A stretch of DNA of 43,505 nt from Clostridium sp. 1001270J_160509_D11. GTDB taxonomy: Bacteria; Bacillota; Clostridia; Peptostreptococcales; Peptostreptococcaceae. The translations under genes were made by a program, and so were the position numbers. Location: contig NZ_JADPET010000004.1 of NCBI RefSeq assembly GCF_015667935.1, positions 1-43,505 of the forward strand. Direction: 5' to 3'. Shown here piece by piece: positions 1 to 43,505 of this stretch (within the stretch, counting starts at the first letter, position 1; every line of letters starts with the position of its first letter). Below the pieces are notes generated by a model. That model was not told the DNA's origin. It did not search any database and saw nothing but the letters and a program-made list of their open reading frames with translations.

Positions 1-99
1 ATAAAAATATTAAAAAATGAAATAAAATTTCTATTATAAAAACTAAAAATTAAAAAATAAAGAAAATTTGAAAAAAAGACTTTTAAATTGCAGGTTTTG

Positions 100-128
100 T
101 TGAAAATTTATTAACATATTGCTATAAT
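100..128 (+). promoter_or_regulatory. sigma-A-type promoter for the chorismate mutase-shikimate kinase gene
   Basis: A TTGAAA -35 box (100-105) and a perfect TATAAT -10 box (123-128) are separated by 17 bases. They lie about 36 bases before the ATG at 165. The sequence before this (1-99) is very AT-rich and I see nothing coding in it. Confidence 0.7.
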
Positions 129-164
129 TTAGTAAAAATACAATTAGATAGGGTGGGTATATAT

Positions 165-941
165 ATGGATAATATAGACAAAGTAAGAGCAAAAATAAGT
201 ATGTATGATGATGAAATTATAAAAATTTTGTCAAAAAGAATGGATTGTATAGATGAAATAATGGAATACAAAAAAGAAAAAGGTATGCCTATACTACAAC
301 CAGAATATGAAGGTAAAAAAGAAATAGCACTATGTAAAAAATTAAAAGATAATAAATATCAAGATGAAATTATGAACATATTTAGATATGTTGTAAAGAA
401 TGCAAAAAAATATCAAGCTAAAAATTTATTTCCATATAATATAATGTTGATTGGATTTATGGGATCTGGGAAATCTACTATAGCAAAATATTTAAGCCAT
501 ATACTTGAAATGCAGGACTTAGAAACTGATGAGTTTATAGTTAAAAGAGAAGATATGACTATAAATGAAATATTCCAAAGAAAAGGAGAAGAGTATTTTA
601 GAAGATGTGAAAATAATGCATTGAGAGAATTAGAAACTAGACAGGGAATTATAATTTCTTGTGGAGGTGGAATGCCTATGAAAGATGAAAATGTCGAATT
701 AATGAAAAAAAACGGAAAAATAGTACTACTTACAGCATCACCAGAGACTATATATGAAAGAGTAAAATATAGTAATGAAAGACCCCTATTAAATGGGAAT
801 ATGAATGTTGAATATATAAAAGATTTAATGGAAAAACGCAAAGATAGATATGAATCTATAGCAGATATAGTAGTAGATACAAATAATAAGCCTATACATG
901 TTATAGCAGAAGAAGTAGTAAGCAAATTGACGACTTTATAA
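165..941 (+). CDS. aroK: bifunctional chorismate mutase / shikimate kinase
   Basis: Fusion of two aromatic-biosynthesis enzymes, 258 aa. Residues 1-85 look like an AroQ-type (all-helical) chorismate mutase: VRAKIS with a conserved Arg, then EYKK, then the ILQPEYE segment. Residues 92-258 are shikimate kinase: Walker A GFMGSGKST (97-105), ETD (120-122, where Asp-Thr-Asp is usual), the CGGG loop (166-169) and the lid motif RPLL (206-209). The kinase phosphorylates shikimate, and the mutase converts chorismate to prephenate toward Phe and Tyr. Both are cytoplasmic. A GTG at 153 opens a longer frame, but AGGGTGGG at 150-157 is the ribosome binding site for the ATG at 165, so I start there. It stands alone between its own promoter and terminator. 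The kinase assignment is firm. The mutase activity is inferred from domain resemblance and not every active-site residue could be matched. Confidence 0.9.
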   Translation: MDNIDKVRAKISMYDDEIIKILSKRMDCIDEIMEYKKEKGMPILQPEYEGKKEIALCKKLKDNKYQDEIMNIFRYVVKNAKKYQAKNLFPYNIMLIGFMGSGKSTIAKYLSHILEMQDLETDEFIVKREDMTINEIFQRKGEEYFRRCENNALRELETRQGIIISCGGGMPMKDENVELMKKNGKIVLLTASPETIYERVKYSNERPLLNGNMNVEYIKDLMEKRKDRYESIADIVVDTNNKPIHVIAEEVVSKLTTL

Positions 942-965
942 AAAGAAAAAATAAATAATTAATAC

Positions 966-1012
966 AAAAAATCCTTCCTTTTATATATATAATTTGGGAA
1001 GGATTTTATTTA
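966..1012 (+). terminator. intrinsic terminator after aroK
   Basis: An 11-bp perfect stem, AAAATCCTTCC (968-978) with GGAAGGATTTT (997-1007), closes an AT-rich loop and runs into T-rich sequence. Confidence 0.85.
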
Positions 1013-1045
1013 TTGTAAATTTTAAGGAAATATGTGTTTTGAAAG

Positions 1046-1105
1046 AATTTTGACTAAAGATTTTATTGTAAACGTTGAATAAATATTATATAGAAAGTCA
1101 AAATT
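1046..1105 (+). repeat. 10-bp perfect inverted repeat with 40-nt spacer upstream of efp
   Basis: AATTTTGACT (1046-1055) is matched exactly by its complement AGTCAAAATT (1096-1105). It lies in the 342-base gap between aroK and efp, which also holds a terminator and the efp promoter region but no coding frame. The function is unknown. Confidence 0.5.
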
Positions 1106-1187
1106 ATAATATAGAAACAAAATATAATAAACTAAAGACAGTTAAAACCTTGTTTACTCGAGATAATTTATGATATTATAGTATATG

Positions 1188-1238
1188 AGATTGTTAATTT
1201 ATATAAAAACTTGACAATCTGAATAACATATATATAAT
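1188..1238 (+). promoter_or_regulatory. efp promoter with overlapping inverted repeat
   Basis: TTGACA (1211-1216), 16 bases, TATAAT (1233-1238) form a near-consensus promoter 46 bases before efp. An inverted repeat, AGATTGTTAA (1188-1197) with TTGACAATCT (1211-1220), 9 of 10 pairs, has its right arm on the -35 box. That position would suit an operator. The promoter is well supported; the operator is inference. Confidence 0.7.
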
Positions 1239-1283
1239 AAAACTGATAAAACATTAGAAATTTATTTAGATGGAGGAATAACA

Positions 1284-1841
1284 ATGGTAACAGCAGGAGA
1301 TTTTAGAAAAGGTGTAACTTTCGAAAAGGATGGTCAACCATGTTTAGTAGTTGATTTCCAACACGTTAAACCAGGTAAAGGTGCAGCTTTCGTAAGAACT
1401 AAATACAAAAACTTAAAAACAGGAGCTATAAGAGAAGAAGCTTTCAACCCAAGTGATAAATTCCCAAAAGCAATAATAGAAACAAAACAAATGCAATATT
1501 TATACAATGATGGTGAATTATACTACTTCATGGACGAAGAAACTTTCGACCAAATACCACTAAACTATGAGCAAGTTGAAGATGCTATAAAATTCTTAAA
1601 AGAAAATGAAGCAGCTACAATAAGATTCTACCAAGGACAACCATTCCAAGTAGAAGCACCAAACTTTGCAGAATTAGAAGTAACTGAAACTGAACCAGGT
1701 ATAAAAGGTGATACAGCAAGTAACGTTACTAAATCAGCTACAGTAGAAACTGGAGCAGTAGTTCAAGTACCTTTATTCATAAATGAAGGAGATAAAATAA
1801 AAATAGATACTAGAACTGGAGAATATTTATCAAGAGTTTAA
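1284..1841 (+). CDS. efp: elongation factor P
   Basis: EF-P binds between the P and E sites of stalled ribosomes and helps peptide-bond formation at polyproline stretches. The 185 aa match the usual family length and show the three-domain, tRNA-shaped layout: N-terminal KOW-like domain ([10 protein letters not shown]), the modification loop [12 protein letters not shown], and the C-terminal OB domain ending GEYLSRV. The tip residue that is modified in many bacteria is Lys32 here. I see no gene for a modifying enzyme in the window. The start ATG follows a good GGAGG site 8 bases upstream. It is a single-gene unit with its own promoter and terminator. Confidence 0.97.
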
Positions 1842-1852
1842 TATTTTAGCAT

Positions 1853-1898
1853 AAAAAAAGCTTATATATCCAATATTAATGGTATATGAGCTTTTTTA
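1853..1898 (+). terminator. intrinsic terminator after efp
   Basis: AAAAAAGCTTATATATCC pairs with GGTATATGAGCTTTTTT across a short loop, with a few wobble pairs, and ends in a T run. Confidence 0.85.
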
Positions 1899-1983
1899 TA
1901 ACACATACTAAAGATAAATAATGCTTAATAAATAAGAAAAATACAATTTACTTACTTTAATAAGCACAAAATAAAATTTTTTA

Positions 1984-2017
1984 AAGGAATTAAATTGTAT
2001 TCCTTAGAAATTATAAT
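1984..2017 (+). promoter_or_regulatory. possible promoter with operator-like inverted repeat, CD1247-like gene
   Basis: A perfect TATAAT (2012-2017) has no strong -35. Where the -35 would sit there is instead a perfect 7-bp inverted repeat, AAGGAAT (1984-1990) and ATTCCTT (1999-2005). This arrangement suggests an activator-dependent or repressed promoter, but only the repeat and the -10 are directly seen. Confidence 0.35.
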
Positions 2018-2129
2018 ACATACGATTTTTGGTAACGTGTTAAAAATCTATCTTAATGAAAATCTACTTTAAAAAATTTTAATAATGATTTTCTACAAGA
2101 TATAAAAAATGCAAAAGGAGAGGTTTATC

Positions 2130-2651
2130 ATGAAAAAACTAGGTGAAGAAGTTGCATATTTAAAAGGTTTAGCTGAAGGATTAGATATCGATGATAAGAG
2201 TAAAGAAGGCAAAATGATTAGCAAAATAGTAGAGATATTAGGAAGTTTTGCCGATACTGTAGAAGAATTAGAATATTCAGTAGTAGACTTAGAAGATCAA
2301 GTAGAAGAATTACAATACGAAGTAGAAGAATTACAACAAGACGTAGAAGATTTAGAAGAGTGGCTTTATGACGAAGATGAAGACTACGATGATGAAGACG
2401 ACTACGATGAATACGATGACGAAGAAGAAGAGGACGACGAAGAATTAAGTTTCATAGAAATGGAGTGTCCAAATTGTTCTGAAATCGTAGAAATTGATGA
2501 AGAATTATTATTTGACGACTCAGTAGATGTTGTTTGCCCAAGTTGTCACGCAGTTATATTATCATCTGAAGATGATGAGTGTGGTGATTGTGATGATGAA
2601 GGTGGATGCTGTGGTTGTGGTGTAGAAATACACGAAGAAGATAATGAATAA
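2130..2651 (+). CDS. CD1247-type protein: coiled coil, acidic linker and zinc-ribbon tail
   Basis: Protein of 173 aa that I recognise as the family named after C. difficile CD1247; its function is not known to me. Residues 1-45 form a short conserved N-terminal domain (KKLGEEVAYLKGLAEGL). Residues 44-80 are a heptad-like acidic coiled coil. Residues 81-106 are almost all Asp/Glu/Tyr. A zinc-ribbon-like pair follows, CPNC (113-116) and CPSC (136-139), and then a Cys-rich tail with Cys 151, 154, 160, 161 and 163. There is no signal peptide or membrane segment, so it is probably cytoplasmic. An upstream ATG at 2109 is rejected because the ribosome binding site AAAAGGAGAGG lies between it and the ATG at 2130. 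It is monocistronic between efp and rnc. Metal binding is inferred from the cysteines. Confidence 0.85.
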   Translation: MKKLGEEVAYLKGLAEGLDIDDKSKEGKMISKIVEILGSFADTVEELEYSVVDLEDQVEELQYEVEELQQDVEDLEEWLYDEDEDYDDEDDYDEYDDEEEEDDEELSFIEMECPNCSEIVEIDEELLFDDSVDVVCPSCHAVILSSEDDECGDCDDEGGCCGCGVEIHEEDNE

Positions 2652-2692
2652 CAGTTGTAATTTTTAACAATGAATGTTTGGTTTAAAAAGCG

Positions 2693-2723
2693 CCTATGAA
2701 GTTTAAATCTTCATAGGTTTTTT
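2693..2723 (+). terminator. intrinsic terminator after the CD1247-like gene
   Basis: Perfect 9-bp stem CCTATGAAG (2693-2701) and CTTCATAGG (2709-2717), 7-base loop, then six Ts. Confidence 0.92.
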
Positions 2724-2788
2724 AAAGTAAATATGTTTTAATTATATTGAGATTGATCTAACAAAACAATTAATTTGGAGGATGTTTA

Positions 2789-3490
2789 ATGAAAATTAAT
2801 AAAAGGATATTAAATAACATATCGTTATTTGAAGAAAATATAAATTATGAATTTACAAATAAAGAATATATATTAGAAGCTTTAACACATAGTTCTTATT
2901 CAAATGAAAATAAAAACTATGCTTTTAATGAAAGATTAGAGTTTTTAGGAGACTCTGTCTTAAGTATAGTAATAAGTGATTACTTATTCAAAAAAGAAAC
3001 AAAACTTCCAGAAGGGGAGCTTACAAAAATAAGAGCCAATATAGTTTGTGAAGAATCTTTAAGTGAAGTATCTAAAGATATACACCTAGGTAAATATATG
3101 CTTTTAGGTAAAGGAGAAGAAGCTACAGGTGGTAGAGAGAGAATATCTATACTTGCAGATGCTCTAGAGGCAGTTATAGCAGCTATTTATTTAGATGGTG
3201 GATTAGATAAAGCTAGAGAATTCATATTAACTTATATGGATAAAATAATAAATGACTCTATAAAAGGAAAAATATTTAGAGATTATAAAACTTGCCTTCA
3301 AGAAGTACTTCAAAGCAACGGCGAAAATAATATCTGGTATAAATTAATCGAAGAAAAAGGACCAGATCACAACAAACGATTTGTTATGGAAGTCGGCATA
3401 AATGATACAGTATTAGGCGTAGGAGAAGGTAAAAGTAAAAAAGACGCAGAGCAAGTTGCTGCAAAATGCGCACTAGACAAAAAAATGTAA
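2789..3490 (+). CDS. rnc: ribonuclease III
   Basis: Double-strand-specific endoribonuclease that matures rRNA precursors and cuts structured mRNAs. The 233 aa are the normal length. The N-terminal catalytic domain carries the signature NERLEFLGDSVL with its metal-binding Glu and Asp and a second acidic cluster at ADALEAVIAAIYLDGG. The C-terminal double-stranded RNA-binding domain runs from DYKTCLQEVLQ to KKDAEQVAAKCAL. A GGAGG site lies 8 bases before the ATG. It begins the rnc / radical SAM / smc / ftsY cluster. Gaps of 14 bases and less after it suggest co-transcription. Confidence 0.97.
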   Translation: MKINKRILNNISLFEENINYEFTNKEYILEALTHSSYSNENKNYAFNERLEFLGDSVLSIVISDYLFKKETKLPEGELTKIRANIVCEESLSEVSKDIHLGKYMLLGKGEEATGGRERISILADALEAVIAAIYLDGGLDKAREFILTYMDKIINDSIKGKIFRDYKTCLQEVLQSNGENNIWYKLIEEKGPDHNKRFVMEVGINDTVLGVGEGKSKKDAEQVAAKCALDKKM

Positions 3491-3504
3491 GGTGGTCTAT
3501 TTAA

Positions 3505-4572
3505 ATGAAAAAAAGAATAATACCTATATTTGTTCCACACAGAGGATGCCCTCATGATTGTATATTTTGCAATCAAAAGAAAATAACAGGAGTAAGTACT
3601 GAAGTTACAGCACAAGATGCTAGAAATATAATAGAAGAATGTCTAGAAACTATAGATAAAGATACAAATGTAGAGATAGCATTTTTCGGAGGAAGCTTTA
3701 CTGCAATCGAAGAAGAATGTCAAAATGAATTATTATCAGTTGCAAAAGAATATGTAGATAAGGGGTTAGTCCACGAAATAAGAATGTCTACAAGACCTGA
3801 CTGTATAAGTGACCCTATATTAGAAAGACTTAAAAAATATGATGCAAGCATTATAGAGCTAGGTGTTCAATCTATGGACGCTAAAGTACTTATAGACAGT
3901 GTAAGGGGACATGATATAGAATCAGTAATAAAAAGTGCAAAATTAATTAAAAAACACGATATAAAATTAGGTCTACAGATGATGGTAGGACTTCCTTCTG
4001 ACACAGAAGAAAAATGTATAGAAACTGCGAGAAAGTTTATATCATTACAACCTGATTGTGTAAGAATATACCCTACATTAGTAGTTAAAGATACGGGGCT
4101 TGAAACTCTTTTAGAAAGAGGAGAATACACTCCATTTTCTTTAGAAGAATGTGTAAATATAGTTAAAAAATTATTAGTTTTATTTTATATTAACGATATA
4201 AACGTAATAAGAGTTGGTCTTCAAGCTACTGACGATATACAACTTGGAAAAGGTGTTGTCGCAGGGCCATACCATCCTGCATTTAGAGAGTTAGCAGAAG
4301 CTGAGATGATAAAAGACTACTTAGACTATATCGTAAAAGAAAATAATATAGAAAAAGAGCTTATAGTAAATACAAATAACAAAAATATTTCTAAAATAGT
4401 AGGAAATAAAAAATCAAATAAAATATATATGAAAGAAAAACACAATATAAACCTTAAAACAATGCCTACAGATTTACAAATAGATGAGTTAGTAATATCA
4501 TCATCAAAAGGCAGCTTTAGTGTAAATATGAATGAAGTTTATGCTAAATTATTAGAGATATATAACCTTTAG
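3505..4572 (+). CDS. Elp3-like radical SAM protein (no acetyltransferase domain)
   Basis: A radical S-adenosylmethionine enzyme of 355 aa. The cluster-binding motif is C15-x3-C19-x2-C22 (CPHDCIFC), followed by the SAM-binding FFGGSFTA segment and a TIM-barrel pattern (MSTRPDCI, ELGVQSMD, LGLQMMVGLP, RIYPTLV). These are hallmarks of the Elp3/YhcC-like branch. Unlike eukaryotic or archaeal Elp3 it lacks the C-terminal GNAT domain; its C-terminal 100 aa are Lys/Asn-rich and poorly conserved. The substrate is unknown. A tRNA-modifying role is plausible by family and by the surrounding translation genes, but this is inference. It sits 14 bases after rnc and 20 before smc, an arrangement I recall as typical in clostridia. 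Confidence 0.85.
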   Translation: MKKRIIPIFVPHRGCPHDCIFCNQKKITGVSTEVTAQDARNIIEECLETIDKDTNVEIAFFGGSFTAIEEECQNELLSVAKEYVDKGLVHEIRMSTRPDCISDPILERLKKYDASIIELGVQSMDAKVLIDSVRGHDIESVIKSAKLIKKHDIKLGLQMMVGLPSDTEEKCIETARKFISLQPDCVRIYPTLVVKDTGLETLLERGEYTPFSLEECVNIVKKLLVLFYINDINVIRVGLQATDDIQLGKGVVAGPYHPAFRELAEAEMIKDYLDYIVKENNIEKELIVNTNNKNISKIVGNKKSNKIYMKEKHNINLKTMPTDLQIDELVISSSKGSFSVNMNEVYAKLLEIYNL

Positions 4573-4592
4573 TTTTGAAGGGAGATGAAACA

Positions 4593-7500
4593 GTGCATTT
4601 AAAGAGATTAGAATTAAAGGGATTTAAATCCTTTCCAACAAAGACAGAGATAAATTTTAACGAAGGAATAACAGCGATTGTAGGACCAAATGGTAGTGGA
4701 AAAAGTAATATATCTGATGCAGTTAGATGGGTTTTAGGAGAGCAAAGTATAAAAAGTCTTAGAGGAGATAAGCTAGAAGACGTTATATTTGCTGGTACAG
4801 TAGATAAAAAACCTATGAATTACTGTGAAGTAGCTTTAACTATAGATAATAGCGATCAAAAGTTAAATATCGACTTTAGTGAAGTTACTATAAAGAGAAG
4901 GGCCTATAGAAATGGAGAGAGTGGATTCTTTTTAAATGACAAAGCTTGTAGATTAAAAGATATAAAGGAATTACTACTAGATACAGGAATAGGTAAAGAT
5001 GGATACTCTATTATAGAGCAGGGGAAAGTAGATGAAATATTAAGCAATAACCCAGCTAATAGAAGAAAAGTCTTTGATGAAGCATGCGGTATATCAAAAT
5101 ACAGATATAAAAAAATTGAAGCTGAAAAAAATCTAAAAAATACTAAAGAAAATTTAGAGAGAATAGAAGATATATATATAGAAATTGAAAATAGGATAAA
5201 ACCTCTTTTCACTCAACAAAAAAAGGCTCTTAAATATTTAGAACTTAGAGAAAGTCTAAAAAAACTAGAAGTAAATAACTATATAAGAGAAATTAAAAAA
5301 ATAGATTTAGAGTTATCAGAAATAACAAAGCAAAAGACAATACTTGCAAAAGAGTTAAATGAAAAAGAAGAATTAAGAGAAAAAATGGACAAAAATGTAG
5401 AACTAGCTAATGAGGAGATAGAAAAACTAGAACAAAATATATCAAAACTTGGCGAATACATAGACTCTATAAAAGATGTAATAAATCAAAATGATTCTCA
5501 CATCTCTCTTATAAATGAAAGAATAATTAACTCAAAAGTTAATATAGAAAATAATAATAAGACTTTAGAAGAATTTGAACTTAAGTTAAAACAAGACAAT
5601 GAAAAATTAGCTTCATTACAAAGTAAAAGACAAGTAGATAAAGAAGCTATATCTATATTAGAAAAAGATATTTACGATATAGAACAAAAGACTAGTCAAA
5701 AAGAAGCTAAATTAAATGACTTAACTAAAAATTTAGAGAACTTAAAAGATAATATAATAACTTATTTAAATGAAAAAAGAGATTTAAGTAATAGTTTATC
5801 TATGTTAGGTGCAAATATTGAAAATATAAATTCTAGAAATGAAGCAATAGAAAATAATATTTTAGATATAAATACTTCATTAGAAGAAAAGAAATCTATT
5901 TATATAGAAAAAGTAGAAAAAATAAGTGAGATTAGAAAAGATCTAAAAGATAAAACTATATCTTTAAATAATTTAAAAAATAATTTAGAAAATTATAGAC
6001 TTAAAAATAAAGATATAGATTTAAAAATACAAAACAACAACTATTCTCACAAAGAATACTCTTCTAAACTACAAATATACATAGACATGGAAAAACACAA
6101 TGAAGGCTTCAATAGAGGTGTTAAAGAAGTATTAAAAAATAAAAACTTATCCGGTATATGTGGAGCATTAGGACAAGTTATAACTACTGAAGAAGCTTAT
6201 GAAAAGGCAATAGAAGCTGCCCTAGGAGCTTATATGCAAAATATTATAACTACAGATCAATATGCAGCGAAAAATGCAATAAATTATCTGAAGAAAAATA
6301 ATATGGGTAGAGTAACTTTTCTTCCTATGAATGTTATAAAATCTAAGAGAATAGATGAAAAAACTATAAATGCAAAGACAAAATATATAAAAGTAGCAAG
6401 TGATTTAGTTTCTTTTGATGAAAAATATAGAGATATAATTGAAAGTATATTAGGTAGAACTATAGTAATTGATAATATGGATGAAGGTATAAAGTTTGCA
6501 AATGAAACTAACCATAGATTTAAAGTAGTCACTTTAGATGGAGATATATTAAATCCAGGTGGGTCTTTAACAGGAGGAAGTTTAAAAACTACTACAAACA
6601 TATTATCTAGAAAAAGACTTATAAATGACTTTGAGGAAAAGATACAAAGTATAAAAATAGAAAATGAAAAACATCTAGAAAATAAACAAAGAGTTATTGA
6701 ATCTATTTCAAATACTAAAAAAGAAATAGAAAAATATGAAATTGATATAAATAATTTAGAAAAAGAAATCGTAAGACAAAATACTAAATTAAAATCAATG
6801 GAATATGAAATAGACTCATTAAATCAAAATATTGAAAAGCTTCAAAAAGAAAAAAATGGTCTAAAATCAAATTTAGACTATACATCTAATAAAATAGAAA
6901 ATATAGAACAAAATATAAAACAAATAGAATTAAAAGAAATTGAAAATAAAAAGCAAATTGAAGAACTTAGCAAAATGCAAGAGTCTCAAAATGAAGATTT
7001 CGATAAAGATAAAAAGCAAATTGAAAGTTTAAAATTAGATTTTGTTCAAAAAAGCGAAATATTTAAATCTACAGATGCTGAGATAAATAGAATTAAAGAA
7101 GAGGTAGATGATACTAATAAGAAAATTATCGAAAATAAAAATTCTATAGAAAATCTACAAAAAGATATAGAAAGTCTAGGCAATGAAGCTCAAATCCAAA
7201 AAAGAGAGAGCGAAAATTTAAATAAAGAACTTTTAAAGAAAAATAAAGAGATGGATAATGCTCAACAAGCTAAAAATAAATTTAAAGAAAATATAAATGA
7301 TTTAAATAAAAAATTAAAGGCTTTTGAAAGAGAGAGCATGGAGCTTAGACAAAGTGAATTTAAAATAGAATCAAAAATGGAGAGATTATCGGCAAATAAA
7401 GAAAGTTATACAACTAGATTATTTGAAGATTATGACTTAAGCTATGTAAAAGCTTTAGAATTTAGAGATGATTCTATTGAAATAAATAAAAAAATACTTG

Positions 7501-8147
7501 AATCTATAAAAAGAGAAATTGCAAGTCTTGGAAATATAAATATAGATTCTATAAATGAATACAAAGAAACTAAAGAGAGATATGATTTCTATAGCGAGCA
7601 AAAAACAGATTTAGAAGAATCTATAAATGCAATAGAAAAAATCATAGAGGAGCTTGAAGTGAATATGAAAGTTCAATTTAAAGAACAATTTACTCAAGTA
7701 AACGAAAACTTCAAATACGTATATAAAAGACTATTTGGAGGTGGAGAAGGAGAGCTTACAATATTAGACGAAGATAATATACTTGAAAGTGATATTCAAA
7801 TAACTGCTAAGCCACCAGGTAAAAAGATGAAAAATCTAAACTTACTATCAGGTGGAGAAAAGGCATTAACAGCTATAAGTATCTTATTTGCAATAATATT
7901 AGCTAAACCTACGCCGTTTTGTATCTTAGATGAAATTGAGGCGCCACTAGATGATGCCAATATATTTAGATTTGGAGAGTATTTAAAAGAATTATCAGAA
8001 GATACTCAGTTTATAGCAGTAACACATAGAAGAGGTACAATGGAAGCAGCCGATTATATTTATGGTGTTACAATGGAGCAAAAAGCTATATCAAAAGTAA
8101 TTAGCTTAGACCTTCATGAAGCACATAAAATGACAGATATAGTATAA
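4593..8147 (+). CDS. smc: chromosome segregation protein SMC
   Basis: ATPase of the condensin complex that compacts and separates replicated chromosomes with ScpA and ScpB. About 1184 aa. The N-terminal head has LKRLELKGFKSF and Walker A GPNGSGKS (31-38). Two long coiled coils rich in Glu/Lys/Asn/Ile flank a hinge at roughly 515-680 (GICGALGQVI ... GGSLTGGSL). The C-terminal head has the ABC signature LSGGEKALTA (near 1085) and Walker B with the catalytic Glu, FCILDEIEAPLDDAN (near 1108). The longest frame opens at a TTG (4575), but AAGGGAG at 4578-4584 places the start at the GTG at 4593, which also gives the usual family beginning. ftsY follows after 15 bases. The scp genes are not in this window. 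Confidence 0.97.
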   Translation: MHLKRLELKGFKSFPTKTEINFNEGITAIVGPNGSGKSNISDAVRWVLGEQSIKSLRGDKLEDVIFAGTVDKKPMNYCEVALTIDNSDQKLNIDFSEVTIKRRAYRNGESGFFLNDKACRLKDIKELLLDTGIGKDGYSIIEQGKVDEILSNNPANRRKVFDEACGISKYRYKKIEAEKNLKNTKENLERIEDIYIEIENRIKPLFTQQKKALKYLELRESLKKLEVNNYIREIKKIDLELSEITKQKTILAKELNEKEELREKMDKNVELANEEIEKLEQNISKLGEYIDSIKDVINQNDSHISLINERIINSKVNIENNNKTLEEFELKLKQDNEKLASLQSKRQVDKEAISILEKDIYDIEQKTSQKEAKLNDLTKNLENLKDNIITYLNEKRDLSNSLSMLGANIENINSRNEAIENNILDINTSLEEKKSIYIEKVEKISEIRKDLKDKTISLNNLKNNLENYRLKNKDIDLKIQNNNYSHKEYSSKLQIYIDMEKHNEGFNRGVKEVLKNKNLSGICGALGQVITTEEAYEKAIEAALGAYMQNIITTDQYAAKNAINYLKKNNMGRVTFLPMNVIKSKRIDEKTINAKTKYIKVASDLVSFDEKYRDIIESILGRTIVIDNMDEGIKFANETNHRFKVVTLDGDILNPGGSLTGGSLKTTTNILSRKRLINDFEEKIQSIKIENEKHLENKQRVIESISNTKKEIEKYEIDINNLEKEIVRQNTKLKSMEYEIDSLNQNIEKLQKEKNGLKSNLDYTSNKIENIEQNIKQIELKEIENKKQIEELSKMQESQNEDFDKDKKQIESLKLDFVQKSEIFKSTDAEINRIKEEVDDTNKKIIENKNSIENLQKDIESLGNEAQIQKRESENLNKELLKKNKEMDNAQQAKNKFKENINDLNKKLKAFERESMELRQSEFKIESKMERLSANKESYTTRLFEDYDLSYVKALEFRDDSIEINKKILESIKREIASLGNINIDSINEYKETKERYDFYSEQKTDLEESINAIEKIIEELEVNMKVQFKEQFTQVNENFKYVYKRLFGGGEGELTILDEDNILESDIQITAKPPGKKMKNLNLLSGGEKALTAISILFAIILAKPTPFCILDEIEAPLDDANIFRFGEYLKELSEDTQFIAVTHRRGTMEAADYIYGVTMEQKAISKVISLDLHEAHKMTDIV

Positions 8148-8162
8148 AATGGAGGAAATAGT

Positions 8163-9545
8163 ATGTTTAAAAAACTTTTTGGTTTTGGGAAAAAGAAAAA
8201 AGAAGAAATACAAGAAGAATCAGTAGAAGAAATACAAGTTGAAGAAGATGATAATTCTGAATTAGAAGAAGCTCAAAATGACTCTGATGATTTAAAAGAA
8301 GAAATTGAAGAACAAGCAGAAGATATTGAAGTTCAAAGTGCAGATGAAGACGAAATATCTACAGAATATGAAAAACAAGAAGAAATAATTAATGAAAAAT
8401 CACAAGATGAAGAAAAAGCTGTAGATGTTGTCGCAGAAGAAAAAGAATTAGAAACTTCAGATGAAGAAATTGAAGAAATAAAAGAAGAATTAGCTCAAGA
8501 AATAGAAGAATCTGAAGAAGTAGAAGAAGCTGAAGAAGCTCAACAATCTCAAGAAATAGAAGAAGATATAGAACAAGAAGATGAGTTTGTAGAGGAAATT
8601 GAAGAAACAGAAACAATAGAAGAAAAGCCTAAAAAAGTAAGTCTGTTTGACAGATTAAAACAAGGTTTAACAAAAGCTAAACAAGGTATAACAGATAGAG
8701 TAGATGAAGTATTAAAAGCATACACAAAAGTAGATGAAGAACTTTTAGAAGACTTAGAAGAAGTTTTAATAACTGCTGATGTTGGCGTTAATACTACTAT
8801 GGATATAATCAAAAAATTAGAAGATGCTATAAGACGTAAGAAGATAACAGATCCACAAGACGTAAGAGAAGAATTAAAATTAATAATAGAAGATATTTTA
8901 TCTAAAGATGATACTAAGTTAGATGCATCACACAGTCCAACTATAATATTAATGGTAGGGGTAAATGGTGTAGGAAAAACTACAACAATAGGTAAATTAG
9001 CTCATAGATATAAGTCAGAAGGTAAAAAAGTATTACTTGCTGCAGGAGATACATTCAGAGCAGCTGCTATAGACCAATTAGAAGTATGGGCAAATAGATG
9101 TAATGTAGATATAATAAAACATCAAGAAGGTGCAGACCCAGGAGCTGTAATATTTGATGCTATAAAAGCATCTAAATCAAGAGGGGTAGACGTATTAATC
9201 TGTGATACAGCAGGACGTCTTCACAATAAATCAAACTTAATGAATGAATTAGGTAAAGTATTTAAAATAGTAGATAGAGAATATCCAGAAGCTAAAAAAG
9301 AAGTTTTACTAGTAGTTGATGCGACTACTGGACAAAATGCAGTATCACAAGCTAAAAGCTTTAAAGAAGTATGTGATATAACAGGATTAGTTCTGACGAA
9401 ACTAGACGGAACAGCAAAAGGTGGAGTTGTTTTAGCTGTTAAATCAGAAGTAGATGTACCTGTTAAATTGATAGGTGTAGGGGAACAAATGGAAGATTTA
9501 CAAGATTTTGACTCTAAATCGTTTGTAGATGCTCTATTCGGTTAA
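8163..9545 (+). CDS. ftsY: signal recognition particle receptor FtsY
   Basis: SRP receptor GTPase that docks ribosome-SRP complexes at the membrane for co-translational insertion. The protein is 460 aa. After MFKKLFGFGKKKKEE, a basic amphipathic membrane-targeting stretch, comes a very acidic A domain (about residues 18-155), mostly Glu/Asp with Gln and Ser. The NG domain then has GVNGVGKTT (near 265), DTAGRLH (near 347) and TKLDGTAKGG (near 412). The A domain is long for a Firmicute and built of GAA/GAAGAA-rich codons, so its length may vary between strains. GGAGG lies 7 bases before the ATG. It lies directly downstream of smc and upstream of ylxM-ffh, its functional partner. Confidence 0.97.
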   Translation: MFKKLFGFGKKKKEEIQEESVEEIQVEEDDNSELEEAQNDSDDLKEEIEEQAEDIEVQSADEDEISTEYEKQEEIINEKSQDEEKAVDVVAEEKELETSDEEIEEIKEELAQEIEESEEVEEAEEAQQSQEIEEDIEQEDEFVEEIEETETIEEKPKKVSLFDRLKQGLTKAKQGITDRVDEVLKAYTKVDEELLEDLEEVLITADVGVNTTMDIIKKLEDAIRRKKITDPQDVREELKLIIEDILSKDDTKLDASHSPTIILMVGVNGVGKTTTIGKLAHRYKSEGKKVLLAAGDTFRAAAIDQLEVWANRCNVDIIKHQEGADPGAVIFDAIKASKSRGVDVLICDTAGRLHNKSNLMNELGKVFKIVDREYPEAKKEVLLVVDATTGQNAVSQAKSFKEVCDITGLVLTKLDGTAKGGVVLAVKSEVDVPVKLIGVGEQMEDLQDFDSKSFVDALFG

Positions 9546-9644
9546 ACTTAGCATAAAATAAATGTTGACAAGAGTATTTATTTGATATAAAATACAATGT
9601 GTAAAGTAAAGAACCTTTACAGTAAGGTCTTGGAAGTGATTGTT

Positions 9645-10013
9645 ATGAACATAGAAAAAATGGTTGAGATTGGATTGTTGTTTGAGCAATACAAAGAGCT
9701 ATTGACTGACAAACAACGAGAAATGGTATCTCTTTACTATGAAGAAGATTATTCATTAGGAGAGATAAGTGAAAACTTAGGTGTATCACGACAAGGAGTT
9801 TACGACACATTGAAGCGTTCAGAGAAAATACTTAGAGAATACGAAAGTAAACTACATTTAGTAGCTAAGTTAAAAGACCAAGAAAAATTCCTTAAATCTA
9901 TTAGGGAGAAAATTATTGACATAAAAGAAGATTTATTGCACAATAGAGATTGTGCTGATTTAATCCCTAAGCTAGAAAATATAGAAGAAATATGTAGGGA
10001 GTTGTTAAAATGA
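9645..10013 (+). CDS. ylxM: YlxM/p13-like putative DNA-binding protein
   Basis: Small helix-turn-helix protein of 122 aa found beside ffh in Firmicutes and associated with the SRP pathway. It has a sigma-70 region-4-like HTH (LTDKQREMVSLYYEEDYSLGEISENLGVSRQGVYDTLKRSE) followed by a helical tail. The longest frame begins 48 bases earlier at 9597, but TGGAAGTGAT before 9645 and the family N-terminus MNIEKMVEIGLLFEQYKELL favour the ATG at 9645. Its stop overlaps the ffh start by 4 bases (ATGA), indicating translational coupling. Its precise role is not established; regulation or stabilisation of SRP is suggested for homologues. Confidence 0.92.
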   Translation: MNIEKMVEIGLLFEQYKELLTDKQREMVSLYYEEDYSLGEISENLGVSRQGVYDTLKRSEKILREYESKLHLVAKLKDQEKFLKSIREKIIDIKEDLLHNRDCADLIPKLENIEEICRELLK

Positions 10014-11362
10014 TATTTGAAGGTTTATCTGATAAATTGCAAGGTGCCTTTAGTAAGTTAAAATCAAAAGGAAAACTTACTGAAAAAGATGTAAAGGCTG
10101 CTATGAGAGAAGTAAAACTTGCATTACTTGAAGCCGATGTAAACTTTAAAGTCGTAAAAGATTTTGTAAAAAAAGTGCAAGAAAGATGTGTTGGACAAGA
10201 AGTTATGGAAAGTTTAACTCCAGCACAACATGTTATAAAGATAGTAAATGAAGAACTTACTGCTTTAATGGGAGATGTTCAAAGTAAAATAACAATATCT
10301 TCAAAACCACCAACAATAATCATGATGGTAGGTTTACAAGGGGCAGGTAAGACGACAACATCAGGAAAGCTTGGCGGATATTTCAAGAAACAAGGAAAGA
10401 AACCATTACTTGTAGCTTGTGACGTTTATAGACCAGCAGCGATAAAACAATTAGAAGTTGTAGGTTCAAGCTTAGGCATAGAAGTATTTAACATGGGCGA
10501 TAAAGAAAACCCAGTTAATATAGCAAAAGCAGGACTTAGTCATGCTATGAAAAACAACAACGATTTAGTTATAATAGATACAGCAGGTAGACTTCATATA
10601 GATGAAGAATTAATGGATGAATTAAAATCTATTAAATCAGAAGTCAAACCACATGAAATACTTTTAGTAGTCGACTCAATGACAGGTCAAGATGCAGTTA
10701 ACGTAGCTGAAAGTTTTGACAATGCTTTAGGTATAGATGGAGTTGTACTTACTAAACTAGATGGTGACACTAGAGGTGGGGCAGCACTTTCGATAAGAGC
10801 TGTAACACAAAAACCTATAAAATTCATAGGTATGGGTGAAAAATTATATGATTTAGAACCTTTCCATCCAGACAGAATGGCTTCTAGAATTTTAGGAATG
10901 GGTGATGTCTTAAGTTTAATTGAAAAAGCTCAAGAAACTATGGACATGGAAAAAGCAAAAGCACTAGGTGCTAAGCTTAAAAAACAAGAATTTGATTTTG
11001 AAGATTTCTTAGATCAAATGGAACAAATCCAAAAGATGGGTTCTATGGACAAGATTCTTGGAATGATTCCAGGAATGGGAGATATAAAAAATCAATTAGG
11101 CGACGTAGATATGAATGGCAAAGAAATGAACAGAGTAAAAGCCATAATACAATCTATGACGATTGAAGAAAGAAGAAATCCACAAATACTTAATGCATCT
11201 AGAAAAAGAAGAATAGCAAAAGGTAGTGGGACAAGTGTACAAGAAGTAAATAAACTAATAAAACAATTAAATGAAATGAAAAAAATGATGAAGATGTTTA
11301 CTTCTAATAGTAAAGGTATGAAGAAAAGAGGCGGTTTTCCCGGACTTCCTTTCTTTAAATAA
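10010..11362 (+). CDS. ffh: signal recognition particle protein Ffh (SRP54)
   Basis: GTPase subunit of the signal recognition particle; it binds 4.5S/6S RNA and hydrophobic signal sequences on nascent chains. The protein is 450 aa. The N domain starts [17 protein letters not shown]. The G domain has GLQGAGKTT (near 107), DTAGRLHID (near 189) and [10 protein letters not shown] (near 246). The C-terminal M domain is methionine-rich ([21 protein letters not shown] ... MKKMMKMF), which is the signal-peptide groove. The start overlaps the ylxM stop. rpsP follows after 44 bases. The SRP RNA gene is not visible in the window. Confidence 0.98.
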
Positions 11363-11406
11363 ATAAATTAAAAACTAAAATAGAAAAAAATTTCGGAGGT
11401 GGCCAA

Positions 11407-11655
11407 ATGGCAGTTAAAATAAGATTAAAAAGAATGGGTTCAAATAAAAAACCTTTCTACAGAATAGTGGTAGCAGATTCAAGAGCTCCAAGAGATGGTA
11501 GATTCATAGAAGAAATAGGATACTACAATCCAGTTTCTGAACCAAAACAAATAAAAATAAACGATGAAAAAGCTAAAAAATGGTTAGGTGTTGGTGCACA
11601 ACCTACTGAAACTGTTAAAAAATTATTACAAAGCCAAGAAATAATAGCAAAATAA
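11407..11655 (+). CDS. rpsP: 30S ribosomal protein S16
   Basis: Primary assembly protein of the 30S subunit, 82 aa, a typical length. The N-terminal [42 protein letters not shown] is diagnostic. A GGAGGTGG site lies just before the ATG. It opens the classical rpsP-khpA-rimM-trmD group of small-subunit assembly and tRNA modification genes. Confidence 0.98.
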
Positions 11656-11699
11656 GAAACGTAACTTATTTTATTGAAACATTTTAGGAGATGGAAAAT

Positions 11700-11927
11700 A
11701 TGAAAGAGCTAGTTATCGATATAGTTAAGGCTCTAGTTGATAATCCTGATGAGGTGACAGTTGAGGAAACAAGAAAAAAAGGTGAAATAATCCTTAAACT
11801 TTCAGTTTCTCAAGAAGATATGGGCAAGGTTATAGGAAAACAAGGGAGAATAGCTAAAGCTATTAGAACTGTATTAAAATCTGCTGGAAATAAAGAGCAC
11901 CTTAAGGTTTCTCTTGAGATAGTATAA
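11700..11927 (+). CDS. khpA: KH-domain RNA-binding protein KhpA
   Basis: Single KH domain of 75 aa with the RNA-binding loop GKQG inside GKVIGKQGRIAKAIRTVL. In other Firmicutes KhpA pairs with KhpB/Jag and binds many RNAs, affecting cell division and envelope growth. An ATG at 11691 touches the AGGAG site (11686-11690) with no spacing, so the ATG at 11700, nine bases from the site, is the better start. It sits between rpsP and rimM, its usual position. Confidence 0.95.
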   Translation: MKELVIDIVKALVDNPDEVTVEETRKKGEIILKLSVSQEDMGKVIGKQGRIAKAIRTVLKSAGNKEHLKVSLEIV

Positions 11928-11957
11928 AAAGGATTAGGTATATGCCTAATCCTTTTT
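11928..11957 (+). terminator. terminator or attenuator between khpA and rimM
   Basis: Perfect 11-bp stem AAAGGATTAGG (11928-11938) with CCTAATCCTTT (11945-11955), 6-base loop, then Ts. It lies inside an otherwise continuous operon, so it probably reduces rather than blocks downstream transcription, or rimM has its own promoter. Confidence 0.85.
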
Positions 11958-11990
11958 GTATATACTAAAAATGTAAAAAGAGGTGACAAA

Positions 11991-12503
11991 ATGACTGAAA
12001 AATTAACTGTCTTTAGAATAGGACAAATAGTAAATACACAAGGTTTAAAGGGTGAAGTTCGTGTTTACCCATATACTGACGATATAAACCGTTTTGATGA
12101 ATTAGAGTATTTTTATATAGATAAAAATTTAAATAATAAATACGAAGTTGAAAGAGTTAGATACAAAGGTAACATGGTCATAATGAAAATAAAAGATATC
12201 GACTCTATAGAATTAGCGGAAAAATTAAAAACTAAAAATATGTATATCGGAAGAGAACAAGGTAGAGAATTAGAAGAGGGTGAATTTTTCGTATCTGATT
12301 TAATTGGATTAGATGTTTTCACTGTGGACGGAGAAAAAGTAGGTGTTCTTAAAGATGTATTGCAACATGCTATAAATGATGTATATGTAGTTTCATCTGG
12401 AGAAAAAGAATACTTAATACCATCAATTGAAAAATTCGTACCAACTATTGATTTAGATCAAAATAAAATGATAATAGATCCTATAAAAGGAATGCTTGAT
12501 TAG
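11991..12503 (+). CDS. rimM: ribosome maturation factor RimM
   Basis: Assembly factor for the 30S head that binds protein S19 and aids 16S rRNA maturation. The 170 aa contain an N-terminal RimM barrel (FRIGQIVNTQGLKGEVRVYPYTDD) and a C-terminal PRC-barrel (FFVSDLIGLDVFTVDGEKVG ... YLIPSI). An AGAGGTG site precedes the ATG. trmD begins 8 bases after the stop, so the two are almost certainly coupled. Confidence 0.97.
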   Translation: MTEKLTVFRIGQIVNTQGLKGEVRVYPYTDDINRFDELEYFYIDKNLNNKYEVERVRYKGNMVIMKIKDIDSIELAEKLKTKNMYIGREQGRELEEGEFFVSDLIGLDVFTVDGEKVGVLKDVLQHAINDVYVVSSGEKEYLIPSIEKFVPTIDLDQNKMIIDPIKGMLD

Positions 12504-12511
12504 GTGGCAAG

Positions 12512-13207
12512 ATGAGATTTCATATAATGACACTTTTTCCAGAGATATTTAATTCATACTTTGGAGAAAGTATAATGAAAAGAGCTATAGAAAAGGGAAT
12601 TATTGAAGTGTTTGTATACAATATAAGAGATTTCTCTACTAACAAACATAAAAAAGTAGATGATTATCCTTTTGGAGGTGGGGCAGGTATGCTTATGACT
12701 CCTCAACCTATTTATGATACATATAAGCACATAGTAGATACTCATAATATAGAAAATCCAAGAGTTATATACTTAACTCCTAAAGGAAAAACATTGAGAC
12801 AAGGTATTGTAAAAGGATTCTCAAAAGAAGAAGACATTATACTGCTTTGTGGACATTATGAAGGTATAGACCAAAGAATAATAGATTTAATAGTTACAGA
12901 CGAAATATCAATAGGAGATTATGTACTTACTGGAGGAGAATTGCCAGCTCTTATACTTGTAGATGCTATAGCTAGGCTTATTCCAGGAGTATTAAATCAA
13001 AATGAGTCATTTGAAGATGAATCATTCGAAAATGACCTGCTTGAATATCCACACTATACTAGACCGAGAGAATTTATGGGACTAAGTGTACCAGATGTAT
13101 TATTATCTGGAAACCATCAAAAAATAGAGGCGTGGAGAAAAGAACAATCTATTGAAATTACCAAAAAAAGAAGAAAAGATTTATATAAAAAGTATTGTAA
13201 GAAATAA
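12512..13207 (+). CDS. trmD: tRNA (guanine-N1)-methyltransferase TrmD
   Basis: Methylates G37 of tRNAs with SAM, next to the anticodon, preventing +1 frameshifts. The 231 aa start MRFHIMTLFPEIF, have the DDYPFGGGAGMLM segment and the trefoil-knot SAM site (LLCGHYEGIDQRIID, IGDYVLTGGELPALILVDA), and end with the C-terminal helical domain (YPHYTRPREFMGLSVPDVLLSGNH). AGGTGG is the ribosome binding site. The promoter for rplS lies across its last codons. Confidence 0.98.
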   Translation: MRFHIMTLFPEIFNSYFGESIMKRAIEKGIIEVFVYNIRDFSTNKHKKVDDYPFGGGAGMLMTPQPIYDTYKHIVDTHNIENPRVIYLTPKGKTLRQGIVKGFSKEEDIILLCGHYEGIDQRIIDLIVTDEISIGDYVLTGGELPALILVDAIARLIPGVLNQNESFEDESFENDLLEYPHYTRPREFMGLSVPDVLLSGNHQKIEAWRKEQSIEITKKRRKDLYKKYCKK

Positions 13208-13223
13208 TTTTTTATAGTATAAT
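13195..13223 (+). promoter_or_regulatory. promoter for rplS
   Basis: TTGTAA (13195-13200), 17 bases, TATAAT (13218-13223). The -35 lies within the last codons of trmD, giving rplS transcription independent of the upstream operon. Confidence 0.6.
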
Positions 13224-13229
13224 ATGAAA

Positions 13230-13295
13230 AGTCGAGACTACGGGCATTCCTCTGTTACACTGGTCAGTAATTAAGAATGTCTATGAATACTAGGA
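13230..13295 (+). ncRNA. probable ribosomal protein L19 leader RNA
   Basis: The stretch between the promoter and the rplS ribosome binding site can fold: GGGCATTC pairs with GAATGTCT around a region containing CTGTTACACTGGTCAG. Its position and size fit the L19 leader described in Firmicutes, where L19 is thought to control its own mRNA. I matched it by position and foldability, not by a covariance search. Confidence 0.45.
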
Positions 13296-13303
13296 GGAAA
13301 AAA

Positions 13304-13657
13304 ATGAACGAATTAATAAAATCATTAGAACAAGAACAATTAAAAAACGAAGTTCCTAACTTTGGACCTGGGGACACTGTAAAAGTACACGTTAGAATAG
13401 TAGAAGGAAAAAGAGAAAGAGTACAAGTATTTGAAGGTGTTGTAATAAAAAGACAAGGTGGAGGAAACAGAGAAACTTTCACTGTTAGAAAAATATCTTT
13501 CAACGTAGGTGTAGAAAGAACATTCCCAGTTCATTCACCAAAAATAGAAAAAATAGAAGTTACTAGAAAAGGTAAAGTAAGAAGAGCTAAAATCAATTAC
13601 TTAAGAACTAGAACTGGTAAAGCTGCTAAAGTTAAAGAAGCTAGAACTAAAAGATAA
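13304..13657 (+). CDS. rplS: 50S ribosomal protein L19
   Basis: Large-subunit protein at the 30S-50S interface, 117 aa. Diagnostic segments are [39 protein letters not shown] and [24 protein letters not shown]. An in-frame ATG at 13277 gives a longer frame, but AGGAGG at 13292-13297 places the start at 13304. Transcribed from its own promoter behind a probable leader, downstream of trmD as in other Firmicutes. Confidence 0.97.
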
Positions 13658-13674
13658 TAAATCTTTATTAAAAT

Positions 13675-13706
13675 AAAAGGAAATCTCGAAAGAGCTTTCC
13701 TTTTTG
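13675..13706 (+). terminator. intrinsic terminator after rplS
   Basis: AAAAGGAAA-T-CTC, GAAA loop, GAG-C-TTTCCTTTT: a stem with one internal mismatch followed by Ts. Confidence 0.85.
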
Positions 13707-13836
13707 TCTTATATGGAGAAATAAACTAATAAATACATAAATTATTAGAGATAATATAAATAAAAATATACATCTTTAAAAATGTTAAAATAAAGAGAGT
13801 TTTATAAAATATAACTAATAAAAAGGAAGTGAGAAC

Positions 13837-14736
13837 ATGACAAGAGATTACGAAGAATATTTAAAAGATGATAATCTACATATAAACTGGTATCCAGGAC
13901 ATATGAAAAAAACTAAAGAAATGGTACAAAATAACTTAAAGCTTGTAGACGTTGTTATAGAGCTTTTAGATGCTAGAATACCACTTAGTAGTAAAAACCC
14001 TGAGATAGATAAATTAGCACAAAATAAACCTAGAGTAGTAGTTTTAAATAAAAGTGATTTATCTGACAAAGCTAAATTAAATAAATGGATAAGCTACTAT
14101 CAAAGTAAAGGTATAAAAGCTATACCAGTAGACACTCTAAAAGGTAACGGAGTAAATAAAATTGTAGAAGAATGTAAAAATGCTACAAAAGAAAAAATGG
14201 ATGCATTAAAAGAAAAGGGAAGAAAAGAAAGAGCGATAAGAGTTATGATCGTTGGTGTTCCAAATGTAGGGAAATCTTCTCTTATAAATAAATTAACAGG
14301 AAGAAAAAGTACTCAAACAGGAGATAGACCAGGTGTAACAAAAGGTAAACAATGGGTTAGACTTAAAGGAAACTTAGAGTTATTAGATACACCAGGTATA
14401 TTATGGCCTAAATTTGAAGATCAAAAAATAGCTTTAAATTTAGCATTTACAAGAGCTATAAAAGACGAAATACTAGATATAGATACTTTAGGACTAAAAT
14501 TCATAGAAAAAATGTCTGAGATAGAGCCAGAGAAGTTAAAAGCTAGATATAAATTAGATTCTCTAGGTGAAGAACCACTAGAAACTATGGAGATGATAGG
14601 AAGAAAAAGAGGATTCATCTTAGGAAGAAATGAATTAGACTATACAAGAATAGCAAAAACAGTTCTAAATGAGTTTAGAGAAGGTAAATTAGGTCAAATA
14701 ACTCTAGAAGTGCCTGAAGATATAGAAGAAGCATAA
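13837..14736 (+). CDS. rbgA: ribosome biogenesis GTPase YlqF/RbgA
   Basis: Circularly permuted GTPase required for late assembly of the 50S subunit in Bacillus. The 299 aa show the permuted motif order: NKSD (G4) comes first in RVVVLNKSDLSDK, then GVPNVGKSS (G1), the GVTKG switch (G2) and LLDTPGILWP (G3), followed by the C-terminal RNA-binding helical domain. The N-terminal INWYPGHMKKTKEM is typical. A GGAAGTGAG site precedes the ATG. It follows rplS and in most Firmicutes precedes rnhB; here brnQ lies between them. Confidence 0.96.
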   Translation: MTRDYEEYLKDDNLHINWYPGHMKKTKEMVQNNLKLVDVVIELLDARIPLSSKNPEIDKLAQNKPRVVVLNKSDLSDKAKLNKWISYYQSKGIKAIPVDTLKGNGVNKIVEECKNATKEKMDALKEKGRKERAIRVMIVGVPNVGKSSLINKLTGRKSTQTGDRPGVTKGKQWVRLKGNLELLDTPGILWPKFEDQKIALNLAFTRAIKDEILDIDTLGLKFIEKMSEIEPEKLKARYKLDSLGEEPLETMEMIGRKRGFILGRNELDYTRIAKTVLNEFREGKLGQITLEVPEDIEEA

Positions 14737-14755
14737 ATTAATTGATTAAATATAT

Positions 14756-14804
14756 AAAGCTGGTCTTGAATACTTAAACTTAAATATTCAAGACCAGCTT
14801 TTTT
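14756..14804 (+). terminator. strong intrinsic terminator after rbgA
   Basis: A long, nearly perfect stem, AAAGCTGGTCTTGAATA with TATTCAAGACCAGCTTT, is followed by Ts. The rest of the 304-base gap to brnQ (14805-14972) is AT-rich with short palindromes and no coding frame. Confidence 0.95.
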
Positions 14805-14972
14805 ATATATTATAGAAAAGAAAAAGTAATAATACTATGCTTTAAAAAAGTAATTCTTATGATATTTTAAAGCTGTATTATGATAATTATATGTATTTAG
14901 ATGTATAAAAATAAAATAAAAATTACTCTGAATTGTCTGTATAATTTAAATTTTAAATATATTTAAATTATA

Positions 14973-15001
14973 TTGACTATTAAAGCTAATGTATGTATAA
15001 T
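14973..15001 (+). promoter_or_regulatory. brnQ promoter
   Basis: TTGACT (14973-14978), 17 bases, TATAAT (14996-15001), about 40 bases before the start codon. Confidence 0.75.
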
Positions 15002-15040
15002 AGAGTAATCAGTAAGACAACAATATTAGGAGGAATAATT

Positions 15041-16342
15041 ATGAATACAAAAAATAAAGACATAATTGTAACTGGTTTTGCCCTGTTCGCTATGTTCTTC
15101 GGAGCAGGAAACTTAATATTCCCGCCTTACTTAGGGGTTATAACAGGAGATAAATTCTTAATAGGATTTTTAGGGTTTATACTAGCTGACGTAGGTTTAT
15201 CACTACTTGCTATATTAGCATCAGCTAAATCTGATGGAGATACGGGAAGAGTATTTGGTAGAGCGGGTAAATTATTTGCGATAATTTTAGGTTCTGCTAT
15301 AATGATATGCTTAGGGCCACTTCTTGCAATACCAAGAACAGCTGCTACAACTTTTGAAATGGGGATAATACCACTTATACCGGGATTCAATGCAGTATTA
15401 TTTTCGACAATATTCTTTGCTATAACATTGGCTTTAACAATAAAGCCATCTAAAGTGGTAGATATAATTGGTTCGTATTTAACACCAGCATTATTAGTTT
15501 GCTTATTAGCTTTAATAGTAATTGGTATAATAAATCCAATAGGAAATTTAAATGATGCTGCCATAGAAAATGTATTTAGTGAAGGAATATTACAAGGATA
15601 CCAAACGTTAGATGCATTAGGAGCGATATGTTTATCGGCTGTATTAATAAAAAGTTTAGTACAAAAAGGATATAAAAAAGAAAAAGATAGAGTTAATATT
15701 TTATTAAAAGCAGGATTTATAGCTGCGTTAGGTCTAGCGCTTGTATACGGAGGTCTTACTTATCTTGGAGCGACAGTATCAACTCAATATGGAGTAGATG
15801 TATCGCAATCAGCATTAATAGTTGCTATAACAGTTGCTTTACTTGGTACTCCAGGAAAAGTAGTTTTATCTTTAATAGTAACACTAGCATGTTTAACTAC
15901 AGCTATTGGTTTAACATCTGCTACAGCAGAGTATTTTTCAGGCTTAACTAAAAATAAATTAAAATATGAACATATAGTAATAACTGTATGCTTATTAAGT
16001 TTAGTAATATCAACTTTAGGAGTTGGAACTATAATAAAAATATCTGCTCCAATACTTAGTTTAATATATCCAGCAACAATAGTATTAATAGTAGTAACTA
16101 TATTTAATAAATACTTTAAAAATGATAATGTAGTTAAAGGTGCTACTTACGTTGCGCTATTAATGGGTATACTTATGGCAGGTAATGATTTAGGTATGAA
16201 CTTTGACTTTATAAATTTATTACCTTTTGCAAACTTAGGTTTCTGTTGGGTAGTGCCAGCAATAATAGGTGGACTTATAGGATTCTTTATAAAATCATCT
16301 AAAAAAGTTCAAGATAAAGATTCAGAAGAAATTGCAGTTTAA
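15041..16342 (+). CDS. brnQ: branched-chain amino acid transport protein (LIVCS family)
   Basis: Cation-coupled carrier for leucine, isoleucine and valine in the cytoplasmic membrane. The 433 aa form about 12 hydrophobic segments. The N-terminal DIIVTGFALFAMFFGAGNLIFPPYLG is the family signature. The longest frame opens earlier at 14993, but AGGAGG at 15029-15034 sets the ATG at 15041. It has its own promoter and terminator and separates rbgA from rnhB. In relatives such genes are often CodY-controlled, and codY lies 10 kb downstream, but I see only a weak CodY-like sequence upstream (four mismatches). Confidence 0.95.
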   Translation: MNTKNKDIIVTGFALFAMFFGAGNLIFPPYLGVITGDKFLIGFLGFILADVGLSLLAILASAKSDGDTGRVFGRAGKLFAIILGSAIMICLGPLLAIPRTAATTFEMGIIPLIPGFNAVLFSTIFFAITLALTIKPSKVVDIIGSYLTPALLVCLLALIVIGIINPIGNLNDAAIENVFSEGILQGYQTLDALGAICLSAVLIKSLVQKGYKKEKDRVNILLKAGFIAALGLALVYGGLTYLGATVSTQYGVDVSQSALIVAITVALLGTPGKVVLSLIVTLACLTTAIGLTSATAEYFSGLTKNKLKYEHIVITVCLLSLVISTLGVGTIIKISAPILSLIYPATIVLIVVTIFNKYFKNDNVVKGATYVALLMGILMAGNDLGMNFDFINLLPFANLGFCWVVPAIIGGLIGFFIKSSKKVQDKDSEEIAV

Positions 16343-16370
16343 TATATAAAAATATATAAACTATTTATAT

Positions 16371-16417
16371 AAATCGCCGAGGAATTTAATGTATATTGAG
16401 TTCCTTGGCGATTTTTT
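16371..16417 (+). terminator. strong intrinsic terminator after brnQ
   Basis: A 14-bp stem, AAATCGCCGAGGAA (16371-16384) with TTCCTTGGCGATTT (16401-16414), has one wobble pair and is followed by Ts. Confidence 0.95.
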
Positions 16418-16419
16418 GT

Positions 16420-16436
16420 ATTATACTAAGTATAAT
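16420..16436 (+). promoter_or_regulatory. 17-bp operator-like palindrome overlapping a TATAAT, upstream of rnhB
   Basis: ATTATACT-A-AGTATAAT is a perfect 8-bp inverted repeat around one base. Its right arm contains TATAAT (16431-16436). It begins right after the brnQ terminator and 70 bases before rnhB. No clear -35 is present. The regulatory role is inferred. Confidence 0.35.
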
Positions 16437-16505
16437 AAAATAATAATTAATTAAAAATTACATAATAACTATAAAAATATTAATATATAAAAAAAGAGGT
16501 GTATT

Positions 16506-17273
16506 ATGAAAAATAAAAGTGTAAAAGAAATAAAAGAGATAGTAGATAATTTAAATGAAGATCAATATGTAGAATATATACAATTATTGAATCAAGATGA
16601 TAGAAAATCAGTTCAGAATATAGCTAAGAGCTTAGGTAAAAAATTAGAAAAAATAAAAAAAGAAGAAGAGAGACTTGAGTTTATAAATACATTTGAAAAT
16701 GAAGGATATGCAAATGGATATTTATATATAGGAGGAGTTGATGAAGCTGGAAGAGGGCCTTTAGCAGGACCAGTAGTAGCCAGTGTAGTAGTATTTGAAA
16801 AAGGAACAAAAATTCCGTACATAAATGACTCTAAAAAGCTTTCTGAAGCAAAAAGGGATGAATTATTCGACATAATAAAAGAACAGGCATTAGATTATGG
16901 AATAGGCATTGTAGAAAATGATGAAATAGATGAATATAATATCTTAAATGCTACATATATGGCTATGAATAAAGCGATAAATGCCTTAAGTAAAAAGCCA
17001 GATTATTTACTTTTAGATGCAGTTACAATACCTGATTTAGATATAAAACAATTTCCGATAATAAAAGGGGATTCTAAATCAATATCTATAGCAGGCGCTA
17101 GTATACTTGCCAAAGTTACAAGAGATAGACTTATGTATAAATATGATGAAATATATCCACAATACGGATTTAAACATCATAAAGGATATGGAACAAAAGA
17201 GCATTATGAGGCTATTGAAAAATATGGTATAACTCCTATTCATAGAAAGAGTTTCTTAAAGAATGTGTTATAA
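16506..17273 (+). CDS. rnhB: ribonuclease HII
   Basis: Removes RNA from RNA-DNA hybrids and starts excision of single ribonucleotides in DNA. The 255 aa contain an N-terminal helical extension of about 70 residues, common in Firmicute RnhB proteins, then the catalytic core with GVDEAGRGPLAGPVVA (Asp79 and Glu80), DSKKLSEAKR and LLLDAVTI, and the C-terminal HHKGYGTKEHYEAIEKYG. An AGAGGTG site precedes the ATG. It is followed after 64 bases by the FMN-dependent oxidase-like gene. Confidence 0.97.
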   Translation: MKNKSVKEIKEIVDNLNEDQYVEYIQLLNQDDRKSVQNIAKSLGKKLEKIKKEEERLEFINTFENEGYANGYLYIGGVDEAGRGPLAGPVVASVVVFEKGTKIPYINDSKKLSEAKRDELFDIIKEQALDYGIGIVENDEIDEYNILNATYMAMNKAINALSKKPDYLLLDAVTIPDLDIKQFPIIKGDSKSISIAGASILAKVTRDRLMYKYDEIYPQYGFKHHKGYGTKEHYEAIEKYGITPIHRKSFLKNVL

Positions 17274-17337
17274 TTACTATGAGAATTAGAAGATAAATTA
17301 ACTAAAAATTTAAAAATACTATTTGGGAGGATTAAAT

Positions 17338-18357
17338 ATGGATTACAAAAGTGTCTTAAAGAGTGCAAGAGAAAACTTAAATGGAAGTTGTAAAGTATGT
17401 AAAGTATGTAATGGTATAGCATGTTCAGGTGAGGTCCCAGGAATGGGTGGAAAAGGAACAGGTGTAGCATTTACTGAAAATATAAAAAGTCTAGAAAAAG
17501 TCAAAATAAATATGAGGGTTTTACACAATGTTAAAAATCCAGATACATCAGTAGAAATGTTTGGCAAAAAAATGAAAGCTCCTATATTTGCAGCTCCAGT
17601 ATCAGGAACTACTTTAAATATGGGTGGAAAATATACTGAAAAAGAATATATATCATGGGTAATAGAAGGATGTTTAAAAGCTGGAATATATCCAATGGTA
17701 GGAGATACTGCAATAGAAACTTTCTTGACTGATAATTTAGAAGTATTAAAAGAAAAAAATGCAGATGGTATAGCATTTATAAAACCATGGGAAAATGATG
17801 CTATAATTTCAAAAATGAAATTAGCAGAAGATGCAGGTGTATTTGCGCTTGGTGTAGATGTAGATGCATGTGGATTAGTTACTTTATCGCTTCACGGTAA
17901 AAATGTAGAACCAAAAACTTTAGATAAAATAAAAGAATTAAAAAAAGCTACAAAACTACCTTTTATACTAAAAGGACTTATGACAGTAGATGAAGCTATA
18001 TTAGCGGCAGAAGCTGGTGTAGATGCAATAGTTGTATCTAATCATGGTGGTAGAGTACTAGACTGTACTCCAGGAGCAGCTGATGTACTTCCTGCTATAG
18101 CAAAAGCTGTAAAAGGGAAAACTATAATACTTGCTGACGGTGGAGTTAGAACAGGTGTTGATGTATTAAAATTAATAGCTTTAGGAGCAGATGGTGTATT
18201 AATCGGTAGACCATTTGTAACAGCATCTTTTGGTGGCGGTACTGAAGGTGTAGAGATTTATGTAAATAAAATAATATCTGAGCTTGAGGCGACTATGAGA
18301 CTTACTGGATGTGCTACTATAGCTGATATAGATGAAAGAGTAATATTTAGTAAATAA
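17338..18357 (+). CDS. FMN-dependent alpha-hydroxy-acid oxidase/dehydrogenase-like protein
   Basis: A TIM-barrel flavoenzyme of the family including lactate oxidase, glycolate oxidase and L-lactate dehydrogenase, 339 aa. Visible family motifs are the active-site segment VSNHGGRVLDCTPG and the phosphate-binding DGGVRTGVDVLKLIALGADGVLIGRPF. The His that abstracts the substrate proton is in SNHGGR. The N-terminus differs from the classical oxidases: it carries CKVCKVCNGIACSGEVPGMGG, a close Cys cluster (C-x2-C-x2-C-x4-C). The substrate is unknown; a dehydrogenase role in an anaerobe is more likely than use of oxygen, but that is inference. GGGAGG precedes the ATG at 17338; an earlier in-frame start at 17323 overlaps that site. 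A terminator follows. Confidence 0.85.
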   Translation: MDYKSVLKSARENLNGSCKVCKVCNGIACSGEVPGMGGKGTGVAFTENIKSLEKVKINMRVLHNVKNPDTSVEMFGKKMKAPIFAAPVSGTTLNMGGKYTEKEYISWVIEGCLKAGIYPMVGDTAIETFLTDNLEVLKEKNADGIAFIKPWENDAIISKMKLAEDAGVFALGVDVDACGLVTLSLHGKNVEPKTLDKIKELKKATKLPFILKGLMTVDEAILAAEAGVDAIVVSNHGGRVLDCTPGAADVLPAIAKAVKGKTIILADGGVRTGVDVLKLIALGADGVLIGRPFVTASFGGGTEGVEIYVNKIISELEATMRLTGCATIADIDERVIFSK

Positions 18358-18381
18358 AAATTAAAAAATATCAATATATGT

Positions 18382-18410
18382 AAAAAGAGGCGTTATTTAG
18401 CCTCTTTTTT
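18382..18410 (+). terminator. intrinsic terminator after the FMN-dependent enzyme gene
   Basis: Perfect 10-bp stem AAAAAGAGGC (18382-18391) with GCCTCTTTTT (18400-18409), 8-base loop, ending in Ts. Confidence 0.92.
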
Positions 18411-18524
18411 AAATAATATTAAAAATAAAACAATATCAATTTAAGTAATATGATAATATAAATAATATATAGGGATTAATCTATATTTTGGCAATTCTAT
18501 AAAAAGCGGGTGAAAAGGGTGAGA

Positions 18525-19151
18525 ATGGAGAGAATATTAGACTTAGAGCTTTTGAAAATAAAAGATAGTATTGAAGATTATACTTATTTTGGAGGAAATC
18601 AAGAGTGGTTTGAAACAAAATGGAGAAGAATGTCAGGATGTGGTCCTACAACTGCTTCAACGATTATTATGTATGAGGATATAAAAAATAATATAGACAA
18701 ATTTCAACATTATAGTAAATCAGAATTTTTAGTATTAATGAATGATGTTTGGGAGTTTATAACACCTCAGATTGGAAGAGGAGTAAATACAATTGAATTA
18801 TTTTTAGAAGGATTTGAAAAATATATAAACTCGAGACAACATAAAAATATAAAATCCAATTTTTTAAAAATACCGAAAAAAGTTGAGGAAAGACCTTCAA
18901 ATAAAGAAGTATTTAAATTTTTAGATGAAGCATTAGAAAAAGGCCATCCAATCGCATTTTTAAATTTAGACAATGGCAAAGAAAAAAACTTAGATGCATG
19001 GCATTGGGTTACGGTAGTAGGTGTTTTATATTGCAACTTGGATGATAAATTAGAAATTACAATTTGTGATGAAGGAATATTAAAAAAAATAAATCTAAGT
19101 TTATGGATTGAAACTACTAAAAATGAAGGTGGATTTGTTTATTTTGAATAA
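18525..19151 (+). CDS. putative cytoplasmic papain-like (C39-type) cysteine peptidase, function unknown
   Basis: I do not recognise a named gene. The 208-aa product has the pattern of a C39/papain-like fold: SGCGPTTAS with a candidate catalytic Cys39, then DAWHWVTVVGV with candidate His160, then TICDEG with candidate Asp182. The HPIAFLNLDNG strand before the His is also typical. There is no signal peptide, membrane segment or transporter domain, so it is probably cytoplasmic rather than a bacteriocin exporter. The start is uncertain: GTG at 18510, GTG at 18519 and ATG at 18525 are all in frame, and GCGGGTGA (18506-18513) could serve either of the last two. It stands alone, convergent with the capA pseudogene. 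Activity is inferred from motif spacing only. Confidence 0.6.
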   Translation: MERILDLELLKIKDSIEDYTYFGGNQEWFETKWRRMSGCGPTTASTIIMYEDIKNNIDKFQHYSKSEFLVLMNDVWEFITPQIGRGVNTIELFLEGFEKYINSRQHKNIKSNFLKIPKKVEERPSNKEVFKFLDEALEKGHPIAFLNLDNGKEKNLDAWHWVTVVGVLYCNLDDKLEITICDEGILKKINLSLWIETTKNEGGFVYFE

Positions 19152-19177
19152 ATTTATTATTTAAAACTTATTATCAT

Positions 19178-19221
19178 AAGCAATAGATAAAGTCGGTGGA
19201 TAAATAAATGAAGTGAATTTT
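19178..19221 (+). repeat. copy 1 of a diverged 44-nt dispersed repeat
   Basis: This stretch aligns without gaps to 28260-28303 at 31 of 44 positions, starting AAGCAA and ending AGTGAATTTT in both. Eight of the 13 differences are transitions. Both copies are intergenic, downstream of a gene end. Its nature is unknown. Confidence 0.5.
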
Positions 19222-19230
19222 GTAGAAATT

Positions 19231-19268
19231 AAAAAAGCTAAGTAGAATATGAATCTACCTAGCTTTTA
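19231..19268 (-). terminator. intrinsic terminator of the capA-like locus, possibly bidirectional
   Basis: On the minus strand AAAAGCTAGGTAGA pairs with TCTACTTAGCTTTT and runs into TTTTTTAATTT. The complementary strand also has a short T run, so it could end transcription of the convergent peptidase-like gene too. Confidence 0.85.
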
Positions 19269-19278
19269 TTTAGTTTAT

Positions 19279-20562
19279 TTAATTTTCAAATGGACTCTTT
19301 ACAATGCTTATTTTATCATCTGTTTTTATAAGTTCAGATGTATTTTTATAAGATTGTTTTAGATAACTTTGATCTATATATGTTGTTTTTTCTAATATAT
19401 TATCGGCAACAGGTATTATTTCATAAACGCTTTTGCCACTAGATTCGTATTTATTTACCCAAGTTGGTATACAAGTAACTTTTTTAACTTTAGCTTCATT
19501 ATTACCTTGTTTTTCGATATTTATATCTACCATAAGACCATCTTCTGTATACATGCTTATATATTCTCTTCTTTGGTTAGATATATAATTTCCTAAAGAA
19601 TAAATAACAAGTGTTTCATTTTTACCATCAGTTGATTTTATTGTCTCTACAGGTTCTACAACATGAGGATGAGATCCTATTATAATATCGACTCCAGCAT
19701 CACATAACTTTTGAGCTAATTTCTTTTGAAAATTATTAGGTGTTCTGCTATATTCATCTCCCCAGTGAATTATAACTATTTGCATATCTGTATCATCTTG
19801 ATATTTTTTAACAGTAGAATAAATTGTATCAAATGCCTTATTTACATCAGAAGTATCAAATACATTCATTAAATCAGTTTTATCACTAGAAACTTTTATA
19901 CCATTTAAATATTTTGTTCCATTTTTAATTTCTCCATAAGTATAAGATGTAATGCCAAGTTTTATATTGTTTACATTTTCTATTATGTAATCATCATCTG
20001 ATGTTTTTTGACGAGTACCTACAGTATCAAATCCTTTTGATTTTAATGTAGATAAAGTACGTTCAACACCTAAGCTAGACATATCAAAACTATGATTATT
20101 GATAGTTGATAATAAGTCAAATCCAGTATCTTTTAATGCATCTGCAAGTGAATCTGGCGTATTAAATGTTGGATAAGAACTGTAATTATATACATCATTA
20201 CCAGCAAGTGTAGTTTCTAAGTTAGCTATTGCTAAATCTGCTTTTTGGACATATTCTTTTACGTATTTATAATTATTTTCAAAAGAATATTGTTTTGTGC
20301 TCGGATTATATTGTGCATCAAGTTGAGGTGAATGAGCCATTACATCACCACATGCAATTAGAGATGCGCTGTAAGTTTCATTATTTTGTGATTAAGTTAA
20401 TTCAGTAGTTTTATTTACTTTAGCAACATTATCCCCTTTATTAAATGATTTAACTCCAGCAACAATAGCAACTAAAAATACTACTAAAGCTGCTAATACA
20501 ATTGTTAGATTTTTACGATTAATTTTTGATTTTTTTTTCTTTTTATTTCTGTTACTTCCCAT
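19279..20562 (-). pseudogene. CapA-family metallophosphatase-like protein, split by an in-frame stop
   Basis: Read through, this is one 427-codon frame: an N-terminal Lys-rich segment (MGSNRNKKKKKSKINRKN), one membrane anchor (LTIVLAALVVFLVAIVAGV), a linker, then a CapA/PGA_cap-type domain with ACGDVMAHSPQLD, AIANLETTL, STINNHSFD, IIHWGDEYS and IIGSHPHVVEP, whose Asp, Asn and His residues are the metal ligands of this family. Codon 57, in the linker, is TAA (20392-20394). The next in-frame ATG (20340) is the Met of GDVM, so a restart product would lack the anchor and the first metal-binding Asp. The anchor fragment has a good GGAGGG site and promoter. The locus is therefore probably inactive unless the stop is read through or is a sequence error. 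CapA-family proteins act at the cell surface; the substrate here is unknown. Confidence 0.85.
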
Positions 20563-20595
20563 TTTTACCCTCCAATAGAAATGTTTATAATATTT

Positions 20596-20624
20596 ATCGT
20601 ATAATTATTTGTAAAATTTTTCAA
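20596..20624 (-). promoter_or_regulatory. promoter for the capA-like pseudogene
   Basis: On the minus strand TTGAAA (20619-20624), 17 bases, TACGAT (20596-20601), followed by a GGAGGG ribosome binding site ahead of the ATG at 20562. It shows the locus still has intact expression signals. Confidence 0.55.
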
Positions 20625-20695
20625 TTAAAACTTGTAAAAGTGTATATATTGTAACCTTTATGACTAAAATACAAAAAAGATTTTGGGTGGTATAT

Positions 20696-21067
20696 ATGGA
20701 AATTTATAAAATGATTAAAAATTTAGATAATGTTAAAAAAGGTAAAATAGGGGAAAATATAGCAAAAAAATATTTAATATCACTAGGAATGACTATAATC
20801 TGTAGCAATTATAGAACTAAATTTGGTGAAATTGATATTATCGCAAAATTAGAAAACAAAATAATATTTGTGGAAGTAAAGTCTAGAATGTCTAAAGATT
20901 ATGGACTTGCATGTGAAGCAGTTGATTATAAAAAGGCATCAAAAATAACTTCTGTTGCAAAATATTATATTTCCACAAATAATTTAAAAAACTATGAAAT
21001 AAGATTTGATGTGATTGAGATTTATTTTATTGAAGAAAAAATAAATCATATAGAAAATGCATTTTAA
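20696..21067 (+). CDS. yraN: UPF0102 family protein YraN (endonuclease-like fold)
   Basis: A 123-aa protein of the YraN family, which has a Holliday-junction-resolvase/restriction-endonuclease-like fold but no settled function. Motifs include KGKIGENIAKKYLISLG, FGEIDIIAKLENKIIFVEVKSR (the D-x(n)-E-x-K nuclease core) and the C-terminal IRFDVIEI. An upstream in-frame ATG at 20660 is not used, because TGGGTGG at 20684-20690 serves the ATG at 20696. It heads the yraN-yifB-dprA-topA group with short gaps (12, 9 and 24 bases) and is divergent from the capA pseudogene. Confidence 0.93.
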   Translation: MEIYKMIKNLDNVKKGKIGENIAKKYLISLGMTIICSNYRTKFGEIDIIAKLENKIIFVEVKSRMSKDYGLACEAVDYKKASKITSVAKYYISTNNLKNYEIRFDVIEIYFIEEKINHIENAF

Positions 21068-21079
21068 GAAAGGATAGTT

Positions 21080-22612
21080 ATGTTAAGTATAGTGAATTCA
21101 TGTAATCTAATTGGAATAGATGGCTTTATTGTAAATGTAGAAGTCGACATTACTAGAGGGATGCCTTGTTTTAATATAGTAGGCTTAGCTAGTATTGAAA
21201 TAAAAGAAGCAAAAGAACGAGTAAAATCAGCAATTATAAATAGCGACTTTGAATTTCCAACAAAGAGAATAGTGGTGAATTTATCACCAGCAGATATAAA
21301 AAAAGAAGGGTCTTTATTAGATTTACCTATATCTATTGGACTTCTTATAAATTATATAAAAAGAGAAAAATCATATTTTGACGAGACAATATTTGTAGGT
21401 GAATTATCTTTAGATGGAACATTAAAAAAAGTCAGAGGTATTTTGCCTATAGTTTTGAGTGCAAAACAAAATGGATATAAAAGAATATTTATTCCATATG
21501 ATAATTTAAAAGAAAGTTCATATGTAGATGGTATAGAGATAATACCAATAAAAAATCTGAAAGAATGTATATCATATATAAATAGTAGAGAAAAATTTGA
21601 TTTAACTTCTATATTAAAAATTTATGATATCGATACAGAAAATGAAGGCTATGAAGAAGATTTTTCTGATGTAAGAGGTAATTATTTTGTAAAAAGGGGG
21701 CTTGAAATTGCAGCAGCGGGAAATCATAATGTTATCTTAATGGGACCACCAGGGTGTGGCAAAACAATGATGGCGAGAAGAATAAGAACTATAATGCCGG
21801 ATTTAGATAAAGATGAAATGATGGAAATAAGCAAAATATACAGTATAGCGGGACTTATAAATAACGATATAGGAATTATAAATAAAAGACCATTTAGAGC
21901 TCCACATCACAGTGCAACAAATATTTCGCTGCTTGGAGGAGGGGCAAAAGCTACCCCAGGGGAAATAGTATTAGCTCATAGGGGTGTATTGTTTTTAGAT
22001 GAATTAGCTGAATTTAATAGAAAAACTTTAGACATGCTAAGGCAACCGATAGAAGACGGAACAATAAGTATATCTAGATTAAAGTTTCACATTAAATATC
22101 CATGCAATACCTTGATTGTAGCAGCTATGAATCCTTGTCCATGTGGGTATTTTATGTCTAACACAGAATGTAAATGTAGTGCTAGTGAAATAATGAGATA
22201 TAAAAATAAAATATCAGGACCACTATTAGATAGATTTGATATATTTTTAGATGTAGATCGAATTGAAATAGGAGAATTTAATGAAAATAATCTAAATGAG
22301 ACATCTGAAACAATAAAAAATAGAGTACAAAACGCTAAAGATATACAAATAGAGCGTTTTAAAAATAGCAATATAAAAAACAATGATGAAATAAGCTCAT
22401 ATCAAATTAACAACTACTGCAAGTTAAATAAAGAAGGTAAAAATACAGCAAATAAAATATTTAATAAATATAAATTGAGCAATAGGAGTTATACAAAATT
22501 ACTTAAAACTGCTAGAACAATAGCAGACTTAGAAGTATGTGAAGAAATACAAAAAAATCATATATTAGAAGCTTTTTCATATAGAAAAGGATATTATAAA
22601 TATTTTAAATGA
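21080..22612 (+). CDS. yifB: YifB/ComM-family Mg-chelatase-like AAA+ ATPase
   Basis: AAA+ helicase-like protein of 510 aa. The related ComM of Gram-negatives promotes branch migration of incoming DNA during natural transformation. It has the N-terminal Lon-S5-like domain (GIDGFIVNVEVDITRGMPCFNIVGL ... VNLSPADIKKEGSLLDLPI), the ATPase domain with Walker A MGPPGCGKTM, Walker B VLFLDELAEF, the AMNPCPCGY segment, a Cys pair nearby (CKCSASE), the arginine-finger region GPLLDRFDI, and a C-terminal YifB helical domain (LSNRSYTKLLKTARTIADLE). It lies between yraN and dprA, 9 bases before the latter, which fits a DNA-processing role. Confidence 0.94.
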   Translation: MLSIVNSCNLIGIDGFIVNVEVDITRGMPCFNIVGLASIEIKEAKERVKSAIINSDFEFPTKRIVVNLSPADIKKEGSLLDLPISIGLLINYIKREKSYFDETIFVGELSLDGTLKKVRGILPIVLSAKQNGYKRIFIPYDNLKESSYVDGIEIIPIKNLKECISYINSREKFDLTSILKIYDIDTENEGYEEDFSDVRGNYFVKRGLEIAAAGNHNVILMGPPGCGKTMMARRIRTIMPDLDKDEMMEISKIYSIAGLINNDIGIINKRPFRAPHHSATNISLLGGGAKATPGEIVLAHRGVLFLDELAEFNRKTLDMLRQPIEDGTISISRLKFHIKYPCNTLIVAAMNPCPCGYFMSNTECKCSASEIMRYKNKISGPLLDRFDIFLDVDRIEIGEFNENNLNETSETIKNRVQNAKDIQIERFKNSNIKNNDEISSYQINNYCKLNKEGKNTANKIFNKYKLSNRSYTKLLKTARTIADLEVCEEIQKNHILEAFSYRKGYYKYFK

Positions 22613-22621
22613 GGTGATAAT

Positions 22622-23746
22622 ATGGAAGAGAGGGAAATGTATTTATTCTTAAGTTCGATATATAGAATTACCCAAGAAGACATAATTTCTTTAAAAAATG
22701 AATTTGAAAAATTAATAAATTTAATGTATTTAGAAAAAGATAAGATTTTGAAAAATAAAAAAATAAATTTAAAATTATCACGAAATATAGTAAAATATAG
22801 AAGTCCTGAAAGAATAGAAAAAATAAAAGCGGTTTTACAACAACAGCAAATACATTACATATGTATTGAAGATGATGATTATCCAGAGAGATTAAAACAT
22901 ATTTCTAAGCCACCGCCTATATTATTTTATAAAGGGGATATTTCTTTTTTACAAGGGGGAAACGTTATATCAGTTATTGGATCTAGGACTCCGACTAAAT
23001 ACGGTCTTAAATATGTAAGAAAATTTACAAAAGAATTATCTGATTGTGGTATGCATGTTGTAAGTGGACTTGCTATAGGGATAGACTGTGAATCTCATCT
23101 TGCATGTATGGAAGGTAAATATGGAAAAACAGCTGCGATATTGGGAAGTCCTCTTGATAATATAAGGCCTGCCGTAAATTTAAAAACAGCAAATAAGATT
23201 TTAGAAAATGGTGGAGCAATAATATCAGAGTTTTTTTTAGGCACAGATGTAACTCCATTAAATTTTATTATGAGAAATAGAATTATAAGCGGTATAAGTG
23301 AAGCTACTTTTATAATAGAAGCTGCTGAAAAGAGTGGCGCTTTATCAACTGCTAGATACTCAAATAATGAAGGAAGGGAAGTATTTGTAATACCTGGAAG
23401 AATAGATGACCCTAAAAGTAGAGGTTGTTTAGATTTACTTTTTGAAGGTGCATTAATAGTAAGAGAGTTAAAGGATATAACACAACATCGCGTATATTAT
23501 GACCATATGAAAAAATTTTGTACTTTAAATAATTGCAAAGATAGTATAGAATATGATATTAAGAGTTTAAATTATGAAAAACAGGAAATTTTAAACTCAA
23601 TACGACAAAATGGTAATATAAAAATAGATGATATTTGTGATTATACTGGAATTGATATAAAAACAATAAACTCAAATATAAATGAACTATTAATAGATGA
23701 CTATATTATTGAAATGGAAAATAAGACTTATGGATTTAATGTTTAA
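22622..23746 (+). CDS. dprA: DNA processing protein DprA
   Basis: Binds incoming single-stranded DNA and loads RecA during transformation; also widespread in species not known to be competent. The 374 aa contain the Rossmann-like core with VISVIGSRTPTKYGLKYVRKF, HVVSGLAIGIDCESHLACM, FLGTDVTPLNFIMRNRIISGISEATFIIEA and EVFVIPGRIDDPKSRGCLDLLFEGA, and a C-terminal winged-helix-like region (ILNSIRQNGNIKIDDICDYTGIDIKTINSNINELLIDDYI). GAGGTG lies before the ATG. topA follows after 24 bases. Confidence 0.96.
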   Translation: MEEREMYLFLSSIYRITQEDIISLKNEFEKLINLMYLEKDKILKNKKINLKLSRNIVKYRSPERIEKIKAVLQQQQIHYICIEDDDYPERLKHISKPPPILFYKGDISFLQGGNVISVIGSRTPTKYGLKYVRKFTKELSDCGMHVVSGLAIGIDCESHLACMEGKYGKTAAILGSPLDNIRPAVNLKTANKILENGGAIISEFFLGTDVTPLNFIMRNRIISGISEATFIIEAAEKSGALSTARYSNNEGREVFVIPGRIDDPKSRGCLDLLFEGALIVRELKDITQHRVYYDHMKKFCTLNNCKDSIEYDIKSLNYEKQEILNSIRQNGNIKIDDICDYTGIDIKTINSNINELLIDDYIIEMENKTYGFNV

Positions 23747-23770
23747 CATAAAAAGTGGGGGTGTAAAAAC

Positions 23771-25849
23771 ATGGCGAAAGCATTAGTAATTGTCGAATCG
23801 CCAGCTAAGGCTAAAACAATAGAAAAGTTTTTGGGAAAAAGTCACTACACAGTTAAGGCTTCAGTAGGACATGTAAGAGACCTACCAAAGAGCCAACTAG
23901 GTGTTGATATAGAAAATAATTTTGAACCAAAATATATAAATATAAGAGGTAAGGGTGATGTGATTAAAGAGCTAAAAAAGGAAGCTAAAAAAGCTAAAAA
24001 AGTTTATCTAGCTACCGACCCTGATAGAGAAGGGGAAGCTATATCATGGCACTTATCTTATATTTTAAATATAGATGAAGATGAAAAATGTAGGATAGAA
24101 TTTAATGAAATAACAAAAGGCGCTATTAAAAATGCAATAAAAAATCCTAGAAATATAGACTTAAACTTAGTAGATGCACAACAAGCGAGAAGGGTTTTAG
24201 ATAGATTACTAGGATATCAAATAAGTCCTATATTATGGCAAAAGGTGAGAAAAGGTTTAAGTGCAGGTAGAGTTCAATCTGTCACAACTAAATTAATATG
24301 TGAAAGAGAAGAAGAAATTAAATCTTTTATACCTAAAGAATATTGGACTATAGAATTAGTTGTCTTAAATAAAGACGGAGAAGAATTTACATTAAAATTC
24401 TATGGAGAAGACGGCAAGAAAATAGATTTAGAAAATGAAGCTCAAGTAAATAAAATATTAGATATTATAAACAACGCAGAATTGACTGTAAGCAAAATAG
24501 AATCTAAAAGTCGTAGAAAATCAGCTCCAAAGCCATTTACAACAAGTGTGCTTCAACAAGATGCTGCAAATAAACTAAACTTTACGACTAAAAAGACTAT
24601 GATGGTTGCCCAAGAACTTTATGAAGGTATAGATATAAAGGGAGAAGGCACAGTAGGTCTTATATCTTATATAAGAACAGACTCTAAGAGAATATCTGAA
24701 GAAGCGAGAGAAAAAGCAAAAGATTATATAGTAGATTCAATAGGTCAAAACTACTACAAAGACCACACAAAAGACAGTAAAGGCAAAAAAGAAAAGAAAG
24801 TTCAAGATGCCCATGAGGCTATAAGACCTACTTCTGTAGAGAGAACTCCAGATAGTATCAAAGATTCTTTAAGCAAAGATCAATATAAATTATACAATTT
24901 AATTTGGAGAAGATTTGTTGCAAGTCAAATGGAAGATTCTATATTTGATGTATTAAATGTAGAATGTAATATTGAAAATCTAGTATTTAAAGCTACTGGG
25001 TCTAAACTTAAATTTGACGGATATACGAAAATTTATAATTTTACAGATAGAGAAGATAAAATACTTCCAAGTTTAAGTGAAGGAGAGAGTTTAAAAATAC
25101 AAAAACAAGACCCTCAACAACACTTTACATCTCCTCCACCAAGATATACTGAAGCTAGTTTAGTAAAAACTTTAGAGGAGCTTGGAATAGGAAGACCAAG
25201 TACTTATGCACCTACAATAACAACTATACTAAATAGAGAATATGTTGAAAAGGAAGGTACAAGTTTACTTCCAACAGAGTTAGGTATAATAGTGACAAAA
25301 ATACTAGATGAGAATTTCCACAAATTTATGGAAGTTGACTTTACAGCTGATATGGAATCACAGTTAGACCAAATTGAAGAAGGCAATGCTGAGTGGAAAC
25401 ACGTAGTTGAGGAATTTTATTCACCACTAGAAGAAGCGATTAAAACAGCCTTAGAAAATATAGAAAAAGTAAATATGGATGAAGAAACTGACGAGATTTG
25501 TGAACTTTGTGGCTCAAATATGGTAATAAAATACGGTAGATTTGGAAAGTTTATGGCTTGCAAAAATTATCCTGAATGTAAAAATACAAAACCTATAGTA
25601 AATAAAATAGGTGTTAAATGTCCAAAATGTAAAGAAGGGGACATTATAATGAGAAAAAGTAAAAAGAAAAAGGTATTTTACGGATGTTCAAACTATCCTG
25701 AGTGTGATTTTGTCGCTTGGAACAAACCTGTAGAAGAACCTTGTGAAGAATGTGGATCTTATATGTATGAGAAATACTCTAAATCTGGTACTAAAATAGT
25801 ATGTTCAAATAAGGATTGTAAACATGAACGTATTGTTAAAGAAGAATAG
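23771..25849 (+). CDS. topA: DNA topoisomerase I (type IA)
   Basis: Relaxes negatively supercoiled DNA by single-strand passage. The 692 aa have the N-terminal Toprim domain (ALVIVESPAKAKTIEKFLG, TDPDREGEAISWHL), catalytic Tyr300 in GLISYIRTDSKR, and the conserved RPTSVERTPDSI and GIGRPSTYAPTI segments. Three C-terminal Cys4 zinc fingers begin near residues 577 (CELC ... CKNYPEC), 615 (CPKC ... CSNYPEC) and 655 (CEEC ... CSNKDC). Full length by family standard. It ends the yraN-yifB-dprA-topA unit; I see no terminator after it. Confidence 0.98.
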   Translation: MAKALVIVESPAKAKTIEKFLGKSHYTVKASVGHVRDLPKSQLGVDIENNFEPKYINIRGKGDVIKELKKEAKKAKKVYLATDPDREGEAISWHLSYILNIDEDEKCRIEFNEITKGAIKNAIKNPRNIDLNLVDAQQARRVLDRLLGYQISPILWQKVRKGLSAGRVQSVTTKLICEREEEIKSFIPKEYWTIELVVLNKDGEEFTLKFYGEDGKKIDLENEAQVNKILDIINNAELTVSKIESKSRRKSAPKPFTTSVLQQDAANKLNFTTKKTMMVAQELYEGIDIKGEGTVGLISYIRTDSKRISEEAREKAKDYIVDSIGQNYYKDHTKDSKGKKEKKVQDAHEAIRPTSVERTPDSIKDSLSKDQYKLYNLIWRRFVASQMEDSIFDVLNVECNIENLVFKATGSKLKFDGYTKIYNFTDREDKILPSLSEGESLKIQKQDPQQHFTSPPPRYTEASLVKTLEELGIGRPSTYAPTITTILNREYVEKEGTSLLPTELGIIVTKILDENFHKFMEVDFTADMESQLDQIEEGNAEWKHVVEEFYSPLEEAIKTALENIEKVNMDEETDEICELCGSNMVIKYGRFGKFMACKNYPECKNTKPIVNKIGVKCPKCKEGDIIMRKSKKKKVFYGCSNYPECDFVAWNKPVEEPCEECGSYMYEKYSKSGTKIVCSNKDCKHERIVKEE

Positions 25850-25911
25850 AGGTATTATCAAACAATCATATTGCTAAAATGAGTGAAAATTTGAAATATT
25901 TAATTATATTA

Positions 25912-25940
25912 TTGAATTGATTACAGAAATATGTTAAGAT
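25912..25940 (+). promoter_or_regulatory. possible codY promoter
   Basis: TTGAAT (25912-25917), 17 bases, TAAGAT (25935-25940), in the 170-base gap between topA and codY. Fair match only. Confidence 0.45.
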
Positions 25941-26019
25941 TACATTGTATAAATGTTATTATGAACATTATTATATTTTGATTTATATTTAGATTGACTT
26001 AAATTAAGGAGAGGATTAA

Positions 26020-26805
26020 ATGGCAAGCGAAGTACTACAAAAAACGAGAAGAATTAATAAAACTCTACAAACTAGCAGCGGAAGCAAAGTATCTTTTGAC
26101 AGATTAGCAGAAACATTAGGCGAAGTTTTAGATGCCAATGTTTATGTTTTAAATACAAAGGGGAAAGTATTAGGATTACATTTAACAGATATACAAGATA
26201 GTTCAGTTGTAATAGATGAAGATACTAAACAAAAAAGATTCCCAACTGAATACAACGAAAGCTTACTTAAAATATCAGAAACACTAGATAACTTAACTGG
26301 AGAAAAATTAGTTCAATTATTCCCAGATGAACATAGTAGAAGTGAAAAATATCTTACAATAGTTCCTATACTTGGAAGTGGACAAAGATTAGGATCACTA
26401 GTATTATCTAGATATGACAAAGTGTTTAACGATGATGACTTAGTTATATCAGAATACAGTGCTACTGTAATAGGTATGGAAATATTAAAATCTTTAAGTG
26501 AAGAATTAGAAGTTGAAATGCGTAAAAAAGCTGTAGTTCAAATGGCAATAGGTACGCTTTCTTACTCTGAACTTGAAGCTGTAGAGCATATATTTAATGA
26601 ATTAAACGGAAATGAAGGTCTATTAGTAGCTAGTAAAATAGCTGATAGAGTTGGAATAACAAGATCAGTAATAGTAAATGCTTTAAGAAAATTCGAGAGT
26701 GCAGGGGTTATAGAATCTAGATCATTAGGTATGAAGGGAACTCATATAAAAATACTTAACGATAAATTAATACCTGAATTAAAAAAAGTAAGAAATAATT
26801 ATTAA
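26020..26805 (+). CDS. codY: GTP-sensing transcriptional pleiotropic repressor CodY
   Basis: Global regulator that binds DNA when GTP and branched-chain amino acids are abundant, repressing nutrient-scavenging and, in clostridial pathogens, toxin genes. The 261 aa have the N-terminal GAF domain (VSFDRLAETLGEVLDANVYVLNTKGKVLG ... GSGQRLGSLVLSR) and the C-terminal winged HTH (ASKIADRVGITRSVIVNALRKFESAGVIESRSLGMKGTHIKIL). An AAGGAGAGG site precedes the ATG. Its position after topA is the typical Firmicute order. Confidence 0.98.
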   Translation: MASEVLQKTRRINKTLQTSSGSKVSFDRLAETLGEVLDANVYVLNTKGKVLGLHLTDIQDSSVVIDEDTKQKRFPTEYNESLLKISETLDNLTGEKLVQLFPDEHSRSEKYLTIVPILGSGQRLGSLVLSRYDKVFNDDDLVISEYSATVIGMEILKSLSEELEVEMRKKAVVQMAIGTLSYSELEAVEHIFNELNGNEGLLVASKIADRVGITRSVIVNALRKFESAGVIESRSLGMKGTHIKILNDKLIPELKKVRNNY

Positions 26806-26823
26806 TTAAAAATTAATTTTAGG

Positions 26824-26853
26824 AATCCTTCTTTATATAAAGAAGGATTTTTT
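26824..26853 (+). terminator. intrinsic terminator after codY
   Basis: AATCCTTCTT (26824-26833) pairs with AAGAAGGATT (26840-26849), followed by Ts. Confidence 0.9.
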
Positions 26854-26894
26854 GATATAAAAAATTTATACTATTTAGTAGATAAGGAGGCAAC

Positions 26895-28163
26895 ATGCAA
26901 CCTTTAGCAGATAAATTAAGACCAGAGACTATAGAAGATATGGTAGGACAATCTCATATTATTGGAAAGGGAAAGATAATAAATAGATTAATTGAAAATA
27001 AAACTATTCCAAATATGATTTTATATGGACCACCAGGAACAGGAAAGACGACATTGGCAAATATAATAGCTAATGTTACAGGTAAAAAATATATAAAATT
27101 AAATGCAGTAAATTGTGGTGTAAAAGAAATAAAAGAAGTTATAGATAATAGTAAAAGAGATTTATTTTCATATAACGGCATTATATTAATGCTAGATGAG
27201 ATACAAGCACTAAATAAAAAACAACAGCAGGCATTGTTGGAGGTAATTGAAGAAGGTTCTGTTACTTTAATTGCTAGCACAGCAGACAATCCTTATTTTG
27301 TTGTCTATAAAGCTATACTAAGTCGAAGTACTATATTTGAATTTAAGCCTATACAAAAACAAGATATATACTTAGGTTTAAAGAGAGCTGTAAATAGATT
27401 AAAACCAATGTATACATATGAAAATATAAATGTAGAAGATGAAGCTCTTAGATATATAGCAGAGACTTGTAATGGCGATATGAGAAGTGCATTAAATAAA
27501 TTAGAGTTAGTTTTTAATATTGGAATTGATGTAGGGACAAATAGCGTGAATATAACATTAGAAGATACTATAAATTGTTCTAGTGTCAAAATATTAAACT
27601 ATGATAATAAAGGTGACGATAGCTACTCTGTATTATCAGCTTTTCATAAATCTCTCAGAGGTTCTGATGAAAATGCGGCACTACATTATTTAGCTAGACT
27701 TATAAAGTCACAAGATATCCAATCTATAATTAGAAGGTTGTTGTGTGTTGCAAGTGAAGATGTAGGTTTAGCTGTGCCACAAGCTATAACAATAACTAAT
27801 GCATGTGTTGAAGCTGCACTAAAACTAGGATTTCCAGAGGCAAGATTGCCATTAGCACAAGCTACTGTATATTTAGCAAGATGCCCGAAATCAAATTCAG
27901 TAGCAGAGGCTATCGATATGGCATTATACGATTTAGACAATATAGAAACAGGTGAGATACCGAATCATCTAAAAGATGCACATTATGCAGGGGCGGCGAA
28001 ATTAGGAAGAGGTGTTGAATATAAATATCCTCACAATTATCTTAATAACTATATAAAACAACAATACCTCCCAGATGCTATCAAAGATAAAAAATACTAT
28101 AAAGCTGGAAATAATAAAAATGAAATGGCATATGAACAATATTGGAACAATTTAAAAAAATAA
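26895..28163 (+). CDS. rarA: replication-associated recombination protein RarA (MgsA)
   Basis: AAA+ ATPase related to clamp-loader subunits that acts at stalled replication forks. The 422 aa start with PLADKLRPETIEDMVGQSHIIG, then Walker A YGPPGTGKTT, Walker B ILMLDEIQAL, sensor and arginine-finger region (ILSRSTIFEFKPI), and the RarA-specific C-terminal part (DENAALHYLARLIKSQDIQSIIRRLLCVASEDVGLA, QATVYLARCPKSNSVAEAI, HLKDAHYAGAAKLGRG). GGAGG is followed closely by the ATG. Own terminator downstream. The context of DNA-processing genes fits. Confidence 0.96.
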   Translation: MQPLADKLRPETIEDMVGQSHIIGKGKIINRLIENKTIPNMILYGPPGTGKTTLANIIANVTGKKYIKLNAVNCGVKEIKEVIDNSKRDLFSYNGIILMLDEIQALNKKQQQALLEVIEEGSVTLIASTADNPYFVVYKAILSRSTIFEFKPIQKQDIYLGLKRAVNRLKPMYTYENINVEDEALRYIAETCNGDMRSALNKLELVFNIGIDVGTNSVNITLEDTINCSSVKILNYDNKGDDSYSVLSAFHKSLRGSDENAALHYLARLIKSQDIQSIIRRLLCVASEDVGLAVPQAITITNACVEAALKLGFPEARLPLAQATVYLARCPKSNSVAEAIDMALYDLDNIETGEIPNHLKDAHYAGAAKLGRGVEYKYPHNYLNNYIKQQYLPDAIKDKKYYKAGNNKNEMAYEQYWNNLKK

Positions 28164-28166
28164 ATT

Positions 28167-28195
28167 AAAAGACAAACATAACGTTTGTCTTTTTT
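28167..28195 (+). terminator. intrinsic terminator after rarA
   Basis: Perfect 11-bp stem AAAAGACAAAC (28167-28177) with GTTTGTCTTTT (28183-28193), 5-base loop, T-rich end. Confidence 0.92.
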
Positions 28196-28203
28196 AATTC
28201 TAA

Positions 28204-28246
28204 GGAAATTATACATTATCTGGTTTGTGGATAATGTATAATTTCC
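28204..28246. repeat. perfect 17-bp inverted repeat with an exact DnaA-box sequence
   Basis: GGAAATTATACATTATC (28204-28220) and its exact complement (28230-28246) flank a 9-base loop. TGTGGATAA at 28226-28234 is TTATCCACA on the other strand, the DnaA-box consensus. There is no T run, so it is not a terminator. It lies just after the rarA terminator. Confidence 0.7.
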
Positions 28247-28259
28247 AACCTATTAATTA

Positions 28260-28303
28260 AAGCAACGGACGGAGTTGTTGGCGATATGAACGCAGTGAAT
28301 TTT
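28260..28303 (+). repeat. copy 2 of a diverged 44-nt dispersed repeat
   Basis: Gap-free partner of 19178-19221 (31 of 44 identical). This copy is richer in GC than the surrounding intergenic sequence and looks less decayed toward A/T. Confidence 0.5.
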
Positions 28304-28433
28304 TATTTATTTTTTATTAGAGAATTTATTGATAAAAAAAATGGTAATATTTATAATTAGGTTAGAAAACTTTATTTATAATACATAAAATGAAACGACA
28401 GGGGTTGGAGATAGTCGTATTTGGGGGATTCAT

Positions 28434-29210
28434 ATGATTAAAATATTAGACAAAAAATATGAAAAGAAGGTTATTGAATATTTAAATCTTGAAAAAGAGA
28501 TTAATACATTTAACCTACAAGAAATACAGAATTATGGATTTGAAAATGTATTTTATAAGATATATTCAGACATAGATGAATTTGGGAACATAAAAGGGAT
28601 ATTGTTTAAATGTTTTGAATATCTTACTTTTTATGCTTATAAAGACTTTGATGTTGATGGATTTTGTGAATTTATATCTGATATGGAATTTAGCGAGATA
28701 AGTGGAAAATCCAGTTGTGTCGATATAATTGCAGAAAAATTAGGATTATTAAAATATAGAAAAGTACATCTATGTGAGCTTGAAGAGATAAATGAAGAGG
28801 ATAAGGATCTTGATTGTAATTTGAAATTAAAAAAAATAAATGTATTTAATATAAAGAGAGTAGTGAATTTATATGAGCAAATAACTGAATTTCAAAATAC
28901 GACTTTAGAAGGTTTAAGATCAAATTTAAAAAGCGGTAGAGGTTATTGCATTGAGTATAGAAAAAAAATAATATCAATGGCAAAATCTACTGCAGAAAAT
29001 AAAAATACAGCTATGATTATAGGTGTTGGAACACATCCCAAATATAGAAATCAAGGCCTAGCAACAAAATGTCTTATTAAATTATGCGAAGAACTCTTAA
29101 AAGAAGGGATAAAGCCATGTTTATTTTATGACAATGAGGAAGCTGGAAAACTATATCGAAAATTGGGGTTTAAAAGAATAGATGAGTGGACAGTATATTA
29201 TAAAGATTAA
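28434..29210 (+). CDS. GNAT family N-acetyltransferase
   Basis: Acetyl-CoA-dependent acetyltransferase of unknown substrate, 258 aa. The C-terminal half carries GNAT motif A, IIGVGTHPKYRNQGLATKCL, which holds the acetyl-CoA pyrophosphate loop (R-N-Q-G-L-A), and motif B, PCLFYDNEEAGKLYRKLGFKRI. The N-terminal half (KILDKKYEKKVIEYLNLEKEINTFNLQEI) resembles the extra N-terminal domain of two-domain GNATs seen in clostridia. Cytoplasmic, with no membrane segments. A GGGGGA site precedes the ATG at 28434. It stands alone between the repeat-bearing gap after rarA and the iscR promoter; no terminator is evident after it. Confidence 0.85.
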   Translation: MIKILDKKYEKKVIEYLNLEKEINTFNLQEIQNYGFENVFYKIYSDIDEFGNIKGILFKCFEYLTFYAYKDFDVDGFCEFISDMEFSEISGKSSCVDIIAEKLGLLKYRKVHLCELEEINEEDKDLDCNLKLKKINVFNIKRVVNLYEQITEFQNTTLEGLRSNLKSGRGYCIEYRKKIISMAKSTAENKNTAMIIGVGTHPKYRNQGLATKCLIKLCEELLKEGIKPCLFYDNEEAGKLYRKLGFKRIDEWTVYYKD

Positions 29211-29289
29211 AAAAATAGTACTTCAAATACAGTAATTTCAATAGATTGAAAAAATAATTTAATTCTGACTAAAATAGTCTAAATTAATG

Positions 29290-29318
29290 TTGACAAAATT
29301 ACTCGAGTATAATACAAT
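29290..29318 (+). promoter_or_regulatory. iscR promoter with IscR-type operator candidate
   Basis: TTGACA (29290-29295), 17 bases, TACAAT (29313-29318). A 10-bp perfect palindrome, TACTCGAGTA (29300-29309), lies between the two boxes, where a bound Rrf2-family repressor would block RNA polymerase. Autoregulation by IscR is inferred from this and from family habit. Confidence 0.6.
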
Positions 29319-29371
29319 TATAACAGTAAGATAAATCCTACTAAAAAAGTAGGAATAAAAAGGGTGATAAA

Positions 29372-29845
29372 ATGAAACTATCAACTAAAGGTAGATATGG
29401 GCTCAAGGCTATGTTTGAATTATCACTTAATCATAGTAAGGGGCCAGTATCTATAAAAAATATTGCTGCCAAACAAAATATACCAGAGCAATACTTAGAA
29501 CAGATTTTTTCAAAACTAAAAAAAGCAAATTTAATAAAAAGTGTAAGAGGTGCCCAAGGAGGGTATCTATTATCTAGAAAAGCAAGTGAAATAACAGTAT
29601 ATGACATATTGACTGTACTTGAAGGGCCTGTATCAATATCTGATTGTTTGCTAGATAAAGACTCATGTCAAAACTCAGACAGTTGTGTAACAAAATTAGT
29701 CTGGGAAAAGATGAGAGATGCCATGGACAATGTTATGAAATCTATTACACTTTGTGATATGGTAAACAATTATAATGAAACTCATAATATAAATAGGTTA
29801 GAGAATGATATTTATTGTTTAATGAATAATGAAATAAAAAAATAG
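29372..29845 (+). CDS. iscR: Rrf2-family Fe-S cluster regulator IscR
   Basis: Transcription factor that senses Fe-S cluster status and represses the downstream cluster-assembly genes. The 157 aa have the N-terminal winged HTH (MKLSTKGRYGLKAMFELSL ... IPEQYLEQIFSKLKKANLIKSVRGAQGGYLL) and three cysteines spaced for a [2Fe-2S] cluster, Cys92, Cys99 and Cys105. That cysteine set supports IscR rather than other Rrf2 regulators such as CymR. iscS begins 12 bases after the stop. Confidence 0.92.
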   Translation: MKLSTKGRYGLKAMFELSLNHSKGPVSIKNIAAKQNIPEQYLEQIFSKLKKANLIKSVRGAQGGYLLSRKASEITVYDILTVLEGPVSISDCLLDKDSCQNSDSCVTKLVWEKMRDAMDNVMKSITLCDMVNNYNETHNINRLENDIYCLMNNEIKK

Positions 29846-29857
29846 GAGATGACAATC

Positions 29858-31057
29858 ATGGAAAAAAGAAGAATATATATGGACTATGCAGCAACTACTC
29901 CAGTTAAGTCTGAAGTATTAGAGGCTATGATGCCTTATTACACTACTTACTTTGGAAATGCTTCAAGTTTCCATCAATTCGGTAGAGAAGCAAAAGAAGG
30001 TTTAGATAAAGGGAGAGCTCAAGTAGCTTCATTAATAAATGCAGACCCAAGAGAAGTATATTTCACTAACGGTGGATCTGAAAGTGATAACTGGGCTTTA
30101 GAAGGAACTGCTTTTGCTAGAAGAAATAAAGGAAATCATATAATAACTAGTAAAATAGAACATCATGCAGTACTACATACTTGTGAATACTTAGAAAAAG
30201 TTCACGGATTTGAAGTAACATACTTAGATGTAGATGCTGATGGTAAAGTAGATTTAGAACAATTAAAAAACGTTATAACTGACAAAACAATACTTGTAAG
30301 TGTAATGTATGCTAATAACGAAATAGGTACTATACAACCTATAAAAGAAATAACAGAAATAGCTCATGCACATGGCGCTTTAATGCATACAGATGCTGTT
30401 CAAGCATGTGGTAATATACCAGTTGATGTTAAAGATTTAGGTGTAGACTTAATGAGTATGTCTGGACATAAAATATACGGACCTAAAGGGATCGGAGCTT
30501 TATACATCAAAAAAGGTGTAAAAATCCATAATTTCATGCACGGTGGAGCTCAAGAAAGAAGAAAAAGAGCTGGTACTGAAAATGTTCCTGCAATAGTAGG
30601 ATATGGAAAAGCTGCTGAAATGGCTAAAAACAACATGGAAAACCATGTTAGAGAACTTACAAGACTTAGAGATAAATTAATGTATGGTTTACAAGAAAGA
30701 ATACCTCATACAAGAATAAACGGTCATAAAACAGATAGATTACCAGGTACTGCAAATGTATCATTCCAATTTATAGAAGGTGAAGGTATATTATTACTTC
30801 TTGACCAAGCTGGAATAGCTGGTTCTTCAGGTTCTGCTTGTACATCAGGTTCATTAGATCCATCACATGTACTTATGGCTTTAGGTTTACCACATGAATT
30901 AGCTCATGGATCTTTAAGACTTGTAGTTGGTGACTTTACAACTGAAGAAGATGTAGACTATGTATTAGAAACATTACCACCAATCATAGCTAGACTTAGA
31001 GAATTATCTCCATTATATCAAACATATATAAAAGAACATCCAGAAGAAAAAAAATAA
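29858..31057 (+). CDS. iscS: cysteine desulfurase IscS/NifS
   Basis: PLP enzyme that takes sulfur from cysteine and passes it as a persulfide to IscU for Fe-S clusters and to MnmA for tRNA thiolation; both partners are encoded just downstream. The 399 aa contain the N-terminal IYMDYAATTPV, TNGGSESDNWAL, the PLP-binding lysine in SMSGHKIYGPKG, and the active Cys328 in SSGSACTSGSLDPSHVLMALG. An ATG at 29849 abuts the AGGAG site, so the ATG at 29858, 9 bases from the site, is preferred. A 155-base AT-rich gap without a clear terminator separates it from iscU. Confidence 0.96.
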   Translation: MEKRRIYMDYAATTPVKSEVLEAMMPYYTTYFGNASSFHQFGREAKEGLDKGRAQVASLINADPREVYFTNGGSESDNWALEGTAFARRNKGNHIITSKIEHHAVLHTCEYLEKVHGFEVTYLDVDADGKVDLEQLKNVITDKTILVSVMYANNEIGTIQPIKEITEIAHAHGALMHTDAVQACGNIPVDVKDLGVDLMSMSGHKIYGPKGIGALYIKKGVKIHNFMHGGAQERRKRAGTENVPAIVGYGKAAEMAKNNMENHVRELTRLRDKLMYGLQERIPHTRINGHKTDRLPGTANVSFQFIEGEGILLLLDQAGIAGSSGSACTSGSLDPSHVLMALGLPHELAHGSLRLVVGDFTTEEDVDYVLETLPPIIARLRELSPLYQTYIKEHPEEKK

Positions 31058-31212
31058 GTGATTAATGTATAGATATAATGGGTAAAAAATAAATATACAA
31101 AAGAAATAAATGACATTAAAATAAATACACAAAATAGGGCTTAAATTGAAATTAACTTATATTAACTCATAGATAAAAATAAAAAATTAGTAAAATTAGG
31201 AGGATTAAGATT

Positions 31213-31659
31213 ATGCAATATAGTGATAAAGTAATGGACCATTTCTTACATCCAAGAAATGTTGGAGAAATAGAAGATGCAAGTGGTGTAGGTGAAGTAG
31301 GAAACGCAAAATGTGGGGATATAATGAAAATATTCTTAGACGTAGAAGATGATATAATAAAAGACGTTAAATTCCAAACATTTGGATGCGGTTCTGCAAT
31401 AGCAAGTTCATCAATGGCTACAGAACTTATAAAAGGTAAAAGTATACATGAAGCTTTAGCTTTAACTAACAAAGCAGTAGCAGAAGCTTTAGATGGACTT
31501 CCACCAGTAAAAATGCACTGTTCAGTTTTAGCAGAACAAGCTATAAAAGCTGCACTTGTAGACTACGCTCAAAAAAATAACATAGATATACCAGAATTAG
31601 AAGGATTCGAACCAGACCATGACCATGATCATGACCACGGAGTAGAAGACGAAGACTAA
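31213..31659 (+). CDS. iscU: iron-sulfur cluster assembly scaffold protein IscU/NifU-like
   Basis: Scaffold on which Fe-S clusters are built from IscS sulfur. The 148 aa have the family beginning YSDKVMDHFLHPRNVGEIEDA and the three ligand cysteines Cys34 (AKCGD, with Asp36), Cys59 (FGCGSAIASSS) and Cys103 (MHCSVLAEQA). Beyond the usual end it carries a tail, PDHDHDHDHGVEDED, rich in His, Asp and Glu, that could bind metal. AGGAGG lies before the ATG. It ends at a terminator, so mnmA is transcribed separately or by readthrough. Confidence 0.95.
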   Translation: MQYSDKVMDHFLHPRNVGEIEDASGVGEVGNAKCGDIMKIFLDVEDDIIKDVKFQTFGCGSAIASSSMATELIKGKSIHEALALTNKAVAEALDGLPPVKMHCSVLAEQAIKAALVDYAQKNNIDIPELEGFEPDHDHDHDHGVEDED

Positions 31660-31683
31660 GAAAATTTTTAAAATAAATATAAG

Positions 31684-31717
31684 AAAAATCTTTGGGATAA
31701 TCTCAAAGATTTTTTCT
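31684..31717 (+). terminator. intrinsic terminator after iscU
   Basis: AAAAATCTTTGGGA pairs with TCTCAAAGATTTTT, one wobble, followed by Ts. Confidence 0.9.
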
Positions 31718-31806
31718 TGTTTATAGATTTTTTAATAATTAATGTTTTAATGCTTTTAAAATTATTGCAAAATAGATATAATATAAAAACGAGGTGATAA
31801 ACAAAT

Positions 31807-32895
31807 ATGAAAAAGAAAGTAATGATAGGTATGAGTGGTGGAGTAGATAGTTCTGTTGCTGCCTATTTATTAAAAGAACAAGGATATGATGTAATCGGTG
31901 TAACTATGAAGTTATGGCAAGATGATGAAGAGTACGAATTAATAGAAAATGATGGCGGATGTTGCTCTTTAGAAGCCGTAGAAGATGCTAGAAGCGTTGC
32001 GCAAAAGTTAGGCATACCGTTTTATGTATTAAACTTCAAAGAAGTATTTAAAGAGAAAGTAATCGATTATTTTATAGATGAATATATAAATGGTAGAACT
32101 CCAAATCCATGTATAGCATGTAATAAACATATAAAATTTGACGATTTATATAGAAGAGCTAGACAAATAGGATGTGATTATGTAGCAACAGGTCACTACG
32201 CTAGAATAGAAAAAGACGAAGAAACAGGAAGATATCTTCTTACTAAATCTGTTACAGATAAAAAAGACCAAACATATGCGCTATATAATCTAACACAAGA
32301 TCAATTAGAACATACACTACTGCCAATAGGTGAGTTCGAAAAAGAAAAAGTAAGAGAAATGGCTAAAGAACTTGGCTTAGTAGTTCACAATAAACCAGAT
32401 AGTCAAGAAATATGTTTCGTAAAAGACAACGACTATGCAAACTACGTAAAAAGACATTCAAACACAAGTATAAAAGAAGGTAATTTTGTAGATACTAAAG
32501 GTAATGTTTTAGGAAGACATAAAGGAATAGTAAACTACACAATAGGCCAAAGAAAAGGTCTAGGAATAGCATTTGGTAAGCCTATGTTTGTAATAGACAT
32601 AAATGCTAAAAACAAAACAGTTATCCTAGGTGATAACTCAGACTTATTCCAATACAACTTAATCGCAAAAGACGTTAACTTTATATCAATAGAAGATATA
32701 AAAGAACCTATAAGAGTAAAAGCAAAAGTAAGATATGCAGCAAAACCAGCTGATGCGACAGTTTATAAAGTTGCTGAAGATAAAATAAAAATCGTATTTG
32801 ACGAAGCTCAAAGAGCGATAACAAAAGGACAATCTGTTGTTATGTATGACGGAGATAAAGTTGTCGGTGGAGGAATTATAGAAAGTAGTTTCTAA
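31807..32895 (+). CDS. mnmA: tRNA-specific 2-thiouridylase MnmA
   Basis: Adds sulfur to U34 of tRNA-Lys, -Glu and -Gln, using persulfide from a cysteine desulfurase (iscS lies just upstream). The 362 aa have the PP-loop [30 protein letters not shown], the catalytic Cys in [12 protein letters not shown], the second Cys in [12 protein letters not shown], and the C-terminal beta-barrel domains. GAGGTG precedes the ATG. No clear terminator follows; an 18-bp AT palindrome (32906-32923) lies after the stop. Confidence 0.96.
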
Positions 32896-32964
32896 CATAA
32901 AAAGACATAAATAATTATTTATGATGACAAATTTATTAAGACAAATTTAAAAGTAAATTATTTA

Positions 32965-32993
32965 TTGACAAAATATGATTTATACTTTAAATT
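32965..32993 (+). promoter_or_regulatory. alaS promoter
   Basis: TTGACA (32965-32970), 17 bases, TAAATT (32988-32993), placing transcription start just ahead of the T-box leader. The rest of this 404-base gap between mnmA and alaS is the T-box. Confidence 0.6.
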
Positions 32994-33020
32994 AGTATTA
33001 GTAATTTATAAAATAAAAAT

Positions 33021-33260
33021 ACAATGAAGAGAAGTAGTAAAATATTTATATGACTTTACAGAGAAAAGGAAATGGTGAGAACCTTTAAGTACAGGATATT
33101 TGAAGCAGTCTTGGAGTAGCAATTCGGAGCTTAGTATGAATTGCCGGTAGTTACGTTATAGCTAAGGTTTTCCGAAGATGCCACTTTTTAGTGGTAATTA
33201 GGGTGGTACCGCGAATATACCTCGCCCCTATAATTTATTTATAGGCGTGAGGTTTTTTTT
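33021..33260 (+). promoter_or_regulatory. T-box riboswitch (tRNA-Ala) controlling alaS
   Basis: Leader RNA that senses uncharged tRNA. Seen directly: AGTA and GGTGAGA motifs of stem I, then GAA-GCA at 33102-33107 where GCA (33105-33107) is the likely specifier, an alanine codon matching the gene it controls. The T-box core AGGGTGGTACCGCG is at 33200-33213, and the terminator stem is CCTCGCCCCTATA (33220-33232) with TATAGGCGTGAGG (33240-33252) plus eight Ts. Uncharged tRNA-Ala should stabilise the antiterminator and allow alaS transcription. Confidence 0.93.
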
Positions 33261-33299
33261 ATGAAAATAATATTTGAAAATTTTAGGAGGTAATGCAAT

Positions 33300-35939
33300 A
33301 TGAAAAAAATGGGTTGCAACGAGATTAGAAAATCTTTTACAGATTTCTTCGAATCTAAAGGACATTATGTAGGTAAGAGTTCATCTTTAATACCAAAAAA
33401 CGATAAAAGTTTATTATTAATAAACTCAGGGATGGCTCCACTTAAAAACTATTTCTCAGGAGTTGAAGTTCCACCAAGAAATAGAATGAGTACAGTTCAA
33501 AAATGTATAAGAACGGGAGATATAGAAAACGTAGGTAAAACTGCAAGACACGGTACATTCTTCGAAATGATGGGTAACTTCTCATTTGGAGATTACTTCA
33601 AAGAAGATGCTATAAAATGGGCTTGGGAATTCGTAACTAAACATTTAGAAATACCAGAAGAAAAAATATGGGCTACAGTATACTTAAATGACGATGAAGC
33701 TCGTGACTTATGGTTAAAATACTCAACTATACCACAAGAAAGAATAGTTAGATTAGGAAAAGACGATAACTTCTGGGAAATAGGATTAGGACCATGTGGA
33801 CCTTGTTCAGAATTATACTATGACAGAGGTGAAGAATACGGATGTGATAATCCAGATTGTAAACCAGGATGTGACTGTGATAGATACTTAGAATTCTGGA
33901 ACTTAGTTTTCACTCAATTTGATAGACAAGAAGATGGAAGTTATCCAGAACTTACTCATAAAAATATAGATACAGGTATGGGTCTTGAAAGAATAGGTTG
34001 TATAATGCAAGGTGTTGACAATATATTCGAAGTTGACACTATAAGAGCTATAATAGATGAAATAGAAAAAATATCAGGTGTTAAATACGGTTCAGATGCT
34101 AAAAGTGATGTATCAATAAGAATAATAACTGACCACATAAGAGCAACAAGCTTTATGATAGCTGATGGAATACTTCCATCAAACGAAGGTCGTGGATATG
34201 TTCTTAGAAGATTATTAAGAAGAGCTGCAAGACACGGTAAATTATTAGGAATAAAAGAAGATTACTTATACAACTTATTTGATGTAGTTAAAGAAGTAAG
34301 TGGAGAAGCTTATCCAGAACTTATAGAAAAAGAAGGTTACATCAAAAAAGTTATAAAAATAGAAGAAGAAAAATTCAATGAAACTATAGACCAAGGTAGT
34401 GAAATACTAAACGGATATATAGAAGAATTAAAAGCAAACAACGAAAGTACATTAGCTGGAGAAAAAGTATTCAAATTATACGATACTTATGGATTCCCAA
34501 TGGACTTAACTCAAGAAATATTAGAAGAAGTTGGATTTGATTTAGATGAAGAAGGATTCAACGCAGAAATGGATAAACAAAGAGAAAGAGCTAGAAGTGC
34601 AAGAGGAAATATGGAAGGTGAAAGCTGGAAAGAAGATCCACTTTCTACATTAGACGCTTCAGTAGCATCTACTTTTGAAGGATATAAACATTTATCTACT
34701 ACAGGAGTTGTAACTGCTATAGTTAAAGGTGACGAAATAGTAGACACTATAACTGAAGGTGATGAAGCAGTAATAGTACTTGATAGAACTACTTTCTATG
34801 CTGAAGGTGGGGGACAAGTAGGTGACTCTGGTATATTAGAAAACGAAAATGCATTATTTGAAGTAATAACTACTAAAAAAGGTGCAAACAATACAATAAA
34901 ACACATAGGTGTTGTTAAAAAAGGTAGCATAAATACTAAAGATGCATTAAAATCATTAGTAAATAGAGAAATAAGAATGGCATCAGCTAGAAACCATTCA
35001 GCTACACACTTATTACACAAAGCTTTAAAAGAAACTTTAGGAGAACATGTTAACCAAGCTGGTTCATTAGTAACTCCAGATAGATTAAGATTCGATATAA
35101 CTCACTTTGAGCCAATATCAAAAGAAGAGTTAGATATAATAGAAAGAAAAGTAAATGACGTTATTTTACAATCTCTTGATATAGAATGTGAAGTAATGGG
35201 AATAAACGAAGCTAAAGAAAAAGGGGCAATGGCTCTATTTGGTGAAAAATATGGAAATGAAGTAAGAGTTGTATCTATGGGAGATTATTCTATAGAACTT
35301 TGTGGTGGTACTCACTTAACAAACACTTCTCAAGTAGGATTATTTAAAATATTATCTGAAGGTGGAGTAGCAGCTGGAGTAAGAAGAATAGAAGCTATTA
35401 CAGGAAGAAGCGTATATGAATACTTAAATTCAAGAGATGAATTAATCGAAGAAGCATGCTCTGCATTAAAAACTAAAGAAGATAACTTAGTAAATAGAGC
35501 ACAAGCTATAGTAGAAGAAAATAAATCTTTAGCAAAAGAACTTCATGAAGTAAAAGCTAAAATGAGTTTACAATCAGCTGACAAACTTATGGATTCAAAA
35601 GTTGATATAAATGGAGTAAGCTTACTTACTGCAAAATTTGAAGATATGGATATGAATTCATTAAAAGAAATGGCAGATAATTTAAGAGATAAATTACAAA
35701 GCGGTGTAGTAGCTATCTCTAATGTTAGTGATTCTAAAGTTAACTTCGTAGTTACAGCAACTAAAGATGTTATAGAAAAAGGAATTCACAGTGGAAACAT
35801 AGTAAAAGAAATAGCACAAATTGCAGGCGGTAAAGGTGGCGGAAGACCTAACATGGCTCAAGCTGGAGCAACTGACGCTACAAAAATAGATGAAGCTCTA
35901 AGCTATGCTTGTGAGGTTATAAAAAGCCAAATAAAATAA
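33300..35939 (+). CDS. alaS: alanyl-tRNA synthetase
   Basis: Class II synthetase charging tRNA-Ala, 879 aa, full length. The N-terminal catalytic domain has MGCNEIRKSFTDFFESKGH, LLINSGMAPLKNYF and GTFFEMMGNFSFGDYFKEDA. The editing domain has the zinc-type HSATHLLHKA (His near 566) and CGGTHL (near 667). The C-terminal C-Ala domain ends GGKGGGRPNMAQAGATD. An insertion with several Cys (GCDNPDCKPGCDCDRY) lies near residues 180-196, as seen in some bacterial AlaRS. AGGAGG lies 9 bases before the ATG. It is controlled by the T-box upstream. Confidence 0.98.
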   Translation: MKKMGCNEIRKSFTDFFESKGHYVGKSSSLIPKNDKSLLLINSGMAPLKNYFSGVEVPPRNRMSTVQKCIRTGDIENVGKTARHGTFFEMMGNFSFGDYFKEDAIKWAWEFVTKHLEIPEEKIWATVYLNDDEARDLWLKYSTIPQERIVRLGKDDNFWEIGLGPCGPCSELYYDRGEEYGCDNPDCKPGCDCDRYLEFWNLVFTQFDRQEDGSYPELTHKNIDTGMGLERIGCIMQGVDNIFEVDTIRAIIDEIEKISGVKYGSDAKSDVSIRIITDHIRATSFMIADGILPSNEGRGYVLRRLLRRAARHGKLLGIKEDYLYNLFDVVKEVSGEAYPELIEKEGYIKKVIKIEEEKFNETIDQGSEILNGYIEELKANNESTLAGEKVFKLYDTYGFPMDLTQEILEEVGFDLDEEGFNAEMDKQRERARSARGNMEGESWKEDPLSTLDASVASTFEGYKHLSTTGVVTAIVKGDEIVDTITEGDEAVIVLDRTTFYAEGGGQVGDSGILENENALFEVITTKKGANNTIKHIGVVKKGSINTKDALKSLVNREIRMASARNHSATHLLHKALKETLGEHVNQAGSLVTPDRLRFDITHFEPISKEELDIIERKVNDVILQSLDIECEVMGINEAKEKGAMALFGEKYGNEVRVVSMGDYSIELCGGTHLTNTSQVGLFKILSEGGVAAGVRRIEAITGRSVYEYLNSRDELIEEACSALKTKEDNLVNRAQAIVEENKSLAKELHEVKAKMSLQSADKLMDSKVDINGVSLLTAKFEDMDMNSLKEMADNLRDKLQSGVVAISNVSDSKVNFVVTATKDVIEKGIHSGNIVKEIAQIAGGKGGGRPNMAQAGATDATKIDEALSYACEVIKSQIK

Positions 35940-35952
35940 TAGTCTATAAATA

Positions 35953-35989
35953 ACCAAAAGCTCTTATATAATTTGAGCTTTTGGGGATT
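35953..35989 (+). terminator. hairpin after alaS, weak terminator
   Basis: Perfect 10-bp stem CCAAAAGCTC (35953-35962) with GAGCTTTTGG (35975-35984), followed by only GGATTTT, so termination may be incomplete and ireB could receive readthrough. Confidence 0.6.
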
Positions 35990-36012
35990 TTAACTAATGG
36001 AGGGCTTTAAGT

Positions 36013-36273
36013 ATGGATAGAAATTTAGATTACACAATGAAATTTGAGGGTATATCAGAAGAAAAACTGAGCATAAAAGAAACTTTACAATATGTTTATG
36101 AAGCATTAGAAGAAAAGAAACGTTATGACCCTATTGACCAAATTATAGGATATATACTTTCTGGGGACTCAAGCTATATAACAAGCAATAGAAATGCAAG
36201 AAGCATAATAAAAAAATACGAAAGAGATGAGTTATTAAAAGAACTATTAAAAAGCTATCTATCAAAAGAATAG
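36013..36273 (+). CDS. ireB: IreB family regulatory phosphoprotein
   Basis: Small protein of 86 aa (formerly DUF965). In Enterococcus faecalis IreB is phosphorylated on N-terminal threonines by the PASTA-type kinase IreK and restrains cephalosporin resistance. Here LDYTMKF near the N-terminus offers Thr8 as the likely target, followed by the conserved VYEALEEKKRYDPIDQIIGYILSGDSSYITSNRNAR. A GGAGGGC site precedes the ATG. Its usual place between alaS and ruvX is kept, but here a large membrane-protein gene is inserted before ruvX, 42 bases downstream. Confidence 0.93.
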   Translation: MDRNLDYTMKFEGISEEKLSIKETLQYVYEALEEKKRYDPIDQIIGYILSGDSSYITSNRNARSIIKKYERDELLKELLKSYLSKE

Positions 36274-36315
36274 AACAGCTTACCTTACAAGGTAGGATAG
36301 AAAGAGGTTGACTTA

Positions 36316-38520
36316 ATGAAGAAAAAATTAATATCACTTTTATTATCACTAATGGTAATTTTAAGTTTTTCTATGTCTAGTGTATATGCTGACACCAACC
36401 AACAAGGAAAAATAATATATATTAGTTTAAATAGAACAAGCTTAGAACATTTACTTGAGATACCTATAATACAAAAAAAGACATCTGATAGTGGTTATGT
36501 TGCCCTTATGACTACTCGTGGTGATGGATCAAATAGTGATCAAAAATCTTTTGCAAGTATAGGTGCAGGTGTAAGAGCTAATGTTTTAGACCAAGATTAT
36601 ACAATATTTGAATCTTTAGATAAGGATGGAAAGGAACAATTTAAAGCTGTAACAGGCGCAACTCCTTGGGCTATCAATAATCTAAGAATAAATAGAGATT
36701 TAAATCAAAACTCTGATTATGGAAGTTATGGTGCAACTCTTGGTACTTTAGGAACAACATTAAACGAAAATGGTTTAAAAGTTGCGCTTCTTGGAAATAG
36801 TGATATAATCAAAAACGGTGAACTTAAAAAGATAAGAAATCTAGCTTTAACATGTATGGATAAGTATGGTAGAGTTAAATCTGGAAATGTCGACGACATA
36901 AATAAAAATGATAATACTATGCCATATGGTATCTCAACTGACTATGAAAAACTAAAAAAAGAGACAAAAAAATATTATGAAAACAGTGATATTACTTTTG
37001 TTGAACTTGGAGATACATACAGATTAGATGAGTTTAGAAAAAATCTAAACGAAAATACTTACAAATCTATGCAAGACGAAATATATAAAAGAGTTAGCGA
37101 TTACTTGACAGAAGTCTTTGATATGGTAGGTGAAAATGATACTGTATATATAGTAAGTGAATTCCAAAGTAACTTAGATAATCTAAATAAAAGAAGATTA
37201 GCGCCAGTTATGAAGTTTACAAAAGACGGATATGGCCTGTTAGAATCAGCTACAACTAGAAATAACGGTATAGTGAGTAATATCGATATAGGTGTAGATA
37301 TTTTAAATGAATTTGGAATAAAAAATGAGTTAATGATAGGAAAACCATTTAAAACTGTACAAGCTGAAAATGGAATCGAAAAACTGACAAATGACTTTAA
37401 GAGAATTGTCTCAATAAACAGCATAAGAGCATCAGTTGTAAACACTTATGTAGGAATAGTATCTGCATCATGGGTTATAGCTATGATAGCATTATTATTT
37501 AAAAATAAAATACCTAAAAAAGAAAAAGGTCTAGGTAGAGACCAAATATTTAAAATTCTAAAAGAGTTTATAAAATTAGGACTTATAATGCCGTTAGCAT
37601 TTTTAACTGCACCAATATTCCAATTTAAAACTCAAACTGGATTAGTAACAGGAGTATTAATAGCAACAATTATCTACTACGTAATAGGATCTACAGTATT
37701 TAAAAAGGATGATATTAAACAAATGGGATTCTATGCGTTTTTAACAATAGGATTGATTATACTTGACTGTATAATAGGAACTCCACTTATGAAGAGCAAT
37801 ATAATGAGTTATGATGCTATAAATGGAGCTAGATATTATGGCGTAGGTAACGAATATGAAGGTGTTACTATCGCAAGTGCTGTATTTGCATTAGCTGTTT
37901 TATTAAACTACAAAAAAATACCTAAATGGTTAGCAGTCGTATTATCTATAATTATACTAGTTACTAGTGCGATGCCTTCAATGGGAGCAAATGTTGGAGG
38001 GGCTATATCAGAATGTGTAGCTTATTTATTATTTATACTTCTTATATTTGATGTTAAGTTAGACTTAAAGAAAATAATTATGATAGGAGTAGCTACAGTA
38101 TTAGTTGTTGTAGCATTTGCAGGATTAGATTTCTTAATGGGAAGTGAATCTCATTTATCAGTATTTACTAATCAAATAATTCAAGAAGGTCCAGCAGCTA
38201 TAATCAATACATTTGGAAGAAAAATACAAATGAATATGAAGTTAGCTAAATCAAGTGTATGGGTAAATATACTAATTGTAAGTATTGTTATAATTGGAGC
38301 TCTTATATTTAAACCATCTGGATACTTCAAAAAAATCCATGACAGATATCCTATGATATTTAAAGGATTTATGGCTTCATTTGTAGGATGTATAGTAACA
38401 TTACTAGTAAATGATTCAGGAATAGTAGCTGCATCTACAGCGGCGATTTATATACTAATTCCTCTTATAATAATTAGTATTAATATGAGTTTATTTGATA
38501 AAAATAAAGATACAGAATAA
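36316..38520 (+). CDS. membrane protein with degenerate alkaline-phosphatase-like ectodomain
   Basis: Unnamed protein of 734 aa. A signal peptide (residues 1-25, ending SVYA) precedes a soluble part up to about 370 and then roughly 11 membrane segments. The soluble part resembles alkaline-phosphatase-superfamily proteins: IIYISLNRTSLEHLL, SFASIGAGVRAN, DITFVELGDTYRLDEFRK, TVYIVSEFQS, APVMKF and GIVSNIDIGVDILNEFGI. Key catalytic positions look changed: the metal Asp after the first strand is Asn (SLN), and the usual SDHG is SEFQS. The membrane half has GARYYGVGNEYEG and SAMPSMGANVGG, motifs I recall in related multi-membrane proteins of unknown function. It may bind rather than cleave an envelope precursor; this is inference. 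It lies between ireB and ruvX with a terminator after it. Confidence 0.75.
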   Translation: MKKKLISLLLSLMVILSFSMSSVYADTNQQGKIIYISLNRTSLEHLLEIPIIQKKTSDSGYVALMTTRGDGSNSDQKSFASIGAGVRANVLDQDYTIFESLDKDGKEQFKAVTGATPWAINNLRINRDLNQNSDYGSYGATLGTLGTTLNENGLKVALLGNSDIIKNGELKKIRNLALTCMDKYGRVKSGNVDDINKNDNTMPYGISTDYEKLKKETKKYYENSDITFVELGDTYRLDEFRKNLNENTYKSMQDEIYKRVSDYLTEVFDMVGENDTVYIVSEFQSNLDNLNKRRLAPVMKFTKDGYGLLESATTRNNGIVSNIDIGVDILNEFGIKNELMIGKPFKTVQAENGIEKLTNDFKRIVSINSIRASVVNTYVGIVSASWVIAMIALLFKNKIPKKEKGLGRDQIFKILKEFIKLGLIMPLAFLTAPIFQFKTQTGLVTGVLIATIIYYVIGSTVFKKDDIKQMGFYAFLTIGLIILDCIIGTPLMKSNIMSYDAINGARYYGVGNEYEGVTIASAVFALAVLLNYKKIPKWLAVVLSIIILVTSAMPSMGANVGGAISECVAYLLFILLIFDVKLDLKKIIMIGVATVLVVVAFAGLDFLMGSESHLSVFTNQIIQEGPAAIINTFGRKIQMNMKLAKSSVWVNILIVSIVIIGALIFKPSGYFKKIHDRYPMIFKGFMASFVGCIVTLLVNDSGIVAASTAAIYILIPLIIISINMSLFDKNKDTE

Positions 38521-38535
38521 ATTTTTCTGAAAATC

Positions 38536-38570
38536 AAAAATTAGTCAGGATTAACCTGACTAATTTTTTT
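38536..38570 (+). terminator. strong intrinsic terminator after the membrane protein gene
   Basis: Perfect 14-bp stem AAAAATTAGTCAGG (38536-38549) with CCTGACTAATTTTT (38555-38568), 5-base loop, T run. Confidence 0.95.
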
Positions 38571-38622
38571 AAGACAAAGCTAAACTAAATATACGAATAA
38601 TTAATTGATTAAGGAGAACAAT

Positions 38623-39048
38623 ATGTTAGATGGAAGAATAATGGGCCTAGATATAGGTGACAAGACAATAGGAGTTGCTGTAAGTGATATAATGGGTATA
38701 ACAGCACAAGGTGTAAAAACTATAAGAAGAGAGTCTAAGAAAAAAGACATCGAAGAATTAAAAAACATAATAAAAGAAAGACAAGTAAATAAAATTGTAT
38801 CAGGTCTTCCAAAAAATATGAATGGTACTTTAGGACCACAAGGAGAAAAAGTTTTAAAATTCTGTGATTTAATAAAAGAAGAAACAGGATTAGAAATTGA
38901 TTTTTGGGATGAAAGATTGACAACAGTAGCAGCAGAAAGATCTCTTATAGAAGGTGATGTAAGCCGTAAAAAGAGAAAAAAAGTAATAGATATGTTAGCT
39001 GCAGTAATAATATTACAAGGTTATTTAGATAGCAAGTCAAAATTTTAA
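38623..39048 (+). CDS. ruvX: YqgF/RuvX-type pre-16S rRNA nuclease
   Basis: RNase H-fold nuclease; in E. coli YqgF matures the 5' end of 16S rRNA, and the family is also called putative Holliday junction resolvase. The 141 aa contain [16 protein letters not shown] with the first catalytic Asp, [28 protein letters not shown] with Glu, and [14 protein letters not shown] with Asp. The frame is open from 38605, but AAGGAG at 38610-38615 places the start at the ATG at 38623. A 22-bp palindrome and a DUF1292 gene follow. Confidence 0.95.
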
Positions 39049-39083
39049 ATTATATTAAATAAAATATGTTAAAATTTCTATTT

Positions 39084-39105
39084 ATGATATATAATTATAT
39101 ATCAT
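39084..39105. repeat. 22-bp perfect palindrome between ruvX and the DUF1292 gene
   Basis: ATGATATATAA (39084-39094) is followed directly by its exact complement (39095-39105). No T run follows, so a terminator is unlikely. Could be an operator or simple AT-rich sequence. Confidence 0.5.
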
Positions 39106-39157
39106 GATAAAAAATGAAAAATTATATCAATAAATTTATTTATAAAAGGAGAAAGAC

Positions 39158-39448
39158 ATGAACGAAATGAACGAAAATATAATAACATTATTAGATGAAG
39201 ATGGCCAAGAGGTTCAATTTGAAGTATGCTTAACTTTAGAAGCAGAAGGGAAAGAATACGCTATATTATTACCATTAGATGAAGAATCTTATGACGATGA
39301 TGAAGATGTAGCATTAGTATTTAGAATTGATTCTGATGAAAATGGAGATATATTAGTTCCATTAGAAGATGAAGAAGAATATCAAATAGTTGTTGATGTT
39401 TACAATACATTAATGGACGAAGAAGGATTAAATGACGACCAATTCTAA
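39158..39448 (+). CDS. DUF1292 family acidic protein
   Basis: Small, very acidic protein of 96 aa belonging to the DUF1292 (YrzB-like) family found between ruvX and fur in many Firmicutes. Characteristic segments: ITLLDEDGQEVQFEVCLTLEAEGKEYAILLPLDE, DVALVFRID and YQIVVDVYNTLMDEE. There are no known catalytic residues, membrane segments or signal peptide. The function is unknown. AAAAGGAG precedes the ATG by 7 bases. A terminator follows. Confidence 0.92.
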   Translation: MNEMNENIITLLDEDGQEVQFEVCLTLEAEGKEYAILLPLDEESYDDDEDVALVFRIDSDENGDILVPLEDEEEYQIVVDVYNTLMDEEGLNDDQF

Positions 39449-39463
39449 TTGAGAATTGATTAC

Positions 39464-39493
39464 AAATGGGGGGCTTATGCTCCTCATTTTTTG
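39464..39493 (+). terminator. intrinsic terminator after the DUF1292 gene
   Basis: AAATGGGGGGC (39464-39474) pairs with GCTCCTCATTT (39479-39489) using two wobble pairs, followed by Ts. Confidence 0.85.
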
Positions 39494-39579
39494 TTTTAAA
39501 TAAGATTTAATATCAAAAAATAAATATCTTCAATAGTTGAAATTACTTGAATTATCAGAAGTTAAAATCAAATGAAACG

Positions 39580-39608
39580 TTGACAAAATAAATAAAATAT
39601 CGTAAAAT
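39580..39608 (+). promoter_or_regulatory. fur promoter
   Basis: TTGACA (39580-39585), 17 bases, TAAAAT (39603-39608). I see no convincing 19-bp Fur box over it. Confidence 0.7.
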
Positions 39609-39645
39609 AATTAAAAGAGATTATCAGTTGAAAATAGGTGAGTTT

Positions 39646-40089
39646 ATGAAAGAATCAATAGAAAGCATAAAAGGTAGACTTAAGGAAACTGGTTTTAAAA
39701 TTACACCACAGAGAAGGGCTATATTAGAAATACTATTAGAAAATGACGATAAACATTTAAGTAGTGAAGAGATATATGACATGGTAAGAGTTTCTTGTCC
39801 AGAAATAGGACTAGCAACCGTTTATAGAACAATACAACTTTTAAGTGAAGTAGGGTTACTTTCTAAATTAAATTTAGATGATGGATGCATAAGATATGAA
39901 ATACGTCTTAATAAAGACGAAAAACATAATCATCATCACTTAATATGCGAAAAATGTGGTAGGATTATAGAAACAAAAGAGGATTTATTAGATGGAATAG
40001 AAGAGTTAATCCGTCAACAATATAAATTCAATGTTACAGACCATGATATTAAGTTTTTCGGAATATGTGAAGATTGTCAAAAAATATAA
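39646..40089 (+). CDS. fur: Fur family metal-dependent transcriptional regulator
   Basis: Ferric uptake regulator family, 147 aa. N-terminal winged HTH: GFKITPQRRAILEILLENDDKHLSSEEIYDMV and ATVYRTIQLLSEVGLL. The dimerisation domain has the HNHHH metal-binding cluster (94-98) and two structural zinc pairs, Cys101/Cys104 (CEKC) and Cys141/Cys144 (CEDC). Fur is favoured over PerR or Zur by overall resemblance to clostridial Fur, but the metal cannot be decided from sequence. A TTG at 39628 would lengthen it; GGTGAG just before the ATG at 39646 supports the shorter form, though the spacing is tight (3 bases). Confidence 0.9.
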   Translation: MKESIESIKGRLKETGFKITPQRRAILEILLENDDKHLSSEEIYDMVRVSCPEIGLATVYRTIQLLSEVGLLSKLNLDDGCIRYEIRLNKDEKHNHHHLICEKCGRIIETKEDLLDGIEELIRQQYKFNVTDHDIKFFGICEDCQKI

Positions 40090-40114
40090 GTCCTGAACGG
40101 GGCTTATATTTTTT
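40084..40114 (+). terminator. intrinsic terminator overlapping the fur stop
   Basis: ATAAGTCCT and GGGGCTTAT form a stem with wobble pairs around a short loop, followed by six Ts; the fur stop codon lies in the left arm. Confidence 0.75.
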
Positions 40115-40245
40115 GAAAATAAAATATAAACTAATAAATTAAAAACATACAACTTAAAAATTTTTTAGAGTAATTTTAGAATAAATAATTTTTTATTTTT
40201 ATAGATTAAAGATTTTATTGATTGAAATTTAAATGATTATAAGTC

Positions 40246-40312
40246 TTGTCATAATAATTAGAGAAATGTATTACGATTATGGGTTAAAATATCTTCGAAT
40301 TTATGATACAAT
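40246..40312 (+). promoter_or_regulatory. candidate promoter region for rnj
   Basis: Two possible promoters lie in the 307-base gap after fur: TTGTCA (40246-40251)-17-TATTAC (40269-40274), and an extended -10, TGATACAAT (40304-40312). An eight-T run lies at 40351-40358 without a convincing preceding stem. The 40115-40245 stretch is featureless and AT-rich. Confidence 0.35.
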
Positions 40313-40396
40313 AAAATCAGCTGGTAAAAGTGTACGTGATTTAATATTATTTTTTTTTGTAAATTTAAAATTGAATAGACAGAGGAGAGGATGCAA

Positions 40397-42067
40397 TTGT
40401 TTAAGAAAAACACCAACAAGATAAAGGTGATGGCTTTAGGTGGTCTTAACGAGATAGGTAAAAACATGACTTTAATCGAATACAAAGACGAGATAATTGT
40501 AATCGATGCAGGTCTTAGTTTCCCAGAAGACGAGATGCTAGGGGTGGATATCGTTATACCAGATATCACTTACCTACTTCAAAACCGCGACAAGATTAAA
40601 GGTATTTTTATAACACACGGTCATGAGGATCATATAGGAGCTCTTCCATACATCCTAAAGAAAATCGATGTACCTGTATATGGGACGATGCTTAGTATAG
40701 GATTAATACAAGTTAAATTAAAGGAGCATAAATTAAGTACAGCTAAATTAAATGTAGTTACTCCTAGACAAATAATTAAACTTGCAAATATGAGCGTTGA
40801 GTTTATTAAAAACAACCATAGTATACCAGGGGCATGTTCTATAGCAGTTCATACAGACCAAGGTATTATATACCATACAGGGGATTTCAAAATAGATTTA
40901 ACTCCAATCGATGGAGATATTATGGACTTACATAGAATATGCGAATTAGGTCAAGAAGGAGTACTTTTATTACTAGCAGATAGTACTAATGTTGAAAGAC
41001 CTGGATATACTATGTCAGAGAGAACAGTAGGAGCTGGACTAGATGATTTATTTAGAAGAGCTGGTGATAGTAGAATAATAGTAGCAACATTCTCTTCTAA
41101 TATACACAGACTACAACAAATAATAGATATGGCTAAAAAATGCAACAGAAAAGTAGCTATATCAGGTAGATCTATGGTTAACGTGATAGGTGTTGCTAGA
41201 GAATTGGGGTATTTAGATATAGAAGATGAAATGTTAGTTGATTTAAACGATATATCTAAATATAATGATAGTGAGCTTGTAATTATAACTACAGGGACTC
41301 AAGGAGAGCCTATGTCTGCACTTGCGAGAATGGCAAGTAGCGAACACAAAAAAGTAGAAATTAAAGCTGGGGATTTAGTAATAATATCAGCTCATCCAAT
41401 ACCAGGAAATGAAAAATTAATTTCAAAAGTTATAAATTTATTATTCGAAAAAGGTGCAAGAGTAGTATACAACGATATCGCTGATATACACGTTTCTGGT
41501 CATGCATCTCAAGAAGAATTAAAATTAATAAATGTTATGGCAAAACCTAAATTCTTTATGCCAGTGCATGGTGAGTACAGAATGTTAAAAAGACATTCTG
41601 AGCTAGCTCAAGAAGTGGGAATGCCAGCAGAAAATATATTTGTAATGCAAACAGGCCAAGTTCTAGAATTAGATAAAAATTCTGCGAAAGTTACTACTAC
41701 AGTTCCAATAGGAAATGTTTTAGTAGATGGTTTAGGTGTTGGAGATGTTGGAAATATAGTTTTAAGAGATAGAAAACATCTATCAGAAGATGGATTAATG
41801 ATAGTTGTTGTAACTATTTCAAAAGAAGACGGAAAAGTTTTAGCAGGTCCAGATATAATCTCAAGAGGATTTGTATATGTTAGAGAATCAGAAGATCTAA
41901 TGGATGGAGCAAAAACTGTAATAAAAGACGTCTTAAATGAATGTGAAGAAAAAAATATAAAAGAATGGGCTTATTTAAAAAATAATATAAAAGAAAATCT
42001 TAAAGAATATCTGTACACAAAAACTAAGAGAAATCCAATGATATTACCGATCATAATGGAAGTATAG
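40397..42067 (+). CDS. rnj: ribonuclease J
   Basis: Metallo-beta-lactamase-fold exo/endoribonuclease of the RNase J family, central to mRNA decay and rRNA maturation in Firmicutes. About 556 aa. Motifs: VMALGGLNEIGKNM, the zinc site FITHGHEDHIGALPY, NNHSIPGACSIAV, YHTGDFKIDLTPIDG, LLADSTNVERPGYTMSE (beta-CASP region), TTGTQGEPMSALARM, and DIHVSGHASQEELKLI ending PVHGEYRMLKRH. The start is uncertain. An ATG at 40391 directly abuts GAGGAGAGG, whereas a TTG at 40397 lies 9 bases after GAGGAG and gives FKKNTNKIKVMALGG; I prefer the TTG. It is a single gene with a terminator. Confidence 0.96.
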   Translation: MFKKNTNKIKVMALGGLNEIGKNMTLIEYKDEIIVIDAGLSFPEDEMLGVDIVIPDITYLLQNRDKIKGIFITHGHEDHIGALPYILKKIDVPVYGTMLSIGLIQVKLKEHKLSTAKLNVVTPRQIIKLANMSVEFIKNNHSIPGACSIAVHTDQGIIYHTGDFKIDLTPIDGDIMDLHRICELGQEGVLLLLADSTNVERPGYTMSERTVGAGLDDLFRRAGDSRIIVATFSSNIHRLQQIIDMAKKCNRKVAISGRSMVNVIGVARELGYLDIEDEMLVDLNDISKYNDSELVIITTGTQGEPMSALARMASSEHKKVEIKAGDLVIISAHPIPGNEKLISKVINLLFEKGARVVYNDIADIHVSGHASQEELKLINVMAKPKFFMPVHGEYRMLKRHSELAQEVGMPAENIFVMQTGQVLELDKNSAKVTTTVPIGNVLVDGLGVGDVGNIVLRDRKHLSEDGLMIVVVTISKEDGKVLAGPDIISRGFVYVRESEDLMDGAKTVIKDVLNECEEKNIKEWAYLKNNIKENLKEYLYTKTKRNPMILPIIMEV

Positions 42068-42076
42068 AAATAGATT

Positions 42077-42108
42077 AAAGGGATGCTAATTTTTAGCATC
42101 CCTTTTTG
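42077..42108 (+). terminator. intrinsic terminator after rnj
   Basis: Perfect 13-bp stem AAAGGGATGCTAA (42077-42089) with TTAGCATCCCTTT (42093-42105), 3-base loop, Ts. Confidence 0.95.
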
Positions 42109-42190
42109 CTTGCCAATAATACACTAATTATAAATTTCTGATTTTGGAAAATATACTATATATAGAATAATCATTTGAAGAGGTGACATT

Positions 42191-43342
42191 ATGAAGAAAT
42201 TTATAGGCGTATTTTTAGCAATAATACTTATTATTAGCCAAAGTACTCTAGTATTTGCAGATAACAATTCAGCCAACTTAAATCTAAAGTGTAAATCTGC
42301 TGTCCTTATGGATGTTACAAGTGGACAAGTCTTATATGAAAAAGATTGTCACGAAAAACTACCTCCTGCTAGTGTAACAAAAGTTATGACTATGCTACTT
42401 ATATGTGAAGCTATAGAAAGTGGAAAAATAAAATTGACAGATGAGGTTACAATAAGCGAGACTGCATCTTCAATGGGCGGAAGTCAAATTTTCTTAGAAC
42501 CAAATGAAACTCAAACTGTAGATACACTTTTAAAAGGAATAGCTGTAGCGTCAGCAAACGATGCTTGTGTAGCTATGGCTGAATATATAGGTGGCAGTGT
42601 AGAAGAATTTGTGGATATGATGAATAATAAAGCAAAAGAACTTGGAATGAAGGATACAAATTTCGTTAACACAAATGGATTGCCAGTAGATAACCACTAT
42701 ACATCAGCATATGATATAGCACTTATGTCGAGAGAGTTATTAAAACATCAAATGATAGAAAAATATTTAACTACATGGATGGATAGCGTTGTTGTAGGTA
42801 AAAAACAAGCGAAAATAGGTCTTGCTAATACAAATAAGATGATAAAATACTACAATGGTGCAACAGGAGTAAAAACTGGATTTACAGGGGCTGCAAAATA
42901 CTGTGTATCAGCATCTGCAAAACGAGGCAAAACTCACCTTGTTGCAGTCGTATTGAGAGGAGAAACTTCTCAAGAGCGATTTAAAGATGCATCTACACTT
43001 TTAGATTATGGATTTGCAAATTATGAAAGTATAAAAATATGCTCTAAAGATGAAAAACTATATACATTAAAAATGAGAAAAGCAGATGAAGAAAATATCG
43101 ATTTAGTGGCAAAAGATGATTTAGGAATATTAATTAAAAAAGGAGATTCTAAAGAATTTACTAAAAAGATAAAAATAAACGACGATATAAAACTTCCTAT
43201 AAAAAAAGGAACTGTATTAGGAAAAGCTATGATTTATCAAGATAATAAATTAGTAGATGAAGTAGAACTTGTAAACAATAAGCCTATAGAAAAAGCAAGT
43301 TACTTACAAATGTTAAAACGACTAGCAGAAAATATACTTTAA
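42191..43342 (+). CDS. dacF: D-alanyl-D-alanine carboxypeptidase (DacF-type, PBP5 family)
   Basis: Penicillin-binding protein that trims the terminal D-Ala from peptidoglycan stem peptides. The 383 aa begin with a signal peptide ending near FAD (residue 24). Active-site motifs are all present: S61-V-T-K64 (SxxK), S121-A-N123 (SxN) and K228-T-G (KTG in GVKTGFTGAA). The C-terminal beta-rich PBP5_C-like domain ends in an amphipathic stretch (ASYLQMLKRLAENIL) that probably attaches it to the membrane face. GAGGTG precedes the ATG. DacF in Bacillus and clostridia is linked to sporulation, but this could equally be a vegetative DacA-type enzyme. Confidence 0.92.
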   Translation: MKKFIGVFLAIILIISQSTLVFADNNSANLNLKCKSAVLMDVTSGQVLYEKDCHEKLPPASVTKVMTMLLICEAIESGKIKLTDEVTISETASSMGGSQIFLEPNETQTVDTLLKGIAVASANDACVAMAEYIGGSVEEFVDMMNNKAKELGMKDTNFVNTNGLPVDNHYTSAYDIALMSRELLKHQMIEKYLTTWMDSVVVGKKQAKIGLANTNKMIKYYNGATGVKTGFTGAAKYCVSASAKRGKTHLVAVVLRGETSQERFKDASTLLDYGFANYESIKICSKDEKLYTLKMRKADEENIDLVAKDDLGILIKKGDSKEFTKKIKINDDIKLPIKKGTVLGKAMIYQDNKLVDEVELVNNKPIEKASYLQMLKRLAENIL

Positions 43343-43370
43343 TAAAAAATAAATATATTTTAAAAGAATA

Positions 43371-43430
43371 AAAAATCCTCTTTATGATAAAAATCTATTT
43401 TAGATAAATATCACAGAGAGGATTTTTTAA
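43371..43430 (+). terminator. intrinsic terminator after dacF
   Basis: AAAAATCCTCT at the left pairs with AGAGGATTTTT at the right, with an internal TATGAT/ATCACA extension and a smaller ATCTATTTTAGAT hairpin in the loop. Confidence 0.75.
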
Positions 43431-43435
43431 TAATA

Positions 43436-43505
43436 ATGATGCACTTAAGTAGATTAAGTGAAGAATTAATACTGTGGAGTTCTCAAGAATTTAGATTTAT
43501 AGAAA
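43436..43505 (+). pseudogene. argH: internal fragment of argininosuccinate lyase, 5' part missing, runs off the window
   Basis: The last 70 bases encode [20 protein letters not shown] followed by FIE, which I recognise as the middle of argininosuccinate lyase (the helix before the SSIMPQKKNPD signature), normally preceded by over 200 residues. Here it is preceded directly by the dacF terminator, so the N-terminal half is absent. No ribosome binding site lies before the ATGs at 43436 and 43439. Just upstream in the same frame the terminator bases read EDFLI, faintly like the DRDFLIEFL that precedes this region in ArgH, which may be chance. The rest lies outside the window, so the extent of the remnant is unknown. 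Confidence 0.65.

Follow-up and report, generated by a model that had tools for sequence, protein, structure and literature searches.

What does a secreted domain of the alkaline phosphatase type do once its metal site is gone, and what does the large membrane protein that carries it have to do with the neighbouring ireB? Both questions are raised by a 734-aa protein encoded in the window, the 43,505-nucleotide stretch of Clostridium sp. 1001270J_160509_D11 analysed here. The host belongs to the Peptostreptococcaceae, the host family throughout the text. A sequence-only reading described the protein as a pseudoenzyme ectodomain fused to membrane helices, perhaps an envelope sensor or transporter linked to IreB.

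Gene and Protein

The open reading frame is uninterrupted, starts with ATG and begins with a signal-peptide-like segment (MKKKLISLLLSLMVILSFSMSSVYA). Twelve homologues from Peptostreptococcaceae share 52-92% identity with its product, and it is therefore a real gene, called X below; the closest named homologue, at 92%, is from Intestinibacter bartlettii, and the source genome carries one copy of the family. Searches of Pfam, NCBIfam, PHROGs and PDB sequences with the window protein returned nothing useful, literature searches found no paper on the gene, and no relative turned up among the viral contigs scanned. Elsewhere in the window, a gene on the opposite strand (19279-20340) encodes, by eye, a look-alike of CapA-type poly-gamma-glutamate synthesis proteins.

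Table 1. Features of the locus, in window coordinates, with residue numbers of the X product.
Feature	Position	Strand	Remarks
alaS	33300..35939	+	First gene of the probable alaS-ireB-X unit
ireB (IreB/ReoM regulatory phosphoprotein)	36013..36273	+	Pfam IreB, E 2e-31; T8 phosphosite in DYTMKFEG
X (family protein gene)	36316..38520	+	734 aa: signal peptide, pseudo-alkaline-phosphatase ectodomain, 11-TM membrane half, predicted GT-C_B-like
Ectodomain, residues 30-350	36403..37365	+	Predicted alkaline-phosphatase superfamily fold (hhalign, VIA, weak Pfam matches in homologues)
N39, first metal Asp position (iPGM D12)	36430..36432	+	D in 42/65, N in 20/65 homologues
D233-x-x-R236	37012..37023	+	Invariant pair; D233 at or near the iPGM D403 position
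SEFQS, 281-285	37156..37170	+	At the place of SDHG; family consensus S-P-x-P-S
NIDIGVDILNEFGI, 322-335	37279..37320	+	DIAPTIL element of the superfamily; D324 conserved in 98%
Membrane half, residues 366-727	37411..38496	+	11 helices; predicted fold GT-C_B-like (WaaL/SEDS)
GARYYGVGNEYEG, 504-516, outer loop	37825..37863	+	R506, Y508, N512, E513 invariant; aligns with R...NPN of O-antigen ligases
SMGANVGG, 555-562, outer turn	37978..38001	+	At the SRGA place of O-antigen ligases, without its Arg
Long outer loop, 605-646	38128..38253	+	Predicted helices carry the invariant H613 and R635-K636; corresponds to the WaaL/RodA loop whose Arg binds Und-PP
NDSG, 699-702, last outer loop	38410..38421	+	N699, D700, G702 invariant in 65 homologues
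Terminator-like hairpin, then T-run	38541..38563	+	Between X and ruvX; extended stem -16.1 kcal/mol
ruvX	38605..39048	+	Next gene beyond the terminator

The Secreted Domain

The secreted half had been assigned the alkaline phosphatase fold from its strand order, and structure prediction and fold comparison agree with that assignment. A family profile of 89 members was aligned by hhalign with 13 phosphoglycerate mutases at a probability of 96% (P 2.6e-9). The fold is present in the full-length AlphaFold model, which is of moderate confidence (pTM 0.58, 13 close sequences as input), and the modelled ectodomain matches the mutases in VIA with a Z of 18.7 over 223 residues at 3.4 Å. Phosphopentomutase and the periplasmic domain of PbgA/YejM are among its best Foldseek matches, and homologues give weak Pfam matches to SGSH_C, Sulfatase and Metalloenzyme. 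For PF00884 (LtaS/sulfatase), no match above the cut-off was found with the window protein, and the best E value in homologues was 0.015. Because profile, model, Foldseek and weak Pfam matches agree, a secreted alkaline-phosphatase-superfamily fold is the supported prediction for the N-terminal domain, which shares this fold and a detectable profile homology with 2,3-bisphosphoglycerate-independent phosphoglycerate mutase.

Residue conservation was read from 65 representatives with less than 70% identity to each other, taking iPGM D12, D403, H407, D444, H445 and H462 as the two-metal site and iPGM S62 as the nucleophile. Both substitutions reported earlier, Asn for the first metal Asp and SEFQS for SDHG, are found in the window protein (Table 1). 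Columns 282 and 283, the places of the SDHG Asp and His, hold mostly Pro and Phe, Thr or Tyr, with neither Asp nor His among the residues listed for the 65 representatives. The same set has no conserved His anywhere in the ectodomain, and column 75, that of the nucleophile Ser/Thr, is not conserved (P, D, T, Q, A, E, S or R) in a stretch where the alignment is weak (P 0.002). The iPGM metal ligands still present are position 233, an Asp in all 65 that was placed on D403 through the preceding strand in a gapped part of the hhalign alignment, and, in part, position 39 (Asp or Asn). No full metal site was found at other positions in any homologue; its loss is a property of the whole family and is not peculiar to the window protein. 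Across the family, the protein thus differs from the enzymes of the superfamily in having neither the two-metal site nor the nucleophile. Since the SDHG Asp and His are absent across 65 divergent homologues, we regard the ectodomain as a pseudoenzyme domain, as first proposed, rather than an LtaS-like transferase.

The fold of the ectodomain would agree with an active transferase of the LtaS, EptA or OpgE kind, moving phosphoglycerol, phosphoethanolamine or phosphate; in Gram-positive bacteria, LtaS itself has its sulfatase/alkaline-phosphatase fold on the outside of the membrane. The family protein, however, has neither the catalytic metal site nor the Thr of LtaS, and its ectodomain precedes the helices, a different domain order. 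With SDHG lost in 65/65, no conserved ectodomain His and no conserved Ser/Thr at the position of iPGM S62, we consider an active transferase highly improbable and rejected it. What the ectodomain does conserve, among the 65 representatives, is a set of invariant residues (D233, R236, S311 and T314) and the near-invariant D324, which suggests that the pocket has been reused.

The Membrane Half

Beyond residue 378, and in addition to the signal peptide, the hydropathy of 89 homologues marks 11 membrane segments, in line with the earlier count of about 11 helices; the basic loops come to lie inside and every conserved polar residue outside. The sequence strings that had been singled out, NIDIGVDILNEFGI (322-335) in the ectodomain and GARYYGVGNEYEG (504-516) and MGANVGG (556-562) in the membrane half, are all in the protein. 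Nine residues, R506, Y508, N512, E513, H613, R635, K636, N699 and D700, are strictly invariant in 65/65 representatives. A family that has no known function and no annotation could also be a conserved membrane scaffold that neither catalyses, senses nor transports anything, but charged outer-face residues kept this strictly in very divergent sequences make such a role unlikely.

A likeness to O-antigen ligases was noted from the motifs alone, ahead of any fold result. The ectodomain filled the fold searches made with the full-length model, and the membrane half was therefore modelled alone (pTM 0.80). Its top VIA match is WaaL (7TPG; Z 10.8, 251 residues, 5.6 Å), and ranks 2-8 are held by seven RodA/FtsW (SEDS) entries (Z 8.0-9.9), followed by a gap to 6.5; by the tool's own warning, a Z below about 13 for helical bundles can reflect a common arrangement. 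For comparison, Meitil et al. (PMC10920833) report a superposition of 7TPG on a same-clan GT126 polymerase at 5.3 Å over 192 residues. None of the Foldseek matches to the membrane half reached significance (best E 0.2).

The earlier suggestion of a transporter is weighed against the same searches. A transporter or flippase for an envelope precursor would be in keeping with 11 helices, with invariant charged residues near the outer face and with weak Foldseek matches of the membrane half to ABC, MFS and similar proteins. Those matches, however, lie at chance level (TM-scores around 0.1-0.2), no MATE, MFS or ABC transporter ranks above WaaL and SEDS in VIA as a structural relative, and hhalign similarity to MATE is nil. 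We consider transport quite unlikely.

Helices and loops between the Arg loop and the C-terminus succeed one another just as they do in 17 Wzy_C proteins. The Arg loop leads through a TM to a basic loop and through the next TM to the SRGA/SMGANVGG turn; one more TM brings a short inner loop, another the long outer loop with its conserved Arg, and the last three TMs are separated, in this order, by a basic loop and a short outer loop. Seven helices and their loops match the order in WaaL, the totals being 11 and 12. An hhalign comparison of the membrane half with 30 Wzy_C proteins gave P 0.007 (controls: MATE 0.26, reversed 0.06), in a register that sets GARYYG-NEY on R..Y-NPN and GGAI on RGAW. 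Adding more distant members did not improve the membrane-half score and brought no helpful Pfam match. Among 12 diverse members there was no match to Wzy_C (PF04932) at E<=1, and neither they nor the window protein matched FTSW_RODA_SPOVE (PF01098). This profile similarity to Wzy_C is suggestive only, too weak to serve as proof of homology.

The conserved residues can be set beside those of known enzymes. RodA and WaaL bind undecaprenyl diphosphate through a conserved Arg on a short helix of the outer loop (PMC10449877), and the equivalent loop of the family protein has R635-K636 on a helix in the model. The catalytic set of WaaL 7TPG comprises the Und-PP arginines R191 and R265 and the acceptor-activating H313; the family has invariant R506 and R635/K636 in its conserved-Arg loops. 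The SRGA Arg, probably R191, is missing, and the His of the HN motif is not matched position for position, with H613, E513 and D700 as candidate bases. An equivalence of R506 with WaaL R191 was considered and dropped, as the residue spacing fits the SRGA Arg better. Because the SRGA Arg is missing and the catalytic His is unmatched, we do not file the protein under GT121.

The best fold match, WaaL (CAZy GT121, Wzy_C PF04932, with TacL as a Gram-positive example), shares with the family a conserved Arg in the outer loop ahead of the common helix run and another in the long outer loop. It differs from the family protein in that the latter has a shorter long loop (42 against about 75 residues), no Wzy_C profile match, no SRGA Arg, no HN His that can be placed, and an additional N-terminal pseudo-alkaline-phosphatase ectodomain. 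SEDS RodA/FtsW (GT119), the second-best folds, share an outer-face acidic residue and a conserved Arg that sits on a helix of the long outer loop, whereas the family protein has no Pfam match to them, no SEDS signature, and an hhalign similarity that does not fall in a meaningful region.

Genomic Context

In the window, ireB lies 42 bp upstream of X on the same strand, so that the adjacency described earlier stands. The order alaS-ireB-X-ruvX is near-constant in the host family, with X sometimes present as two tandem copies. X probably closes an alaS-ireB-X transcription unit, because the ireB-X gap in the host family is short (usually 7-17 bp), no terminator separates the two in the host-family loci examined, and a terminator-like hairpin follows X in most of them. 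Such a predicted arrangement is evidence of co-expression, not of interaction. In C. difficile, IreB is phosphorylated on T8 under the control of PrkC (PMC9674922; PMC8730811), and this Thr is also present in the IreB of the window.

The family extends well beyond this unit. Of 398 genomes sampled across the phylum, profile searches found it in 235, and it occurs in all 60 sampled genomes (23/23 genera) of Peptostreptococcaceae; strong matches came from 39 of 245 genomes of the class, counted among the matches listed. Across 40 loci from diverse families, ireB stands at -1 in seven, and a GT4 glycosyltransferase gene stands at +/-1 on the same strand in 21 (and at positions 2-7 in two), with gaps of -89 to 113 bp and often overlapping. 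No GT4 neighbour was found in the ireB clade, to which the window gene belongs, and no ireB neighbour in the GT4-linked clade. When 89 members are placed on an unrooted tree, those linked to ireB cluster, with one truncated contig among them, opposite those linked to GT4; the fork that separates the two sides is weak (74%). The suggested link to IreB is strengthened in the host family by the conserved probable unit and the hairpin behind X.

These distributions bear on the sensor, the part of the earlier suggestion that we keep as a rival. In a sensor of the PbgA/YejM kind, both halves would bind a lipid-linked cell-wall precursor and signal to IreB/ReoM without catalysis. PbgA is a Gram-negative protein that acts on LpxC degradation; like the X product, it is a membrane protein with an extracytoplasmic domain of alkaline phosphatase fold, tied to envelope control, and it is this domain that appeared among the best Foldseek matches. 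In PbgA, however, five helices precede the ectodomain, whereas the family protein has the reverse order, 11 helices and a GT-C_B-like predicted membrane half. The probable operon shared with ireB throughout the host family favours a sensor, as does the control of MurA degradation by ClpCP through the IreB homologue ReoM (PMC9674922). Shared transcription alone is nevertheless weak evidence, since alaS-ireB-ruvX is a housekeeping neighbourhood; the GT4-linked clade does without ireB, and the invariant residues resemble an active site more than a signalling surface. On balance, a sensor is unlikely. A mixed version, in which a Gram-positive counterpart of PbgA would use a GT-C_B-derived pocket and the pseudo-phosphatase to read the supply of undecaprenyl-linked precursor and set MurA stability via IreB, strikes us as distinctly improbable.

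Proposed Function

With moderate confidence we favour a GT-C_B-like glycosyltransferase acting on an undecaprenyl-linked envelope glycan, with the pseudo-phosphatase as a docking, gating or regulatory domain. This explanation is placed above both sensor and transporter because WaaL and SEDS head the fold list, the topology and motif order match, and one clade has a GT4 context. From these observations we infer catalysis, a substrate, the part played by individual residues and any regulatory tie to IreB. The protein would be a polytopic enzyme of the ligase or polymerase type at the outer face of the cytoplasmic membrane, with an undecaprenyl-diphosphate-linked envelope glycan as its putative substrate. 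R506 and R635/K636 may hold the diphosphate, and one of E513, H613 and D700 may activate the acceptor. The secreted domain, having lost its two-metal site, would serve in docking or gating of the acceptor or donor.

The family is unnamed in Pfam and NCBIfam, and yet over half of the genomes sampled from the phylum, and every one sampled from the host family, encode a member. If it is a GT-C_B enzyme, it would represent a missing step in how clostridia and their relatives assemble cell-surface glycopolymers, and an example of a dead phosphatase domain put to new use. The unit shared with ireB would offer a direct way to test a coupling of wall-polymer assembly and PASTA-kinase signalling.

Tandem Copies and Divergent Homologues

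In five sampled loci a second family copy directly follows the first, before ruvX (L003:8444-10621, L005:8290-10458, L007:8224-10392, L008:8250-10430 and L015:7303-9483), while the window holds one copy only. In one assembly of Clostridioides mangenotii TR (L012:6001-8180), the first copy is broken in frame by a frameshift or an assembly error. Paralogues also occur away from ireB in the host family: one genome has a second paralogue (L228:7552-9729) near, by eye, ClpC-, RadA- and DisA-like proteins, and another has two more in tandem (L230:6831-11483) after what looks like an SH3-like secreted protein. Two short and very divergent homologues of 655 and 602 aa (L236:785-2749 and L237:939-2744) have a reduced ectodomain and retain R-x-Y-G..N, GG and ND-x-G in the membrane half. 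Another homologue, 1009 aa long (L239:918-3944), carries an N-terminal sodium/calcium exchanger domain (Pfam Na_Ca_ex, E 1.5e-17).
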